Assembly (NCBI GenBank): GCA_019240405.1
Contig: JAFAYL010000052.1
Span: forward strand, 1 to 64,000
Source: Acidobacteriaceae bacterium
GTDB lineage: Bacteria; Acidobacteriota; Terriglobia; Bryobacterales; Bryobacteraceae
Direction of reading: 5' to 3'
Length of the DNA: 64,000 bases
In this document: positions 1-64,000 of the stretch, piece by piece
How the letters are laid out: each line of letters begins with the position of its first letter
Numbering within the stretch: position 1 is the stretch's first letter
Made by a program: the position numbers and the translations under genes
Notes under the pieces: model-generated
Told to the model about the DNA's origin: nothing
The model's database searches: none
Seen by the model: only the letters and a program-made list of their open reading frames with translations

Positions 1-57
1 AACGATCCACTGCAGACTTGTTGATCGGATCATATTTCGATGTGTCATGGTCGCCAT
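1..57 (-). CDS. Start of an unidentified gene running off the left edge
   Basis: Only 19 codons lie inside the window, reading leftward from an ATG whose complement is at 55-57. The start is supported by a good Shine-Dalgarno sequence (AAGGAG, five bases before the ATG) directly after the TAA that closes the candidate gene at 69-293. The visible N-terminus begins MATMTHRNMIRS and carries no recognisable motif, so no function can be given. The 11-base gap to the preceding stop suggests the two would be co-transcribed. Confidence 0.4.
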   Translation of the reverse strand, partial: MATMTHRNMIRSTSLQWIV

Positions 58-68
58 TTCGTCTCCTT

Positions 69-293
69 TTACCTGGTCACAACAACGGCACTCCGTAGGT
101 TCGCAAAGGACTCAGCCTGTCGATTCTCCCGGTCAGGAACAACCAGATTTGAGAGATAATGCTCGAACAGGACTGTCATTCTCTGCAATCCCTTGACAAG
201 AATTGCGGTCGTCCTTAAAGCGATTCGCTGCGCCTCAGTAGGTAATTCGCAGAAAGGGCATCGGAACGGACAGTGAGCGGGAATGTAATGCAT
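69..293 (-). CDS. Small hypothetical protein with a CPFRCPFC motif (74 aa)
   Basis: A 74-codon frame from an ATG at 293 to a TAA at 69-71. The N-terminal region contains the cysteine-rich stretch AHCPFRCPFCEL, which could bind metal, followed by a mostly helical segment. No strong ribosome-binding site precedes the ATG, and the frame could continue further upstream into the divergent sigma-factor gene. In its favour, the stop is followed at once by a good Shine-Dalgarno and the start of the next reverse-strand gene. Against it, a weak forward promoter-like sequence at 193-221 lies inside. No family is recognised. Confidence 0.35.
   Translation of the reverse strand: MHYIPAHCPFRCPFCELPTEAQRIALRTTAILVKGLQRMTVLFEHYLSNLVVPDRENRQAESFANLRSAVVVTR
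193..221 (+). promoter_or_regulatory. Possible promoter upstream of the ECF sigma gene
   Basis: TTGACA at 193-198 is a perfect -35 hexamer, separated by 17 bases from TAAAGC at 216-221, a poor -10. It would give a leader of about 80 bases before the ATG at 307. The weak -10 and the overlap with a possible reverse-strand gene keep this tentative. Confidence 0.25.
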
Positions 294-306
294 AGATGTA
301 CTGCGA

Positions 307-852
307 ATGTCGAAATCAACCGTAGCTCTCAGCAACGATGAATTCTTCTCAGCGGCATATGAAGAACTCCGCCGTATAGCGCGCAGTAGATTCGGCGCGC
401 AGGGCGGGCTCACCTGGAATCCGACCGCGATTGTGAATGAGGTTTACGTTCGGCTCGCTGAGTCGAAGCGTTTTCAGCCCGCTTCACCTGAGCATCTCAA
501 GCACACCGTTATTCGGGCTATGCGATACATCCTAGTGGAAGCTGCGAGGCGCAAAAACGCCGAGCGGCGGGGCGGCGGCAAGGCGCCGGTTCAGCGGGTG
601 CCATTCGACGAGTCTGCCGCGCAATCAGCCGCTTTCGACCCGAACGAGATACTCAGCGTCGACTTCGCTCTAGATGAGCTCAGCCGACACAGCGAGTTTC
701 AAGCGCGTGTCTTCGAATATCAGTTCTTTGGTGGTTTGCAGGTGGTTGAGATTGCCGGAATGCTAGGGATCTCGGAAAAGAAGGTGCAGCGTAGTCTTCG
801 CCTTGCTCGAGCGTTTCTAACAGTCGCCTTGACCGGAGGAAAAATCGAATGA
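307..852 (+). CDS. ECF-type RNA polymerase sigma factor
   Basis: A 181-residue sigma-70 family protein of the group that in Acidobacteria and Planctomycetes commonly precedes Ser/Thr kinase genes. Region 2 is seen around residues 15-90, with TAIVNEVYVRL (40-50) and the basic RYILVEAARRKNAERRGGG (73-91), typical of this group. Region 4 (about 118-172) holds the helix-turn-helix, GGLQVVEIAGMLGISEKKVQRSL. No anti-sigma gene is adjacent. Its TGA overlaps the ATG of the kinase gene by four bases (ATGA), so the pair is translationally coupled and the membrane kinase probably transmits the signal controlling this factor; that link is inferred from context. Confidence 0.85.
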   Translation: MSKSTVALSNDEFFSAAYEELRRIARSRFGAQGGLTWNPTAIVNEVYVRLAESKRFQPASPEHLKHTVIRAMRYILVEAARRKNAERRGGGKAPVQRVPFDESAAQSAAFDPNEILSVDFALDELSRHSEFQARVFEYQFFGGLQVVEIAGMLGISEKKVQRSLRLARAFLTVALTGGKIE

Positions 853-3449
853 CTCCAGCGCGCGCCGTGAAAATTGAAGAGCTATTCGAACTGACGATTG
901 ACCAACCAGCCACCGAGCGACGGTCCTTGCTGGAAGCTGCTTGCGGAGGAGATCAGACCCTTATTGAGGACGTGCTGCTTTTACTCGAAGCCGATGCCGC
1001 AGGAAGCCATCGGGCATTGCGTCAAAATATGACGAACCTGGCCGGCCAGCTACTCTGTCAGAATGGCATTCCCACCGTTTCCAGTCAGTTCGGCCGGTAT
1101 ACCATCATCGATTTCCTCGGACAGGGCGGCATGGGGTGGGTCTACTTGGCCGAGCGCCAAGATCTGGGCGACAAAGTAGCAATCAAGTTCCTGCAGGATG
1201 CCTGGAGTTCTCCTGAGCGCCGTGACCGTTTCGCCAGGGAACAACGAATGCTTGCGAGCCTGACTCATCCTCATATCGCCCGGCTTTACGATGCCGGTGT
1301 TGAGAATGGCACTCCTTGGTTCGCGATGGAGTACGTGAAAGGTGAGCCCATTACTGTTTATTGCGAAGCCCATCGCCTCGGATTGGCGGAAAGACTCAGG
1401 CTGTTTCGCGCAGCTTGCGAGGCGATTCGCTATGCGCATCGCGGTCTTACTGTCCATCTCGATTTGAAACCCTCAAACATTCTGGTTAACGAGGGAGGCG
1501 AGGTCAGGCTTCTCGATTTCGGAATTGCGAGAAGTCTCGACACCGACGGGCGCGAGACCCAGAAAACAAAAACCGGGTTTCGCCTGTTTTCACTAAATTA
1601 CGCCTCGCCCGAGCAAATCCGTGGCGAAATGCTCGATGTCCAAACGGACATTCACGGACTCGGAGTCATTCTGTACGAACTGCTCACTGGCAGAACACCC
1701 TCCGATCTTTCAAATGCGAGTGCCAGCGAACTATCGCGATACACGGAGGAGGAGGTTCTGCCAGCCTCCCAGGCCGCTCGGGAAAACGAGCAAACCGCGA
1801 TCCAGATTTCGCAAGCCGATTGGAGGGATCTCGATGTCCTCTGTGGAACGGCTCTGCACAGGGATCGTACGCGCCGTTACGGCACAGCCGACGCCTTGAT
1901 CCGAGACCTGGACCATTTTCTGGCGCATGAGCCTTTAGAGGCTCAGACCGACAGTTTCCGTTATCGCCTAAGTAAATTCGGCAAGCGTAACCGCCGCCAG
2001 CTCATCGCGGCAGCAGCCGTGGTTGCCCTGATTGTCGTTTTGACTTCAGTCTTCACGGTGCGTTTGGTCGCAGCAAGGAGCCGGGTTCAGGCGTCCGAGG
2101 CGCGCACGCAGCGGGTCCACCAACTCATGTTGAATCTGTTCGAGGGTGACGACGATGTGGCAGGACCGGCTAGAGGGTTACGTGTTGTGGATCTGCTGGA
2201 TCGTGGTGTAAAGCAAGCCGAGGGCTTGACGGGAGACCCCGCCCTGCACGCGCAGCTCCAGTATACGTTCGGCAGTCTCTATCAGAAACTCGGAAGACCG
2301 GGACGCGCCGAGCCGCTGTTACGCTCCGCCCTCAACGAACAGACAAGGGCTTTTGGCCCAGACAATCCGGAAACAATTAAGAGCCAACTGGCACTGGCAC
2401 GTCTTGGAAAGGAGCAATCCAAGCTCGATGAAGCAGAACGGATGGTACGCGACGTTATCGAGCGGGCAAAAAGAAACTTTACAAGCGATAGCCGCGAGGT
2501 GGCAGCGGCAAATGCGGCGCTTGGCTCCGTGCTCGAGGCCCGAGGGGACATCAAGGGTGCGCTGCCACTACTCGAAGGTGCAGAGAGAATTTTAAGCAGC
2601 GGCCCCGTGAGCGTGGAATTGTCGGAAGTCTTGTCGGATCTCGCTGACACTCACTACTTGCGAGGTGATATTTCGATTTCTGAGAAGATGCGTCGCCGCG
2701 CATTGGCGCTGGATCGAGAGCTGTTTGGAGCACATCACCCGAAAGTTGCCGCGGATCTCAACAATCTCGGTGATATGCAGATGGATCGCGGCCAGTATTC
2801 GGCAGCGGAGGGGCTATATCGGCAAGCACTAGAGATCGATCGAGCCTGGTACGGTGATGCGCATCAAAAAACAGGAGAAAACTTTCTTGGACTCGCAACC
2901 GCGCTACTCGAGCAAAAGCGATACGAAGAAGCTGGCGCAGCATTCGATCGGGCGCTTGCGGCAATCAGAGCCTCCGACGGCGAGCAGAGCTTTCGGTTTG
3001 CTGCTGTGCTGAGTCTGATGGGCGACATGGCCCGAGTTCGTAAGCAGTTTGATCACGCCGGGGAACTCTATGAGCAAGCAGCAGAGATCATGCGGCATGC
3101 AGTCGGTGAGAGAAATCAGTTTTACGCCATGCAACTTTCCGGTACGGGTGCCATTTACGTCCTTAAACGAGAGTACCGGAAGGGCGAGATCGTTTTGCGT
3201 AAGGCGCTCGGTATCCTACAAGCCATCGGCCCAGCGGAGCGATATACCGGTCTCACTCTGATACGCTTGGCTGCGGCGCTTGCGGGACAGAAGCGTTACT
3301 CCAACGCGGAGAAGGAGGCCCTTGCCGCCTACTCAACGCTCCGCGAAAAAACCGCTCCGCAATCGATAGAGCAAATAACTGCCAGAAAACAACTCTACGA
3401 GATCTACATGGCCATGCAACAGCCTGCGAAGGCAAACCAATTCCGATAG
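849..3449 (+). CDS. Membrane Ser/Thr protein kinase with C-terminal TPR repeats
   Basis: An 866-residue protein of PknB type. Residues 1-80 are a leader region. The kinase domain spans about 84-360, with glycine loop GQGGMG (91-96), ATP-binding Lys113, catalytic loop HLDLKPSN (203-210), DFG at 223-225 and SPEQ at 253-256. One hydrophobic helix (about 385-405) anchors it in the inner membrane. The remaining 450 residues are tandem TPRs that probably bind partner proteins outside the membrane. The usual HRD arginine is leucine (Leu204), so this is a non-RD kinase and may not need activation-loop phosphorylation. It overlaps the sigma-factor gene by four bases and probably acts with it. Confidence 0.88.
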   Translation: MTPARAVKIEELFELTIDQPATERRSLLEAACGGDQTLIEDVLLLLEADAAGSHRALRQNMTNLAGQLLCQNGIPTVSSQFGRYTIIDFLGQGGMGWVYLAERQDLGDKVAIKFLQDAWSSPERRDRFAREQRMLASLTHPHIARLYDAGVENGTPWFAMEYVKGEPITVYCEAHRLGLAERLRLFRAACEAIRYAHRGLTVHLDLKPSNILVNEGGEVRLLDFGIARSLDTDGRETQKTKTGFRLFSLNYASPEQIRGEMLDVQTDIHGLGVILYELLTGRTPSDLSNASASELSRYTEEEVLPASQAARENEQTAIQISQADWRDLDVLCGTALHRDRTRRYGTADALIRDLDHFLAHEPLEAQTDSFRYRLSKFGKRNRRQLIAAAAVVALIVVLTSVFTVRLVAARSRVQASEARTQRVHQLMLNLFEGDDDVAGPARGLRVVDLLDRGVKQAEGLTGDPALHAQLQYTFGSLYQKLGRPGRAEPLLRSALNEQTRAFGPDNPETIKSQLALARLGKEQSKLDEAERMVRDVIERAKRNFTSDSREVAAANAALGSVLEARGDIKGALPLLEGAERILSSGPVSVELSEVLSDLADTHYLRGDISISEKMRRRALALDRELFGAHHPKVAADLNNLGDMQMDRGQYSAAEGLYRQALEIDRAWYGDAHQKTGENFLGLATALLEQKRYEEAGAAFDRALAAIRASDGEQSFRFAAVLSLMGDMARVRKQFDHAGELYEQAAEIMRHAVGERNQFYAMQLSGTGAIYVLKREYRKGEIVLRKALGILQAIGPAERYTGLTLIRLAAALAGQKRYSNAEKEALAAYSTLREKTAPQSIEQITARKQLYEIYMAMQQPAKANQFR

Positions 3450-3561
3450 GTTGCTCGGGCTCGAAAAGAACTCTACAACTTCTCTTGGGCGAAATAAGCA
3501 ATGCCCAACTACGAGTGTGCGCTCTTGGTTTACCATTCCCAACCCCTGCTAAAATCCCACC

Positions 3562-4077
3562 GTGAATCACCTGAAGCAGCTCATTCGCGAAATCCCTGAT
3601 TTCCCGAAGCCCGGCATCACCTTCTACGACATCACCACTCTCCTCAAAGACAAACAAGGTTTTCGCCGCACCGTCGATGCCCTCCAGGAGCACTATCGCA
3701 ATGCTTCCGTTGACGTCGTCGTCGGGATTGAAGCTCGCGGATATTTTTTCGCGCCCGCCATGGCTCACGCGCTCAACGCCGGCTTCGTTCCCGTCCGCAA
3801 GCCTAAAAAGCTTCCGTGGGAGGTTAAAAGCGTCGACTACCAGCTCGAATACGGAACCGACCAGCTCGAAATCCACTCCGATGCAGTCGAGCCCGGCCAG
3901 AAGGTGCTCATCATTGATGACGTGCTCGCAACCGGCGGTACTGCTTCAGCCGTCGCCCGGCTTGTCGAATTGCTCGGCGGTACAGTCGCCGGACTGGGCT
4001 TCGTCATCGAGCTCAGTTTTCTCCACGGCCGCGATAAGCTCGCGAGCTACGATGTCTTTTCGCTGCTCCAGTATTAG
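3562..4077 (+). CDS. apt: Adenine phosphoribosyltransferase
   Basis: Salvages adenine with PRPP to give AMP in the cytoplasm. The 171-residue length is normal for the family. The type I PRPP loop [14 protein letters not shown] is at residues 115-128, and the N-terminal [14 protein letters not shown] signature is at 12-25. The start is GTG. TAAAAT at 3550-3555 would place transcription almost at the start codon, so the mRNA may be leaderless; no good -35 is seen. The ispE gene follows after two bases, so the two are surely co-expressed. Confidence 0.93.
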
Positions 4078-4079
4078 CC

Positions 4080-5003
4080 GTGCAGGTTACCCTCCCCTGC
4101 TTCGCCAAGCTGAACCTCGATCTCCGTGTTCTGCACAAACGGCCCGATGGCTACCACGAGCTACGCACAATTTTTCAAACCATCAGCCTCAAAGACACCC
4201 TCCAAATCCAGGTCAAACCCGCCGAATCCCTCAGAATTGACCTAAGTAGTTCGATCGACATCGAGGACAATCTGGTAGTTCGTTCCGCAAAATTGGTCCT
4301 CGACCACCTCGGCAGCCCAAAGGTTTGGGTTCGTTTCGTAATAGACAAGCAAATCCCCATCGGCGCTGGTCTCGGCGGCGGCTCCTCCGACGCTGCCGCG
4401 GTGTTCATCGCCCTTCCAGCACTTCTCGGCCGCCCGATCCCCTTCGCCGATCTAGTTCGTTTCGCAGAATCGCTCGGGAGCGATATCCCGTTCTTTCTGC
4501 ACGGGGGTACCGCCCTCGGCTTTGGGCGCGGCACGGAACTGTACCCGCTCCCGGACATTCCTTCGTACCCGGCCCTCGTGGTTTCCTCCGGCATTCACGT
4601 CTCCACCCCTCAGGCATATGAAGCCCTGGGTCGCACCGCGTTGACTTCGCCCGGCGAGTCACATATTCTGAGAGAGTTTCAGGCGAACGCCTGGAAACTG
4701 GCCGAATCCAGTCTGGATCAAATTCCGCTCAAGAACGATTTCGAAGAGCCCGTGTTTCGAATGCATGAAGAGCTTGCGCTGCAAGCCCGAAAACTGCGCA
4801 GTTTAGGGGCGGAACCCGTGCTCATGACGGGAAGCGGTTCGGCTTTGTTTGGGATATTCGGCTCCGCCGGCCAAGCGAGATCAGCCGCTTCAAATTTTCC
4901 ACCCGGGATGGCTCACCCGGTTCGCTTCATTTCTCGGCGGCGGTATAAAAGCATTTGGCGGCGATCCCTGGGCAGCGCTGCCGGAGCAAGTTGCTTTGCC
5001 TGA
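4080..5003 (+). CDS. ispE: 4-diphosphocytidyl-2-C-methyl-D-erythritol kinase
   Basis: Phosphorylates CDP-methylerythritol in the non-mevalonate (MEP) isoprenoid pathway. A GHMP kinase of 307 residues with the N-terminal [20 protein letters not shown] (9-28) and the ATP-binding glycine loop [15 protein letters not shown] (93-107). A later [13 protein letters not shown] motif matches the third GHMP motif. The start is GTG, two bases after apt. Its 3' end lies 22 bases before prs, so it sits in a nucleotide and isoprenoid precursor operon. Confidence 0.93.
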
Positions 5004-5025
5004 TAACGCGGAGAATAGTTCGACG

Positions 5026-5997
5026 ATGTCCGCTGCCAAACCGGCTCGATCATTATTTACTGATTTCAAAGTTTTTAGCGGGACCGCGAATCCGGCGCTG
5101 ACTAGCGAGATTTGCGATGCGCTCGGCTGCCCGCTCGGAGCCGCCATGATCAAGCGGTTTTCGGACGGCGAAACGCATCTGCAAATCCAGGAAAACGTCC
5201 GCGGCGCTGACGTGTTCGTAGTGCAGCCGACCTGCACCCCGGTTGACCGCAATTTGATGGAGTTGCTGCTGATGATCGACGCGTTCAAGCGCGCCAGCGC
5301 CGAGCGCATCACGGCAGTGCTACCCTATTATGGGTACGCGCGGCAGGACCGTAAGGATCAGCCGCGAATGCCGATATCCGCGAAACTGGTTGCCAGCCTG
5401 CTGGAAAGGGCGGGAGCGAGCCGGGTTTTGGCGCTCGATCTGCACGCCGCTCAGATCCAGGGTTTTTTCGATATTCCTGTCGATCACCTGTTTGCGCTGC
5501 CGGTCATGATCGAGTATTTTCAGGACCGTCACAACCGCCGCGAGTTGATTATTGTTTCGCCGGATGCCGGTGGTGTCGAGCGTGCCCGGGCGTTCGCAAA
5601 ACGCATGAACGTGCCGCTGGCGATTATCGATAAGCGGCGTACCGAAGCGAACGTAGCTGAAGTAATGAACATCATTGGCGATGTTCGCGGGAAGCACTGT
5701 TTGATGGTGGACGATTTGGTTGATACAGCGGGAACACTCATTCACGGCGTAGAAGCGCTACTGGAGCAAGGAGCTAAGGGTGTATCTGCTTGCGCGACAC
5801 ACGCTGTTCTTTCCGGGCCTGCGGTAGAGCGCATCAGCAAATCGCCTTTGAAAGAACTGGTCGTCACGAATTCGATTCCCCATGAGTGCCACGCGAACGG
5901 ATGCAAGAAGATTCAGACACTTTCGGTAGCTCCACTGCTCGCGCGGGCCATCGAATCGATTCACCAGGGCGGCTCCATCAGTTTATTGTTCGTTTAG
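5026..5997 (+). CDS. prs: Ribose-phosphate pyrophosphokinase (PRPP synthetase)
   Basis: Makes PRPP from ribose 5-phosphate and ATP for nucleotide, histidine and tryptophan synthesis, and for the neighbouring apt reaction. The open frame extends upstream into ispE, but homology begins at [15 protein letters not shown], so the ATG at 5026 is chosen, giving 323 residues, the normal size. Visible motifs are the catalytic-histidine segment [11 protein letters not shown] (138-148), the pyrophosphate region [12 protein letters not shown] (177-188) and the PRPP loop [11 protein letters not shown] (227-237). rplY follows after ten bases. Confidence 0.93.
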
Positions 5998-6007
5998 GAA
6001 TGAGGAA

Positions 6008-6703
6008 ATGAGAAAGGAAATTACAGTCACCGCAGAAGGACGCGATTCACGCGGGAAGAACGAAGCGCGCCGCTTGCGCGCCAAGGGGTCAATGCCGGCC
6101 GTGGTCTATGGCGGCTCGGATGGGCCATTGCCGGTCGCGGTCAACCCGAAAGAGCTCTCGCGAATTCTGAATAGCAAAACCGGTCACAACACAATCTTTA
6201 AATTAAATTTGGCTGGAAGCGAAGACACCCCGGTGATGATCGTCGATTGGCAGTACGATCCAATCAAAGATTCGCTGCTTCATGTCGACCTGAAGCGAAT
6301 CGATTTGACTCAGCGCATCACCGTTAACGTCCCTGTCGTGACCCAGGGTGATCCCAAAGGTGTGAAAGTGCAAGGAGGCTTGCACGAGGTCGTTACCCGT
6401 GAAGTTCAGATCGAGTGCTTGCCAAACGAGATCCCGGAGCAGTTTGTCGTAGACGTCTCCGAGCTGATGATCGGCCAAAGCATACGCGCGGGCGAAATTC
6501 CGATGACGGGATCGATCAAGCTGTTGAGCAATCCCGATACTGTCATCTCGCACGTGGTCGCGCTAAGAGCTGAGGAAGAGCCGGCTGCGGCCGCAACAGG
6601 TCCCGAAGCCGCTGCTCCAGCAGCCGAACCCGAAGTGATCAAGAAGGGCAAGAAGGAAGAGGAGGCAGCCGCAGAGCCGCCGCCGGCTCCGAAGAAGAAA
6701 TAG
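6008..6703 (+). CDS. rplY: 50S ribosomal protein L25/Ctc (long form)
   Basis: Binds 5S rRNA in the large subunit. This is the long Ctc/TL5 form: residues 1-95 are the L25 domain and about 100-190 the C-terminal beta domain. A low-complexity Ala/Glu/Pro/Lys tail from about 195 to 231 is typical of many phyla. GAGGAA directly precedes the ATG. The order prs-rplY-pth is widely conserved in bacteria, supporting the assignment. Confidence 0.93.
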   Translation: MRKEITVTAEGRDSRGKNEARRLRAKGSMPAVVYGGSDGPLPVAVNPKELSRILNSKTGHNTIFKLNLAGSEDTPVMIVDWQYDPIKDSLLHVDLKRIDLTQRITVNVPVVTQGDPKGVKVQGGLHEVVTREVQIECLPNEIPEQFVVDVSELMIGQSIRAGEIPMTGSIKLLSNPDTVISHVVALRAEEEPAAAATGPEAAAPAAEPEVIKKGKKEEEAAAEPPPAPKKK

Positions 6704-6709
6704 CCCTGT

Positions 6710-7303
6710 GTGGAGACATACTGTATCGCCGGACTTGGGAATCCTGGGGTTCGGTATCAAGACACCCCCCACAACATCGGATTCCGAGTTGTCGATGAGC
6801 TCGCGAGGCGTCACTTCATTCGCATTTCGAGACGTGAAGGGCAGGCGATCACAGGCACAGGCAAGATCCGGCACAAAGATGTCGTTCTCACCAAGCCCCA
6901 AACGTTCATGAATCATTCGGGTGTAGGCGTGAGTGAAGTTTTGAAGGCGCATTCGCTCGCCAACGAAGACCTGGTTGTGGTCTACGATGAGATCGACCTT
7001 CCGTGGACGGCGTTGCGGATCAGAACAAATGGATCTTCCGCCGGACACAACGGTGTGAAGTCAATTCTCGCTGCTCTCCACACGGACTTGTTTGTGCGAG
7101 TCCGGGTGGGTATTCGTCCCGACCACCCTGTGGAGGATGCAGCCGAGTATGTGCTCGCTCCTTTCGAGCGGGAGATGAAGGATGAAGTCGCTGAAGTAGT
7201 GTCGTACACTGCCGACGCGATTGAGTCTATCGTTGCCGAAGGCGCCGTTCAGGCCATGGCGAAATTCAATCGCCGCGCCCGAGGCAGTCAAGAAGAGGAA
7301 TGA
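6710..7303 (+). CDS. pth: Peptidyl-tRNA hydrolase
   Basis: Recycles peptidyl-tRNAs released from stalled ribosomes by cleaving the ester bond. It has 197 residues. The hallmark GLGNPG is at 8-13, catalytic His21 in [17 protein letters not shown] at 62-71, Asp93 in VYDEIDLP, and AGHNGVKS at 111-118. The usual GGSAGGHNG is here NGSSAGHNG, a mild deviation. The start is GTG, six bases after rplY. The stop overlaps rpsF by four bases (ATGA). Confidence 0.93.
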
Positions 7304-7758
7304 TGAGGATTTACGAAGAGTTGTTTATCGTTCGACCGGATGCTACTGAGGAAGAAGTGGATCCGTTCATCGAACAGTTGAAGAACGTGATCACGCATGC
7401 AGGTGGCACCCTCGATAAGACCGATAAGTGGGGTGTTCGCAAGCTCGCGTATCGCCTTTCGAAGTACAACGAGGGGCAGTACATTCTGCTTCAGTTCAAC
7501 GCGAAGCCGGAAACCGTCAAGGAGATCGAGCGCCGGCTGCGCGTGTCGGATATGGTGCTGAAATTTATCACCGTGCGCATCGACGAGAAGTTGAAGCGCA
7601 TCGAAAAGCGCAAAAAGGCTCGTGATAAACGGGCAGCACGTAAACCCGCGCCTGCGCCCGCATCGGCTCCGGCCGTTGCGTCTCCAGCGATGCCAGCCGA
7701 GCCTCCACCTCCTGTACCAGGCGCCCCAGGAACTTCGTCGCCATCCAGGGCGGAATAG
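7300..7758 (+). CDS. rpsF: 30S ribosomal protein S6
   Basis: Binds the central domain of 16S rRNA together with S18, encoded just downstream. The first 95 or so residues match S6 ([16 protein letters not shown] near the start, [18 protein letters not shown] in the middle). The tail from about 100 to 152 is a lysine- then Ala/Pro-rich low-complexity extension. It is translationally coupled to pth by a four-base overlap and is followed by rpsR and rplI, the standard arrangement. Confidence 0.93.
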
Positions 7759-7789
7759 GTGATTCAGAAAGATTTAGGAGAGATTTTTT

Positions 7790-8092
7790 ATGGCAGAACC
7801 AAGAAGTGGCCGCCCCATCGCGGCTTCACAACGGCCTACCGGCGGCGATAAGGCGATAGCTACCGGTAAGAAACAGTACTTCCGGCGTAAGAAAGTTTGC
7901 CGCTTCTGTGTCGACAAAATCGACGACATCAATTACAAAGACGTCCGCCTGCTATCAAGCTTCATTTCAGAGCGCGGAAAGATCACGCCGCGCCGGATCT
8001 CCGGCGTCTGCACTCCGCATCAGAAGCGCTTGAGCGAAGCCATCAAACAGGCCCGCAACATCGCGCTCCTGTCGTTTGCGGCGAAGCAGTAG
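7790..8092 (+). CDS. rpsR: 30S ribosomal protein S18
   Basis: Partner of S6 on the platform of the 30S subunit. The 100-residue protein carries a 25-residue N-terminal extension and then the conserved core with KVCRFC and a later GVC, cysteines seen in zinc-binding S18 variants. TPRRISGVCTPHQKRL is the family signature. A clear Shine-Dalgarno (TTAGGAGA) lies upstream of the ATG at 7790. Confidence 0.94.
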   Translation: MAEPRSGRPIAASQRPTGGDKAIATGKKQYFRRKKVCRFCVDKIDDINYKDVRLLSSFISERGKITPRRISGVCTPHQKRLSEAIKQARNIALLSFAAKQ

Positions 8093-8100
8093 GAGCAAAC

Positions 8101-8547
8101 ATGGAAGTAATCCTCAGAGAAGACGTCGATAAGCTCGGCTCTCGGGGCTCGGTCGTGAAAGTTGCCGACGGCTACGCGCGCAACTTTCTTTTACCGAAGC
8201 GCATGGCTGTCCCGGCAACTGCTGCGAACAAGAAAATCGTCGAGCAGGAACGCGAAGCCCATCTGCGCCGTGAAGCCAAATTGAAAACGGACGCGCAAGA
8301 CCTCTCGAAGCTGATGACCGGTGTGAAGCTGACATTCCGGCAAAAGGTGGGCGAGAACAATCAGCTCTTCGGCTCCGTTACCGCTAAAGATATTGCCGAT
8401 GCGCTAGAAACTCAGCGGTTCCATATCGAACGGCGCAAGATCCAGCTCGATGAGCCGATCCGCACACTCGGCGATCACAAAGTCACCGTGCGATTGCATC
8501 GCGACGTCTCAACGGACATCGACGTCGTTGTCGAACCCGAACAATAA
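8101..8547 (+). CDS. rplI: 50S ribosomal protein L9
   Basis: Binds domain V of 23S rRNA. The frame is open upstream through rpsR, but the true start is the ATG at 8101, preceded by TAGGAGCAAAC, where L9 homology begins (MEVILREDVDKLGSRGSVV). The 148-residue length is standard. The N-terminal domain (1-50) ends in ARNFLLPKRMAVPAT, a long helix follows, then the C-terminal domain from about 80 (FGSVTAKDIADAL). It closes the rpsF-rpsR-rplI operon. Confidence 0.94.
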   Translation: MEVILREDVDKLGSRGSVVKVADGYARNFLLPKRMAVPATAANKKIVEQEREAHLRREAKLKTDAQDLSKLMTGVKLTFRQKVGENNQLFGSVTAKDIADALETQRFHIERRKIQLDEPIRTLGDHKVTVRLHRDVSTDIDVVVEPEQ

Positions 8548-8565
8548 CGCGGGGACGCCGCTCGT

Positions 8566-9855
8566 TTGTTTCCGGATCCAACTAGACTCGCCGAGATTCC
8601 TCCTGCTGAAGTATTGGAGGCGGCCGCAAAAGGTCACCTTGGTCTCGATCACCGCTTTCTGCATTCGCTTATCGGCCGGCCTGCGGAGTCACTGCCTCCT
8701 GTTCTAGCGTTCGCCGAGCGAGATCTTAGCCGGGAGGCCGTGGATCTCAGTCCTGACTTCATTGCGCTGTTTCGGTACTGGAAAACTCCAGACGCACTGC
8801 CGTTTTTTATTCGACTCATCCGCGAATCTCCCGAAGAGATTCCCGACGAGGTGACGGAAGCTCTGGTCGAGATTGGAGCGCCGGCGCTCGAACCTCTGCT
8901 TGCGTTGTATGAAGAACTCGAGAAATCTCAACGTTCCGAGGTGGCATTCATCCTCGCTAATCTCGGTGTCCGAGATGACCGTATTTTGAAACTGCTAAGG
9001 AACCGTGGGGAAGACGATCCAGAAGACGCAGCTTTCCTTTTGGAAATATATGAGGACCCTAATCGCCGGAGGGACGACGAGCCGTTCGATATCTGGTCCT
9101 TATATCCGGCGGAAGCCGATATTCCCATCGAGTCTCTCGATGAAGACGAGCGTGCTGAACTTCTTGAGCATCCTGTCGCTTCCGTGCGCGCTGCCGCCGC
9201 GAATACATTCTTTAACCGCGAACTGAGCGCCGATCTCCGCGACAAACTGCTTCAAGTGGCGAAACACGATGAGTCCGCAACGGTCCGAGCGCGCGCTTGG
9301 GAAGCTTTGACCAGTGCCGCCGAGGACCCAGAAATCGTCGATGCAATGCTGCGTGCGATGCGAAATCCCGAAACACCAGTTGAAGAGTTAGCGGGCTTGC
9401 TCGTCGGCCTTGCACCGGAGGCCGACCGCAACGAGGTTCGCTCCGCAATGATGCGGCTCTATGAGAGGCCGGAAGGTCGAGCCAAAGCGTTAGAAGCGAT
9501 GTGGCGTTCGCTGCATCCCAGTTTCCGTGAATTTTTTTCAAAGCATCTGGACGACCCCGACCTCGAAATCCGTCGCGGCGCAGTATGGGGCGTCGGTTAC
9601 TACGGATTAAGAAGCGAGCTCGATCGTTTGCGCAAGCTTTTCGACGATGAAGGTCTGCGCTCCGACGCGCTATTCGCATACACGCTGGCGCTGCCGGGCG
9701 ACGTTTCGCGCGGTCGCATGAAGGCGCTGCTCTCGCGTATAGAGAAAGATGCGCGCGGCCTCTCTGAAGCTGAAGAGGAATTAGTGAAAGCTGCGCTCGA
9801 TGAACGTCTCATGCTGGCCGGCAAGGAACCGGTTTTCGTTCAGCAGGAAGACTGA
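8566..9855 (+). CDS. HEAT-repeat protein of unknown function
   Basis: A 429-residue acidic, soluble, all-helical protein starting at TTG, 18 bases after rplI. Helical repeats of HEAT type are seen from about 75 onward (for example ALVEIGAPALEPLLALYEEL and AAANTFFNRELSADLRDKLL). No catalytic motif, signal peptide or membrane segment is visible. It most likely scaffolds protein interactions. Its place directly behind ribosomal protein genes on the same strand suggests co-transcription but says little about function. Confidence 0.6.
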   Translation: MFPDPTRLAEIPPAEVLEAAAKGHLGLDHRFLHSLIGRPAESLPPVLAFAERDLSREAVDLSPDFIALFRYWKTPDALPFFIRLIRESPEEIPDEVTEALVEIGAPALEPLLALYEELEKSQRSEVAFILANLGVRDDRILKLLRNRGEDDPEDAAFLLEIYEDPNRRRDDEPFDIWSLYPAEADIPIESLDEDERAELLEHPVASVRAAAANTFFNRELSADLRDKLLQVAKHDESATVRARAWEALTSAAEDPEIVDAMLRAMRNPETPVEELAGLLVGLAPEADRNEVRSAMMRLYERPEGRAKALEAMWRSLHPSFREFFSKHLDDPDLEIRRGAVWGVGYYGLRSELDRLRKLFDDEGLRSDALFAYTLALPGDVSRGRMKALLSRIEKDARGLSEAEEELVKAALDERLMLAGKEPVFVQQED

Positions 9856-9864
9856 GTCCCCGTG

Positions 9865-11340
9865 CTAGATAGATTCTGCAGCCTGCTCTGCGCGTCTGAG
9901 AGCAGGGGAATTCAAATTACTGTGCCGTTGGCTATACAAGAAATAGATGCACAGCCCGATCGCCATCCAGAGAAGCGCAGTAAGCTGCGTGCGCCGGTCG
10001 AGCGAAACGATCATTCCGCCGCAGACAATCACTCCCAGTATGGGGACCAAGGGCACAAGCGGCGTGCGGAATGGCCGATTCAGGTCCGGTTGCAAGCGGC
10101 GCATGATTATTACTCCGATACACACCAGCACAAACGCGAAAAGCGTACCGATGGACGTAAGATTTCCGGTCACATCGCCGGGCGCCAGAGCAGCGAAAAT
10201 ACTAACAAAAAAGAAGAGCACGATGTTGCATTTGTAGGGAGTGCGGAAACGCGAGTGAACGTCGGAGAAGAGCCGGGGCAGTAGTCCGTCGTTTGCCATC
10301 GAATAAAACACGCGGCTTTGGCCGAGAAGCATCACTAGAATGACGGAGGAAAACCCGAGAAGAATCGCAACCGTGATTGCAGTAGCCAGCCATGCATAAC
10401 CCGGCATGTAGTGCTGCGCTGCATAGGCGACTGACGCTTCTTTTCCGACCGTCTGGAACTCCCTCCAATTACAAACTCCAGTAAGCACGTATCCGAACAC
10501 GATGTAAAGGATGGTGCAGATAGCGAGAGAGCCGAGAATTCCTTTCGGCATATCGCGGCCGGGGTTCTTAGTCTCCTGTGCAGCAGTTGAAACGGCATCG
10601 AATCCAATGAATGCAAAGAAAACGATACCGGCGCCCCCAAGTACTCCGCCCCACCCGTGCTTGAAGAAGCCCTCGTGACCGGGGGTGCCCGCAGGTATTG
10701 TGTACGGGTGCAAATTAGCAGGCTTCACAAACTGCCAGCCGACTAGCACGAACGCGATAACGATCGCCACCTTCAGCATGACGATGATCCCGTTCACAGT
10801 TGCGGATTCCTGCGTTCCTTTGATGAGTAGTAGCGTGAGGATCAGAAGGATCAAGAGAGCCGGAGCGTTAAAGATGCCCTGAACGCCGGTGTCGGATGTT
10901 TGAAGCGGAGAGTGGCACCACTGATACGGGATTCCTCCAGGCACTAACCTGTTCAGATACTCGCTCCAGCCGATCGCTACCGTCGCAGCGCCAAGCGCAT
11001 ATTCCAGAACGAGCGCCCAGCCGATGATCCAGGCGACAAACTCGCCCATAGTGGTATACGCATACGTGTACGCACTGCCCGCTATGGGGATCATGGCTGC
11101 GAATTCTGCGTAGCAGAGCCCCGCGAACGCGCAGCCTATGGCAGCGACAATATAGGAAAGTGTAACCGCCGGTCCTGCATTTTGCGCCGATGCCGCGGCT
11201 GTGCGCACGAAGAGCCCGGCACCAATGATCGCGCCAATGCCGAGGGCCACCAAGCTTTTGGCGGTCAAGCTACGTTTGAGATTCCCGTGTGCGGCCTGCT
11301 GAAGTAATGCCCCGAGTGGTTTCTTGCGAGTGAGATCCAT
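9865..11340 (-). CDS. APC-superfamily cationic amino acid permease
   Basis: A 491-residue integral membrane transporter with about 12 hydrophobic helices, resembling the cationic amino acid transporter family. The first helix carries the superfamily signature GIGAIIGAGLFVRT (about 36-49), followed by FAGLCYAEFAAMIPIAGSAY, and VFFAFIGFDAVSTAAQETKN is the conserved helix 6 region. It probably imports or exchanges basic amino acids; the exact substrate cannot be read. Its ATG overlaps the thiE stop by one base (TGATG), indicating coupling. It converges on the HEAT gene with only nine bases between stops. Confidence 0.85.
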   Translation of the reverse strand: MDLTRKKPLGALLQQAAHGNLKRSLTAKSLVALGIGAIIGAGLFVRTAAASAQNAGPAVTLSYIVAAIGCAFAGLCYAEFAAMIPIAGSAYTYAYTTMGEFVAWIIGWALVLEYALGAATVAIGWSEYLNRLVPGGIPYQWCHSPLQTSDTGVQGIFNAPALLILLILTLLLIKGTQESATVNGIIVMLKVAIVIAFVLVGWQFVKPANLHPYTIPAGTPGHEGFFKHGWGGVLGGAGIVFFAFIGFDAVSTAAQETKNPGRDMPKGILGSLAICTILYIVFGYVLTGVCNWREFQTVGKEASVAYAAQHYMPGYAWLATAITVAILLGFSSVILVMLLGQSRVFYSMANDGLLPRLFSDVHSRFRTPYKCNIVLFFFVSIFAALAPGDVTGNLTSIGTLFAFVLVCIGVIIMRRLQPDLNRPFRTPLVPLVPILGVIVCGGMIVSLDRRTQLTALLWMAIGLCIYFLYSQRHSNLNSPALRRAEQAAESI

Positions 11341-11972
11341 CAGTTACCGATTAGGCTAACAGAAATCCATTCCTCAGCGCGACGCCGCATGCTCTTGTGG
11401 TCGCAGTTTTTTGGAAGCAGCCCTGAAATGATCGCTACCGAATCCGCGCCCGCTTGAAGAGCCGAACTTGCGTTTTCGATCGTAATCCCCCCAATGGCAA
11501 CCAGAGGCTTTTTGGTTAATTTACGAAGGCACTCTAATCCGTCAAGGCCAACCACCGGGTCGGGATTGTTTTTAGACTTTGTTCCAAAGATCGGGCCGAG
11601 CGAGATGTATTCGACCGGCTCTTCATCCGCGCGAGCTAATTGCAGCTTATTATGTGTCGAGAAGCCTATTACCTCGTCGCTGACGACGCGTCGCGCAGCC
11701 ACCGGCGGCAGATCGTCTTGTCCGACGTGCAGCGCCGCTCCCAGAAGGCGCGCAAAATCCGCGCGATCGTTCAGCACAAACAAAACCCCGCACTCGTGAC
11801 AAGCTGTTGCGATCTGTTTCGCTTCATCGAAATGCCGTTGGGTCCATGCTTCCTTGTGACGATACTGCAGAATCTTTACTCCGGCTTCGAGCAGCGCATC
11901 GCCGACATCGCAAACGGAACAGCCACGTTCGGCAAGCGCGATCGTGTCCAGGATCGGATAGAAGCGCGGCAG
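11340..11972 (-). CDS. thiE: Thiamine-phosphate synthase, non-standard start
   Basis: Joins the thiazole and pyrimidine phosphates to give thiamine phosphate. The family signatures are YRHKEAW, VLNDRADFA, HVGQDDLPP, EYISLGPIFGTKSK, VAIGGIT and DSVAIISGL. The first ATG/GTG/TTG in frame is a TTG at 11783, far inside the fold (147 residues). Homology extends upstream through RFYPILDTIALAERG, so the gene must start near 11972, where CTG is the only usual-type codon; that gives 210 residues, the family norm. An ATG at 12004 overlaps the peptidase stop as TGATG but is in another frame, so either CTG is used or one base has been lost or gained near 11975-12000. Confidence 0.75.
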   Translation of the reverse strand: MPRFYPILDTIALAERGCSVCDVGDALLEAGVKILQYRHKEAWTQRHFDEAKQIATACHECGVLFVLNDRADFARLLGAALHVGQDDLPPVAARRVVSDEVIGFSTHNKLQLARADEEPVEYISLGPIFGTKSKNNPDPVVGLDGLECLRKLTKKPLVAIGGITIENASSALQAGADSVAIISGLLPKNCDHKSMRRRAEEWISVSLIGN

Positions 11973-12003
11973 GCGGAAGGGTATAGGCGTGCCGGAGAGG
12001 CCA

Positions 12004-14178
12004 TCACTTCGTTGAATCGCGCTGGCCCTCTTCTTTCAAGTAACGATCAAAGAATCGCGCCGTGCGGCTGAATGCGTCCTTCAACGTTTCCTCCCGAGTG
12101 TACGCGTGGCTCTCCTCGGGATAGAAGGCTTCTTCGAAGGCTTTCCCTTCGTGGACTAGTTTTTCTGAGAGCTGAATCGCGTCCTGAAACAAAACGTTGT
12201 CATCCACGATTCCGTGCACGAGTAGAAGGTGATTCTGGAGTTGACTCGAGAAATAAATTGGCGAGCTGCGGTGATACGCTTCGGGATTTTCAGCGGGCGT
12301 GGTCAGCCGTTCTCCCGTGTATCCGGCGTTGTAATTGGCCCAATCATAAACTCCAGAGAATGCCGCACCCGCTTTGAACACATCCGGTGCGCGAAACATC
12401 GCCATCGCGGTCATGAAACCGCCGTAACTCCAGCCCCAAATACCAATCCGCGAAACATCGATGTTCTTCAAGCTCTTGAGATATTCCACTCCACCCAGCA
12501 CGTCCTCCAAATCCGGACAGCCCATATTGAGATAGACTCCGCTTCGCCACTCACGTCCGTAATTCGTGCTGCCTCGATAATCCATTTCGAGCACAACATA
12601 GCCCTCATGCGCCAAGTAATTATTGAAAACGAATCGGAGCTCCTGATAACTGCCCCACTGCTTCAACACGCTCGTCGCGTAACCTGCGCCGTGAATGTAC
12701 ACGATCGCGGAGCGCGGCTTCTGATTCGCGTCATCAGGATTGTAATCGGGCGGCAGAAGCATCCGTGCGGCTACTGGCTTGTGATCTTTCAGAGACGGAT
12801 AGCTCACAAAGCGGCTTTCGGGCCATTCGAATTTAGAAAACTCCGGCTGTGGGGACGTCGTCACGCGATTGCCATTCACGTATAGATCAAATGGATTCTT
12901 AAGGTCAGCCTGCATAATTGCCTGTTCTTGGCCGTCTTCAGAGATCCAGCCGATATTCAGGCCTTCGTGCTTCGACAAACGTTCAGGTGCGCTCGAGCCA
13001 TCCGCCTTCACGCGATAGAACTGGCGCTCGGCAGCTCCGTCCTGCGTAGATGAGTAATAGATGAAGTTCCCGATCCACTGCGGCGAATGAGAGAACGGAT
13101 CATTGTGGATCTCCCAAGAACCGCTGGTGATTTGCTTGAGATTACTTCCATCTATATTCACCGCATAGAGATGAGAGAATCCCGAGCGATCGCTCGTGAG
13201 CCAAATGTGCTTGGAGGTAGGCTCCCAACCGACATCGGAGATTTCGACCCAACGATCGTCAGTTTGATGGAACACGACGTTCGACTTTCCGGTGTTGACA
13301 TCGATGATGCGAACATCCTCGCTCTTGTAATCGGGCGCCATAGAGGCAAAGGCGAGAAATTTCGAATCTTCTGACCACTCAGGAGCTCGAAACCCGAATC
13401 CCCTCGCGGTGTCGAGCAGCCGCGGCGGATTGTCCCCGGTCGCGTGCACAACGTAATACTGCCACTGCTGTGTAACATCGCCGGCAACGGTGCGCGGAAA
13501 AGGCGACGCTGTGACAAACCGTCCGGAATAGATCGGCAATGGCATGGTGCGTCCGGGCACGGGCTGGACGGAATACAGAAAATGCTTCCCATCCGGCGAC
13601 CATTTGAAGCTGGTCAGCCGCGCCGGCGCGTGAATGTCCGTTCGCTGCTCGAGAGTTCCTGTCGTGAGATTGAGAACGTAAAGCTGATCCGTTTGTGTGA
13701 AGGCCACTTTTGTGCCATCCGGCGAAAACTCCGGATTCACTTCGGGAACTTTCGTTTTGGTGAGCCGGAGTACGGATCCACCTCCGGTTGGAGCAATAAA
13801 GAGATCGCCACGATACGACAAGACAGCTTTAGTTCCATCCTGAGAGATGTCAAAGGAGGTCACCCCCGGAGGCGGCGGCAAGTATTCCTTCCTGTGAATG
13901 TCTTGTTCGGCCTCCGTGTCGTTGATCGGATCTCTAAGACCCTCGAGGTTTGTGAGCCGCGTCAGCTTCTTCGAATCCGCATTGTAGGCATACACGTCGC
14001 GAAACGTCGCGCCTTTTTCATTCCATAAAAATCCCAACACGTGCGCATGCTTTGCCCATGCAATTGCAGAGGGTGTTGTGCCCCATATGAAAGGCCGCGT
14101 AAAAAGGCGATTCAAGGACCAATCTTGCGCTTGGAGAAAAATCGCCGAGAGCAGCAACCCACTAATGACGCGGAGCAA
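12004..14178 (-). CDS. Secreted S9-family (DPP-IV-like) prolyl peptidase
   Basis: A 724-residue exported serine peptidase that probably trims peptides after proline or alanine. It starts at TTG with a short signal peptide (GLLLSAIFLQAQD). Residues about 40-440 form a beta-propeller with repeated SPDGTKVAF-type strands. The alpha/beta-hydrolase domain covers about 470-720 with nucleophile GWSYGG (Ser584), the VDDN aspartate (659-660) and His691 in EESHAY. All three triad members are present. The downstream thiE frame begins within a few bases of its stop. Confidence 0.88.
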   Translation of the reverse strand: MLRVISGLLLSAIFLQAQDWSLNRLFTRPFIWGTTPSAIAWAKHAHVLGFLWNEKGATFRDVYAYNADSKKLTRLTNLEGLRDPINDTEAEQDIHRKEYLPPPPGVTSFDISQDGTKAVLSYRGDLFIAPTGGGSVLRLTKTKVPEVNPEFSPDGTKVAFTQTDQLYVLNLTTGTLEQRTDIHAPARLTSFKWSPDGKHFLYSVQPVPGRTMPLPIYSGRFVTASPFPRTVAGDVTQQWQYYVVHATGDNPPRLLDTARGFGFRAPEWSEDSKFLAFASMAPDYKSEDVRIIDVNTGKSNVVFHQTDDRWVEISDVGWEPTSKHIWLTSDRSGFSHLYAVNIDGSNLKQITSGSWEIHNDPFSHSPQWIGNFIYYSSTQDGAAERQFYRVKADGSSAPERLSKHEGLNIGWISEDGQEQAIMQADLKNPFDLYVNGNRVTTSPQPEFSKFEWPESRFVSYPSLKDHKPVAARMLLPPDYNPDDANQKPRSAIVYIHGAGYATSVLKQWGSYQELRFVFNNYLAHEGYVVLEMDYRGSTNYGREWRSGVYLNMGCPDLEDVLGGVEYLKSLKNIDVSRIGIWGWSYGGFMTAMAMFRAPDVFKAGAAFSGVYDWANYNAGYTGERLTTPAENPEAYHRSSPIYFSSQLQNHLLLVHGIVDDNVLFQDAIQLSEKLVHEGKAFEEAFYPEESHAYTREETLKDAFSRTARFFDRYLKEEGQRDSTK

Positions 14179-14223
14179 TCGACCATTGTAGCCGCCATCT
14201 ACTCGCGGTTCGCATCGGAATCA

Positions 14224-15387
14224 CTAGCCGGTTGAGCTGAACTCTGCCGCCAGGACACGAGCGGGAAACGGAATTTGCTCAGTGATTTGGATCCCAAACC
14301 CTTCGACGCCCACAACTTTTCGCGGATGATTCGTCAGCAAGCGAATTGTGGAGAGCCCGAGATCAGATAAGATCTGAGCGCCGACGCCAATTTCGTGTTG
14401 CAAAGGCTGATGTCGCTCCGAGGGAACAAGGGTTGAATGACTTTTTCCATGGCTAACGATATGGCGCCGGCCATCCTGAGACAACAACTGCAGACCCGGA
14501 CCCGTTTGGTGAAGGTAAATCAGCACGCCGCAATCAGCTTGCGAGATGGTCGCAAGAGCTGCGTCTATCAATCTGTTGCAATCGCAATCCACCGAGTGAA
14601 ACACGTCTCCATAGACGCAGTGCGAATGCATGCGCACTAACACGTCGCGTTTGTCCGCGATATCGCCATGAATGAGCGCCAGGTGAGCTTCGGCATCAAT
14701 TTGGCTGAGGTAACGAATGGTTTCAAAATCTCCGTAAGCGGTCCGAACATGACCCGACGCGTCGCGCTTCACGAATCTTTCCGTCTGCATGCGGTAACGG
14801 ATCAGATCGGCTACAGAGATCATCTTCAGGTGGTGCCGGGCGCAGAAATCGAGCAGCTCGGGAACGCGGGCCATTGTCCCGTTCTCGTTCATGATTTCGC
14901 AAATCACGCCTCCGGGCGAAAGACCGGAGATGCGCGCCAGATCGACTGCAGCTTCGGTTTGACCTGAGCGCACCAGCACGCCGCCGGAGCGAGCGCGTAG
15001 AGGAAAAACGTGCCCGGGCCGAGCCAAATCTCGCGGGCGCGTTTCGGGATCTATAGCGACGCGGATCGTGTGAGCGCGGTCATATGCTGAAATGCCCGTC
15101 GTGACACCTTCCGCTGCGTCAATCGCTTCGCAGAAAGCCGTGCCCAATCGAGCCGTATTGACTAGCGACATCGGTTGGAGATTCAGCCGTATGCAGATTT
15201 CGGGATCGAGCGCCAGGCAAATCAAGCCACGCCCATGCGTGGCCATGAAGTTGATCGCCTCCGGAGTGATCTTTTCGGCGGCAATCGTGAGATCGCCCTC
15301 ATTCTCCCGATCTTCGTCGTCAACAACGACCAGGACTTTGCCGCGCCGGAAGTCTTCAATCGCTTCGGGAATAGAAGCAAACGGCAT
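14224..15387 (-). CDS. ribBA: RibBA-like DHBP synthase/GTP cyclohydrolase II fusion with degenerate sites
   Basis: A 387-residue fusion for riboflavin synthesis. Residues 1-200 match 3,4-dihydroxy-2-butanone-4-phosphate synthase (DEDRENEGDL 24-33, VTTGISAYDRA 95-105) and 210-380 match GTP cyclohydrolase II with zinc ligands Cys257, Cys268 and Cys270. However, the GTP cyclohydrolase motif REGRGIGL is TGPGLQL (295-301). By alignment by eye, the positions of E. coli Asp126 and Arg128 are Leu329 and His331. In the DHBP domain the metal-ligand histidine of GHTEA is Gln143. The second domain may thus be inactive, as in described RibBX-type fusions. It lies in a reverse-strand group with ribF. Confidence 0.85.
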   Translation of the reverse strand: MPFASIPEAIEDFRRGKVLVVVDDEDRENEGDLTIAAEKITPEAINFMATHGRGLICLALDPEICIRLNLQPMSLVNTARLGTAFCEAIDAAEGVTTGISAYDRAHTIRVAIDPETRPRDLARPGHVFPLRARSGGVLVRSGQTEAAVDLARISGLSPGGVICEIMNENGTMARVPELLDFCARHHLKMISVADLIRYRMQTERFVKRDASGHVRTAYGDFETIRYLSQIDAEAHLALIHGDIADKRDVLVRMHSHCVYGDVFHSVDCDCNRLIDAALATISQADCGVLIYLHQTGPGLQLLSQDGRRHIVSHGKSHSTLVPSERHQPLQHEIGVGAQILSDLGLSTIRLLTNHPRKVVGVEGFGIQITEQIPFPARVLAAEFSSTG

Positions 15388-15408
15388 TACGAGCTTCGAT
15401 GCCGCAGC

Positions 15409-16419
15409 TCAAGCCGTAGCGGCAACTCCGTATTTTGCATGCCACGGTTTCGCCGATTTGATTGCCGCGTTTACCGCGTTAATATTCTTCACGCCTTCGT
15501 TCGACAACCAGTCTTCCAGCGCTTTCACGCCTTGCTTCGAGTAAACGGGTATGCCGTCCTTCCATGTGGCGCGACCGCAAAGAACGCCTGAATAATCCGT
15601 TCCTGCTTCCGCTGCCATGTTTAAGGATTCGACAAACTGAGGATTAGTGACTCCGGCGCTCAGATAAATAAATGGCTTTTGAGCAATGGACGCAGCTTTG
15701 CGATAGTAATCGAGAGCTTCCTTCCGGCTGTACGCTGCCTTGCCTTTAAACACGCTGCTGCCTTCTACGAACTCGGCGTTCACAGGCACTTCCACCTTGA
15801 GAACATCCACGTTGTACTGCGGCTTGCCAAACTCTTCCATCGATTTGATCACGATCTCAGGCTTCTTCTTCGCGTAATCGAAGCCCTTTTCGTCGCCGCC
15901 CTGAGGATCGTACCCCACAAATTCTAGGAAAAACGGAATCTGATGATATTCGCATTCCGCGCCAATTCGCTCGATGAACGCGTGCTTGATGTCATTCACA
16001 TCAGCGGTGTCAAAAGGTGAATAGTAGATCAGAATCTTGACCGCGTCCGCGCCCATTTCCTTGATGCGCTTCACTGAGAGATGAGGAAGCAGATCTGGAA
16101 GCCGCCCCGGTTTTGTGTTGTCGTAACCGCTCTCTTCGTATGCGAGCAGAAGGCCCGCATTCCGGGCACGCGCCTTTGCGGCCGGCAAACCGAACTCAGG
16201 GTCGAGCAGAATGGCGCTCGCGTGCGGTGTCAGCACTTTCGAGACCGCAACCTTGAACTCCTGCATCATGTCGTCGGTGACTTCGTTTTGAGAGACACCT
16301 TTTGCTGAGGCGATTGCCTTTCGCAAACTACCGCGCTGGTCCATAGCTGCCGCGGCAATCACGCCGTTCTTGTCGGAAAGTGCATTCAGATGCTTGATTT
16401 TGCCTTCGGAAAGCTGCAT
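15409..16419 (-). CDS. Class I aldolase of the LacD (tagatose 1,6-bisphosphate) family
   Basis: A 336-residue cytoplasmic TIM-barrel aldolase cleaving tagatose or fructose 1,6-bisphosphate to triose phosphates. Matches to LacD are AMDQRGSLR (25-33), ILLDPEFGLPA (70-80), VKILIYYSP (127-135), the Schiff-base lysine Lys208 in VDVLKVEVP and LSAGVTNPQFVESL. No other genes of lactose or tagatose breakdown are nearby, so it may serve as a fructose-bisphosphate aldolase in central metabolism; this is inference from context. Confidence 0.85.
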   Translation of the reverse strand: MQLSEGKIKHLNALSDKNGVIAAAAMDQRGSLRKAIASAKGVSQNEVTDDMMQEFKVAVSKVLTPHASAILLDPEFGLPAAKARARNAGLLLAYEESGYDNTKPGRLPDLLPHLSVKRIKEMGADAVKILIYYSPFDTADVNDIKHAFIERIGAECEYHQIPFFLEFVGYDPQGGDEKGFDYAKKKPEIVIKSMEEFGKPQYNVDVLKVEVPVNAEFVEGSSVFKGKAAYSRKEALDYYRKAASIAQKPFIYLSAGVTNPQFVESLNMAAEAGTDYSGVLCGRATWKDGIPVYSKQGVKALEDWLSNEGVKNINAVNAAIKSAKPWHAKYGVAATA

Positions 16420-16456
16420 GATTCGTCTCCGCGTTCAGAAGGATTCTTGAACGCTC

Positions 16457-17428
16457 TCAGTATATCGAAGGAGCAGGTTGTGCCGACTTTGCGACCCGGC
16501 GCCAATAGCTTTGGGCTCTGGAAACATCACGCATGATTTGACTCTTCAGTTCCGCTGGGTTCGGGAACTGGCGCTCTTCGCGCACAAAACGGCGAAATTG
16601 AACCTCGATGTGCTGAGGAGTCCAACCGTCGAGCGGCCTCAGTAAGAACGTTTCGATGGTCAACTCGTCACCTCCGAAAGTAGGCCGGAGTCCAACATTC
16701 GTAATGGAAGGCCAGCGGCGGTCCTCGGGAAAGGAGATCGTCTCGGTGATGTAGACGCCACGCGGGGTAAGCTGGCCTGGAGTAGGACGCAAATTCAACG
16801 TAGGGACAGTCTGCTTTGTACCGATCCCATGTCCCGCAACAATGTCTCCCGACAGCGAGAAACAGCGGCCAAGGAGTCGCCCGGCGCGAGATACGTTACC
16901 CCTAGCAAGATAACGGCGGATCAGTGAACTTGAGACAACCTCGCCGCGCGAGGTGACCGGCTTTAAAAAGTGCGAAGCGAAGCCACGCTGCCTGCCGAGT
17001 GCCTCCAGAATTTCCGGCGTACCGGCCTGCTGGTACCCGAAACGGAAATTCTCGCCAACGAAAACCGCGCCGGTTTCGAGTGCATCCGTCAGAATTTGCG
17101 AAACGAATTCTTCCGGTTGCAAGCGCGCGACTTCACTGGTAAACGGCAGCACGAGAATCTGCTTCGCGCCCGCACTCGCGAGTAGGTTCTCGCGTTCGTC
17201 TAACGGGCAAATCAGTTCCGGGATCCGTTCCGGAGCGACAATCGCCGCAGGATGAGGATGGAAGGTTAGAACTGCTGGAATTAAGCCGTTCGCATTTGCG
17301 TAAGCAACCATCTCCCGCATAAGCGCCTGATGGCCCAAATGGACACCATCAAAATTTCCAATCGCGAGCGCGCATGGGCCGAATCTCCCGCGCGCATCTT
17401 CAAGCGAACGAAAAGCGGTTGCTTTCAT
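16457..17428 (-). CDS. ribF: Bifunctional riboflavin kinase/FAD synthetase
   Basis: Converts riboflavin to FMN and then FAD. The N-terminal nucleotidyl-transferase domain carries AIGNFDGVHLGHQ (21-33) and GENFRFGYQQAG. The flavokinase domain begins near 185 with GRCFSLSGDIVAGHGIGTK and the PTLNL and RGVYIT segments. Length 323 residues is typical. The start overlaps the stop of the upstream PhnP-like gene by four bases, so they are coupled. With the RibBA-like gene in the same run, this strand carries part of flavin metabolism. Confidence 0.92.
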   Translation of the reverse strand: MKATAFRSLEDARGRFGPCALAIGNFDGVHLGHQALMREMVAYANANGLIPAVLTFHPHPAAIVAPERIPELICPLDERENLLASAGAKQILVLPFTSEVARLQPEEFVSQILTDALETGAVFVGENFRFGYQQAGTPEILEALGRQRGFASHFLKPVTSRGEVVSSSLIRRYLARGNVSRAGRLLGRCFSLSGDIVAGHGIGTKQTVPTLNLRPTPGQLTPRGVYITETISFPEDRRWPSITNVGLRPTFGGDELTIETFLLRPLDGWTPQHIEVQFRRFVREERQFPNPAELKSQIMRDVSRAQSYWRRVAKSAQPAPSIY

Positions 17429-18225
17429 TCTGAAGCGGCTCTGCCGATCGGGATTTCCAGTCCGTCATATGCGAGGCGTACATGCGCCGGCAAACGCAAT
17501 TCGACTTTCGCGTGAAGAAGGTCGTGCGAAACATGTGTAAAGAATGCTCTTTTCGGCGCGAGCGACTCCACAGTTCTGAGCGATTCCTCAACGGTGGAAT
17601 GCGTCGGGTGAGGATTGTGCCGTAAAGCATCGAGAAACAGAACATCGAGACCGCTCAGTCTTTCTAAGCTCTGGGGCGGAATCTCGCTGTGATCGGTCAG
17701 ATAGGCGCAGTCTCCGAATTTGAATCCATGCACAGTGCCTTTCCCGTGCGAGGCGCGAATCGGCACGATTTCGATGCGGTCGATGAAAATCGGCTCGTCT
17801 TCGAAACAGTGAAGCGTGAGCCGCGGCCGACTGGATTCGGTCGGACTTTTGTCAAATACATACACGAAAGTTCGTTCAATTACCTCCAAAGTTTCGGCTG
17901 ACGCATAAATCGGGATCTCTTGTCTAGACATGAAGTTAAACGGGCGAACATCATCTAAGCCCAGAATGTGATCGGCATGCGAATGCGTGTACAAAATTGC
18001 GTCGAGGCGATCAATGCCGAAACGAAGGGCCTGATACCGAAAATCGGGTGATGTATCGATGAGCACGCGTTTACTGCCGAGCCGCAAAAGAATAGAAGGG
18101 CGGAGGCGCTTATCGCGAGGATCAGTTGAACTGCACACCTGACAGCGGCAACCGATCATAGGCACGCCCACGCTGGTTCCGGAGCCGAGGACTAGGATGG
18201 AGGCGTGCTCGAATTGGTCGAGCAT
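17425..18225 (-). CDS. Metallo-beta-lactamase-fold hydrolase, PhnP/RNase Z-like
   Basis: A 266-residue phosphodiesterase-type hydrolase. The metal-binding motif is THSHADHILGLDD, with further histidines near ASHGKGT, TDHSE and FFTHVSHD. An N-terminal GCRCQVC cluster is characteristic of PhnP-like enzymes that bind an additional zinc and cleave cyclic phosphates. No C-P lyase genes are nearby, so the physiological substrate is unknown. It starts one base after the stop of the DUF1844 gene and overlaps ribF by four bases, so the three are one transcript. Confidence 0.8.
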   Translation of the reverse strand: MLDQFEHASILVLGSGTSVGVPMIGCRCQVCSSTDPRDKRLRPSILLRLGSKRVLIDTSPDFRYQALRFGIDRLDAILYTHSHADHILGLDDVRPFNFMSRQEIPIYASAETLEVIERTFVYVFDKSPTESSRPRLTLHCFEDEPIFIDRIEIVPIRASHGKGTVHGFKFGDCAYLTDHSEIPPQSLERLSGLDVLFLDALRHNPHPTHSTVEESLRTVESLAPKRAFFTHVSHDLLHAKVELRLPAHVRLAYDGLEIPIGRAASE

Positions 18226-18612
18226 CTACCCCGTTTTCGTTCCTTTGCCGCCATCAGCCGTAATGATTCGCGGCGCATCGTCGGAACTTGCCGCTGCACC
18301 TTCGGGTTCGGCGCGCTTCTTGATTTCGTCGGCGACTTGAACGTAGCGAAAACGAAGCTCAGTCAAACCGTTTTCGAGAAGCCGCTGTTCTTCAGCGCTG
18401 AGGTTGCCTTTCGTTTTGCCCTGCAGCATTGCCAGGAGATCGATTGAATGCCGGGCCAGAGGAAGATTCGGCTCGTGCGCCTCTTCCTCTTTCTCGCCGA
18501 GGTTCAGCAAACCGAGCTGGATCTGCGTCTGCATCAAGATGGATTCAACAAGGAACGAGAAGCTCGCTGGAGGAACAGGAAATTCAAAAGAGGATTCGCT
18601 ACTCTCTGCCAT
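18226..18612 (-). CDS. DUF1844 family protein
   Basis: A 128-residue cytoplasmic protein with the DUF1844 core ASFSFLVESILMQTQIQLG (about 16-34) and DLLAMLQGKTKGNLSAEEQ (about 58-76), a motif common in Acidobacteria and deltaproteobacteria. Function is unknown. The C-terminal 25 residues are low complexity. The ATG at 18612 is preferred over one at 18624 because GGTGG lies a few bases before it. It is divergent from mazG with about 33 bases between, and TATATAAG lies there as a possible -10. Confidence 0.75.
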   Translation of the reverse strand: MAESSESSFEFPVPPASFSFLVESILMQTQIQLGLLNLGEKEEEAHEPNLPLARHSIDLLAMLQGKTKGNLSAEEQRLLENGLTELRFRYVQVADEIKKRAEPEGAAASSDDAPRIITADGGKGTKTG

Positions 18613-18645
18613 ATAAACCACCATCTTATATAGTCAGGGCGAGCG

Positions 18646-19449
18646 ATGCCGGACAGATTTGAAGAAGCTGGAGAGAAATTCAAACGACTGGTTCAGGTGA
18701 TGGCGAGACTGCGCGCTCCAGGCGGCTGCCCGTGGGATCGCAAGCAAAGTTTCGACACAATCAAGCCGTACCTGCTCGAAGAGAGTTATGAAGTAATGGA
18801 CGCGATTGACCGGCGAGATTGGAACGGGTTGGCTGAGGAACTCGGTGATCTTCTGCTGCAGCCGGTTTTCTTTGCAGAGATTGCGGCGGAAGAAGGACTG
18901 TTCACGATTTCAGATTCGCTGGATGCAATCAACGAGAAACTTGTGCGGCGCCATCCCCACGTGTTTGGGGACGCGACGGCGCATACTGCGGAGGACGTAA
19001 AGCAGCGGTGGGATGAGATCAAAAGGAATGAAAGATCAGAAGCAGGCGATGCTGGATCCGTTCTCGACCGAGTGCCACGGAACCTTCCGGCCCTGGTAGA
19101 AGCGGATAAAATCAGCCAAAAAGCGGCAGCTCTCGGATTCGAGTGGCCGAACATCGGCGGTGTTGTTGAAAAGCTTGTCGAAGAGGCCGCTGAACTGGCG
19201 AGGGCAAATGAATCACGCGATCAGGAACAGGTTCAACACGAGATTGGAGATCTTTTGTTTACGATTGTGAACCTGGCGCGGTTTTTGAAGGTGGATCCAG
19301 AACAGGCGCTGCGGAAAACGAATGCGCGTTTTCGAAAGCGCTTCACACATGTTGAAAGAGAAATACGCGCGGCATCTTCGAAACTCTCGCTCGAAGCGAT
19401 GGAAGAACTGTGGCAGGAAGCCAAACGATTGGAAGAATCAGATCAGTGA
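18646..19449 (+). CDS. mazG: Nucleoside triphosphate pyrophosphohydrolase MazG
   Basis: Hydrolyses non-canonical or excess (d)NTPs to monophosphates. The 267-residue protein has the two tandem MazG helical domains. The first has CPWDRKQSFDTIKPYLLEES and EELGDLLLQ (metal-binding acidic residues), and the second, from about 165, has KLVEEAAELARA and EIGDLLFTIVN. AGGGCGAG near the ATG can serve as ribosome-binding site. Its end overlaps the convergent dipeptidase gene by seven bases. Confidence 0.93.
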   Translation: MPDRFEEAGEKFKRLVQVMARLRAPGGCPWDRKQSFDTIKPYLLEESYEVMDAIDRRDWNGLAEELGDLLLQPVFFAEIAAEEGLFTISDSLDAINEKLVRRHPHVFGDATAHTAEDVKQRWDEIKRNERSEAGDAGSVLDRVPRNLPALVEADKISQKAAALGFEWPNIGGVVEKLVEEAAELARANESRDQEQVQHEIGDLLFTIVNLARFLKVDPEQALRKTNARFRKRFTHVEREIRAASSKLSLEAMEELWQEAKRLEESDQ

Positions 19450-20663
19450 GAAGAAGCCGCAACTTTTTCGACCTGACGCATCAAGCGAAGGGTGTTCCCG
19501 CCGTAGATCTTCTTGATATCAGATTCTGAATAGCCTTTTTCTAACAGCGCACGAGTCAGGTTGGGAAATTTCGAAACATCATCGAGTCCCACCGGCGCGC
19601 ACGTGATGCCATCAAAATCCGATCCGATACCGATCGCGTCAATCCCCGCAATTTGCCGGACGTGATCGATATGCGCGACAACATCATCGAGGGTGGCCCG
19701 GACTTGCGCTCTCTTCTCTTCCCCGGCGAGCGCATCTAGTTCAGCTTTAAGCTTCGCGGGATCGTTCGCGTACTGTTTTTGCAGATCCCTGGATCGTTCA
19801 CTTAAATGCAGATTCGCAACGGAATCTGCGGCCTTTTGCGAAATGAAGTTGCAATAGAAGTTGATCTGAATTACTCCGCCTTTTTTGGCCAGAGCGACGA
19901 TCATGTCATCGGTCATGTTGCGCGGAGCATTTGTTACTGCGCGGCATGAGGAATGGGAAGCAATGAGCGGCGCCTCACTCGTTTCGAGTGCATCGTAGAA
20001 GGTTTTGTCAGCTACGTGAGAAATGTCAACCATCATGCCTAGCCGGTTCATTTCCCGAACAATGTCTTTGCCGAGCGGCGTCAGACCTTTGTGATGCGCG
20101 ATGTTCGCATCATCGATATCTCCCGAAGAATCGGCCCAGTTGTTCGTATTGACGTGGGTTAGGGTCATGTAACGAACGCCGAGCCTGTAATAGTCGCGAA
20201 GCAAGCGCGGACTGTCTTCGATAGCGTGGCCGCCTTCGATGCCGATTAGCGCCGCGATTTTTCCCTTGCGATGCGCCCGTTCGATATCGTCTGCGGTAAG
20301 CGCGAGCATGAAGTCATTCGAATACCGCTGAATGATGTCGTGATAAATCGTATCGATCATCTGCAGCGTGCGGTTTGCGGAGTGATTCCCGTTGACATAT
20401 TTGGCGTCGACGTAAGCCGCGAAGAAAACGGCGCCGACTCCGCCTTGGCGCAGCCGAGGGATGTCCGTGTGGTTCTTGGGAGCATTACCGATATCGGTTC
20501 CGTCGACCGTAAAACTTGGAATGTCGTTATGAGTGTCGATCAAGATCGCAGATTTTGTTATCGCCGCGACCTCGGCGTCTATTTTCTTCGAGTCTATGGC
20601 TGCGGCCCCCAAGCTGGCGAGAATTGTAATTGCAATCGTGACAAGAATAGAACTTTCACGCAT
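19443..20663 (-). CDS. Secreted membrane-type dipeptidase (peptidase M19)
   Basis: A zinc dipeptidase of 406 residues cleaving dipeptides, often with D-amino acid tolerance, outside the cytoplasm. It has a signal peptide (residues 1-22, ILVTIAITILASLGAAA). Zinc ligands are in IDTHNDIPS (42-50), GIEGGHAIEDS, DISHVADKTF and IASHSSCRAV, and IGIGSDFDGI is the C-terminal signature. The gene starts within eight bases of the DUF389 stop, so the two share a transcript. Confidence 0.9.
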   Translation of the reverse strand: MRESSILVTIAITILASLGAAAIDSKKIDAEVAAITKSAILIDTHNDIPSFTVDGTDIGNAPKNHTDIPRLRQGGVGAVFFAAYVDAKYVNGNHSANRTLQMIDTIYHDIIQRYSNDFMLALTADDIERAHRKGKIAALIGIEGGHAIEDSPRLLRDYYRLGVRYMTLTHVNTNNWADSSGDIDDANIAHHKGLTPLGKDIVREMNRLGMMVDISHVADKTFYDALETSEAPLIASHSSCRAVTNAPRNMTDDMIVALAKKGGVIQINFYCNFISQKAADSVANLHLSERSRDLQKQYANDPAKLKAELDALAGEEKRAQVRATLDDVVAHIDHVRQIAGIDAIGIGSDFDGITCAPVGLDDVSKFPNLTRALLEKGYSESDIKKIYGGNTLRLMRQVEKVAASSH

Positions 20664-21573
20664 GGCGGTTGCGCCGGTGTTTCACGAACACCTCGACATC
20701 CTTTCGTTTAATCCGCAGCAGTAAATAACCTAGCAGACCACCCATGGCAATGGTTGCCACATTGATCCCGAATGTGCCGATCCGCACCGCAGTCACGCCG
20801 GACGGTGGAAAACCGCGGATCAGACAATAACCGAACCAAACCGGAAAGATGCCATACTGCACGGCAGCCGCGACTCCAATGAAGTACCTGCGGCCCGCGT
20901 CGTCTGCCGTGATGGGGCCTGCGGCGAGGCCGATGACTGCCGAAATAGCAAAGCTAGGCAACAGCGAACTGAAATGCTGGAAAAGCATCGGACCACCATG
21001 CAGATAGGTGACGATTGCGCCCGCAAAGATAGACGCAATCGTGCTTACGGTAAGCGCCTTCAGTCCTTGTCCGGCTAAACTCCAATCGCCAGACCAAGCC
21101 CCGAAACTGATGGCGAGAACCTGCGACAAAAAGGGCAGGAACAAGGCAGCCACGACGATCGTGATCGGATTGTCTTGAAGCATTCCGTAGGCGAGAAGAA
21201 TGGCTCCCGCGAAGGCACGCGCGAAATAACTGACTGTAATGTTGTTGAGCTGCCAGAGATCCTCAAAAACGTTTATCGGCGGCTCGACCATGGGCCGGGT
21301 AATTTCGCGGGCCCGATCCTCGGTCACGATCGCCCGCAACTCCCGCGAAGTGAGGGTACACTCAGCGGAATCGAACCAGGAAGCGGTAAGAACCGCGTCG
21401 GCAAAGTGTCTGGCCTTGGGAGTAGAGGTCTCCGCGCTGATCACCTCTTTGCGCTCGTTCGGGCCGTACGCGAAAACGGGGTAAACAGAAACCTGTTTTA
21501 TGCCCACATTGCGCGCGAGGCTGGCGACATCCTTGCCCCTGCCTTCTGGTACCGTGACACGGATCTCATGCAT
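20656..21573 (-). CDS. DUF389 family membrane protein
   Basis: A 305-residue protein with a soluble N-terminal domain (1-100) and about five to six transmembrane helices from about 115 (for example FARAFAGAILLAYGMLQDNP and ISAVIGLAAGPITADDAG), matching the DUF389 arrangement. Function is unknown; some relatives are called hydrophobic-domain or TIGR00341 proteins. The ATG at 21573 is chosen because the open frame upstream runs through AT-rich promoter sequence and would need a TTG. It is divergent from the DoxX-thioredoxin gene. Confidence 0.72.
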   Translation of the reverse strand: MHEIRVTVPEGRGKDVASLARNVGIKQVSVYPVFAYGPNERKEVISAETSTPKARHFADAVLTASWFDSAECTLTSRELRAIVTEDRAREITRPMVEPPINVFEDLWQLNNITVSYFARAFAGAILLAYGMLQDNPITIVVAALFLPFLSQVLAISFGAWSGDWSLAGQGLKALTVSTIASIFAGAIVTYLHGGPMLFQHFSSLLPSFAISAVIGLAAGPITADDAGRRYFIGVAAAVQYGIFPVWFGYCLIRGFPPSGVTAVRIGTFGINVATIAMGGLLGYLLLRIKRKDVEVFVKHRRNRHA

Positions 21574-21587
21574 AGATGGGGCGGGAT

Positions 21588-21615
21588 TTGTAACCGGCTT
21601 GTAACAAATTAAAAT
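21588..21615 (+). promoter_or_regulatory. Predicted sigma-70 promoter of the DoxX-thioredoxin gene
   Basis: TTGTAA (21588-21593) and TAAAAT (21610-21615) are spaced by 16 bases and point at the ATG at 21631, giving a short leader of about ten bases. The 57-base divergent gap is AT-rich, unlike its surroundings. Confidence 0.45.
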
Positions 21616-21630
21616 ATACAATCAAAACGG

Positions 21631-22524
21631 ATGGTCGAAAACACAACAAGCTGGAAACGCAGAGTGGCGACTATTTCCGCGATCGTACTGGGCTTGATTT
21701 TTCTTGTTTCGGGCGGGTGGAAAGTGCTGAGCCCATTCAAAACAGGTGAGCTCCTGGAACAAGCGCGCGTTCCCGCCGGAGCCGGAGTTCTAGGCGCGGC
21801 ATCGCTGGGCACGGTCGAACTTTTCGCAGCATTTCTATTGTTTGTTCCGCAATTCAGGCGTTGGGGCGGTTTCCTCAGCTCGGTGCTGTTGATCTTCTTT
21901 ATGAGCTGGGTTGGATATTTCTACCCGGCGCTGGCGGGCCAGGAGTGCAAGTGTTTTCCGTTCATCAAGCGAACCGTCGGTCCGGGATTCTTTATCTCGG
22001 ATGGAATCATGCTGCTGCTCGCGGTTGCCGCGTTCCTCTGGTCGCCGCGAGTGGCTCGATTTAGAGTGCCAGTAATCGCGTTTCTCGCGTTGGCCACACT
22101 CGCATCGGTGAGTTATGGCGTAAATGCGGCGGAGAGGCGCAACGTGCAGGTGCCGACGCCGGTCGTCGTCGATGGGAAATCGCAGAGCCTCGCGGAAGGC
22201 AAGGTGTTTCTGTTCTTCTACAATCCTTCATGCGAGCATTGCGACGCAGCGGCGAAGTTCATGTCGAAACTAGATTGGGGCGATACGCGCATTGTGGCGA
22301 TCCCGACAGAGGATCCTCAATGGGCCGGATCGTTTCTTCACGATACGGGACTAAGGGCTTCGACCAGTCTTGAAACGGCTAAGCTGCGAAAGTCATTCGC
22401 GTTTGTGGATCCGCCGTTCGGTGTTGCCTTAGAAGGCGGCCGTGTCAAGGAGACCTTTGGCCAGGCGCAATTCTATGCGCCCTTACCTGAAGCTGATTTG
22501 AAGAAATTGGGATTCGTGAAGTAG
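21631..22524 (+). CDS. DoxX/MauE-like membrane protein fused to a thioredoxin-like domain
   Basis: A 297-residue protein. Four hydrophobic helices (about 13-32, 50-75, 80-100 and 120-140) form a DoxX/MauE-type four-helix domain. It includes the cysteines of GQECKCFPF (about 108-116). A fifth helix at about 145-165 leads to a periplasmic thioredoxin-like domain whose active-site-like motif is CEHC in NPSCEHCDAA (about 200-209). It probably shuttles electrons between the quinone pool and periplasmic thiols; this is inferred from MauE, DoxX and VKOR-like logic. It stands alone behind its own promoter. Confidence 0.72.
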   Translation: MVENTTSWKRRVATISAIVLGLIFLVSGGWKVLSPFKTGELLEQARVPAGAGVLGAASLGTVELFAAFLLFVPQFRRWGGFLSSVLLIFFMSWVGYFYPALAGQECKCFPFIKRTVGPGFFISDGIMLLLAVAAFLWSPRVARFRVPVIAFLALATLASVSYGVNAAERRNVQVPTPVVVDGKSQSLAEGKVFLFFYNPSCEHCDAAAKFMSKLDWGDTRIVAIPTEDPQWAGSFLHDTGLRASTSLETAKLRKSFAFVDPPFGVALEGGRVKETFGQAQFYAPLPEADLKKLGFVK

Positions 22525-22537
22525 CTCCAATTCGCGG

Positions 22538-23620
22538 TTAGGCGGCTTTCGCTCGCGCTTTTTTCAGCGGCTTCAGTAGCGACAACACGATCTGTTCATA
22601 AAGGCGCGCACTGTTGCTTTCGCGAAATCTCTCCGCAAGCGCGCGCAAACTTCCCGCAGCATAGCAGTCCATGATTGCCGGATGAATGTAGTACTTCTTG
22701 CAGGTTGCCGGCTTGTTGCCGAGCTTGCAGGCGACGTCTTTCACTACATCGACCAAAACTGATTTGAGCTCGTGTTTGGTTTCGGGATCCGTTGCGTCGG
22801 CGCATTTCGCGAGCAAGAAACTGGCGGCGAGACAGGTTCCTCCCCATGTCCGGAAGTCTTTGGCCGTGAAATCGCCTCCGCTAATCTCGCGCAGATACTC
22901 ATTCACGTCGCCCGATTCAATGCTCTGCGGCTGTGCCTCTTCGTCGATGTACTGGAACAGCGCGCTTCCGGGAATGTCCTTGCACTTTCGGATGACGCGC
23001 GCGAGGCGCGTATCGGCGAGAGTGATCTCGTGCTTTTGTCCGCTCTTCCCGCGAAAGCGGAATTTCAACATCTCACCAAGGATTTGAACGTGCTGGTTGC
23101 GAAGAGTCGTCAGGCCAAATGAATTGTTTTCTTCCGCATATTCTTCGTTCCCGACTCTGATGTACGTGGTTTCGAGAAGCTTGACGACAGCAGCGAGCAC
23201 TTTTCGCTTGGGTAATCCGCGCCGGGCTAAATCCTGCCCGACGACCCGTCGGATCTTGGGCAGGGCTGCTCCGAACGCGCGCATTCGATCAAACTTAACA
23301 AGATCGCGTATCCGGCGATATTCAGGATGATAGCGGTACTGTTTGCGGCCGCGCGCATCGCGTCCTACGGCTTGGATATGCCCGTTAGGGTCTGGACTGA
23401 TCCAGACGGAAGTCCATGCTGGGGGAATCATGAGGGAGCGGATGCGCTCGAGAGTAGCCGCGTCGTCAACCGGCTTATCGTTTTCGTCGAGGTACTCAAA
23501 ACTGCTTCCGCTGTGACGACGCCGTATGCCCGGGCCTTTGGGTATGAAATAACGAAGACCAGCCTTTCGGGCCGATTGGACTTCGTCGGGAAGTTTTGGG
23601 ATTTCGGTGGGTAATCCCAT
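22538..23620 (-). CDS. DNA topoisomerase IB (poxvirus type)
   Basis: Relaxes supercoils by a 3'-phosphotyrosyl intermediate. The 360-residue protein has the N-terminal domain with MIPPAWTSVWISPDPNGHIQ and the catalytic domain with RVGNEEYAEENNSFGLTTL, KDFRTWGGT and the nucleophile Tyr311 in KKYYIHPA. Arginine, lysine and histidine positions appear intact. ATG at 23620 is preferred to a TTG six bases upstream. Topoisomerase IB is common in soil bacteria and not essential. It converges on the DoxX gene 13 bases away. Confidence 0.9.
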   Translation of the reverse strand: MGLPTEIPKLPDEVQSARKAGLRYFIPKGPGIRRRHSGSSFEYLDENDKPVDDAATLERIRSLMIPPAWTSVWISPDPNGHIQAVGRDARGRKQYRYHPEYRRIRDLVKFDRMRAFGAALPKIRRVVGQDLARRGLPKRKVLAAVVKLLETTYIRVGNEEYAEENNSFGLTTLRNQHVQILGEMLKFRFRGKSGQKHEITLADTRLARVIRKCKDIPGSALFQYIDEEAQPQSIESGDVNEYLREISGGDFTAKDFRTWGGTCLAASFLLAKCADATDPETKHELKSVLVDVVKDVACKLGNKPATCKKYYIHPAIMDCYAAGSLRALAERFRESNSARLYEQIVLSLLKPLKKARAKAA

Positions 23621-23698
23621 CTGCAATCGTCTGACGCGGTTTGTAGCAGAAATACTACGGAATTGTTAGATGCGCTACACAGAAGATGCCGCATTTGT

Positions 23699-23713
23699 TA
23701 TACGCTACGTATA
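23699..23713. promoter_or_regulatory. Palindrome upstream of the BrnT/BrnA locus, probable operator
   Basis: TATACG-CTA-CGTATA is a perfect six-base inverted repeat with a three-base spacer, ending six bases before the brnT ATG. BrnA antitoxins are known DNA-binding autorepressors, so this is a likely operator; the role is inferred. Confidence 0.5.
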
Positions 23714-23718
23714 GCGCA

Positions 23719-24009
23719 ATGCGATTCCAATGGGATTAGGCCAAAAATCGGGCCAAACGGCGGCAGCATGGCGTTAGCTTTGAAACAGCGCCGCGCGCCT
23801 TTTTCGATGCAAATGTCGTGATTGAGAAGGACCGTATCGACAAAGAGACGGGCGAGCAGCGCTGGATGGCACTCGGCCTTGTCGCCCCGCAATTGCTCGT
23901 GGTGGTTCACGTGTACAGGAGCATCAATGACGAAGACGAAGAGGAAATCATCTGTATCATCTCGGCCCGGAAAGCTGATCGAGGTCAGTGCCGCCGATAT
24001 TTTGAATAA
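23719..24009 (+). pseudogene. brnT: BrnT-type ribonuclease toxin, inactivated by an early stop
   Basis: Reading from ATG 23719 gives MRFQWD, then an amber TAG at 23737-23739, then AKNRAKRRQHGVSFETA, RAFFDANVV and a normal remainder to TAA at 24007. This is a full BrnT toxin frame (96 codons) except for the nonsense codon at position 7, where relatives have Glu or another residue. One substitution (for example GAG to TAG) explains it. Restart at GTG 23818 would yield only 63 residues lacking the N-terminal basic motif, so the toxin is probably dead. The gene overlaps the antitoxin. Confidence 0.8.
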
Positions 24010-24280
24010 ACCGCTCACGAAGCGCCAGCTGCGCGACATTGAGAAATTGCGGGCCATGCGCGACTCGGCCATAGACTTCAGCGACATTCCAGAGTTGACC
24101 GAAGGAAAGCTGGCAGAAATGAACCGGCGGCGTGAACCGAAAAAGCTCATCGCTGCGCGCCTTGATGTCGATGTAGTCGCCTGGTTGAAGACCCTCGGTC
24201 TTCGAGAGAGTGGCTATTCGAGCCATATCAACACGATTTTGCGATGGGTTATGGAGCACCGGCGCAAGGTGGCATCATAA
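23927..24280 (+). CDS. brnA: BrnA-type antitoxin
   Basis: A 117-residue ribbon-helix-helix antitoxin that would neutralise BrnT and repress the locus. The BrnA domain is at the C-terminus: IAARLDVDVVAWLKTLG, then SGYSSHINTILRWVMEHR. The ATG at 23927 is chosen because AGGAG lies five bases before it; the frame is open further upstream but antisense-like. It overlaps the end of brnT by 83 bases, the usual arrangement. It remains intact although the toxin is disrupted. Confidence 0.82.
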   Translation: MTKTKRKSSVSSRPGKLIEVSAADILNKPLTKRQLRDIEKLRAMRDSAIDFSDIPELTEGKLAEMNRRREPKKLIAARLDVDVVAWLKTLGLRESGYSSHINTILRWVMEHRRKVAS

Positions 24281-24327
24281 GACGGTCTTTGGCCTAACTC
24301 AATCGGGCTCGATGCTACTTTCCAATC

Positions 24328-25002
24328 ATGGCGGAAGCCGTAATCTTCGATATTGACGGTACGTTACTCGATTCGGTTGATCTGCATGCGCAAGCATGGC
24401 AGGAAGCGTTCCGGCACTTCGGGCACGATATCCCTTTTGATGAAATTCGAAGCCAAATCGGAAAAGGCGGCGATCAGCTTATGCCCGTGTTTCTGTCTCC
24501 GGGCGAGTTGAAAGAAAGGGGAAAGCAGATCGAAAAGTTTCGTGGCGAGCTGTTCGAGAAGAGGTATCTCCCGCAAGTCCGACCATTTCCGGGTGTAAGA
24601 GAACTCTTTCAGAAGATCAAGCGAAACGGGCAGGGCATCGCGCTGGCTTCATCCGCAAAGCCCGATGAGTTGAAGAAATTTGAGCAGATTGCAAATATCC
24701 AGGACCTAGTTGAAGCGGAAACCTCGTCAGGTGATGTGAAAAAATCCAAGCCGCACCCCGACATTTTCGAAGCTGCGCTTGACCGGCTCGGACCGAACGT
24801 TCGCCGCGAACGTGTAGTGGTTGTCGGCGATAGTCCTCATGATGCCGAGGCGGCGCGAAGGGCCAAGCTTACGGTTATCGGCGTATTATGCGGCGGATTT
24901 CCTGAGGTGGCGCTTCGCGAGGCGGGTTGTACTGCGATCTATGCCGGTCCCCAAGAACTGCTCGAGAGATACGAAAATTCGCTCCTGGCGAAACAAGCTT
25001 AA
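24328..25002 (+). CDS. HAD-family phosphatase (phosphoglycolate phosphatase-like)
   Basis: A 224-residue cytoplasmic hydrolase. Motif I is FDIDGTLLDS (nucleophile Asp8, acid Asp10), motif II SSAKP, motif III lysine in KKSKPHPD and motif IV VVVGDSPHDAEAA. The helical cap between residues 15 and 95 puts it in subclass IA with phosphoglycolate and beta-phosphoglucomutase relatives. The substrate is not clear. No link to its neighbours is evident. Confidence 0.82.
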   Translation: MAEAVIFDIDGTLLDSVDLHAQAWQEAFRHFGHDIPFDEIRSQIGKGGDQLMPVFLSPGELKERGKQIEKFRGELFEKRYLPQVRPFPGVRELFQKIKRNGQGIALASSAKPDELKKFEQIANIQDLVEAETSSGDVKKSKPHPDIFEAALDRLGPNVRRERVVVVGDSPHDAEAARRAKLTVIGVLCGGFPEVALREAGCTAIYAGPQELLERYENSLLAKQA

Positions 25003-25142
25003 ACAGTGCTGCGGCCGAGTCCGGTGCAAAATGCCATCATCGAAAACATTAAGAACAGCAAATCGTTATTCCAATAGACGAATGCCGTCGCAGCGCACAT
25101 AAGCGCAAGTTGAGCGCGGGCGTCCAGGTCGCGGTTAAACAT
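24999..25142 (-). CDS. Small hydrophobic membrane protein (47 aa)
   Basis: A 47-codon frame from ATG at 25142 to TAA at 24999-25001, lying 30 bases downstream of the HIT gene on the same strand. The sequence begins MFNRDLDARAQLALMCAA and contains a long hydrophobic stretch rich in Phe, Met, Leu and Ala (about residues 13-41), giving one or two membrane helices. No clear Shine-Dalgarno is seen. It overlaps the convergent HAD stop by four bases. No family is recognised. Its clean composition and position as an operon tail support it. Confidence 0.45.
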   Translation of the reverse strand: MFNRDLDARAQLALMCAATAFVYWNNDLLFLMFSMMAFCTGLGRSTV

Positions 25143-25172
25143 TCGGGTTAAACTGTAGTGCCCTGAACGGGG

Positions 25173-25679
25173 CTACGCTCTCTCTTTAAGCAAAGCGATC
25201 TCTGCAAATCTCGGTTGCAACTTGCCGTAAGTTATTTCGAGCGATTCAGGAATAACGCGAGTACCACCAACCGTACTCATGAAATTTGCATCACCCTTCC
25301 AGCGAGGTAGGACATGTAAATGGATGTGCTGCTCGATTCCGGCCCCTGCCGCTTCACCTAGATTCATGCCCAAATTTAGCCCCTCGGGATGGTAAGCGTC
25401 CTCCAGAATCTGTTCCGCATAACGTGCGAGAAGCATCATTTCATCGGTGGTACTCACGTCCGTCTGAGAGAGGCGCGACACGTGTTCATAGGGAGCGATC
25501 ATCAGATGTCCGCTGGTATAAGGAAACCGGTTCAGGATGACAAAGCAGAGCGCTCCGCGGTACACCAGGAGGGCTTTCTCATCAGCCGTGCCCTCTGCTG
25601 CCTCGCAAAAGACGCATCGACCCATCTCAGTTTTCGCTTGAATGTACGCAGAGCGCCACGGAGTCCAAAGATGCCTCAT
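25173..25679 (-). CDS. HIT-family nucleotide hydrolase or phosphorylase
   Basis: A 168-residue histidine-triad protein of the Ap4A phosphorylase/FHIT-like branch. It starts with RHLWTPWRSAYI, then has a CVFC zinc motif, NRFPYTSGHLMIAPYEHV and the catalytic triad HIHLHVLPRW. It probably hydrolyses dinucleoside polyphosphates or nucleotide adducts. ATG at 25679 is preferred to the TTG just upstream. It is followed after 21 bases upstream by the HU/IHF gene on the same strand. Confidence 0.88.
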   Translation of the reverse strand: MRHLWTPWRSAYIQAKTEMGRCVFCEAAEGTADEKALLVYRGALCFVILNRFPYTSGHLMIAPYEHVSRLSQTDVSTTDEMMLLARYAEQILEDAYHPEGLNLGMNLGEAAGAGIEQHIHLHVLPRWKGDANFMSTVGGTRVIPESLEITYGKLQPRFAEIALLKERA

Positions 25680-25700
25680 CAAAAAGCGACGAGCCTAAGC

Positions 25701-26069
25701 TCAAAACTCCCCGTCGGAAAAAGTTGAGGCTTCTTCGGCCTCCTCCGCTGCCGTAAGCGGCGGCTCGCTTTTGCCCGCCGCGGCAGATTGATTCACAAGG
25801 TCGCGCAATTCTTTACTCGGCTTGAAATAGGGAATCCTTTTGGAAGGGACTTCAACGCGCGAGCCGGTTTTTGGATTGCGGCCCACGCGCGGCTGGCGCT
25901 GGCGCGTGCGGAAGCTGCCAAAACCGCGAATCTCGATCTTGTCGCCTCTGTGCAGACTGTTCACAATGCTTTCGAAGATAGTCTCGACAATAATCTCGGA
26001 ATCCTTCCTCGTCATCTCGACAACTTTCGACACTTCTTCGATCAGCTCAGCCTTGGTCATACTCTGCAT
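25701..26069 (-). CDS. HU/IHF-family DNA-binding protein
   Basis: A 122-residue nucleoid protein that bends DNA. The core (4-95) is complete: TKAELIEEVS at the start, then the beta-arm segment GFGSFRTRQRQPRVGRNPKT and the C-terminal PYFKPSKELRDLVN. A 27-residue acidic tail follows, not found in E. coli HU. AAGGA five bases before ATG 26069 decides the start over a second ATG three codons later. The gene lies six bases after rpsA, like ihfB in many bacteria, so it is expressed with S1. Confidence 0.9.
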   Translation of the reverse strand: MQSMTKAELIEEVSKVVEMTRKDSEIIVETIFESIVNSLHRGDKIEIRGFGSFRTRQRQPRVGRNPKTGSRVEVPSKRIPYFKPSKELRDLVNQSAAAGKSEPPLTAAEEAEEASTFSDGEF

Positions 26070-26075
26070 GTTTCC

Positions 26076-27821
26076 TTATCTAAATCTCTCGGTTGATTCG
26101 TGCTGCCGGATCGCGGTTCCACGGCTGGAAGTAGCGGCGGCAGCTTGACGCTGATATTCTCTGAGCCGGAAGCGCTCCTCGTATTCCGCGAGAGCACGAT
26201 AGCTGAGCCCAATTCTTCTTTGCGCCTCATTCATTTTGACGATTTTGAAATCGAAGCTTTCGCCGATCGGCAGCGCCGGAGTCTCGGGATCTCGATGCGG
26301 CTTCCGCCGCTTGCCTCGTTCGCCGGTAATTTCGCTGTTATGGCAGAGGCCCTCGACACCGGGGAGCAATTCTACGAACACCCCAAATGGAACAGCGCGG
26401 CGCACTTGTCCCCTCACGATGTCGCCTACTTGGTGCGTGCGGAAAAAGGTCTCCCAGGCGTCTGGTTGCAGTTGCTTCATTCCTAAAGAAAGGCGGCGCT
26501 GGGGAGCGTCGATATTGAGAATGACAGCCTGAACGGTCTGGCCTTTCCGGACCATTTCCGAGGGATGTCTTACGCGCATGGTCCATGACATGTCGGAGAC
26601 ATGCACAAGCCCGTCGACGCCTTCCTCGATTTCGACAAAAGCGCCGAAATCCGACAGCTTTCGTACGCGCCCCTCGACAACGGAACCAATGCTATAGCGC
26701 TCCGCGACGGTGGTCCAAGGATCGGCTTCTAGCTGTTTAATTCCAAGCGAGATGCGGCGTTCTTTGGCTTTTATCTCGAGCACTACGGATTCCACCTGGT
26801 CGCCTGTTTTTACCACTTTGCCTGGGTGCTTCATCCGGCGGCTCCAGGTCATTTCAGAAATATGAATCAGCCCTTCAACTCCGGGTTCCAGCTCGACGAA
26901 AGCTCCGTAATCGGTTACGCTGGCGACGCGCCCAATCACGCGGCTCCCCTGCGGATATCGCGCCTCGATATTCACCCAAGGGTCCGGGCGCATTTGTTTC
27001 AACCCGAGAGAGATGCGTTCTTTCTGCTTGTCGAATTTAAGAACTTTGATCTTGACCTGTTCACCGACGTGTACCACTTCGGAGGGGTGCGTGACTGGGC
27101 TGTAGCTGAGATCGCTCACGTGCAGAAGTCCATCGATGCCGCCTAAATCGACAAAAGCGCCGTAATCGGTCAAATTCTTGATTGTGCCGGTTACCTCAGC
27201 GCCTTCGTAGATGTTCGCCAATGCCTCGCTCTTTCGGGCTTTTATGGCGTTTTCCAGCAAAACGCGGCGAGAGACAACAGCGTTGCCGCGGCGCTGATTC
27301 AACTTGAGAATGCGGACTTCTATCTCGCGTCCAAGATACGTTTCGGGGTTATAAGAAAGCCGCGTCTCGACCTGCGAATTGGGCAAGAAGGCGACGATGC
27401 CGATATCTACCGCTAGTCCGCCCTTGATTTTGCTTACGACGCGGCCTGAGACAGGCGCGCCTTCTGCGGCGGCTCTTTCAAGACGATCCCATACCTGTCG
27501 CCGATGCGCCTTCTCATGAGAGAGCAGGATATAGCCTTCCACAGGAGGGCCGGCGCGGTCGAACATCACCTCGATGACATCGCCCGGTTTTACCACCGGT
27601 TTCCCCTCTTCGAGAGGAAATTGAGAAGCGGGGACGAGGCCTTCGCTCTTCCGTCCAATGTCGACGATTACTTCTTTGTCGGAAACAGCGAGAACGTGAC
27701 CATACAACACCGGTCCTTCGCGGTGTTGGAATTGATTGGTATAGCCATCCAGGAAGGCTTGATAATCTTCGTTTTCGGGTGTGCCCGGGATTTCGACGTA
27801 GTTCTCAGACGCGCTGGTCAT
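26076..27821 (-). CDS. rpsA: 30S ribosomal protein S1
   Basis: Binds mRNA leaders and delivers them to the 30S subunit. The 581-residue protein has six S1 (OB-fold) domains beginning near residues 35, 120, 205, 290, 377 and 465. The third to fifth are the most conserved (for example NLTDYGAFVDLGGIDGLLHV). A typical S1 has four to six repeats. No good Shine-Dalgarno precedes the ATG, as is usual for rpsA. A strong promoter at 27974-28002 and a leader hairpin are seen upstream. Confidence 0.93.
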   Translation of the reverse strand: MTSASENYVEIPGTPENEDYQAFLDGYTNQFQHREGPVLYGHVLAVSDKEVIVDIGRKSEGLVPASQFPLEEGKPVVKPGDVIEVMFDRAGPPVEGYILLSHEKAHRRQVWDRLERAAAEGAPVSGRVVSKIKGGLAVDIGIVAFLPNSQVETRLSYNPETYLGREIEVRILKLNQRRGNAVVSRRVLLENAIKARKSEALANIYEGAEVTGTIKNLTDYGAFVDLGGIDGLLHVSDLSYSPVTHPSEVVHVGEQVKIKVLKFDKQKERISLGLKQMRPDPWVNIEARYPQGSRVIGRVASVTDYGAFVELEPGVEGLIHISEMTWSRRMKHPGKVVKTGDQVESVVLEIKAKERRISLGIKQLEADPWTTVAERYSIGSVVEGRVRKLSDFGAFVEIEEGVDGLVHVSDMSWTMRVRHPSEMVRKGQTVQAVILNIDAPQRRLSLGMKQLQPDAWETFFRTHQVGDIVRGQVRRAVPFGVFVELLPGVEGLCHNSEITGERGKRRKPHRDPETPALPIGESFDFKIVKMNEAQRRIGLSYRALAEYEERFRLREYQRQAAAATSSRGTAIRQHESTERFR

Positions 27822-27853
27822 ATAATGCTTTCAATCGTCGATCCGGTGTGTTA

Positions 27854-27874
27854 CGGCTCTTTGAGCAAGAACCG
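27854..27874 (-). other. Hairpin in the rpsA mRNA leader
   Basis: In the transcript this is an eight-pair stem (CGGUUCUU with AAGAGCCG, one G-U pair) and a five-base loop, about 35 bases before the S1 start codon. Leaders of rpsA fold into hairpins that S1 binds for autogenous control in enterobacteria; the same role here is inference. Confidence 0.4.
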
Positions 27875-27973
27875 GAGAATGGGCCGTTAGCAACCCCGAA
27901 CATCTGGAACTTCGAACCTTAAAAACCTGATCCCCGACTGTAGTTCAACTTATTGATAGCTCAGTACTTCAGA

Positions 27974-28002
27974 ACTATAGCGGACGCCCAAGAGGATGTC
28001 AA
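27974..28002 (-). promoter_or_regulatory. Strong sigma-70 promoter for rpsA-HU
   Basis: On the reverse strand TTGACA (complement of 27997-28002) and TATAGT (complement of 27974-27979) are separated by exactly 17 bases. This is near-consensus and would start transcription about 145 bases before the rpsA ATG. Confidence 0.8.
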
Positions 28003-28056
28003 CCGGTATCGCCTACCGGCGGCAGGTCTTAAACCAGCAACCTTTTGTAAAAGGTT
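28003..28056. repeat. Two inverted repeats between rpsA and tatA promoters
   Basis: CCGGTA-TCGCC-TACCGG at 28003-28019 and AACCTTTT-GT-AAAAGGTT at 28039-28056 are both perfect. The second is an 18-base near-continuous palindrome upstream of tatA. The rest of the gene-free stretch 27822-28151 holds the rpsA leader and promoter, and TATACT at 28101-28106 as a possible tatA -10. These palindromes are candidate regulator sites; neither has a T-run. Confidence 0.4.
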
Positions 28057-28151
28057 TGTACAGCTTTGATCTAGGCCGGTGATAGAGTAGCGAAATCGGA
28101 TATACTGAGATCGCCGGCTAAAAATGCCCGCTGTTTTCCTGGAGAACCCTC

Positions 28152-28364
28152 ATGCTTCATGACTTATTGCTGCCGCAACATCTGCTGATCATCTTGCTGG
28201 TTGCGCTGTTTGTTTTCGGCCCGAAAAAGCTCCCGGAGCTGGGACAAGGCCTCGGCAAGGGTATCCGCTCGTTCCGCGAGAGCATGAAGAGCGTGACGCA
28301 CGAGGAGTCGGAGAAGGTGGAGCCCCCTTCTTCGAAGGACAACGAAAACACAAAACAGAGCTAG
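28152..28364 (+). CDS. tatA: Sec-independent protein translocase TatA
   Basis: Pore-forming subunit of the twin-arginine translocase, which exports folded proteins. The 70-residue protein has one transmembrane helix (about 8-24, LLIILLVALFVFG), the FGPKKLPELG hinge, an amphipathic helix and a charged tail. CTGGAGA lies upstream of the ATG. No tatB or tatC is adjacent; TatA alone may serve with a TatC elsewhere. A Tat-type substrate, the ferritin-like protein at 54782-55915, is in this window. Confidence 0.9.
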   Translation: MLHDLLLPQHLLIILLVALFVFGPKKLPELGQGLGKGIRSFRESMKSVTHEESEKVEPPSSKDNENTKQS

Positions 28365-28759
28365 CGATTTTGCTAGGGCCGAGCTGCGGCGGTATTCCCC
28401 CAATTTAGTCGATTCAAAGGCTTTAGATCAGAAATTTTTGCACCGAGCGGGAAAGATTTGCTTACGCGCCAACGGCTGTGCGGCGAGGGCTCCGCGCGTG
28501 GCATAATCGCCGGAAACCTCTGAGCCTGCTGTGTTTCAGCACCGAATCTTCCATCAATTGAGCTGTGCCCCCAGCGTTCATCTCGAGCTTGGCACCAAAA
28601 CTGCCTACCAGTAATCCGATGGTGATAAGGGAATCCGTCACCAAACTTGATCCAACAGAGATCGTTCGATCGCAAACCCCTTCACGACTAAAGAGCGTTG
28701 TAGCCCAACAAAAGAAAAAAATCGAAAACGAAAAAATTATTAGGAGCGATGGAAGGCAA
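28365..28759 (+). other. 395-base leader region before the sigma factor
   Basis: The sigma-factor frame stays open back to a GTG at 28565, but the stretch 28700-28745 is A-rich low complexity and resembles an untranslated leader more than coding sequence. CTAGC-GATTTT-GCTAG overlaps the tatA stop as a weak hairpin. No tRNA, small RNA or consensus promoter was found. Confidence 0.3.
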
Positions 28760-29311
28760 ATGACTAAGGAAGAATACGGCAAGGCCTATCAACGAGGATT
28801 TAATCTGACTGTGCGATTTCTCGTATCGAGGGGCCTTTCTTATGATGCGGCGCTTGACACCGCGCAAGCAGCCTGGGCGAAAGGTTGGGAACGCCGGGAG
28901 CAGTTGCGTGATCCCAATCTCGTACTCACATGGACGAATAGCATCGCCCTCAATATTCATCGGACTTTTTTGAGACGCGAGCCGCAGATGCAAACCCTAC
29001 CTGAGTTGCAGGCTCCGCCTCGAATGAATGTGGCTGCAATCGATGTAAAGCGCATTTTGAAAGAGTGCAAACCGAACGACAAAGTCGTCCTCGAAGGTCA
29101 CTACATCGAAGGCTACAAAGTCCAGGAAATTGCCCGCCAACACGGATGGTCCGAGACCGCGGTTCGCATCCGCTTACTCCGCGCCCGTCGAAGTGTAGAA
29201 CGTCGGTTGAGCCGTCCGAAGCACGCTCGTCTGCGCAATCTGGCAGAGAAAACAAAGCACGCTCTTGCCAGCGCTCTCGAAGTGCCGACTTATCAGCCAA
29301 GAGTAGCTTAG
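28760..29311 (+). CDS. Sigma-70-family (ECF-like) sigma factor
   Basis: About 183 residues from ATG 28760 (MTKEEYGKAYQRGFNL), where recognisable sequence begins. An N-terminal extension to GTG 28565 is possible (248 residues) but low complexity. Region 2 is weakly conserved (RFLVSRGLSYDAALDTAQAA, then TWTNSIALNIHRTFLRRE). Region 4 is clearer: HYIEGYKVQEIARQHGWSET followed by AVRIRLLRARRSVERRL. GGAAGG lies close upstream of the ATG. No anti-sigma gene adjoins it, so it is an orphan regulator. It converges on ndk. Confidence 0.7.
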   Translation: MTKEEYGKAYQRGFNLTVRFLVSRGLSYDAALDTAQAAWAKGWERREQLRDPNLVLTWTNSIALNIHRTFLRREPQMQTLPELQAPPRMNVAAIDVKRILKECKPNDKVVLEGHYIEGYKVQEIARQHGWSETAVRIRLLRARRSVERRLSRPKHARLRNLAEKTKHALASALEVPTYQPRVA

Positions 29312-29345
29312 CGATATCGAAAACGGCCAGCCCGGCCGCAAACAG

Positions 29346-29765
29346 CTATAGCAACTCAGCTCCGCTGAAAAAAAAAGGGATCTCTTGAGCGGCCGTTTCG
29401 GGAGCATCCGAACCGTGAACTGAGTTGCGCTCAATGTTTTCGGCAAACCGTTTACGTATAGTCCCTTCGGCTGCGTTTCCCGGGTTCGTCGCTCCCATAA
29501 GCTCCCGCCACTGTGCAACGGCGTCTTCCCGCTCGAGGGCGAGCACGATAACAGGTCCTTCGGTCATGAATTTCACTAACCCGGCGAAGAATGGGCGCTG
29601 CCGGTGAACCTCGTAGAAGGCTTCCGTTTCCGATTGTGAGAGGCGCAGCATTTTGGCTCCCCGGATTCGAAAACCGTTTTGCTCCGTTATGGCGATGATT
29701 TCGCCGATGTGACCACCCGCGACAGCGTCAGGTTTGATTATTCCGAGCGTGCGTTCCAGAGCCAT
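29346..29765 (-). CDS. ndk: Nucleoside diphosphate kinase
   Basis: Balances NTP pools by transferring phosphate through His117 in NSVHGSD (114-120). It has 139 residues with [10 protein letters not shown] at the start and the expected RPFFAGLV and [14 protein letters not shown] segments. Its ATG sits directly beside the sucD stop, so sucC-sucD-ndk form one transcript, which fits because succinyl-CoA synthetase makes ATP or GTP and Ndk redistributes it. Confidence 0.94.
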
Positions 29766-30674
29766 TTACAAACCTCTGCTTCCAATTGAACCTACTTCCT
29801 GCTGCTGAAGCGCCTCTTGCATCTTTTCTCCCATCAGCGCGGGCGAGGGGCACACGATAATTCCAGCCCCGGTCATGGCCGCAAGCTTATCCTCAGCCCG
29901 GCCTGAGCCGCCCGAAATAATTGCACCAGCGTGTCCCATGCGCCGTCCGGGAGGCGCCGTCTGACCCGCTATAAAACCTACAACCGGTTTGCGAACGTGA
30001 GTCTTGACGTAAGCGGCGGCTGTCTCTTCGGCATTACCGCCGATTTCGCCGATCATAATGATCGCGTGCGTCTCCGGATCTTCGTTGAATAACCGGATCG
30101 CGTCGGTGAATGTGGTCCCGATGATCGGATCGCCACCGATTCCGATACAAGTCGATTGACCGATGCCCAAGCCAGTTAACTGGCCAACAGCCTCATACGT
30201 TAGCGTGCCTGATCGCGAGACGATCCCGACATTTCCCGGCTTGTGAATGTGACCGGGCATGATGCCGATCTTGCATTTACCCGGCGTGATCACGCCCGGG
30301 CAGTTAGGCCCGATCAACCGCGTAGAAGGCCTGGTCTTCAGGAACGTCCAGACGCGCAGCATATCGCTTACGGGAATGCCTTCGGTGATGCAAACTACGA
30401 GCGAAAGACCGGCATCGGCAGCTTCCATGATGGCATCTGACGCGAATGCAGGAGGCACAAAAATAATCGAAGCAGTCGCTCCCGTTTCGCACACAGCTTG
30501 ATCGACCGTGTTAAACACTGGCCTGTTCAAATGTTTCTGGCCGCCCTTGCCTGGGGTAGTCCCGCCGACCACCTGTGTTCCATAATCAATCGCTTGTTGC
30601 GCGTGGAAAGTGCCCTCGCGGCCAGTGAAGCCTTGGAACAGAACTTTTGTCTTTTCGTCTATGAGCACGCTCAT
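29766..30674 (-). CDS. sucD: Succinyl-CoA ligase, alpha subunit
   Basis: TCA-cycle enzyme converting succinyl-CoA to succinate with substrate-level phosphorylation. The 302-residue subunit has the CoA-binding Rossmann part ([17 protein letters not shown] at 13-29, GGTTPGKGG at 37-45) and the phosphorylated histidine His248 in [10 protein letters not shown]. It overlaps sucC by four bases, giving equal expression of the two subunits. Confidence 0.94.
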
Positions 30675-31828
30675 TGCACCAGTCTCACGACTTTCTCGGC
30701 GGCATCCTTCATTCCACTCGCAACCGCAAAATTGAACCCCGATTCCTTAAGGATCTTTTGGCCGAGCTCGACATTGGTTCCTTCCATTCGGACTACAACG
30801 GGAATTTTGATTTCCAGTTCGCGCGCGGCGGAGACGACGCCCGTCGCGAGCGTGTCACAACGCAATATTCCTCCGAAGATGTTGATGAGCACTGCTTTCA
30901 CTCCGGCATCCGACAGCAAAATGCGAAAGGCATTCTTGATTTGCTCGGCGCTAGCGCCCCCGCCTACATCCAGGAAGTTGGCAGGTCTGCCTCCGGCATA
31001 TTTGATAATGTCCATCGTGGCCATAGCCAAACCTGCGCCATTTACCATGCACGCAATGTTACCTTCGAGCTTGATATAGTTCAGCCCGAATCGCGAGGCT
31101 TCGACTTCGAGCGGGTCTTCCTCGTTCAGATCGCGCAGCTCGAGCAGGTCCTTGTGACGATACAGCGCGTTATCGTCCAGGTTGATCTTTGCATCGAGCG
31201 CGTAAACCTTCCAGTCTTTCGTCAGGATGAACGGATTGATTTCGGCGAGGGAGCCATCGATCGCCTCGTATGCTCTGGCAAGTGCGGCCATCGCGGAAGC
31301 TGCAGAGTTCACCGTTGCCGCTGGAATGTCCATTCCGAACGCCAGCTTGCGCGCTTGATAGGGCCGAAGCCCGCTGCCTGGAAGCAGCGCTTCTTTCAAG
31401 ATCAACTCAGGAGTTTTCGCGGCGACTTCTTCAATCTCCATGCCTCCAGCTTTCGAGGCCATGAATACGGATGCGCCGATCGATCGATCCAGAACGATTC
31501 CCAAATAGAGCTCTCGCTCGATCGGCAGCGTTTCTTCGATCAGTAACCGTTGCACCACGCGTCCCTCAGGACCGGTTTGATGCGTCACCAAAGTCATGCC
31601 AAGCATCTTCTTGGCGATCTCGGCCGCCTCGGTTGCATTCTTGGCGATTTTGACACCCCCGCCTTTCCCACGTCCTCCGGCATGAATCTGCGCTTTGACA
31701 ACGACGCTGCCTCCGATTGTCTTTGCGGCAGCCTCAGCTTCCTCGACCGTGTAGGCGACTTCCCCACGGGGAACCGGAACATCGTACTTGGCGAGGATCG
31801 CCTTTGCTTGATACTCGTGAATCTTCAT
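30671..31828 (-). CDS. sucC: Succinyl-CoA ligase, beta subunit
   Basis: Partner of SucD, carrying nucleotide binding. The 385-residue protein begins [20 protein letters not shown], has the ATP-grasp domain with [16 protein letters not shown] and ends with the conserved ligase region [15 protein letters not shown]. No clear Shine-Dalgarno is seen before the ATG. The 92-base gap to the upstream aroF-type gene probably holds the promoter, with TACACT near 31876 as a weak -10. Confidence 0.94.
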
Positions 31829-31920
31829 AGATGATTAACGTTTGATGAGGAGGGTTGAAGCGGATCAATGGCTAGTGTATCTCGCGATTGTGAGGTAGAC
31901 CGATACTACAATATCCAGAC

Positions 31921-32955
31921 TTACCGCACGCCCGCTGGGATCTTACGCCTAGCTGCGAGCAGTTCCGAAATCGCGCGACATTCGGCGGCCATTTCTCGAA
32001 ATTCAGCCGGATCCAGCGACTGAAATCCGTCCGATAGCGCGCGCTCGGGAGCCGGATGAACTTCAACCATTACTCCGGACGCGCCCGCCGCGATTGAAGC
32101 CAGCGCCATGGGAATGACTTTGTCACGCTTTCCGGTCCCATGGCTGGGATCCACAATGATGGGCAAATGGCTGAGTGCCTGCACCGCCGGAACTACGCTG
32201 AGATCGAGCGTGTTCCGCGTGTGGTCGGCGAAGGTTCTGACGCCGCGCTCACAAAGGATCACGTTGTAATTGCCCTCGGATAAGATGTACTCGGCCGCCA
32301 TTAAGAATTCTTCGAGCGTGGATGCTATGCCGCGCTTCAGCAATACGGGTTTTCGCGATCGGCCTGCACGTCTCAGCAACGAGAAATTCTGCATGTTGCG
32401 CGCACCGATCTGAACGCAATCGGCGTAGCTTTCGACCATGTCAAACGTTTCCGTGTCGATCGCTTCAGTGACGATTCCGAGTCCAGTCTCCGCGCGAGCT
32501 TCGGCTAGGTAGCGCAAGCCTTCTTCTGCGAGGCCCTGAAAAGTATAGGGAGAAGTGCGTGGCTTGTAAGCGCCGCCGCGCAGCAGCTCGCCACCTGCGT
32601 GTTTCACGGCGTGAGCAGATTCAAGAATCTGCTCCCTGCTTTCTACAGAACATGGGCCGCCGCACAATACAATTTCCTCACCACCTACGGCAACCCCGTT
32701 CACCATCACAACGGTGTTCTCGGGCTTGGTTTCGCGGCTCACCAGCTTGTAAGGCTTGGAGACGCGGATTGCCTCGGCCACTCCGGGAAGGTGATCGAAT
32801 TCCGCAGAATCAATAGGACCGCTATTCCCAGTAATGCCGATCGCAGTCCGCTGCTCGCCGGGAATAATATGCGGCTTGAATCCCAGAGCTTCAATTCGCT
32901 CGCAGACGCGCGCGATCTCGGCTGGGCCGGCTTGGGCCTTCATCACGACGAGCAA
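31921..32955 (-). CDS. aroF: 3-deoxy-7-phosphoheptulonate synthase, AroF I-beta type with N-terminal ACT-like domain
   Basis: First enzyme of the shikimate pathway, joining PEP and erythrose 4-phosphate. The 344-residue form has an N-terminal ferredoxin-like regulatory domain (1-70, LVVMKAQAGPAEIARVCERI) and the TIM barrel with CGGPCSVESREQI, GGAYKPRTSPYTFQG, LKRGIASTLEEF, ILCERGVRTF and IIVDPSHGTGKRDKV. This is the I-beta/Thermotoga type. The start is TTG. It is divergent from trpD, so both genes of aromatic amino acid synthesis may share a control region at 32956-33104. Confidence 0.92.
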   Translation of the reverse strand: MLVVMKAQAGPAEIARVCERIEALGFKPHIIPGEQRTAIGITGNSGPIDSAEFDHLPGVAEAIRVSKPYKLVSRETKPENTVVMVNGVAVGGEEIVLCGGPCSVESREQILESAHAVKHAGGELLRGGAYKPRTSPYTFQGLAEEGLRYLAEARAETGLGIVTEAIDTETFDMVESYADCVQIGARNMQNFSLLRRAGRSRKPVLLKRGIASTLEEFLMAAEYILSEGNYNVILCERGVRTFADHTRNTLDLSVVPAVQALSHLPIIVDPSHGTGKRDKVIPMALASIAAGASGVMVEVHPAPERALSDGFQSLDPAEFREMAAECRAISELLAARRKIPAGVR

Positions 32956-33104
32956 GGTTACGGAATCCTCTCGTTTCTTAGAGTATCGAAATCAGGCACG
33001 CTTCAGCGGGCGTACTCCAAATATTGAGTGGTTCACAATATGATTTGCGCGCAATGGCGGAAGCGATTATTTACAAGTGTTTGTGATCGAATAGTGGCGG
33101 ACGT

Positions 33105-34121
33105 ATGGCTCATCTCCCCTACCGGAATTTCGTCCACCTAACTCAGCCTGAGGCATACCAGTTAATGCACGAGATGCTATCAGGCGGCATGAGTACTGAA
33201 GGCATCGCCGAGGTGCTCAGCTTCTTGCGCCGCAAGGGAGAAACGGTGGCCGAGCTTGTGGGATTTGCTAGCGCGATCCGCGATATGGCTCCGCCCGCGG
33301 AGCTCGATCAATCGAATGAGCCTGTGCTCGATACGGCGGGAACGGGTGGCGATGCAACGAATAGCTTCAACATATCGACCGCGGCCGCATTCGTGGCGGC
33401 AGGAGCCGGACTGCGTGTCGCCAAACACGGCAACCGAAAGATTTCGAGCCAGTGTGGCAGCGCGGATGTGTTGGAAGCCTTGGGCGTCTCAGTGAGCCTT
33501 TCTGCGGAAGATGCAATTGAGTGCCTCCGCAAGATCGGGATCGGCTTTTTCTATGCTCCGCTGCTTCATCCGGCTGTGAAGTACGCTCAGGAGGCGCGTC
33601 TCATGCTGAAAGGTCGCACGGTGTTCAACATGCTTGGACCGCTCACGAATCCCATTCGAGCGCGCGTCCAACTGATCGGAGCATTTTCGGTCCGCGCGGC
33701 GGAAATGCTAGCTCAATGCGCGGCGCGGCTAGGGATTGAGCGTGCTTTCGTTGTGCATGGTTGTGATGGGCTCGATGAAATTACCACCACGGGAACTACA
33801 ACCGTTTTTCAGGTGGATGAGAGACGCGTGCAAAAGGGCCAGTGGTCGCCCAATCATTTCGGTGTTCCGCAGGCGGCAATCGAGGATCTGAAAGGCGGCG
33901 ATCCGGAAACAAATGCCGGAATTATTCGGGCTGTGCTCAACGGCGATCCGGGTCCGCGCCGGGATGTTGTATTGGTGAACAGTGCTGCGGCGCTCCTGCT
34001 CAGCCGGAAAGCGAACGATATCAGAGATGCGCTCGCGATCGCCGCGGAATCCATTGACTCTGGCTCGGCTCGCTCCAAGCTTGAGCAGTTGGTCGAATTG
34101 ACGAGTGCTCTGCGGGCATGA
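33105..34121 (+). CDS. trpD: Anthranilate phosphoribosyltransferase
   Basis: Transfers phosphoribose from PRPP to anthranilate in tryptophan synthesis. The 338-residue protein has the signature DTAGTGGDATNSFNIS near 76-91, KHGNRKISSQCGSADVLEAL and MLGPLTNPIRARVQLIGAFS. It is not fused to a glutaminase, and no other trp gene is in the window. Its end overlaps the next gene by four bases (ATGA). It sits opposite the DAHP synthase gene, a sensible pairing. Confidence 0.92.
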   Translation: MAHLPYRNFVHLTQPEAYQLMHEMLSGGMSTEGIAEVLSFLRRKGETVAELVGFASAIRDMAPPAELDQSNEPVLDTAGTGGDATNSFNISTAAAFVAAGAGLRVAKHGNRKISSQCGSADVLEALGVSVSLSAEDAIECLRKIGIGFFYAPLLHPAVKYAQEARLMLKGRTVFNMLGPLTNPIRARVQLIGAFSVRAAEMLAQCAARLGIERAFVVHGCDGLDEITTTGTTTVFQVDERRVQKGQWSPNHFGVPQAAIEDLKGGDPETNAGIIRAVLNGDPGPRRDVVLVNSAAALLLSRKANDIRDALAIAAESIDSGSARSKLEQLVELTSALRA

Positions 34122-35128
34122 AAGCCTTCGAAGTACAAGCGTTCGGAATCGACAACCTGAAGCTTGTCGATCGCGAGATGCCACGTCCAGGTCCCACGGA
34201 CGTGCTCGTGAGGCTTACCGCTGCTTCGTTGAATTATCGGGACTATATGGTCGTGCAGGGCGGCTATAATCCGAAACTCAAGCTCCCCATGATGCCGCTC
34301 TCCGACAGTGTAGGGGTTGTCGAGGAAGTCGGGGCAGGCGTTACTCGGTTCAACAAAGGCGACCGTGTGGCGACGTGTTTCATGCAGAGCTGGATCGATG
34401 GACCTGTGACTCGCGAAAAGGCCCAATCGGCTTTAGGCGGCGCGATTGATGGCGTGCTCCGGGAATTCGCCGTCTTTTCCGAGCAAGGTCTTGTCAGCGC
34501 GCCGCCCGAGCTCACGGACGAAGAAGCTGCAACGCTACCTTGCGCGGCGCTTACCGCCTGGCACGCTCTGTTCGAGCACACGCCGACGGTTCCAGGTCAA
34601 ACCGTACTCATCCAGGGTACGGGCGGAGTGTCGGTGTTTGCACTTCAATTTGCGAAAGCCGCCGGATTGCGGATCATTCTGACTTCGAGCAGTGACGAAA
34701 AACTCGCGCGTGGGAAAGAACTAGGCGCAGATGAACTCATAAATTACAAGCGCACTCTTCAATGGGATGAGGAAGCACGCAAGCTGACTAATGGTGAAGG
34801 TGTAGACCACGTAGTTGAAATCGGCGGCAGCGGAACCATGCCGCGGTCATTGCGAGCGGTGCGCATGGGAGGAACCGTGAGCGTGATTGGCGTGCTCAGC
34901 GGAGCAGACCCGTCAGTCAGTCCAGTACCCATCTTGATGAACAGCATTCGCGTGCAGGGAATCTACGTCGGCTCACGCGCGATGTTTGAGCGCATGAATC
35001 GCGCGGTGGAATTTCATTCAATCAAACCAGTGATCGATAAACTTTTTCTCTGGACTGAAATACGGGAGGCCTTACATTACATGCAGAGCCAGCAGCATTT
35101 CGGGAAAATTTGCCTTAGCTTTCGGTAG
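34118..35128 (+). CDS. Zinc-independent MDR quinone oxidoreductase-like protein
   Basis: A 336-residue medium-chain dehydrogenase/reductase. The N-terminal GroES-like domain lacks the cysteine-rich zinc lobe and catalytic cysteine, so it is probably of the NADPH quinone oxidoreductase type. The Rossmann domain carries VLIQGTGGVSVFALQFAKAA (about 162-181). It is coupled to trpD by a four-base overlap, but a metabolic link is not evident. It overlaps the convergent membrane protein gene by 14 bases. Confidence 0.82.
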   Translation: MKAFEVQAFGIDNLKLVDREMPRPGPTDVLVRLTAASLNYRDYMVVQGGYNPKLKLPMMPLSDSVGVVEEVGAGVTRFNKGDRVATCFMQSWIDGPVTREKAQSALGGAIDGVLREFAVFSEQGLVSAPPELTDEEAATLPCAALTAWHALFEHTPTVPGQTVLIQGTGGVSVFALQFAKAAGLRIILTSSSDEKLARGKELGADELINYKRTLQWDEEARKLTNGEGVDHVVEIGGSGTMPRSLRAVRMGGTVSVIGVLSGADPSVSPVPILMNSIRVQGIYVGSRAMFERMNRAVEFHSIKPVIDKLFLWTEIREALHYMQSQQHFGKICLSFR

Positions 35129-35573
35129 CAGCAGCCGTTTCGGCCGGCGGTAATGGCGGGCCGATACGTGCAGATTGGCGTCTGAATATTTCCTGCGCTG
35201 CCGGACGCTGCATAACCATGAAAGTGAAGACCCCGAGAACTGTGCCGTAAGGTATCGCGAGACAGCTTAAGGCGGCGATTACGTAAATAAAAACCTTATT
35301 TGTGCGTCGCGCGAGCCAGTATCCGGCCAAGAAAAGGCAACCGGTCCAAGCGATGGCGATGAGAACAGCGATACCAATAACGACAGAAATGATTGGGATT
35401 ATCGCTGGAGGAATCGCGACGCCACGTTCCGCGTTCGTTTTAGAGAGCTCAGAGAGGAACGTAGCGAGAAATCCGAAATATCCCAACACAAGTAGGGAAT
35501 AAAAGCCGATAATTCCGCCTTGGATGTAGTAGCCAATGGTAAGAAGCTTCAGGTCGTGCGCAGTTGTATCCAT
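35115..35573 (-). CDS. Unknown membrane protein (152 aa)
   Basis: A small integral membrane protein with about three hydrophobic helices (about 10-38, 55-85 and 95-120) and a Pro/Ala-rich C-terminal tail. No named family is recognised, though it resembles short acidobacterial membrane proteins. The ATG sits within MDTTAHDLKLL. It overlaps the end of the oxidoreductase gene by 14 bases. Confidence 0.6.
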   Translation of the reverse strand: MDTTAHDLKLLTIGYYIQGGIIGFYSLLVLGYFGFLATFLSELSKTNAERGVAIPPAIIPIISVVIGIAVLIAIAWTGCLFLAGYWLARRTNKVFIYVIAALSCLAIPYGTVLGVFTFMVMQRPAAQEIFRRQSARIGPPLPPAETAAATES

Positions 35574-35763
35574 CTGTTTTTCTGAGCGCAGGTCGAAAAC
35601 ATCTGTGAACTGATTCTAAACCCTACTCGAAGGACACGTCGTTTCCATCCACCTCGGTTATTCTCCGCTGCGCTTAGCCGCAACGCTATCGCGCATGATG
35701 CTTTTACAAGAAGGATTCACGAGCTTGTAACAAGCCGGGTCAATACTCTTACACGGAGGATTA

Positions 35764-37464
35764 TTGATCTTGTTCAGAAAGATTTGTGTTGGAAGCCTTG
35801 GGATCGCTGCTGGTTCTCTCTTCATTTCGGCGGCGTATTCGCAAACGGCGAGTGTACAGCACGTTCTGCTCATCAGCATTGACGGCATGCACGCGGTTGA
35901 TTATTTGAACTGCTCGAAAGGGATCCCGGGTGCGAATGGCGGTGCGCCCTATTGCCCGAATTTGGCAGAGCTTGGCGCGACCGGAATCAACTACCTAAAT
36001 ACATCAACGTCTAAGCCGTCGGATTCTTTTCCCGGTTTGACGGCAATCGTGAGCGGCGGCTCGCCCCGGTTGGAAGGAGCGTTTTACGATGTTGCTTATG
36101 ACCGGTCGCTCGATGCGCCGGCGATGACTACCGGAAACGGAGTTGCAGCCGGGCCCTGCACTCCAGGAGCGGCTCCGACGGGCACCACAACCGAGTACGA
36201 GGAAGGCATAGACATTGATCAGAGTAAGCTGAATGGCGGCATACCAGGCGCGAGTCTCATCGATGGCGGAATAGCAGGCATTCAACCGAAGCGCCTGCCG
36301 CGAGATCCGAAGCACAACTGCGAGCCTGTTTATCCGTGGAATTTTGTTCGGACAAACACGATTTTTGGCGTGGTACACGCGGCTGGAGGCTACACGGCGT
36401 GGGCCGACAAGCACCCATCGTATTCGTCGGTTGCGGGCCCGGGAGATGGAAGCAACGTGGATGATTACTACTCGCCGGAAATCAACTCGCTTGTAGTGCC
36501 GTTACCGGGAATTACGACGCCAACTGGAATGTCATGCGCATCGATTGCGGACCCCTCGCAAACAGGATCCTGGACGGATAGTTTCCTGAATATTCAATGT
36601 TATGACACGCTGAAGGTGAACGCGATTCTGCACGAAATTGATGGAAAAACGCATCTTGGAAATCCCAAGGGCAAGGTTCCCACTCTGTTCGGAATGAATT
36701 TCCAGGTCGTGAGCGTGGGGCAGAAATTAATTGAAAAAGGCTTCGGAAAAGGCGGATATCTGGATGACCAGGGCACGCCCAGCGAGTTGCTGCTGGGCGA
36801 GATCAAATTCGCGGATACCGCCATAGGTGAGATGATCAGCAGGCTAAAGAAAAACGGCCTTTATGATTCGACTCTTGTTGTTATCACCGCGAAGCATGGC
36901 CAATCGCCTATTGACCCCAACCTCTTCTATCCAATTCCGGGACACAGCGGAACCAATGGAGAGACTCCGGCAAACGTTATCGCCGCTTATCTTCCCTATT
37001 CTGAATCTCCTAACAACCCGACGGGAATTGGGCCAACTGAGGACGACGTATCACTGCTCTGGCTTAAGAATTCTAATGACACTGAAAAGGCAGTGGCTTT
37101 GATCGAAGAGCACGGGCATGAGGAGGGCCTCGGGCAGGTATTCTCGGGGAGATCTATCGCTCAGATGTTCAATAGTCCCGGGCTTCCTCCGGATGGCGAT
37201 CCACGAACGCCGGATATTATCGTTACGCCTAACGTAGGAGTCATCTACACAGGAAGCGCGAAAAAACAGGAAGAGCACGGCGGATTCTCGCATGACGACA
37301 CGAACGTGATACTGTTGATCTCACACCCGAGTTTCCCGTCCAGGACGATCACAACCGCAGTAGAAACGAAGCAGGTAGCGCCTACTATTCTGAACGCGCT
37401 CGGATTGAATCCGCAGAGTTTGCAAGCGGTGACTACTGAAGGAACTCAGGTCCTGCCGTATTAG
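35764..37464 (+). CDS. Secreted alkaline-phosphatase-superfamily phosphodiesterase
   Basis: A 566-residue exported hydrolase of the type I phosphodiesterase/nucleotide pyrophosphatase group. The signal peptide ends near AAYSQTA (about 23-29). Metal residues are seen in LLISIDGMHAVDY (Asp40), the nucleophile region PSDSFPGL (Ser88) and a later EEHGGFSHDD. The second metal motif reads TAKHGQSP (375-382), where the family normally has DHG, so one ligand is lysine. It may define a subfamily or lower activity. Start is TTG; GGAGGA lies just before it. Confidence 0.8.
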   Translation: MILFRKICVGSLGIAAGSLFISAAYSQTASVQHVLLISIDGMHAVDYLNCSKGIPGANGGAPYCPNLAELGATGINYLNTSTSKPSDSFPGLTAIVSGGSPRLEGAFYDVAYDRSLDAPAMTTGNGVAAGPCTPGAAPTGTTTEYEEGIDIDQSKLNGGIPGASLIDGGIAGIQPKRLPRDPKHNCEPVYPWNFVRTNTIFGVVHAAGGYTAWADKHPSYSSVAGPGDGSNVDDYYSPEINSLVVPLPGITTPTGMSCASIADPSQTGSWTDSFLNIQCYDTLKVNAILHEIDGKTHLGNPKGKVPTLFGMNFQVVSVGQKLIEKGFGKGGYLDDQGTPSELLLGEIKFADTAIGEMISRLKKNGLYDSTLVVITAKHGQSPIDPNLFYPIPGHSGTNGETPANVIAAYLPYSESPNNPTGIGPTEDDVSLLWLKNSNDTEKAVALIEEHGHEEGLGQVFSGRSIAQMFNSPGLPPDGDPRTPDIIVTPNVGVIYTGSAKKQEEHGGFSHDDTNVILLISHPSFPSRTITTAVETKQVAPTILNALGLNPQSLQAVTTEGTQVLPY

Positions 37465-37480
37465 GCCACGCGGATTAAAT

Positions 37481-38428
37481 TCAGCGCTGGGTAAAGTCGA
37501 CGACGCTGGTGTTGCCGCCACAAACCAGGACGCCGACTCGCTCGCCGACTTCGGGCTGATATCGACGAGAAAGAAGGGCTGCGAGAGCCGCCGCGCCTCC
37601 AGGCTCGGTGGCGACTCGCAATACTTCCCAAAGAGTCTGCTGTGCTTGGTGGATAGCTTCGTCCGGAACGAGCACGACCCCGCGCACGAACGCTTGTGCG
37701 AGGGGGAACATCAAATTTCCGACCCGTTTCGGAGCGAGTGAATCTGCGGCGATTCCTCCCGCTTCTGCATCGACCGGCTCACCCGCCTCGAGTGCGCGGG
37801 TCAAAGTTGGTGCGGCATCAGGCTCGACGGCAATCAGCTTGATGCGGCCGGAATACCAAGCTGCGATGCCGCCAATCAACCCACCACCTCCCACTGCAAC
37901 GAGCAGCGAATCGATATGCGGATCTTGCTGTTCGAACTCCAGCCCCACGGTTCCTTGTCCGAGCAGAGTTTCGGACTGGTCAAACGCGTGAATCGCGAGC
38001 GCGCCCGATTCAGCGGCCCAACGCTCACTCGCGGTAAGCGCTTCTGCGTACCGCTCGCCCGCAATTACGAGTTTCGCCTTATAAGAGCGAATGCGATCGA
38101 CCTTGGATTGCGAAGCTACACTCGGCACAAAGATGGTTGCCGGACGATCTAGTTTCATGGAAGCGAACGCCACCGCGGCTCCGTGATTGCCGCCCGAAGC
38201 GGCTACGACACCGGCCTGAGGAATATCGCGGGTCAATAGGTTCGCGAACGCTCCCCGCGTTTTGAATGACCCTGCGTGTTGGAGAGACTCCAGTTTGAGG
38301 ACCAGTGCAGCTAGATCGAGGCCGAAATCCAAGCCATTGATTTCGATAATTGGCGTCCGGCGGATGTAGGGCCTGATAAGCAGTTCGGTTTTTGCAATGC
38401 CGTTTCGGTCGATCGCGACATTTGGCAT
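37481..38428 (-). CDS. Threonine/serine dehydratase-like PLP enzyme
   Basis: A fold-type II PLP enzyme of 315 residues that deaminates Thr or Ser, or isomerises a related amino acid. The PLP lysine is Lys56 in HAGSFKTRGA, with ASGGNHGAAVAFA and the phosphate-binding VGGGGLIGGIAAW. No regulatory ACT domain follows. ATG at 38428 is chosen because the frame before it runs back into the upstream gene. That start is seven bases after the TPR gene stop, so the two are on one transcript. Confidence 0.82.
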   Translation of the reverse strand: MPNVAIDRNGIAKTELLIRPYIRRTPIIEINGLDFGLDLAALVLKLESLQHAGSFKTRGAFANLLTRDIPQAGVVAASGGNHGAAVAFASMKLDRPATIFVPSVASQSKVDRIRSYKAKLVIAGERYAEALTASERWAAESGALAIHAFDQSETLLGQGTVGLEFEQQDPHIDSLLVAVGGGGLIGGIAAWYSGRIKLIAVEPDAAPTLTRALEAGEPVDAEAGGIAADSLAPKRVGNLMFPLAQAFVRGVVLVPDEAIHQAQQTLWEVLRVATEPGGAAALAALLSRRYQPEVGERVGVLVCGGNTSVVDFTQR

Positions 38429-38435
38429 CCGAATA

Positions 38436-41400
38436 CTAAGCCGCTGTTCCACTAGCCTGCGGTTCAGGCCTTTCAGCATCGTGCGGTTTGTTGTCGGGAG
38501 TATCGTCGCGCTCTGTTTCCATAGCTAGCTCGCAGATCGAAACCTCGGCCGGGGGATCCGCGGCGGCGGCAGATAGACAACGACGGGCCGCCTCTGATTG
38601 AGGATTAAGTTTCAGCACTCGATCCCAGTAATGAGTAGCAATATCTTTCTTGCCCGCTTCAAAGGCAACTACTCCCAGGTTGCAGGTGGCGTCCGCGTTT
38701 GCAGGATCGAGGGTCAGCGCTTCCTGCCATTTGGCAACTGCAAGATCCTTGAAGCCAAGCCTGTAATAACAATTTCCAATTTGATAGGGGATAAAGCTGA
38801 CCTTAGGGGCTAATCGAAAGGCTTCCTGGAATTTGCTGAGAGACTGATCGAAGACTTTGCGGCGATAGAGCGCAGATCCTAAATTGTAATGGACCTGATA
38901 CTTATCTGGCGCGAGATTCGCGGAAACCATATACTGGCGCATTGCATCATCACGTTGCCCGAGCCAATCGTACGCTGTGCCGATATTGTTCTCGATTTGC
39001 GCCTCTTCTTCCTTGCTCAGAATGCGCGTAGAAGGGTCCTTGGAAGGGTTGTCACGAACATCGCGCAGAGCGCTCTGCCAGTACTGGATGGCGCTGTTGT
39101 AGGCTGCCTTTCGATCACCTCCCTGCTTATAATCCGCCTGCTTAAAAGAAACATTTCCCAACGCTCTCGAGAGCAACACGCGGTACTTCGGATTAGTGTC
39201 GTTGGGTGGCGCGAGAGCTCTCTGGTATTCTGCGACGGCATCTTCATAGTCGCCTTGCAGTTCACAAATGCGGCCTCGCTCGTAGCGAAGAGTTGAGTCG
39301 CCCGGAGAGGCAGCAATCGCTTGATCGCATACACTGGCGAGAGATTCAAGCATACGCTTGGCGTCATTCGGGCTTTTCGCGACATAACGAGAACGAGCTG
39401 CCTCGTAGTTCTGCAAACAATTTGGGAAATCCGCTCGCGAGTAGTAAAACCCACCGGCGGACTCGTAGGCCCTGGGGTCCTCTGGGTGCTGCGTGATTAC
39501 AGTGTTGCAGAGCGAGAGGGCCTTCTCCGTATTCTTGGAATGTCCGTATGCATAACATTCGGCCGCGGCCAATTTGCAATCGATGTCTTCCGGCTGCTTA
39601 GCCAGAACGCGGTCGAGGTTCGGCAGCGCAAAATCGTACAGTTGCTGAGCGTGAAAGGCGAGGGCGAGATTTCTCACAAAGGTGAGATTTTCGGGAGCGA
39701 GGTGAATGGCTGTAGCGTAAGAGCGAAAAGCCATCTCCCACCTTCCCAACCTCCGGTAGGCCAAACCCATTGCACTGTGATAGTCGGCTTTCTCAGGATC
39801 CATTCGCACCGCAGTGTCGTGCTCAAAAAGAGCACGTTCATAGTCGCGCCTCGAAAAGTGGATCTGGCCGGCACGATAATGATGCACTGCATCGTCAGGG
39901 GTGGCACTGTGACACGCGGCGAGAGCCAGCTCGTAGTCTTCGTCCGGAATGGGCAATCCCGCATCTTCGTACATTCTCACCATCTGCACAGCGAACAGAC
40001 TGTTACTCAGGTCGGCAGCAAGAGCTTTGCGCCACTCACCGGCAGCCTGCTCGGGTTGAGCCATTTGGAGCTGGAGTTTCGCGATCGCAGCGTGGTATTC
40101 CGCCTTCTGCTTTTCACTGCCTGCGCTCAGTTCGATTGAAGTTCCATACAGCTTTACGGCTGCTGCGTAATCCAGTTTTTCTGCCAAGGCCCCCGCCAGA
40201 TTGGCATACAGAACGGGCTCCTTCGGAGAGCGATCAATGGCGAGGCGATAGTTTTCGCAGGCATTGTCTAGCCGCCCAGTTTTTGGGGCCCCCTGAAGGG
40301 TGAGTGCGTAAGAGTAATAGGCGTTGCCCAATTCGTTGTAATAGGTTCCGCTCGGCGCATCTAGGGCTAGAGCGGTTTGATAGCGCTGGATGGATTCCGG
40401 GTATTTATTTTGACGGTAATAAAGAGCTGCAAGATTCGCTTCGAATATTGCAGTTCGGCCTTGGCGGCCCGCGTTCTTCTGATCTAAATCAATCGCCTGA
40501 AGGTACATTTCTTCTGCTTTTCCAGCATTGCCTTGAGCCAAATAAGTGTTTCCGAGGTTGTTCAATACGTCTGGGTCGGGCGGATCGTGCAAGATGTTAC
40601 TGTACTCTTCGAGAGCGAGATCATACTGGCCGGCGACATAATAGTTCCAACCCCGATCAAAGTGTTCGCTGAAATCGCGATCACGCGTCGAGCCTTCAAC
40701 AACTCCGCCGAGAAATTTTCTCCTCCTTTCGAGCGCCAGGTCAGCGTCATCGGCAGCCCGCCTTACGAGCCCTTGAGTTTCTCTCAGCAACATCGAAGGT
40801 TTTGCTTTCACCTCACGCGCTTCGCGCGGGTCTTGCCGGCGCTTGCCTTGAAAGAGTTTCGAGGACCAAAGCGAGCCGATTTCTTGATCAAAAAGATCGG
40901 CGTAGGCGTATGCGAAAGCCGCAAGTTCCTTAGCTTCGGCGTCGCTCTTGAGGAGCCAGTCCCGAAACTGTGCCTCTTGCTGACGAATGTCATTAAAGCC
41001 CGGATTTGTGTTGGCGGTTTCCAAAGTGTCAAAGAATTCTGGCCAATCAGTTTTGACTTTGACGTACTTCAGCACCACTTGCGGCTGGAAGTTCAAATGC
41101 GCCACGAGCTCGTTGTGAAGATCTTCAATCGCTTCGCTCGCCCATCTATCAGGTAAGTAATACTTCCCGCCTTTCGTCCAAAATAGATCCGACATGACAC
41201 GGTACAGTTTGACGGCGTAAAAGAGAGCCTCTCGCGCCGCATTGCCGGCTGTTTCTTCAATATTGCGTCGGGCCCGCTCGGTACCGCCGCCGTCGATTTG
41301 CATGAGCTGAACGACGCGTTTCGCCCGAAGATAGGCCGTCAGCTTACCTGCCAGCAGGGAGGCATGATTGCTCATCAGGTTATAGGTCGAGGCGAACCGT

Positions 41401-41537
41401 TCCGTGTGCTTTATGACTTGGTCCTGAAGAGCGTATCGCCTGCTGTGTTCAGCGGAGAACCAATCGCTGAACAGTTTGCCGGCCCATCCGGCCACGCCCC
41501 CGACCACGCCGCTGCCAAGAATCGTGAGTAGATCCAC
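38436..41537 (-). CDS. Large membrane-anchored TPR protein (1033 aa)
   Basis: An N-terminal hydrophobic helix (about 2-22) anchors the protein. Residues about 25-290 are an alpha-helical domain I do not recognise, rich in charged residues (for example YNLMSNHASLLAGKLTAYLR). From about 300 to 985 there are TPR-type repeats, at least fifteen by eye (for example VLNNLGNTYLAQGNAGKAEE). The tail is acidic and disordered. No enzyme motif is seen. It probably assembles envelope or membrane complexes; this is inference from TPRs. The dehydratase gene follows after seven bases. Confidence 0.75.
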   Translation of the reverse strand: MDLLTILGSGVVGGVAGWAGKLFSDWFSAEHSRRYALQDQVIKHTERFASTYNLMSNHASLLAGKLTAYLRAKRVVQLMQIDGGGTERARRNIEETAGNAAREALFYAVKLYRVMSDLFWTKGGKYYLPDRWASEAIEDLHNELVAHLNFQPQVVLKYVKVKTDWPEFFDTLETANTNPGFNDIRQQEAQFRDWLLKSDAEAKELAAFAYAYADLFDQEIGSLWSSKLFQGKRRQDPREAREVKAKPSMLLRETQGLVRRAADDADLALERRRKFLGGVVEGSTRDRDFSEHFDRGWNYYVAGQYDLALEEYSNILHDPPDPDVLNNLGNTYLAQGNAGKAEEMYLQAIDLDQKNAGRQGRTAIFEANLAALYYRQNKYPESIQRYQTALALDAPSGTYYNELGNAYYSYALTLQGAPKTGRLDNACENYRLAIDRSPKEPVLYANLAGALAEKLDYAAAVKLYGTSIELSAGSEKQKAEYHAAIAKLQLQMAQPEQAAGEWRKALAADLSNSLFAVQMVRMYEDAGLPIPDEDYELALAACHSATPDDAVHHYRAGQIHFSRRDYERALFEHDTAVRMDPEKADYHSAMGLAYRRLGRWEMAFRSYATAIHLAPENLTFVRNLALAFHAQQLYDFALPNLDRVLAKQPEDIDCKLAAAECYAYGHSKNTEKALSLCNTVITQHPEDPRAYESAGGFYYSRADFPNCLQNYEAARSRYVAKSPNDAKRMLESLASVCDQAIAASPGDSTLRYERGRICELQGDYEDAVAEYQRALAPPNDTNPKYRVLLSRALGNVSFKQADYKQGGDRKAAYNSAIQYWQSALRDVRDNPSKDPSTRILSKEEEAQIENNIGTAYDWLGQRDDAMRQYMVSANLAPDKYQVHYNLGSALYRRKVFDQSLSKFQEAFRLAPKVSFIPYQIGNCYYRLGFKDLAVAKWQEALTLDPANADATCNLGVVAFEAGKKDIATHYWDRVLKLNPQSEAARRCLSAAAADPPAEVSICELAMETERDDTPDNKPHDAERPEPQASGTAA

Positions 41538-41720
41538 AAGTGCTCCCTAGAGCGACATTCTCACGGAAGCTCGCCGCGGAATCAAGTTCACTGTTTGGGT
41601 CATGGGACAGCAAAGTAAGGCAGTGCACAATTGCCTGCAAGCGACACTGGTACCTACTCTTTACTTTCGAGTGTGACCATTTTGACCGAAGGCGCGGTCT
41701 AAGCTTTTAGAGGTTGCTTT

Positions 41721-42284
41721 GTGAGAATGCCCGGAAACTTGGTGTCCTATCTCGCCCTCGCATTATTGATTCCCTCTGCTCAGAGCGCTTCCACTCCCTC
41801 GCCGCGGTTGGAAGGCCACTATATCGCAACCGCCTATTCGCAGCAAGGGACAACGGCCTCAGGGGAGGACACACACCGTCACATAGTTGCCGCCGACCCG
41901 GCGTTTTTGCCTCTGGGCACGCGAATCAAAATCACGAGAGCGGGACGTTACTCGGGCGAGTACGTGGTCGCCGATACAGGACGCAAGATTGCAGGCCGCA
42001 AGCTGGATATTTACATCCCGAACGTAAGAGCGTGCCGGAAATTCGGAAAGAAGCGAGTGAAGGTGAAAGTAATTCAACTCGGGGACAATACCCAAGCCAC
42101 CACCAAGCAAGCGGACCAGGCCGTGAAAGCTGATGTTAAAGCCGACGTTCAGAAAAACGTAGTTGGAAACGCTGCAACCGAAGATGATTGGGCCGCAAAA
42201 CACCGCGCTGAAACAAAAGGAAATGCGGGCTCCACCGCGCCGTCAACCAGTACACCTGCAACAAACCCGCCAAATCCAAAATAG
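41721..42284 (+). CDS. Secreted 3D-domain (double-psi beta-barrel) protein
   Basis: A 187-residue exported protein with a signal peptide (about 1-22) and a 3D domain. It has TAYSQQGTTASGE near 37-49, HIVAADPAFLPLGTRIKI and the conserved aspartates of GEYVVADTGRKIAGRKLDIY. Similar domains occur in MltA-type lytic transglycosylases and Bacillus resuscitation-like proteins and act on peptidoglycan. Residues 125-187 are a low-complexity tail. Start GTG is supported by AGAGG; an ATG two codons later is possible. Confidence 0.8.
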   Translation: MRMPGNLVSYLALALLIPSAQSASTPSPRLEGHYIATAYSQQGTTASGEDTHRHIVAADPAFLPLGTRIKITRAGRYSGEYVVADTGRKIAGRKLDIYIPNVRACRKFGKKRVKVKVIQLGDNTQATTKQADQAVKADVKADVQKNVVGNAATEDDWAAKHRAETKGNAGSTAPSTSTPATNPPNPK

Positions 42285-42334
42285 TCGATCTCTGCGTTAC
42301 CCTAAATTGAATCTCGAAACACTAAATCACAGGT

Positions 42335-43352
42335 ATGGTGGGGAACACCGTTTCGCACTATCGCATTATCGAGAAGCTCGGTGGCGGCGCAATGGGCGTT
42401 GTGTACCGCTCAGAGGATCTGAAGCTGGGCCGAGAAGTGGTCTTGAAGTTCCTTGCCGAAGACTTGGCACCCGACCCGGGCGCGGTGGAGCGTTTCAAGC
42501 GCGAGGCGCGAGCCGCGTCCGCGATTAATCATTCGCATATCTGCACGATTTAAGAGATCGGCGAATTCAATGGAATGCCATTCCTCGCCATCGAGCTGCT
42601 TGAAGGCGAGACGCTCAAGCAAAAAATCGGCGGCCGACCGGCCAGTCCTGATAAAATTGCTGGACTGGGCGATCCAGATCACGTCCGGCCTAGCGGCAGC
42701 ACACGAGCGCGGAATTGTGCATCGCGATTTAAACCGGCAAACCTTTTCATCACTACAACGGATCAAGTGAAGATCCTTGATTTCGGGTTGGCGAAGCTGA
42801 TCTTGGAGCTCCGACCTGTTGTAGCGGCGGGATCAAATAACACAATGACTGCGGTACAGACGGACCCCGCGGGCATGATAGGAACGCCAGCCTACATGTC
42901 ACCGGAACAGGCGCACGGGGACAAGATTGATGCAAGAAGCGATCTTTTCAGTCTCGGGGTGGTGTTGTATGAAATGGCAACGGGAGAGTTGCCGTTTCAG
43001 GGAACGAGCGGGGCCGCCACTATCGCTTCACTCCTGCGTGATTCTCCCGCTCCAGCAGTTCGCTTGAATCCGGCATTGCCACCGGAGCTCATTAAAGCGA
43101 GTGAAGCGCGCCAGGGACTCGAGTCCGCTGACTACAACTGTCTTTTCCGGCGTGTCGTCCTTAGCGGGTTTTATCAGGTTCACTACTCGCGGCCGCTGCG
43201 GGTGCGCTTATCGCCGGAGCTATCGCATTGCGCTTGACCCGTCGAATTCCTCCCCCGCGAGTTTTGAGCACAACGCAAATCACTAACGACAGGCAGGAAA
43301 AGTCCGCGCCCTTCTTAGTGGACGGTTCGCGGCTGTATTTCAACACGGGAAA
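42335..43352 (+). pseudogene. Ser/Thr protein kinase with TolB-like tail, decayed
   Basis: From ATG 42335 a PknB-type kinase begins: [20 protein letters not shown] (8-27). A TAA at 42551 replaces the Tyr of ICTIYEIGE. The frame then continues with EIGEFNGMPFLAIELLEGET. Near 42645 a frameshift moves homology to another frame (LLDWAIQITSGLAAAHERG, VHRDL), and near 42735 it returns (KPANLFITTTDQVKILDFGL). PAYMSPEQAHG and later domain fragments follow, then TTQITNDRQEKSAPFLVDGS of the TolB-like extracellular part. Homology stops at about 43352, exactly where the repeat cluster starts. Confidence 0.85.
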
Positions 43353-43357
43353 CTATC

Positions 43358-43614
43358 TGGGTTCGTTTCGTAAATCGTGGTCGCTCGCCCAAATTGGGTT
43401 CGTTTGGCAAATAACAGGTCCTCTGGCCCACTAGATCTTTCGGAGCAGCGGATCCGGCAACAGGTCAGCCGAATCGAGTTCGTTTCGCAAAAGGAGGGTG
43501 CCGCGCCTGAATTGGGTTCGTTTCGTAAAACCGCCCGCTCTTCCGGGCCGGATCGGCTTCGTTTCGTAATCCGCACGTCTGGTCCCAAAAGCGGACAGCA
43601 GTTCGTTTGGTAGT
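43358..43614. repeat. Cluster of six short degenerate repeats (GTTCGTTTCGTAAA type)
   Basis: Copies of a 14-base core at 43361, 43398, 43478, 43516, 43557 and 43601: GTTCGTTT(C/G)G(T/C)A(A/G)(A/T) with the third base T, and CTTC in copy 5. Starts are 37 to 44 bases apart, except one 80-base step that could hide a lost copy near 43436. Several copies carry ATTGG in front. Spacers are unique. In the reverse frames the unit encodes RNEPN, AKRTQF or ETNP, matching repeats I recall from Planctomycetes hypothetical proteins. No function is known. Confidence 0.7.
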
Positions 43615-43621
43615 TTCGGCC

Positions 43622-43677
43622 TTGTACCGTCAATTCAGTCGTTTACGATAGATTCGACCGCTGGCCGCTGAAATGCA
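43622..43677 (+). promoter_or_regulatory. Candidate promoters of the exporter cassette
   Basis: TTGTAC (43622-43627) and TACGAT (43644-43649), 16 bases apart, form a fair sigma-70 promoter. A second candidate is sigma-54 type: GG at 43663-43664 and GC at 43675-43676 in TGGCCGCTGAAATGCA have the required ten-base gap. Its start point would fall at about 43688 inside the ribosome-binding site, so it is weaker. Confidence 0.35.
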
Positions 43678-43695
43678 TCCTATAAGGAGTTAAGA

Positions 43696-44961
43696 ATGTC
43701 CATGGATGTCCCTCGAGGAAAAGAAGTCGCCCGGAAGCGTCTGATCCGGCGAGTTGTTTTAATCTCCCTCGGCTTAATCGTAATTGGCGGCGCAACATTC
43801 GCGGTCACCCGTCTAAAACCCGCAGCTCCCTCGGTGGAACGCAGCGGCGTCTGGATCGATACCGTCAAACGGGGCCCCATGGAGCGACAGGTCCATGGCC
43901 TGGGGCGCCTCACGCCGGAAGCCGTTTACTTTATTCCTGCTGTCGTCGATTCGCGTGTTCTTCAGATCGTCCGCCGGCCAGGTCTCGACACCATAAAGGC
44001 CAATGACGTCATCATGGTGCTCAGCAATCCGGACATGGAGCTCGAAGCAGAAAATGCTGCCTGGCAGGTCAAACAGGATGAAGCTACCCTGGCCAATCTC
44101 AAGGTCAAACTTGAAAGTGAGAAGCTTGACCAAAGAGCCAGTCTCGCCGAGCTCGAATCCCAGTACACGCAAGCGAAGCTCACTGCTGACCGTGATCTCG
44201 AACTTACGCGCCTGAATCTGAAGAGCGACTTGGAATCCAAGCTGTCGGTCGATAAGGCGAACGAATTGGAAAAACGCGTCGCCCTCCAGAAGCAGCGCCT
44301 TTCAATCGCCGATGACTCGATTAAGGCCCAAATTGACGCGGAACAGGTGGCTTTAGAGCGGTCGCGCGCCGCTTATCAGCTCAAGAAAAAGCAGGTCGAT
44401 CAGCTCACCATTCGCGCAGGGATTGACGGCGTTTTGCAGGAGGTCGACGTGGAGGTTGGCGAACGCGTCCCGGCGGGCAAAATCCTCGCCAAAGTAGCCG
44501 ATCCCAAAAAGCTGAAAGCCGAGCTCAAGATCGCTGAAACGCAGATGAAAGATGTCCGGGTAGGATTGGACGCTTCCATCGACACTCGGAACGGCATTAT
44601 TCCAGGGCGTGTAATTCGTATTGATCCCGCAGCACAGAACGGCACGGTCACGGTTGATGTCGCGCTGCTCGGATCGCTTCCCGAAGGCGCCCGGCCAGAG
44701 CTGAGCGTTGACGGCACTATCGAAATCGAACGGCTGCCGGACGTCGTTTACGTCGGCCGCCCTGTTTCCGGCGAGCAGGATGCGACGATCGGCCTATTCA
44801 AGCTTGATCCCGATGGCAAGGGCGCCGAACACGTAACTGTAAAACTCGGCCGGGCGTCGGTCAACACAATCGAAGTGAAAGATGGGCTTAAGGTAGGCGA
44901 CCAAGTGATACTTTCTGACATGTCGCAGTGGGATTCTCAGCCCCGAATCCGGTTGAACTAG
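43696..44961 (+). CDS. HlyD/MacA-type periplasmic adaptor of an efflux system
   Basis: A 421-residue membrane fusion protein. One inner-membrane helix (about 19-38) is followed by a lipoyl/beta-barrel half (about 60-110), a long coiled coil (about 118-235) and the second lipoyl half (QLTIRAGIDGVLQEVDVEVG near 236). It links an inner-membrane transporter to an outer-membrane channel. AAGGAG lies seven bases before the ATG. Two ABC ATPases follow on the strand, which points to a MacAB-like export system, but no permease gene is here. Confidence 0.82.
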   Translation: MSMDVPRGKEVARKRLIRRVVLISLGLIVIGGATFAVTRLKPAAPSVERSGVWIDTVKRGPMERQVHGLGRLTPEAVYFIPAVVDSRVLQIVRRPGLDTIKANDVIMVLSNPDMELEAENAAWQVKQDEATLANLKVKLESEKLDQRASLAELESQYTQAKLTADRDLELTRLNLKSDLESKLSVDKANELEKRVALQKQRLSIADDSIKAQIDAEQVALERSRAAYQLKKKQVDQLTIRAGIDGVLQEVDVEVGERVPAGKILAKVADPKKLKAELKIAETQMKDVRVGLDASIDTRNGIIPGRVIRIDPAAQNGTVTVDVALLGSLPEGARPELSVDGTIEIERLPDVVYVGRPVSGEQDATIGLFKLDPDGKGAEHVTVKLGRASVNTIEVKDGLKVGDQVILSDMSQWDSQPRIRLN

Positions 44962-45011
44962 AACATGGCAGCGCACGTAATTAGGTAGAGATACAGGAGG
45001 ATTGAACCAGA

Positions 45012-45713
45012 ATGACCGCTTCCGAGCCGTTGATCCATCTTGATGGCGTCACCAAAGTATTTGTCACCGACGAGGTGGAAACGCACGCTCTATCAGGAAT
45101 TCACATCGACATCCAGCGAGGCGAGTACGTCTCGATCTCCGGCCCGTCTGGCTGCGGGAAATCTACGTTGCTCGCTATTCTCGGTCTGCTTGATTCACCA
45201 ACCTCCGGGACCTACATTCTTAACGGCAAACCTGTTCAAAGCCTGAAGCTATCCGAGCGCGCTCGCATTCGCAACCGCGAAATTGGCTTTATTTTCCAAG
45301 CTTTCAATCTAATCGGCGACTTGAACGTCTATGAGAACGTGGAATTGCCGCTTACCTATCGCGGTATGGGATCAGCCGAGCGCAAGAAGAAGGTTCACGA
45401 AGCTCTTGAGCGCGTCGGGATGTCGCACCGCATCAAGCACTACCCATCACAGCTCTCGGGCGGTCAGCAGCAGCGTGTCGCAGTCGCTCGCGCATTGGCC
45501 GGCGATCCGTCCATCCTGCTTGCAGACGAGCCTACCGGAAACCTGGACTCGCAAAACGGTGAACAAGTAATGGATCTACTTCGTGAGCTGCATCGCGGAG
45601 GCGCGACCATCTGCATGGTTACGCATGACCCGCGCTACGCTCGGTACGCTGACCGTTCCATTCACCTGTTTGACGGTCGTGTGGTTGAGGAGAATATGGA
45701 GGTTCCTGTATGA
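45012..45713 (+). CDS. ABC transporter ATPase, MacB/LolD type
   Basis: A 233-residue nucleotide-binding subunit. Walker A is GPSGCGKST (44-52), signature LSGGQQQRVAVARAL, Walker [11 protein letters not shown] followed by LDS, and the switch histidine is in VTHDP. The order matches the ATPases that drive FtsX-family permeases exporting lipoproteins or peptides. Its stop overlaps the next small gene by four bases. A partner permease would be expected next, but none is present. Confidence 0.88.
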   Translation: MTASEPLIHLDGVTKVFVTDEVETHALSGIHIDIQRGEYVSISGPSGCGKSTLLAILGLLDSPTSGTYILNGKPVQSLKLSERARIRNREIGFIFQAFNLIGDLNVYENVELPLTYRGMGSAERKKKVHEALERVGMSHRIKHYPSQLSGGQQQRVAVARALAGDPSILLADEPTGNLDSQNGEQVMDLLRELHRGGATICMVTHDPRYARYADRSIHLFDGRVVEENMEVPV

Positions 45714-45895
45714 TTCGCAAGAATGTCGACATCATCGCAGTATTTGTGCTGTTGTTCGGGATCGCGCTATACTCGCGCGCGCGTGAGTCGAGAATCCTCG
45801 AGGTCATCCCCGCTAAGCGAATCGCTCTCTCGAAAGGCGGCTTGTGCCGCGCTTATTCGGCGTTTCACCAGCTTCGCTACATCGAATACAAATAG
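45710..45895 (+). CDS. Small single-span membrane protein in the ABC cassette (61 aa)
   Basis: Starts at an ATGA overlap with the preceding ATPase, a strong sign of translation. One transmembrane helix is at about 8-22 (DIIAVFVLLFGIALYSR), followed by a short basic tail ending CRAYSAFHQLRYIEYK. It resembles no permease. It might be a remnant or an accessory subunit of the cassette. Between its stop and the next ATPase, 95 bases hold no clear feature. Confidence 0.5.
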   Translation: MIRKNVDIIAVFVLLFGIALYSRARESRILEVIPAKRIALSKGGLCRAYSAFHQLRYIEYK

Positions 45896-45990
45896 CGGTT
45901 ACGCAGCGTGCGAAGCCCGTCTTCACGCTTATCGTCTATCGCGTCGATCCCGTCGCTGCTTTACGCTATGAATGAGCGTTCCAGATTCTA

Positions 45991-46656
45991 ATGATCTCTC
46001 TTCGCAACATTGAAAAGTATTTTGAGCACGGTCCTACAAAGACTTACGTGCTTCGCCGCATTAACATCAACATCAAGGAAGGCGAATTTATCTCCATCAT
46101 GGGTCCTTCGGGCGCAGGGAAATCAACTCTGCTCCATCTCCTCGGCATGCACGACAGCGCATGGACGGGTGAGTACGATTTTTTCGATCACCCGATTCAT
46201 CGACTCAACAAAAAAGATCGCTCGGAGCTCTATAAAAAATACATCGGCTTCGTTTTCCAGAGTTATCACTTGCTTGATTCGCTAACTGTCTACGAAAATC
46301 TGGATATTCCGCTTTCGTATCGCAACATCAAGAAGTCCGAGCGGCAAAGCATCGTCTGCGACACGCTGGACCGGTTCAATATGGTCGGGAAAAAAGATCT
46401 TTACCCAAACCAGCTTTCAGGCGGGCAGCAGCAGCTTGTGGCGGTCGCGCGCGCGATGATCGCCAATCCGAAACTGATTCTCGCGGATGAGCCCACCGGC
46501 AACCTGCACTCGAGCCAGGGTAAGGAGATCATGGAGCTGTTCAAGAGGCTGAACGAGCAGGGAACAACGATCGTTCAGGTGACCCACAACGAAAAGAATG
46601 CCGAGTACGGAAATCGGATCATTTACATCGAAGATGGCTGGATCACCCGAAATTAG
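45991..46656 (+). CDS. Second ABC transporter ATPase with altered signature
   Basis: A 221-residue ATPase. Walker [10 protein letters not shown] (38-46) and Walker [11 protein letters not shown] are intact. The signature reads [15 protein letters not shown], with Leu where most have Arg. The D-loop, usually LDS, is LHS. Switch histidine is in VTHNE. These changes may lower hydrolysis, or this half may serve a non-transport role as in lipoprotein-release or division complexes. It starts 95 bases after the small gene and precedes the regulator. Confidence 0.82.
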
Positions 46657-46693
46657 CGTTCCGTTCAACAGCCCGGCATGGCAGCCGAGCAGT

Positions 46694-48061
46694 ATGACAA
46701 TCGTGCCTTCGCAGATGCGCATTTTGATCGCAGACGATCAACCCGATGTGCTCGAAGCGCTGCGGCTGTTGCTCAAACGCGAAGGCTACAAAATTGAATC
46801 GGCCGAATCTCCGCAGCAGGTACTGCAAGCCATCGAAAATCGCGACTATGACGCCGCAATTATCGATCTGAACTACACTCGCGATACAACATCCGGGCAA
46901 GAAGGTTTGGAGTTATTGGCGAAAATTCAGGCGATCGATGCGATGCTGCCCGTAATCGTGATGACGGCGTGGAGTAGTGTCGGTCTCGCGGTAGAAGCCA
47001 TGCGCCGCGGCGCGCGCGACTTCATTCAGAAGCCTTGGGAAAACGAGCGCCTCTCCTCGATCGTTCGCACCCAGCTCGAATTGAGCGAGGCTCTGCGCCG
47101 GGGGCAACGGCTCGAAGCTGAAAACCAACTCCTGCGCGCGGACAATTTGCCGACGATGATAGCTCAGGCGCCATCCATGCAGCCCGTGCTCGACATGATT
47201 TCGCGCGTCGGCCCGTCCGACGCAAACGTCCTGATCACTGGCGAGCCGGGGACCGGTAAAGAGGTCGTCGCGCGTACGCTCCATGCCATTTCCAGCCGGT
47301 CGACTAAGCCAATGGTAACCGTCAACGCCGGAGGTCTTGCGGAAGGCGTTTTTGAAAGCGAGCTGTTCGGGCACATCAAGGGCGCATTTACTGACGCCAA
47401 GATGGATCGCGTCGGCCGTTTTGAGTTGGCGGATACCGGCACATTGTTCCTCGATGAGATCGCAAACGTCCCGATGAATCTCCAAGCCAAGCTTCTGCGC
47501 GTTCTTGAGACAGGCGAGATGGAGCGCGTAGGCTCATCGAAAACAAAGCGTGTAGACGCCAGGGTGATCTCCGCCACAAACGCGAAGCTCGCCGATGAAG
47601 TGCAAAATGGCCGGTTCCGCCAGGATCTCCTGTTCCGCCTCAACACAATCGAAATTCATCTGCCTCCGTTGCGCGAGCGCCGCGAAGACATCGGTCCTCT
47701 GGCCGGCCACTTCCTTGGTGTTCATGCGCGGCGTTATCGCAAGGCGATTACCGGCTTTGATCATAATGCGCTTCAGGCTATGCAGGAGCATCCCTGGCAA
47801 GGTAATGTTCGCGAGCTCAATCATGTCGTAGAGCGCTCCGTCTTGATGGCTCAAGGTAATTGCATTAAAGCGAGCGACCTCGCTTTGCGTGCCTCTACGA
47901 TAGCGTCGCCTCGATTGGAAGATATGAGCCTCGAGGATGTGGAAGAGTTTCTGATCAAAAAGGCCTTGGCGCGGTACGGTGGCAATGTCAGTCATGCTGC
48001 CAATGCTTTAGGCCTTAGCCGGAGCGCCTTATATCGCCGCCTGCAACGCTTCGGGCTGTAG
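46694..48061 (+). CDS. NtrC-family sigma-54 response regulator
   Basis: A 455-residue regulator. The receiver (8-130) has its phospho-acceptor at Asp58 and Lys113. The AAA+ domain (about 155-390) has Walker A GEPGTGKE (183-190), GAFTDA (230-235) and Walker B TLFLDE (250-255). The GAFTGA loop that contacts sigma-54 has Asp for the second Gly. A Fis-type helix-turn-helix is at the end (NVSHAANALGLSRSALYRRL). ATG 46694 is chosen past the ATPase end; earlier ATGs overlap that gene. It probably activates the cassette with the kinase that follows. Confidence 0.85.
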   Translation: MTIVPSQMRILIADDQPDVLEALRLLLKREGYKIESAESPQQVLQAIENRDYDAAIIDLNYTRDTTSGQEGLELLAKIQAIDAMLPVIVMTAWSSVGLAVEAMRRGARDFIQKPWENERLSSIVRTQLELSEALRRGQRLEAENQLLRADNLPTMIAQAPSMQPVLDMISRVGPSDANVLITGEPGTGKEVVARTLHAISSRSTKPMVTVNAGGLAEGVFESELFGHIKGAFTDAKMDRVGRFELADTGTLFLDEIANVPMNLQAKLLRVLETGEMERVGSSKTKRVDARVISATNAKLADEVQNGRFRQDLLFRLNTIEIHLPPLRERREDIGPLAGHFLGVHARRYRKAITGFDHNALQAMQEHPWQGNVRELNHVVERSVLMAQGNCIKASDLALRASTIASPRLEDMSLEDVEEFLIKKALARYGGNVSHAANALGLSRSALYRRLQRFGL

Positions 48062-48082
48062 CGATCTCTCCCGGGCGAGCAC

Positions 48083-49405
48083 ATGAAGCTCGGCCACACT
48101 AGCCACGATGTCCGAGTTTTGCTGCTCGCGCTTGCGGGCGGATTGCCGGCGATTGCGACGTGCATCATTATTCTGTTCACCGGCAACTTCTCGGCGAGGA
48201 CGCAATGGACAGTAACCATTTTTGTTGTTCTTCTGTGGCTCGCTTTCTCGTTCGCCGCGCGAGAGCGTGTCACGAGCTCTCTACGAACTCTGGCGAATCT
48301 CCTCGAAGCCATGCGCGAAGGAGATTATTCCATTCGCGCTCGCGTAGACAATCCCCGCGAACCGCTCGGCGAAGTCATGCAGCAGGTCAACACGATGGCC
48401 GCGACTCTCCGCGCCCAGCGTCTTGGCGCATTGGAAGCGACCGCGCTCCTTCGCAAGGTTATGGAGGAGATCGATGTTGCCACATTCGCTTTCGATCCGC
48501 AGCAGACCTTACGGTTAGTAAATCGCGCCGGCGAGCGTCTCCTTGCTCAACCGGCCGAGCGCCTTCTGGCGCGCGACGCAACTTCGCTGGGATTGGCTCA
48601 ATATCTGGCTGGCGAACCCGAACAAACGATTCAGCGCTCATTTCCTGGTGCCACGGGACGATGGGGGATCCGCCGCAGTCAATTTCGAGAGGGCGGCCTG
48701 CCTCACCAGCTTCTCGTCGTAACGGACTTGACGCGCCCTTTGCGCGAAGAAGAGCTCCAGGCTTGGCAGCGCTTGGTTCGGGTTATCGGGCATGAGCTGA
48801 ACAACTCGCTCACGCCTATCAAATCGATCGCCCAGAGTCTGGAGTTGCTGGTTACGACCAGTCCGCCTCCTGAAGATTGGCAGGATGATATGGCAAAAGG
48901 ATTAAATGTAATCGCGGCCCGTTCTGAATCGCTCAGCCGTTTCATGAGTTCCTATGCCCGCTTGGCCAAACTGCCGCCGCCTAAGTTTGCGCCGGTCGAG
49001 ATCAATGAGCTTTTGAGGCGTGTCACCAGTCTTGAAACGCGCGCTCAAGTGTTTTTTGAGGAGTGCCCTCCGCTGACCATTCAGGGCGATGCCGATCAGC
49101 TCGAGCAGGTTTTGATTAACCTGATCCGGAACGCTGTCGATGCTGTGCAAGAAACCGGAGGACGGGTCTTTGTGCGGCATGAGCGCGCGCCAACAACAGT
49201 GCAAATCACAGTGCGCGATGAAGGTCCGGGGCTTTCCAACACTTCGAATCTGTTCGTGCCGTTCTTCACAACGAAACGTGGCGGCTCAGGTATCGGGCTC
49301 GTTCTCAGCCGGCAAATCGCAGAGGCGCACAACGGATCGGTCAGTCTCGAGAATGCGAGAGATGGAGCGGGTTGCGAGGCGAAACTGATTTTGCCGGTTC
49401 AGTAA
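48083..49405 (+). CDS. Membrane sensor histidine kinase (NtrY-like)
   Basis: A 440-residue kinase with two membrane helices (about 11-33 and 43-59), a HAMP-like linker (about 60-112) and a short PAS-like domain (about 120-200). The HisKA domain has His237 in VIGHELNNSLTP. The ATPase domain carries NLIRNAVDAVQ, DEGPGLSNTS and RGGSGIGLVLSR. It lies 21 bases after the regulator and surely phosphorylates it. There is almost no periplasmic loop, so the signal is sensed in or near the membrane. Confidence 0.88.
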   Translation: MKLGHTSHDVRVLLLALAGGLPAIATCIIILFTGNFSARTQWTVTIFVVLLWLAFSFAARERVTSSLRTLANLLEAMREGDYSIRARVDNPREPLGEVMQQVNTMAATLRAQRLGALEATALLRKVMEEIDVATFAFDPQQTLRLVNRAGERLLAQPAERLLARDATSLGLAQYLAGEPEQTIQRSFPGATGRWGIRRSQFREGGLPHQLLVVTDLTRPLREEELQAWQRLVRVIGHELNNSLTPIKSIAQSLELLVTTSPPPEDWQDDMAKGLNVIAARSESLSRFMSSYARLAKLPPPKFAPVEINELLRRVTSLETRAQVFFEECPPLTIQGDADQLEQVLINLIRNAVDAVQETGGRVFVRHERAPTTVQITVRDEGPGLSNTSNLFVPFFTTKRGGSGIGLVLSRQIAEAHNGSVSLENARDGAGCEAKLILPVQ

Positions 49406-49417
49406 CAACTCAAAGTC

Positions 49418-51193
49418 TTATGCTTTCGCCGAAGCTGCAGGGTACATCTCTTCCTTTGATGAAACGAGAGAGCTCGCGCCGAACTCGAGACAGAAGCAAG
49501 CGCCAGGTCCGGATTTCTCGACTAGCTGCAAATCACCGCCAATGTCGAGCATCGTTTGCCGCGACAAACTCAGGCCAAGGCCCAAGCCAGTCCGTTTGCC
49601 CGCCGTTACGAATGGTCGAAATAGCTGCGGACGAAGGTCGAGGGGAACGCCCGGTCCTGTATCTTCGACAAAAACCTTGAGCTTATCTGTCTCGCTCATC
49701 TGATATACAAAAACATCGCCCCCCTCCGGCATCGCGTCAATGGCATTCGAAAAGAGATTTACAAAGACCCGCTCCAACCTGGTACGATTCACGAATAACT
49801 CCATCGCATCGTCAATGGCGATTCTTACGCGCACGCGATCGCTCGTGGCGTGAACAGAATCGGCCGCCGACTCGACGATCTCTTTCAAGTGGCAGCGCTC
49901 GAGGTTGCTCGCTTCCCCGCGGGACACGTTCAGCAAATCTTGCAGCAACTCCTGTATTCGGTGAGATGCCCGGTAGATATTTGACGCGATTCTCCCGGTC
50001 TGTTCCGGCGGGAGTTGCCCATCAACGAGCATCTCCGCACCCCCGTAGACGGCTGCCAATGGATTTCGTAAGTCGTGGACGAGTGAGCTCGCCAGCCTGC
50101 CAATCGTATGGATCTGCTCCTGGTGAATCAAATCGGCGCGGGCCTGCTCGATCGAGTCGCACATATGATTAAACGTTTCTGCGAGCCGCGACAGCTCGTC
50201 AGTACCCTGGACCGGTAAACGGTAGCGATAATTTCGCGAGGCTATTTCCGCTGCTGCGCGATCAAGCAGCGAGACTGGTTGCAGCAGGCGATTCGTGATA
50301 AACGAGGTGAGCAAAATGGCGAGTGCAATCGTGGCGAGCCATGCCAAACCAAGACTTCGTCGAAGTTCGCTGAGCGACCGCTCCAGGTTCGCAGACGAGT
50401 GGAGAATTCGAAGCTCCGCGATAGGCTTGCCTGTCACGTCGGCTAGACGATGACTGAGGGCTATGAACTGATTTCGCTGGATACGTTCATATTGAGACAG
50501 CGCGTCTTGCGCTGGCTCTTCCGCCAAAGACCTCTTTAGACCCGGGCCTAATGTCGAAGCAAAAACCTTGCCTTCCCCCAAGAAAGCAAAATCACTTCCG
50601 GGAGCCAGTTGTCTCAACTCGTTCGCCAGGTGATCATCAATCCGGAAACCGGCGCACAGTACATTCAGCAGCAATGGCTGTCCAGTCGTTTGCACATAGA
50701 CAGGAGTGAGCACGATGTAGAACAGCCGCGAACCTTCGCGCAAATATCCAGCCTGTTGGCGAGGAAATCGCGAGGAAATCTGTTGAAGCGGGATCTCAGC
50801 CGGAGAGAGTTGTTCGCCATTCTTACCTAACGCGCAAATGAGACTGCCATCTCCGCGGAGAACAAGGAAAACGGCTGATTCATTGGAAACCCGAGACCAT
50901 AAATCTTGAGCGAAATCATGTATTGTTGTTTGATCACGGGTCATCAGAACTTTCCGCACATCCGACATCGAGCTCATCAGGGCGGACGTAGCCGATAGCA
51001 TCTGAGTTCGAGCCTTCCAAACCGCGTCATAAGCCTGAATGCTTCCACGAATCTCTTGCCTGATACTTTGGTCCGCAACCGAAAGCGCGTAACGCTGAAG
51101 CCCCCACCCCGCCACGGCGAAAAGAATAGTAATCGTGATGGACGTGGCAAGGAAAACGCGCCAACGAAGCGGGATTTTACCGATCACTCTCAT
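49418..51193 (-). CDS. Sensor histidine kinase with large periplasmic domain
   Basis: A 591-residue kinase. Helix 1 (about 13-33) and helix 2 (about 282-301) flank a periplasmic sensor of about 250 residues that resembles a double-CACHE fold. HAMP is at about 302-355. HisKA has His373 in SLVHDLRNPLAA, and the ATPase domain has FSNAIDAMPEG and DTGPGVPLD. The ATG overlaps the cupredoxin stop (TAATG), so it is the last gene of the operon that starts with the OmpR-type regulator at 54336. It converges on the other kinase with 12 bases between. Confidence 0.88.
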   Translation of the reverse strand: MRVIGKIPLRWRVFLATSITITILFAVAGWGLQRYALSVADQSIRQEIRGSIQAYDAVWKARTQMLSATSALMSSMSDVRKVLMTRDQTTIHDFAQDLWSRVSNESAVFLVLRGDGSLICALGKNGEQLSPAEIPLQQISSRFPRQQAGYLREGSRLFYIVLTPVYVQTTGQPLLLNVLCAGFRIDDHLANELRQLAPGSDFAFLGEGKVFASTLGPGLKRSLAEEPAQDALSQYERIQRNQFIALSHRLADVTGKPIAELRILHSSANLERSLSELRRSLGLAWLATIALAILLTSFITNRLLQPVSLLDRAAAEIASRNYRYRLPVQGTDELSRLAETFNHMCDSIEQARADLIHQEQIHTIGRLASSLVHDLRNPLAAVYGGAEMLVDGQLPPEQTGRIASNIYRASHRIQELLQDLLNVSRGEASNLERCHLKEIVESAADSVHATSDRVRVRIAIDDAMELFVNRTRLERVFVNLFSNAIDAMPEGGDVFVYQMSETDKLKVFVEDTGPGVPLDLRPQLFRPFVTAGKRTGLGLGLSLSRQTMLDIGGDLQLVEKSGPGACFCLEFGASSLVSSKEEMYPAASAKA

Positions 51194-51945
51194 TATTTTG
51201 GTGGACCGATATATGTATCTGTCTCGCTGGATGGCGGATAATCCAATCCATACTTGTTCTTATGCGGCAATTGCACGTATCCCGCCTCTGACAGGTGAAT
51301 TGGGGAGGGAGTCACAACAGATTGCGTCTCATCGACTGAGACGAGCATCTGAGAAGTGGGTTCCTGAGTGGCGCGTTCGTCGAAGACGTGCAATTCGTAT
51401 TCTCCTGGCGGAACATTCATCAGCCGGTAGCGTCCATCACGTCCGGCTTTAGTGAAATACGGCGTATCGACGACTACGATGATCGCGAACATGGACGGAT
51501 GAATATTGCAGAATACACGCACGATGCCGGACTTGCGAAAGCGCACGGACCTGCTGGTGCCGGGAGGATACAGACCCACATCGAAGATTTGACCGTCGAA
51601 AGTTGAAAAAGCGTTGTGAAAAATTGGATCTGCATTCGGAAAGTCGACCGTTGTCCCCGCCGTGATCACAAGTGTGTGCGGGTGAAACATCTTATCTTTC
51701 TGAAGTAGTTGCGCGTGCTGTGGCTGTGAGGTGAAAGCGGAATTCGGATGAATGGGAGTAAGCCATACAACAATGTCGGAATTGCTTTGTTCACCGCCGC
51801 GCGTTGCCTCAGGCGTGCGCGTAACATCTATATTGCCCGATACCATCGCGCTCCAGGCAGTCCCACCGAGCATGACTCCAAGAGCAAATGATGCAGATCT
51901 AAAAAAGATACGCGACAGACGCGTCATATCGATTCGTAAGAGCAT
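51193..51945 (-). CDS. Secreted cupredoxin-domain protein with carboxypeptidase-regulatory-like tail
   Basis: A 250-residue exported protein. After a signal peptide (about 7-32), residues about 55-165 form a plastocyanin-like domain with likely type I copper ligands His110 (PIFHNAFS), Cys146, His149 and Met152 in RVFCNIHPSMF. Residues 165-205 match the GRYRLMNVPPGEYELHVFD turn of carboxypeptidase-regulatory domains. It probably binds copper or carries electrons at the outer membrane. The ATG at 51945 or 51927 both overlap the porin end. The kinase gene follows by a one-base overlap. Confidence 0.8.
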   Translation of the reverse strand: MLLRIDMTRLSRIFFRSASFALGVMLGGTAWSAMVSGNIDVTRTPEATRGGEQSNSDIVVWLTPIHPNSAFTSQPQHAQLLQKDKMFHPHTLVITAGTTVDFPNADPIFHNAFSTFDGQIFDVGLYPPGTSRSVRFRKSGIVRVFCNIHPSMFAIIVVVDTPYFTKAGRDGRYRLMNVPPGEYELHVFDERATQEPTSQMLVSVDETQSVVTPSPIHLSEAGYVQLPHKNKYGLDYPPSSETDTYIGPPK

Positions 51946-53299
51946 TTGTGAGATCGAGATAAGTCAGCCGTTGCTGAGAAGCCTCGAGCCCAATGACCAC
52001 GTTGGGACTAATGCGGTACAGAATATTTCCAGCGTACGTCAATGTTTTGAGAATCGCGGGATAAACAAGATCGCGGCCTTCGTTTACTTGCCGGCCGGCG
52101 TAGAGATCGAACGTAACGCGGCTCGTTACTGGGAACGCCAATTGCGTCCATCCACCAGCTCCGTGGATCGGGATCAGCGTACCCTCATAAAAGGTGAGTC
52201 CCGGTGGCCCGCCGCCGATGTTGGCGAAGTTCTCTCCGCGGAACAGCGTGCCTGTGAGTTCAAATTGTCGAATTGGCTTAAACGAAAGATCGGTGCTAAC
52301 GACGCGCGATTTTATCGACTGTCCATAAAGCTGCGTTTCACTCGAGTGAAAACCGAGGCCGATAGCGAGCCAGGAGTCATCACTCCATTGATGTCGCACA
52401 GCTCCATGAGCCTGGATCGCAGGCCTGGACGCTGTGAGCAGATCGGTGCTCTGCAGATACCCGAGCGAGTATCTCTCATCGGTCTCCACAACGCCAACTT
52501 GCAAAGTCGCTTGTGTTTTTGTCGTAATCGGAATACGCTCTTCGTAACGAATCTGCGGCCGCCATAGCCACAGATTTCCAGCGCCGTCCAAAGGCGGAAT
52601 TCCCACCCGTGCGAAGGAGGTCGGTTGAAACGGAGAAATCAGTGATCTGTCCTGTCCGACGATGATGCTGCGCCTTTTCCAATCGAGCGAAACTACGCCC
52701 GTTCTGATTCGGAAAACGTCATCGTAGTACGGACTCTGGGCGAAAAAATCCATCGAAAGCGATCCGTGCACCTGCCCGCCCCAGGGAAGTTGCGGGCCTC
52801 GAAACTCGAGGCCTAAAACGGACTGCCTTACTGTCGCTCCTCCGCTCGACGCAAACGGATCAGGCTCTCCATACATGACCGGCGGCGGCCCGGAATTCAG
52901 AAAAGCGTTGAAAAGCAACATGCCGTTGAGCGTAATTGGGAACCGCTGCGATGCTTCAACCTTCGTTTGGGCCTGGTCTTTGATTTGCTGCTCCGCTACG
53001 TCGAGCCGGTCCTGGGTTTGTTGAGCGTCGCTTTGCGGGTTCTGCGGGGACGATTCGCTGCTCTCAGTTTTCGCTTCGCTTGACACCTCAGCCCCGGCCC
53101 GCGTCGCTTTGACCTCTTCACGAAGTGATTTGACTTCCTCTAACAGAGCTTGATTCTGTCGCTCTAGTGCATCGAGACGATTCAAAATGCGCGCCAGAGT
53201 GTCTGGCGCGGGTGTCTGTTCCTGAGCCAGGATTGATCCATTCATGAACACCATCAAGCTCAGTGCGCCGATGCTACTGAAGCAATTGTTCCAACACAC
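51899..53299 (-). CDS. Outer-membrane porin-like beta-barrel with N-terminal coiled coil
   Basis: A 466-residue exported protein. GTG at 53299 is the true start because a perfect AAGGAGG sits six bases before it, although the frame is open back to 53365. The signal peptide ends near GSILAQEQ. A coiled coil (about 36-68, LARILNRLDALERQNQALLE) is followed by a region of alternating strands (about 120-466) with aromatic girdle residues, typical of a porin. The terminal residue is Phe. It overlaps the receiver gene by 26 bases. It may carry a substrate sensed by this operon. Confidence 0.78.
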   Translation of the reverse strand: MCWNNCFSSIGALSLMVFMNGSILAQEQTPAPDTLARILNRLDALERQNQALLEEVKSLREEVKATRAGAEVSSEAKTESSESSPQNPQSDAQQTQDRLDVAEQQIKDQAQTKVEASQRFPITLNGMLLFNAFLNSGPPPVMYGEPDPFASSGGATVRQSVLGLEFRGPQLPWGGQVHGSLSMDFFAQSPYYDDVFRIRTGVVSLDWKRRSIIVGQDRSLISPFQPTSFARVGIPPLDGAGNLWLWRPQIRYEERIPITTKTQATLQVGVVETDERYSLGYLQSTDLLTASRPAIQAHGAVRHQWSDDSWLAIGLGFHSSETQLYGQSIKSRVVSTDLSFKPIRQFELTGTLFRGENFANIGGGPPGLTFYEGTLIPIHGAGGWTQLAFPVTSRVTFDLYAGRQVNEGRDLVYPAILKTLTYAGNILYRISPNVVIGLEASQQRLTYLDLTNALTNRYDASVAYLF

Positions 53300-53648
53300 G
53301 ACAGACCTCCTTCGGGGAGAATGGCTTTTGGAATAGAGCGTTTGCGGGATGTGGCGCCGATCCATTCAACACGCCGGCGCGTTCGTCCGCGCTGATCATG
53401 ATCACCGGCAAGTTTCGGTACGCTTGCATCGTGCGAACTTGCCGGATCAGCTCGAACCCGTCAATATAGGGAAGATTTAGATCTGTTACCAGTGCAGCTA
53501 TTGCGGAACCGGGCGTGCTGAACAGAGAAAGCGCCGCTCGAGGGTCCCGAGCAACGATCGCTTTTACATCCGAAAGCGTTTCGATGGCAACCGCGAGAGA
53601 ATGCGCAACGGTCTCTGCGTCTTCCACAATGACGACGACCTTCTGCAT
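53274..53648 (-). CDS. Stand-alone receiver (CheY-like) protein
   Basis: A 124-residue receiver with no output domain. Acidic pocket residues are Glu9 and Asp10, phospho-acceptor Asp56 in LVTDLNLP, and Lys108 in QKPFSP. It may compete for phosphate from the sensor kinase, or relay it. It lies 13 bases after the OmpR-type regulator and overlaps the porin start, so it is expressed with both. Confidence 0.85.
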   Translation of the reverse strand: MQKVVVIVEDAETVAHSLAVAIETLSDVKAIVARDPRAALSLFSTPGSAIAALVTDLNLPYIDGFELIRQVRTMQAYRNLPVIMISADERAGVLNGSAPHPANALFQKPFSPKEVCRVLEQLLQ

Positions 53649-53661
53649 TAGCGCTGGTACA

Positions 53662-54336
53662 TCAAGGCACGAATCGATAACCTACTCCGTGAACCGTTAC
53701 AAAGTGCTTTGGAACGCTTGGCTCTTCCTCAAATTTCTGCCGGAGCCTTACGACGTGAGCGTCAACGGTCCTGGTGTTTGGATAATACTCATAGCCCCAA
53801 ACGGAATTCAGTATCAGATCGCGAGTCAAAACGCGGTCTGCGTTCTGGAGGAAAAACAGGAGCAAATTATATTCTGCGGGAGTCACACGAACCTCTGCTC
53901 CACGTTTTGTGACATTCCGCCGCTCTACATCTATCTCCACTTCGTTGAACCGGACAATTCGCGCGCCATCACTCCCGCTACGCCTTAAGACAGCGCGAAT
54001 GCGAGCCAGGAGCTCACGCGTGCCGAACGGTTTTACCACGTAATCATCAGCGCCGACCTCAAGAAGCAGAACTTTGTCCACTTCATCGGCTGCGGCGCTC
54101 AACACAATGATCGGCGTGGTCACGCGGCTGGCACGAAGCTGTTTGCAGACTTCGATCCCGCTTAACCCCGGCAACCGCAAATCAACGATGATGAGGTTCG
54201 GCTTCGTCGAAAATGCCTTGTCAAGGCCGGAAGGACCGTCGACGGCCTGTATAGGGACGAAGCGTTCACGCTCGAGTAATATGCTGACCGTCTCGCGCAA
54301 TTCTGAATCGTCATCAACTATCAAGATCTTTTCCAT
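53662..54336 (-). CDS. OmpR/PhoB-family response regulator
   Basis: A 224-residue winged-helix regulator. Asp52 in IIVDLRLPG is the phospho-acceptor; the switch lysine is in YVVKPFGTRE. The winged-helix domain (about 128-224) ends with TVHGVGYRFVP, as in KdpE/PhoB-type proteins. GGGAGG lies nine bases before the ATG. Two direct-repeat boxes upstream (54421-54496) suggest autoregulation. It is the first gene of the five-gene operon ending in the sensor kinase. Confidence 0.9.
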   Translation of the reverse strand: MEKILIVDDDSELRETVSILLERERFVPIQAVDGPSGLDKAFSTKPNLIIVDLRLPGLSGIEVCKQLRASRVTTPIIVLSAAADEVDKVLLLEVGADDYVVKPFGTRELLARIRAVLRRSGSDGARIVRFNEVEIDVERRNVTKRGAEVRVTPAEYNLLLFFLQNADRVLTRDLILNSVWGYEYYPNTRTVDAHVVRLRQKFEEEPSVPKHFVTVHGVGYRFVP

Positions 54337-54391
54337 AGCTCAATACCTCCCGCGGAGCGCCGACTGTAATGACGATTATTGTTATCTTCGG

Positions 54392-54397
54392 ATTCTA
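54392..54397 (-). promoter_or_regulatory. Possible -10 of the regulator operon
   Basis: TAGAAT on the reverse strand, with 17 bases upstream ending at 54414 and box 1 (54421-54437) right behind the -35 position (AACGGG, poor). A poor -35 beside an activator box fits an activated promoter. Confidence 0.35.
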
Positions 54398-54420
54398 AAA
54401 ACCCGGCGACAGGTCCCGTT

Positions 54421-54437
54421 TTTACAAAACTTTTACA
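54421..54437 (-). promoter_or_regulatory. Regulator box 1, TTTACA-N5-TTTACA
   Basis: TTTACA at 54421-54426 and 54432-54437 repeat with an 11-base period (shown on the forward strand; TGTAAA in the operon direction). Eleven-base direct repeats are typical of OmpR/PhoB-family sites. It lies just upstream of the predicted -35 of the regulator operon. Confidence 0.55.
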
Positions 54438-54479
54438 GCCGCTGCACAAGCCCCTGATGTACTCGGCGACAATCAGAAC

Positions 54480-54496
54480 TTTACGAGAAATTTACA
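54480..54496 (-). promoter_or_regulatory. Regulator box 2, TTTACG-N5-TTTACA
   Basis: TTTACG at 54480-54485 and TTTACA at 54491-54496 have the same 11-base period and lie 59 bases from box 1. The two together could form a looped or cooperative site for the regulator encoded downstream. Confidence 0.5.
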
Positions 54497-54639
54497 GCTT
54501 TCTCACCCCTGCAAGCCACTTCCGGCGCCACACTACAAGCGTAGATGAACCTTCGCGCAAGAACAATCGAGTCGAGTCCTATGGTACGTCAGCACGCGTC
54601 GGATCGGTTTTCTCTGCGGGGTTCGACACAAGGCCCTTC

Positions 54640-54735
54640 CTTCCTCCCATAAATGAGACATGCACTGGCCTGAATGAACATAGGTCAGGTTTGATTCTCT
54701 CAAGGGCGCAGCCACTGGTTGCGCCCTTGATTTTT
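54640..54735 (+). ncRNA. Candidate small RNA ending in a perfect terminator
   Basis: Rightward RNA would contain a first stem CCTGA with TCAGG (54670-54690) and then the terminator at 54701-54735. No gene on this strand needs that terminator within 400 bases. A possible -10 CATAAA lies near 54651. The promoter is weak, so this is a proposal. Confidence 0.35.
54701..54735 (+). terminator. Strong forward-strand intrinsic terminator
   Basis: CAAGGGCGCA (54701-54710), a nine-base loop, TGCGCCCTTG (54720-54729), then ATTTTT. The ten-pair stem is perfect. The T-run is only in the forward direction, so it does not serve the reverse-strand ferritin-like gene. Confidence 0.75.
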
Positions 54736-54781
54736 CGGAGTGCCGGAAGGATTTGAGGTTGGAATAAAGCGGCGGGAGGTC

Positions 54782-55915
54782 TCAGTACCTGTCGCACTCG
54801 CGCCGAGCTTCATCGGCGTCCTCAGCCAAGTCGCGCAGATATTCAAAAAATTCCTTTGATTGACCTATGAACAGGCCATCAGCAGCGAGCGCCTTGAGAG
54901 CGCCCATGGCGACGCCTTTCGTTTCGGTCGGGCGGATGATCGAACATGCCGGAAACTTTCGGCTCAGGAATGGGCAGGGCTCGGGCATGATCAAGTTGGC
55001 TTGCAGCGAGTCTGGCTGGCCACTTGCGAGGTTCACAAACGTTACGGTTGCTTTCGTGATCGGATCCGTATCGGTCAATGGAGTTGCATTTCCGGCTTTA
55101 TCTTGCCAGGTCTGGAAATGCATCGTCTCCGTCGGGCCAATGCTCAGCAAGATTCGAAGCACCTCAAGACTCGTCACTCTCTGAGCTAACGATGGATAGA
55201 GACTCGTTCCGCCCTGCTCGATAAATGCGAAATGGAATCCTGCTGTAAAAGCAATGGCTTTGAGGTGGTCGGTTTGATTGGCAAGCGTGCTACCCGCAGT
55301 ATCCGCATTGCTGCGCGGGATCGCAGGATGCTCTCCGACATTCAAACCTTTTACGGCTTGGCCGAAGGTGAAACCGGGATCGAGGTCGGGATTGTGCGTG
55401 CTGCTTCGGTAGCGTGTCCAAAAACTCGTGTTAACCGTAAGTCGCATCAAATTCGTGAGCCGAGCTTTTCCCGAAGAGCCGTCGGCTGTACTGCCGGGCA
55501 ATGTGCGAAATCGATCCAGATTGACTGTATCGGCGCCTTTGGATGCGAGATACGCATCAATGAAATGCCAATGACTGAACTCGTCATCCGTATTGTCATG
55601 AATGTACTGGGGCATGTCCATGTCCAGAATGGTAAGCGCTGCCGTGTATAACGGATTCCCGCTTCCGCTCGGCTCTTCGCTGTCTTGGATGCCGCCAAGT
55701 TCGTTGTACTGCTCCCAAAGATCGCTTTCAAGGATTTCGGCTGCTGCGAGGAACCTGAGAATTGCGGCGTCTCCTTTCGGGAGTGAGCCGCTTCCTTCCT
55801 CACTGCCAAACGCGGGTAATCCGCTTCCTAAAAGGCCGGCTCCGACCGCCGAGGCGCCAGCCGTAAGGCTGCCCCGCAGAAAGGAACGGCGATTCTTGCC
55901 AAGATCTGCACTCAT
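54782..55915 (-). CDS. Tat-exported ferritin-like protein
   Basis: A 377-residue protein with a twin-arginine signal (NRRSFLRGSLTAG, residues 8-20) and a ferritin-like helical part (about 50-120) whose motif DDEFSHWHFIDAYL has the metal-ligand pattern Glu..His. A second His-bearing helix is near GPTETMHFQTWQD. It likely binds iron or another metal in the periplasm; its TatA is encoded at 28152. AAGGAG sits 11 bases before the ATG. A third regulator-type box lies upstream (56012-56028), suggesting control by the OmpR-type protein. Confidence 0.78.
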   Translation of the reverse strand: MSADLGKNRRSFLRGSLTAGASAVGAGLLGSGLPAFGSEEGSGSLPKGDAAILRFLAAAEILESDLWEQYNELGGIQDSEEPSGSGNPLYTAALTILDMDMPQYIHDNTDDEFSHWHFIDAYLASKGADTVNLDRFRTLPGSTADGSSGKARLTNLMRLTVNTSFWTRYRSSTHNPDLDPGFTFGQAVKGLNVGEHPAIPRSNADTAGSTLANQTDHLKAIAFTAGFHFAFIEQGGTSLYPSLAQRVTSLEVLRILLSIGPTETMHFQTWQDKAGNATPLTDTDPITKATVTFVNLASGQPDSLQANLIMPEPCPFLSRKFPACSIIRPTETKGVAMGALKALAADGLFIGQSKEFFEYLRDLAEDADEARRECDRY

Positions 55916-56011
55916 AAATTACAAGTCTCCTTTTTGGAGCGCTGTTTCGCGTAATGCTTGCGCTCACGGATCTAGCGTGCGGCTTTAAGGCGCTAGAAAT
56001 TGTCGGGGGTC

Positions 56012-56028
56012 CGTAAACGATTCGTAAA
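56012..56028 (-). promoter_or_regulatory. Regulator box 3 upstream of the ferritin-like gene
   Basis: CGTAAA at 56012-56017 and 56023-56028 (TTTACG-N5-TTTACG in the gene direction) repeat with an 11-base period, like the boxes at 54421 and 54480. It is about 97 bases before the ATG at 55915, in the opposite relative orientation to boxes 1 and 2. Confidence 0.5.
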
Positions 56029-56049
56029 ATCGTTTTGTTTCAGGGAATA

Positions 56050-56946
56050 CTAATGAGTGCAGGAGTGAATCGCTGCTGCGCTCTCACGCGAGCTGTCAGC
56101 GTGATATGAGCTACGCACGAGCGGGCCTGCTTCGATATGCGCGAAGCCCATTTCTTCACCCGCCTTTTTGTACTGATAGAATTCCTGCTGCGGAATGTAG
56201 CGCAGGACAGGCAGGTGCTTTTGCGAAGGCCGCAAATATTGTCCCAGCGTCAAAATATCTACGTAATGTCCGCGTAAATCGAGCATGACTTCGAGCACTT
56301 CACGTTCGGTTTCTCCGAGACCCAGCATCAGGCCGGACTTTGTCGGAATGCGCGGCCGGACCTGCTTCGCATACCGCAGAACATCCAGCGATCGTTCGTA
56401 GCGAGCCCCCAACCGCACTTGGCGGTACAGACGAGGTACAGTTTCCGTGTTGTGGTTCAGTACGTCGGGATGAGCGTTCATAACGATATTCATGGCGGAG
56501 TGTGAGCCCTGAAAATCCGGAATCAGAACCTCGACTTTGCATCCGGAGATCCGTTCGCGAATTGCCGAAATGGTGAGAGCGAATAACTCTGCGCCACCAT
56601 CCTTTCTGTCATCGCGATTTACGCTTGTGATTACGGCGTAGCGCAGTCCAAGCATTACACAAGCTTCCGCGACGCGCCGCGGCTCATCGTAATCTACTGG
56701 GAGCGGAGCGCCTTTCTGCACGGCGCAAAATCCGCAACGCCGAGTGCAGACATTTCCCAAAATCATGAACGTTGCTGTGCGCCTATTCCAGCACTCGCCG
56801 ACGTTCGGACAGGCGGCGCTCTCACAAACTGTATGCAGGCGAAGGCGGGTGATCAAATCCTTCAGTTCGCGGTAATTTTCCCCCACGGGAGCCGGAGCGC
56901 GCAGCCATTTCGGCCGCTCAGGCTGCGAAGAGATGGTGACCAGCAC
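56050..56946 (-). CDS. lipA: Lipoyl synthase
   Basis: Radical-SAM enzyme inserting two sulphurs into octanoyl groups on lipoyl domains. The auxiliary cluster cysteines are Cys41, Cys46 and Cys52 in VCESAACPNVGECW. The radical-SAM motif CTRRCGFC has Cys67, Cys71 and Cys74. The C-terminal RSSYHA holds the conserved serine. Length 298 is normal. No lipB is adjacent. It lies at the end of a reverse-strand run after a small gene. Confidence 0.93.
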   Translation of the reverse strand: MLVTISSQPERPKWLRAPAPVGENYRELKDLITRLRLHTVCESAACPNVGECWNRRTATFMILGNVCTRRCGFCAVQKGAPLPVDYDEPRRVAEACVMLGLRYAVITSVNRDDRKDGGAELFALTISAIRERISGCKVEVLIPDFQGSHSAMNIVMNAHPDVLNHNTETVPRLYRQVRLGARYERSLDVLRYAKQVRPRIPTKSGLMLGLGETEREVLEVMLDLRGHYVDILTLGQYLRPSQKHLPVLRYIPQQEFYQYKKAGEEMGFAHIEAGPLVRSSYHADSSRESAAAIHSCTH

Positions 56947-56977
56947 TGATTTCAGTGTAGCTTCCGAAAATCTTGTT

Positions 56978-57301
56978 TCAGATCCAATTCCCTGGCGGCA
57001 CGACCTCCACCCAGGGCCGTTCTGCGGGCTCGCGATGCAAGGTGATGCTCCGGATATATTTAGCTAGAACTGGAAATCTGTCCGGGACTTGGATCTCGTC
57101 CCCTTGCGGCGAAGCCAAAGCAGTTTCATTTGCAGTGTGTTCCTGAACGCACTCAACTAGCTGTCTAACCAATCCCTCCCGCTCTTCCGAATCAGGACTG
57201 ACATCGTAATCCGGCTCAACCACGACTCTCCCAATCTGAGGAGAAGTTGGCGTTACCGATTGAAATGCGTCCTCAAGAAAGAATTCAAGTTGCGGATCCA
57301 C
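56978..57301 (-). CDS. Unknown small acidic protein (107 aa)
   Basis: Starts at GTG, three bases after the recR stop, and precedes lipA by 31 bases, so it is in the same transcript. The sequence (FFLEDAFQSVTPTSPQIGRV, later VPPGNWI) is soluble and acidic. No family is recognised. Its codon use looks like its neighbours, supporting reality. Confidence 0.55.
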   Translation of the reverse strand: MDPQLEFFLEDAFQSVTPTSPQIGRVVVEPDYDVSPDSEEREGLVRQLVECVQEHTANETALASPQGDEIQVPDRFPVLAKYIRSITLHREPAERPWVEVVPPGNWI

Positions 57302-57304
57302 GAG

Positions 57305-57904
57305 CTACATCTCCCTCCGGTTCTCGAGCGAGCGGGACATTGTCACTTCATCTGCAAATTCCAAATCGCTTCCCACCGGTATGCCCATGCCAATGCGCGT
57401 AACGCGAGGGCCGAGCGGTTTCAAGAGCCGTGATAAGTACACGGCAGTTGCTTCCCCTTCCGCCGTAGGATTCGTCGCGAGAATGATCTCCTGAATACTG
57501 TTGTGGCGGAGCCGCTCGACGAGGCCTTTAATTCTTAGCTGGTCAGGACCAATCCCGCGCAATGGTGAAATTGCCCCGTGCAAAACATGATATACACCGC
57601 GGAACGCATGAGTTGTTTCAATAGGAACGATGTTATGCGGCTCTTCGACTACGCAGATTTGAGTCCGCTCGCGATGGGGATCGCGACAGTAAAGACATAG
57701 CTCTTCGTCGCTGATGTTGTTGCACTCGATGCAAGTGGTGAGCTTGTCTTTGACGTCCAGAATTGCTTGGGCCAGATGTTCGGCGTCCTCTCGAGGCACT
57801 CTCAAAAGGTGAAACGCAATCCGCTGAGCCGATTTCTGGCCGATACCCGGCAGCCGCTTGCATTCTTGAATGAGTCGCGCGAGCGGTTCAGCGAACTCGG
57901 GCAT
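57305..57904 (-). CDS. recR: Recombination protein RecR
   Basis: Loads RecA at gaps together with RecF and RecO. The 199-residue protein has a helix-hairpin-helix ([14 protein letters not shown], 18-31), a zinc finger with Cys58, Cys61, Cys70 and Cys73, and a Toprim domain from about 80 (CVVEEPHNI) to the end. It follows ybaB by 11 bases. The order dnaX-ybaB-recR is conserved in many bacteria. Confidence 0.94.
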
Positions 57905-57915
57905 GCCTCACAGGC

Positions 57916-58224
57916 CTAAAGCATGCCCGGAGGCAGTCCGAGCCCGCCGAGCATGCCGCCCATTTTGGATTGGGCTTCGTCGTCCACTCTCTTTGCAGCT
58001 TCATTTACTGCTGCCATCACCATATCCTGAAGCATCTCGACATCACCGGCTACTTCGGGATCAATCTTTACGCCGAGGACATTCTTATGGCCGTCCATCT
58101 TCACGCTGACCATGCCGCCGCCGGCAGAAGCCTCCACTCGAATTGCCGCAACTTGCTCCTGCAGTTTCTGCTGCATCTGTTGCGCCTGCTTCATCATGGT
58201 CTGCATGTTGCCGGGTATTTTCAT
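57916..58224 (-). CDS. ybaB: YbaB/EbfC nucleoid-associated protein
   Basis: A 102-residue DNA-binding protein. The N-terminal helix has MMKQAQQMQQKLQEQVA, and the core has GMVSVKMDGHKNVLGVKIDP. Relatives bind DNA with weak sequence preference and gather in the nucleoid. It lies between dnaX and recR as usual. Confidence 0.92.
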   Translation of the reverse strand: MKIPGNMQTMMKQAQQMQQKLQEQVAAIRVEASAGGGMVSVKMDGHKNVLGVKIDPEVAGDVEMLQDMVMAAVNEAAKRVDDEAQSKMGGMLGGLGLPPGML

Positions 58225-58245
58225 AGCTGATTGAATGCTCCCCTT

Positions 58246-59892
58246 TTACTCATTCAAATTTCGCACGGTGCGGACTTGGGCGTCCGGAAAAAGCTCCTGA
58301 AATCGCTTGACGCCCGGATGTGACAGCGCGCGTTGCCGAACATCATTCTCGCTGGGCGCAGATGTTCCAGACGTTTGCGGGGATTCTGTTTTCATAGGTT
58401 CGCGTGCCTCGATCCGCACTCGCACAGGTCTACCTGTTACTTCGACTGCCACACGCTGTACACCAGCATCTTTCAACCCGAAAGCGATGGATTTCGGAGC
58501 TCGCACGAGAAGTTCATTACCTTCCAAGCGCAGTTCCGACTGTCGAACGGCGTCTGCGGTTGTTTCCAATCCAGCCCTGCTCAGAGCGTCCGCAAGATCT
58601 GTTGCGAGGTCGCCCGATTTTACCGGTTCGACGGGTTTTCCCGCCGGTGCCACAGGCGATTGCGTCGAATTCAGTGCATTCTGTTCGCCGCCCGGGTTTG
58701 CCTTAGACGAGGCTGTTTGGAAAGTGGCCGGCTTCAACCTTTCCGCCCGAGATGTTTCGGGCTCCGGATTCTCAAGACTTGCGAGTGCCTCCTCAATGGA
58801 CTGAAGTCTTCCCGCCTGTACCAGCTTGATCAATCCAACCTCCAGATGGAGACGCGGCTGGAGTGAAGTCTGGAGCGTCTGATAGAGCTCGAGCGTTAGG
58901 TTCAGATAACGCGTCAAATCTTCTTCACCGAACAAACCCGCCGTCTCTAGGAAACCTTGCTGTTCGCGCTCAGAGGCTGCGATTAGCCGGTTGGGTTTGC
59001 CGGAGATCTTTGCGACAAGTAAGTTGCGCCAATAACGCGACAGCTCGCGGCAGAAATGTTGTAAGCTCTGCCCGCTGCGTTCGAGTTCCTCCACAATATC
59101 GAGCATCCGCGCGCTGTCCTGGTTGTGAATCGCTTCGGCAACAGAGCGCAGCGATTCAACCGCGAACATACCGAGCAAAGCACGAACATCCTCGACGCGG
59201 AGCGCTTTGCCGCAACAGGCGATTGCTTGATCCAGCGCCGAAAGTGAGTCCCGCACACTTCCTTCACCCGCTTGCGCGATCACTGATAGGACTTCGTCAC
59301 TTGCTTCGATGTCCTCCTGCGCGGCAATTTCCCGCAATCGGTTTTGAAGCTCGGCATAATCGATTGATCGAAAGGCAAAGTGCTGGCATCGCGACGCGAT
59401 CGTGTTCGGAATCTCATGCGCTTCGGTGGTGCAAAGAATGAATACGACCCACTCAGGCGGTTCTTCAAGCGTTTTCAGCAGCGCGTTGAAAGCTTCCTTC
59501 GTGATTTGATGCGCTTCATCGACGATGAAGATCTTGTAGCGATCTCGGGCGGGGCGGTAACGAACGTTCTCGCGGATTTCCCGCATCTCATTGATGCCGC
59601 GGTTCGAGGCAGCATCGATTTCGATTACGTCAACGGAATTGCCATTGCTGATTTCGACACAACTCGCACAGACGCCGCAAGGGGTCACGGTGGGACCGTT
59701 GATGCAGTTGAGACATCGCGCCAGAATGCGCGCGACGCTTGTCTTGCCTGTCCCTCGCTGGCCCGAGAAAATGTAGCCGTGCGCTAACCGGCAGCTCGTG
59801 ATCGCGTTTGCGAGAGTTTTTTGAACATGTTCTTGCCCGATCAGCTCGCTGAAATTTTGCGGACGATACTTTCTCGCAATCACTTGATACAT
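58246..59892 (-). CDS. dnaX: DNA polymerase III tau/gamma subunit
   Basis: Clamp-loader ATPase. The AAA+ domain has Walker A SGQRGTGKTS (43-52), a zinc site with Cys63, Cys72, Cys75 and Cys78, Walker B KIFIVDEAHQI and sensor SRCQHFAF. Residues about 360-548 form a shorter C-terminal part than E. coli tau. No obvious frameshift signal for gamma was noted. It lies 92 bases downstream of the SRP RNA gene, as in Bacillus. Confidence 0.93.
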   Translation of the reverse strand: MYQVIARKYRPQNFSELIGQEHVQKTLANAITSCRLAHGYIFSGQRGTGKTSVARILARCLNCINGPTVTPCGVCASCVEISNGNSVDVIEIDAASNRGINEMREIRENVRYRPARDRYKIFIVDEAHQITKEAFNALLKTLEEPPEWVVFILCTTEAHEIPNTIASRCQHFAFRSIDYAELQNRLREIAAQEDIEASDEVLSVIAQAGEGSVRDSLSALDQAIACCGKALRVEDVRALLGMFAVESLRSVAEAIHNQDSARMLDIVEELERSGQSLQHFCRELSRYWRNLLVAKISGKPNRLIAASEREQQGFLETAGLFGEEDLTRYLNLTLELYQTLQTSLQPRLHLEVGLIKLVQAGRLQSIEEALASLENPEPETSRAERLKPATFQTASSKANPGGEQNALNSTQSPVAPAGKPVEPVKSGDLATDLADALSRAGLETTADAVRQSELRLEGNELLVRAPKSIAFGLKDAGVQRVAVEVTGRPVRVRIEAREPMKTESPQTSGTSAPSENDVRQRALSHPGVKRFQELFPDAQVRTVRNLNE

Positions 59893-59984
59893 GAAGTTAC
59901 TCAGCGCACCGATTTGTGGGGGAGCTTAGGATTCCAGCAACAGGAAATGAAATGCTCGCGCCTGCTTACCGGAATAATGCCAGA

Positions 59985-60079
59985 CCCCGGGTGATCCGCG
60001 GCACACGAGCTAAATCGCTACCGTTGCTTCCTTCCGGACCTGGCGGGGTTTGCAACCGCCCATTGCACGAAGCCCGGAG
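59985..60079 (-). ncRNA. ffs: Small bacterial SRP RNA (4.5S type)
   Basis: On the reverse strand the SRP signature CAGGTCCGGAAGGAAGCA is present at about 60027-60044, with the expected apical loop. Ends pair as CUCCGGG with CCCGGGG over seven bases, giving about 95 nt, the size of the small SRP RNA. It recruits Ffh in co-translational membrane targeting. It lies between the YhaM-like gene and dnaX. Confidence 0.88.
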
Positions 60080-60108
60080 CCTGACAATCCACAATCGTAT
60101 CATCGGCA

Positions 60109-61269
60109 TCAGTTTTGCTCATCCAGAACGGCTTGCAATTTTTCCGCGAAGAGAGTGTTCATTGGGGGCTTATGCTCATTTCTTGCGGGACGTGGTTCGT
60201 GGCCAGGGGACGCGGGATGAGCCGGCTTAGAAGACGGCTCAGGTGCAGACTCCGCTGTCGCTTCGGGGGCGCTATTCAGTGCAGGGGCCGTTTCGTTCTT
60301 TGAGTCTGCGTCTTTTCCGAGAAATCGATCCTTCTTTAGAATGATCCGTTCCAGTGATCCGACCCAACCGGTAAATTCGCCTTCCACGCGATCCCGGTTC
60401 AATGCAACACGCATGGCCTCCATCTTCGAGTCAAGGTTATCGAGATGATGCAGCAGCAACGCTTCCGGGAACGCCGGCAACTTCGGTGAGCCAAACTCAA
60501 GCTCACCATGATGGCTGACGATTATATGTTCAAGCAACATTCGAAGCCGAGGTGGAAAATTCGGTAATTGATCAAACTTACTCGCGAGCAGCCGAAGCCC
60601 AATGATGATATGTCCAAGCAGTTGCCCCTCAGGGCTGTATCCAAAACTGCGCGAATAAGCCAATTCATCTATCTTGCCGATGTCATGAAGAATGGCGCCA
60701 GTCAGGAGGAGATCAAGATCGATGTCTTTATAATGCGGTCCGACCAGCCGGCAAAGTTTGCACAACGATAAAACGTGCTCGATGAGGCCGCCGCGGCAGG
60801 CATGGTGGATGTTTTTTGCGGCGGGAGCCAGTTTGTAAAGCTCAGCGAGCCTGGGGTCGCTGAAAACACCCTCGAGCATCGCACGCAGATGTGAATTTGA
60901 AATGCTGGCGATAATCGATCGCAGCTCTGCGAACATTTCATCGGGATCGCGTTCAGAGCAAGGAAAATAATCTGCAAAATCGATTTCGTGATCTTGAAGG
61001 CGGCGGAGCCGGTGCACAACGAATTGGGCGCGGGTCTGATAAAGCTGCATCACGCCCTTGACTTTGACGAAGTCGTCACGATCAAAGACATGCATGACTT
61101 CGCCGACGTTGTCCCACATCTTTGCTTCGATCTCTCCGGTACGGTCTGCGAGATGCAGCACCAGGTACGGTTCTCCGGTCTTCTTCTGCCGGATTTCTTT
61201 TGATAGGACGAGAAATTGAGCTGTGACGACCTCGTTCGGAACGAGGTTGCCGATATACGGCGATTTCAT
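60109..61269 (-). CDS. YhaM-like 3'-5' exoribonuclease (OB-fold plus HD domain)
   Basis: A 386-residue nuclease. Residues about 10-95 are an OB-fold (RTGEIEAKMWDNVGEVMHVF), and the HD domain (about 150-290) has HHACRGGLIEHV and LHDIGK with a later HHGELE. A Pro/Ala/Glu tail (about 325-386) is low complexity. Relatives degrade RNA and single-stranded DNA. It starts seven bases after the surA-like stop, so it is in the same transcript. Confidence 0.85.
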   Translation of the reverse strand: MKSPYIGNLVPNEVVTAQFLVLSKEIRQKKTGEPYLVLHLADRTGEIEAKMWDNVGEVMHVFDRDDFVKVKGVMQLYQTRAQFVVHRLRRLQDHEIDFADYFPCSERDPDEMFAELRSIIASISNSHLRAMLEGVFSDPRLAELYKLAPAAKNIHHACRGGLIEHVLSLCKLCRLVGPHYKDIDLDLLLTGAILHDIGKIDELAYSRSFGYSPEGQLLGHIIIGLRLLASKFDQLPNFPPRLRMLLEHIIVSHHGELEFGSPKLPAFPEALLLHHLDNLDSKMEAMRVALNRDRVEGEFTGWVGSLERIILKKDRFLGKDADSKNETAPALNSAPEATAESAPEPSSKPAHPASPGHEPRPARNEHKPPMNTLFAEKLQAVLDEQN

Positions 61270-61276
61270 ACGAGTG

Positions 61277-62413
61277 TTAGCGTGAACTACTCTTTCCTGT
61301 GACAGTGGTTTGCGTGCCGGGTATTGGGACCATTCCGAACAGCCGCTTGCGCCGGGTCTTTTCCTGCACTTCGGCCTTCGTCACTGTCTCGGGTTTCAAT
61401 TGCGCGGGGTCTTGCCACTTTGTGTCCTGGCCTGGTGCGGCTCCGGTGTCAACGTAACCCGGCTTGATCTGCAGAAATGCCGTTCGCCGCAACTGGGTCA
61501 GATACTCGCGCACTTTTGGCTGCATCTTCGGCCCATACAAAATGTTCTCGATCTCACTACGGACATCAGCAAGTTGTGCCTGGCCAGCCTTGGTGTGATC
61601 GTCCACTTTCAAAATTTCAAATCCGGTCGGAATGCGAATGGGCTGAGTGACCGCCCCTTTGGGCAGATTCCAAACGGCATCTTCGATTTGTTTGGCTAAA
61701 TAGCCCTTCGGGTAACCACCTAGCTCTCCGCCTTGCGTAGCGGTGGCCGCATCCGAATTATCACGCGCCAGATCACTAAATCGTTGCCCTTTCGCTGCAT
61801 CCGAAGCCACTTGCTTCGCTTTCTTCTCGGCAGCCGTAACCCCGGCCGCGTCCTTACCTTCGGTTGAGACAAGAATCTCGCTCAGAAACACCTTCTCATC
61901 CCGCACGAAATCCGTCTTGTGCTGGTTGTAATAATCCTGTATGTCTTTATCCGTGATGTTTATGTGCCGCGCGACTTCCTGGCCAATGACTTCACGCGTC
62001 AGAAGTTGATTCTTTTGCTCGGCGAGAAAGTCTTCGTAGCTCATCCCGGACTGCTCGCGAATGTATTCGTGAAACTTGTCAGGGTCCGTGATCTTCGCTC
62101 GCCGCTGCAGGTCCGCCATGTGCTTGCTGACCTCGGAATCGACGTTGATGTTGAGTTCTTTGCCCTTCTGAATTAACAGCAATTCGTCGATGCGGTCTCG
62201 AAGAATGTCCTTTTGCCGTGCCTGCAGCTCCTGACTTGAGCCCATCTCCGGGTGCGCCGCAAGCTCTTGCGCGATTTCTTTGGTAATCCGATCCAACTCG
62301 TCTTGACTGACAATGTCGCCGTTCACCCTGGCAACAATCTGATCCACCACGCTGACGTCCGCCCCGAGGCAGAGGGCCGCCAAGGCGAGGAGAGCAAATA
62401 CACTGAACTTCAT
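61277..62413 (-). CDS. SurA-like periplasmic foldase with parvulin domain
   Basis: A 378-residue exported chaperone for outer-membrane proteins. The signal peptide is about 1-18. The SurA N-terminal domain (about 20-150) contains DIVSQDELDRITKEIAQEL, and the rotamase domain (about 175-290) has LSEILVSTEG, TQGGELGGYPKGYLAK and FEILKVDDHT. One rotamase copy is present, so it resembles shorter SurA/PrsA-type proteins. It follows mfd by 70 bases. Confidence 0.85.
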   Translation of the reverse strand: MKFSVFALLALAALCLGADVSVVDQIVARVNGDIVSQDELDRITKEIAQELAAHPEMGSSQELQARQKDILRDRIDELLLIQKGKELNINVDSEVSKHMADLQRRAKITDPDKFHEYIREQSGMSYEDFLAEQKNQLLTREVIGQEVARHINITDKDIQDYYNQHKTDFVRDEKVFLSEILVSTEGKDAAGVTAAEKKAKQVASDAAKGQRFSDLARDNSDAATATQGGELGGYPKGYLAKQIEDAVWNLPKGAVTQPIRIPTGFEILKVDDHTKAGQAQLADVRSEIENILYGPKMQPKVREYLTQLRRTAFLQIKPGYVDTGAAPGQDTKWQDPAQLKPETVTKAEVQEKTRRKRLFGMVPIPGTQTTVTGKSSSR

Positions 62414-62483
62414 TAGCTTAATTCCTTATTATCGCAAGATTGCACACTATATTACGCTCACAAACCAACAGGCGAAGGACAGA

Positions 62484-64000
62484 TCAAGTTTGTGCCGCAA
62501 CTGGCTCTTCTACACTCAGCTCGACTAGCTTGGCCTTCAGCTCTGACAGAACCTCGGCGGGACTTCTTGATGCGCTGACCGGAAGCTTTAGTACGCCGGC
62601 GGGAGTGAACTGCGTGCCCGGCGTATTGCGTACGAGGGCCATCAGTTTGAACGGATCGACTTTTGATTGTTCATGGAATTTGATGTTCGCGAAACCCTGC
62701 CTGCGATCGATGGATTCAATTCCTACTCGCTCCGCCAAGCCCTTTAGTAATGAAAAACGAATCAAATTGGTGACCTCTTCCGGCACTGGGCCGTACCGAT
62801 CTGCCATTTCCTCGGTCACTCGCGTCGCCTGCTGTTCGTCTTTGATCTCAGCGATGCGCTTATATGATCGGAGCCGTTGCGCTTCTTCGGCAATATAGGC
62901 AGCAGGGATACGGATGTCCAGACCGAGATTCAGATTCGCGTGAATCTCGAGAGGCACTTCTTCGCCCTTCAGCTCGCGGACCGTCTCCTCGAGAAGCCGG
63001 ACGTAGGTGTCGTAACCCACGGCTTCAATGTGGCCGTGCTGCTCGCCGCCAAGCAAGTTCCCAGCGCCTCGCAGCTCCAAATCGAGCGCCGCGATCTTAA
63101 ATCCGGCGCCGAGATCACTGAATTCCTTCAAAGCCGCGAGCCGCTTGCGGGCGACTTCACTCAACTCCGTGTCCGCAGGTACCAGGAGGTAGGCATATGC
63201 GCGGCGATTTGATCGGCCGACACGGCCGCGCAGTTGATACAGTTCGCTCAGCCCATAGCGTTCCGCATTCTCGACAATAATCGTGTTCGCCAGGGGAATG
63301 TCCAAACCGTTTTCGACTATGGTCGTAGATACGAACACATCGTATTCGTGCTTCATGAAACCAAGCAGGACTTTTTCAAGCTCTGCCTCGCTCATCTGCC
63401 CGTGCCCTACGCCGATGCGGCATTCAGGAAGCAGCTCTTTGATAAATGCCGCCCGCATAAAGATCGTATCCACCCGGTTATGCACGAAATAAACCTGACC
63501 CTGACGCCCCAGTTCTTGTTCGATAGCCGTCTTGATCAGGTCGGGATTGAAGTGCGCAACGACAGTGTTGATCGAGAGCCGGTCTTTCGGAGGCGTCTCA
63601 ATCACGGACATGTCGCGGAGGCCTAGCAGCGACATATGCAGCGTGCGCGGAATTGGCGTGGCGCTCATGGTTAGAACATCAACGTTATGCCGCAGTTGTT
63701 TTAACCGTTCTTTGTGCTTCACTCCGAACCGCTGTTCCTCGTCTACGATCAGCAGCCCCAAGTCATTGAACTGCACATCGTTTGACAAAAGCCGATGCGT
63801 CCCAATCAGCACGTCCACCCTCCCGGACGCGAGATCCTCAAGGACGCTTTTGATTTGTTTCGGAGTTCGGAACCGGCTAATCAGTTCAACGCGAACCGGA
63901 AACGAAGCGAAGCGGCGCTTGAAAGTTTCGTAATGCTGGAATGAGAGAACCGTTGTCGGGGCCAAGACAGCAATCTGTTTCCCATCGCCAAGCGCTTTGA
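62484..64000 (-). CDS. mfd: Transcription-repair coupling factor, 3' part (5' end beyond the window)
   Basis: Translocase that removes stalled RNA polymerase and recruits UvrA. About 505 codons of the C-terminal half are here, reading in from the right edge (KALGDGKQIAVLAPTTVL). Motif II is VDEEQRFGV, motif III MSATPIPRTLH, and the TRG and helicase domain 2 follow (GLDIPLANTIIVENAERYGL, YQLRGRVGRSNRRAYAYLL). The final 200 residues match the TRCF C-terminal domain. Confidence 0.92.
   Translation of the reverse strand, partial: KALGDGKQIAVLAPTTVLSFQHYETFKRRFASFPVRVELISRFRTPKQIKSVLEDLASGRVDVLIGTHRLLSNDVQFNDLGLLIVDEEQRFGVKHKERLKQLRHNVDVLTMSATPIPRTLHMSLLGLRDMSVIETPPKDRLSINTVVAHFNPDLIKTAIEQELGRQGQVYFVHNRVDTIFMRAAFIKELLPECRIGVGHGQMSEAELEKVLLGFMKHEYDVFVSTTIVENGLDIPLANTIIVENAERYGLSELYQLRGRVGRSNRRAYAYLLVPADTELSEVARKRLAALKEFSDLGAGFKIAALDLELRGAGNLLGGEQHGHIEAVGYDTYVRLLEETVRELKGEEVPLEIHANLNLGLDIRIPAAYIAEEAQRLRSYKRIAEIKDEQQATRVTEEMADRYGPVPEEVTNLIRFSLLKGLAERVGIESIDRRQGFANIKFHEQSKVDPFKLMALVRNTPGTQFTPAGVLKLPVSASRSPAEVLSELKAKLVELSVEEPVAAQT

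Follow-up and report, generated by a model that had tools for sequence, protein, structure and literature searches.

The locus raises the question whether three short direct repeats of the form TTTACR-N5-TTTACR, two in front of the operon of an OmpR-type regulator and one in front of a gene for a Tat-exported ferritin-like protein, are operators of a single regulatory system and, if so, what that system controls. The original prediction had read them as the mark of an envelope metal or redox regulon. A pattern search of the window (the whole 64-kb stretch of DNA analysed) confirmed the three boxes at the predicted positions and returned no further TTTACR-N5-TTTACR site. The features concerned are:

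49418..51193, minus strand: sensor histidine kinase (dCache_3-HAMP-HisKA-HATPase)
51193..51945, minus strand: exported cupredoxin (invariant ligands; weak PDB match to blue copper proteins)
51899..53365, minus strand: DcaP-like porin with N-terminal helix (model and Foldseek match 6eus)
53274..53648, minus strand: stand-alone receiver protein (Response_reg; syntenic in most relatives' loci)
53662..54336, minus strand: OmpR/PhoB-type response regulator (Response_reg and Trans_reg_C)
54421..54437, plus strand: proximal putative operator of the regulator operon, TGTAAAAGTTTTGTAAA when read toward the regulator
54480..54496, plus strand: distal, weaker putative operator of the regulator operon (pattern match, matrix score)
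54782..55915, minus strand: Tat-exported Ferritin_2 protein (PF13668; conserved RR motif and ligands)
56012..56028, minus strand: putative operator upstream of the ferritin-like gene (pattern match, homologue upstream regions, matrix score)

On the minus strand the operon runs in the order regulator, stand-alone receiver, porin, cupredoxin and sensor kinase. The regulator combines a receiver with a Trans_reg_C winged helix (95.5 and 90 bits, both over the cut-off). The porin, whose first start overlaps the receiver gene and whose true start may be later, had no Pfam match in the profile search, and its model is a barrel with N-terminal helices (pLDDT 76.6) for which DcaP is the closest structure (Foldseek, 6eus). 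The protein had been called porin-like, and the model bears this out: it is a predicted outer-membrane barrel with an N-terminal helical part, DcaP-like and with putative channel activity. The cupredoxin assignment held as well, H110, C146, H149 and M152, which we take to be the type-1 copper ligands, being invariant in 16/16 sequences. At 43696-49405, a presumably HlyD-like gene and MacB/LolD-like ABC transporter genes adjoin a sigma-54-type response regulator and a second histidine kinase.

The regulator ATG is preceded by the proximal box at 84 bp and by the distal box at 143 bp; on the strand of the regulator gene these boxes are TGTAAA-N5-TGTAAA and TGTAAA-N5-CGTAAA, respectively. The third box, within the gap behind lipA, precedes the ferritin-like gene by 96 bp, and its orientation relative to its own gene is opposite to that of the regulator boxes. 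Scored with a matrix trained on 40 other promoters (training minimum 17.7), the proximal, ferritin and distal boxes reach 28.5, 18.8 and 16.1, which makes the distal box the weakest of the three. The number of boxes expected in the window is 0.00 (100 dinucleotide shuffles), and rarity elsewhere in the genome, set beforehand as a test, was observed: the 4,447,216 bp contain 6 exact boxes, 3 of them within 1.6 kb, against a single match for the reversed control. With one mismatch allowed, the own genome holds 48 sites vs 62 for the control. Genome-wide, information thus resides only in near-perfect sites, and extending the own-genome regulon via one-mismatch sites was dropped on the same counts. 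That such sites are not in excess, and that TTTACA is akin to a -35 hexamer, would suit an origin of the boxes by chance or as promoter-like AT-rich sequence; shuffles and reversed controls, together with the conservation and 11-bp spacing described below, disfavour this explanation, which we regard as extremely improbable.

The porin served as marker: 30 of 60 genomes, the own one included, have a match at E <= 0.001 and 26 at E < 1e-50. Among relatives with a name, the closest are for the most part MAGs of Bryobacterales or Bryobacteraceae (Acidobacteriota). Within the genus the operon is present in 14 genomes. The fetched loci extend far enough upstream in 12 of them, and each of these 12 testable operons carries an exact box upstream of the regulator, 63-93 bp from its start in the 11 measured; the expected conservation upstream of regulator orthologues is therefore seen. 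At the level of the order, 79 distinct promoters were kept from 110 loci, after loci with a regulator match below 55% or short of its start, with less than 150 bp upstream, or duplicating another had been dropped. A box with at most one mismatch lies antisense at 40-110 bp in 41/79 promoters and an exact one in 27/79, compared with 1 in sense orientation and 1 for the reversed control. Frequency varies with regulator identity (7/7 at >=75%, 25/41 at 65-75% and 9/31 at 60-65%), box presence follows clades, and the 38/79 promoters in which the box is missing at 40-125 bp belong mostly to more distant relatives.

In a motif-free test TGTAAA is the top over-represented hexamer of the 79 promoters (42 regions vs 2.6 expected), and pairs of GTAAA are 11 bp apart 35 times and at every other distance at most 2 times, a spacing that bears out the proposed OmpR/PhoB type with its 11-bp period. 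Alignment of the 41 box-bearing promoters leaves strong information only in TTGTAAAA-N3-TTGTAAAA, with a weak GT one period further upstream; information in the box columns is partly high by construction, while the flanks and the hexamer test are free of that effect. The sole significant blastn match of the own promoter to relatives spans the box element. Residue 197 of the recognition helix (Arg/Lys) was considered as determinant of the box and rejected: Fisher's test gave 1.6e-6, but position 124 gives the same value and independent pairs lent no support (2/79 rows with neither Arg nor Lys were omitted from this test).

The ferritin-like protein matches PF13668 with 27.1 bits vs a cut-off of 24.7, covering part of the profile only. 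Across 15 sequences, E63, E112/H115 and E263/H266 are invariant and E233 is nearly so. A ligand set of the di-iron type (E, ExxH, E, ExxH) is thus present and conserved, in line with the predicted Tat-exported ferritin-like protein, and metal binding is putative as read from these residues. Single-sequence folding gave an unusable model (pLDDT 33.4). Homologues occur in 15 of the 60 genomes, including the own genome, and the operon is present in all 15. A box with at most one mismatch was found in 11/20 homologue upstream regions (10/19 without the box-carrying query), always oriented as here, against 0/20 for the control; these 20 are the rows of 27 that remained after pieces without a usable gene start had been dropped. 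The proposed link between box and ferritin-like gene is accordingly conserved. None of lipA, the regulator, the receiver and the porin is a neighbour in 17 other homologue loci (up to 1.5 kb on each side). Since the box is kept while the neighbours differ, it stays with the ferritin-like gene as the surroundings change.

Exact boxes number 128 vs 41 for the control in the 26 operon genomes (operon presence being defined as porin E < 1e-50) and 26 vs 28 in the 34 others, a difference in excess with a Fisher p of 1.8e-4 that ignores relatedness; the same comparison for the genus alone, again ignoring relatedness, gives 82/29 vs 3/6. Around exact boxes of 22 relatives, 80 regions were fetched among the matches listed, leaving out G025, G027, G029, G031, G033-G036, G038, more distant genomes and two sites of G024. 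Among these matches 68/94 exact boxes are intergenic, compared with 10.9% of that DNA, gene starts and intragenic verdicts being rough because they come from a simple in-house ORF scorer. The genes flanking the boxes form recurrent clusters, again among the matches listed: regulators (23 genes, of this operon and others), TIGR03118-family proteins (9), Wzi capsule assembly (8), SLBB/Poly_export (8), B12-radical SAM (5) and sugar transferase (4), in addition to pairs (e.g., YceI, BON and Rieske) and 48 singletons. Searches with Wzi and TIGR03118 queries, picked because they bear a box, found it in 12/21 and 10/25 upstream regions, or 11/20 and 9/24 without the query itself (21/22 and 25/29 rows used, pieces without a usable gene start dropped). 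The reversed control over the ferritin-like, Wzi and TIGR03118 upstream regions gave 2/66. The ferritin-like, Wzi and operon genes share one contig in two relatives, within ~28 kb in G002 and within ~57 kb in G024. The B12-binding radical SAM genes of relatives (L178, L180, L201, L209 and L071) have an exact box 38-116 bp upstream.

Two loci of relatives encode further OmpR-type regulators (L202, 1872-2657; L204, 1544-2218) with 60-71% identity to this one and their own antisense box; L202 also contains a Wzi gene. The boxes may therefore be real operators read mainly by another OmpR-type regulator, with this operon as one target. Such box-bearing paralogues, some of them beside capsule genes, speak for this possibility, as does the fact that half-sites can be common to related regulators; against it, the box excess tracks the presence of this operon, and the promoter of the operon itself is where the box is most constant. 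We consider another main reader unlikely, while some of the sites could be shared with, or belong to, a paralogous regulator.

The boxes, then, hold a conserved position and orientation, their excess co-occurs with the operon, and the same target families recur behind them. We consider it likely that they are operators of the adjoining two-component system, which would be autoregulated and control an envelope and surface-polysaccharide regulon. The promoters with no box at 40-125 bp, the missing one-mismatch excess, the clade-wise presence of the box, the box-bearing paralogues and the choice of Wzi and TIGR03118 queries by their box weigh on the other side. Kept before the operon, the ferritin-like gene and the capsule genes of relatives, the boxes would outline a conserved cell-surface regulon of soil Acidobacteriota.

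Of the three exact sites that the own genome has outside the window, one is close to where a recombinase-like gene ends, a second precedes the gene for a TIGR03118-family exported protein (L005) by 77 bp, and the third is close to genes for a small BufA2-like protein and an MNIO enzyme (PF05114; L006). The last locus (G000:C56, ~386,100-387,500) comprises:

1501-1517: box (matrix score 26.6)
1630-1941: gene for a BufA2-like Cys-rich protein, 113 bp downstream of the box (41.9 bits vs a BufA2 cut-off of 60)
2022-2870: gene for the MNIO enzyme (PF05114, 362.9 bits)

Three tandem half-sites at 11-bp steps stand upstream of the TIGR03118 protein (L005, ~1500-1529) and, as a one-mismatch site, of an exported NHL-type protein (L042, ~1501-1529). 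Wzi had no match in the own genome, the same query being positive in 16/60 genomes. The regulon predicted here is smaller, consisting of the operon, the ferritin-like gene and the TIGR03118 protein (L005), with the exported NHL-type protein (L042) and the MNIO locus perhaps as further members. Within the window, a one-mismatch box at 28046-28062 lies between rpsA (26076-27821) and a tatA-like gene (28152 on) and is probably due to chance, since such sites are not in excess; the ferritin-like target is likewise connected with Tat, as a substrate. A 581-aa ORF at this box, considered as a mark of Wzi, was rejected as ribosomal protein S1, and tblastn detected no box-linked family, Wzi included, at this locus.

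These sites bear on the metal or redox reading, by which the kinase and the cupredoxin would act as sensors of copper or of the redox state and switch on exported proteins that handle metals. The blue-copper ligands of the cupredoxin, the di-iron-type ligands of the ferritin-like protein, a plastocyanin-domain gene behind one box of a relative (L176) and, as the strongest metal lead, the own-genome box near the bufferin-like (BufA2-like/MNIO) locus all suit it. However, the recurrent targets are mainly surface polysaccharide genes and exported proteins without a metal motif, the box is absent at the four closest MNIO homologues examined, and the BufA2 score is under its cut-off, so that this reading appears improbable. 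Of the original prediction, the conserved box link and the envelope stand, whereas the metal or redox theme finds no support in the form proposed, the targets in relatives being mainly capsule/exopolysaccharide export and TIGR03118 proteins; the label is too narrow, though the operon encodes a blue-copper protein. A more specific proposal, also doubtful, treats the operon as one sensing unit: on its way to the dCache_3 kinase, a copper or redox signal from the periplasm would be passed on or gated by the porin and the blue-copper protein, and the regulator would convert this signal into production of capsule and exported di-iron protein.

The regulator was compared with known systems. According to the accessible part of a study of VicR, the WalR/VicR (YycF) operator of Firmicutes is TGTWAH-N5-TGTWAH, refined in S. 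mutans to TGTWAHA-N4-TGTWAHA; it works on either strand, and neither strand nor position predicts the sign of regulation (PMC4168254). VicRK also controls extracellular polysaccharide genes, as stated in the portion available of a second report (PMC3595261), and the KdpE half-sites are given in the accessible text of a third as TTTATA and TTTACA with a 5-bp spacer (PMC3264566). Measured against the operator forms in these excerpts, the proximal box fits TGTWAH-N5-TGTWAH, the ferritin and distal boxes depart from it by a C in place of the first T in one half-site, and the KdpE half-site letters are nearly the same as those of our boxes. The regulator itself scores below the cut-offs for WalR/YycF (198.4 bits vs an equivalog cut-off of 340) and KdpE (183.3 vs 325), and the kinase below that for WalK (108.6 vs 725). 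Its best family scores include MtrA (231.3 bits) and PhoB (212.7 bits), yet these too are under their cut-offs (300 and 296.2). Unlike WalR/VicR, the system belongs to an operon with a porin and a cupredoxin in an acidobacterial host, and its gene neighbours in the window differ from those of KdpE. For the porin, the predicted barrel has 6eus as best PDB match (TM 0.79 by target length), but identity to DcaP is 16% and the gene sits inside a two-component operon. With operator letters like those of VicR/WalR and KdpE and scores under both cut-offs, the system is similar at the DNA and a separate lineage with its own operon. A title-level literature search did not find this regulon.

In the preferred explanation, the membrane sensor kinase would phosphorylate the OmpR/PhoB-type regulator, a dimer of which would bind TTGTAAAA-N3-TTGTAAAA head to tail with one helix turn per half-site; this anatomy fits a phosphorylation-driven dimer on tandem half-sites, by analogy with KdpE and VicR/WalR. 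The regulator would autoregulate its own operon (regulator, receiver, porin, cupredoxin and kinase) and control scattered exported and surface genes, including the Tat di-iron-type protein and TIGR03118-family exported proteins, together with the capsule/exopolysaccharide cluster in relatives that have it. That the regulator itself binds the boxes and acts positively is what we infer, and so are the signal and the roles of porin, cupredoxin and receiver. By eye, -10-like hexamers follow the operon box after ~36-49 bases and the boxes of L341, L348 and L370 after 21-22 bases, and are not evident in many other promoters inspected alongside these three; where present, their placement would be compatible with an activator.

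Acidobacteriota abound in soil and are difficult to cultivate, and a conserved operator allows regulon members to be predicted directly in uncultured genomes. If the operon does act as one sensing unit, it would be a surface switch gated by copper or redox, and an example of a WalR-like operator beyond the Firmicutes. Through the boxes, capsule production and an unstudied family of exported ferritin-like proteins can also be tied to a two-component system in a way that is open to test.
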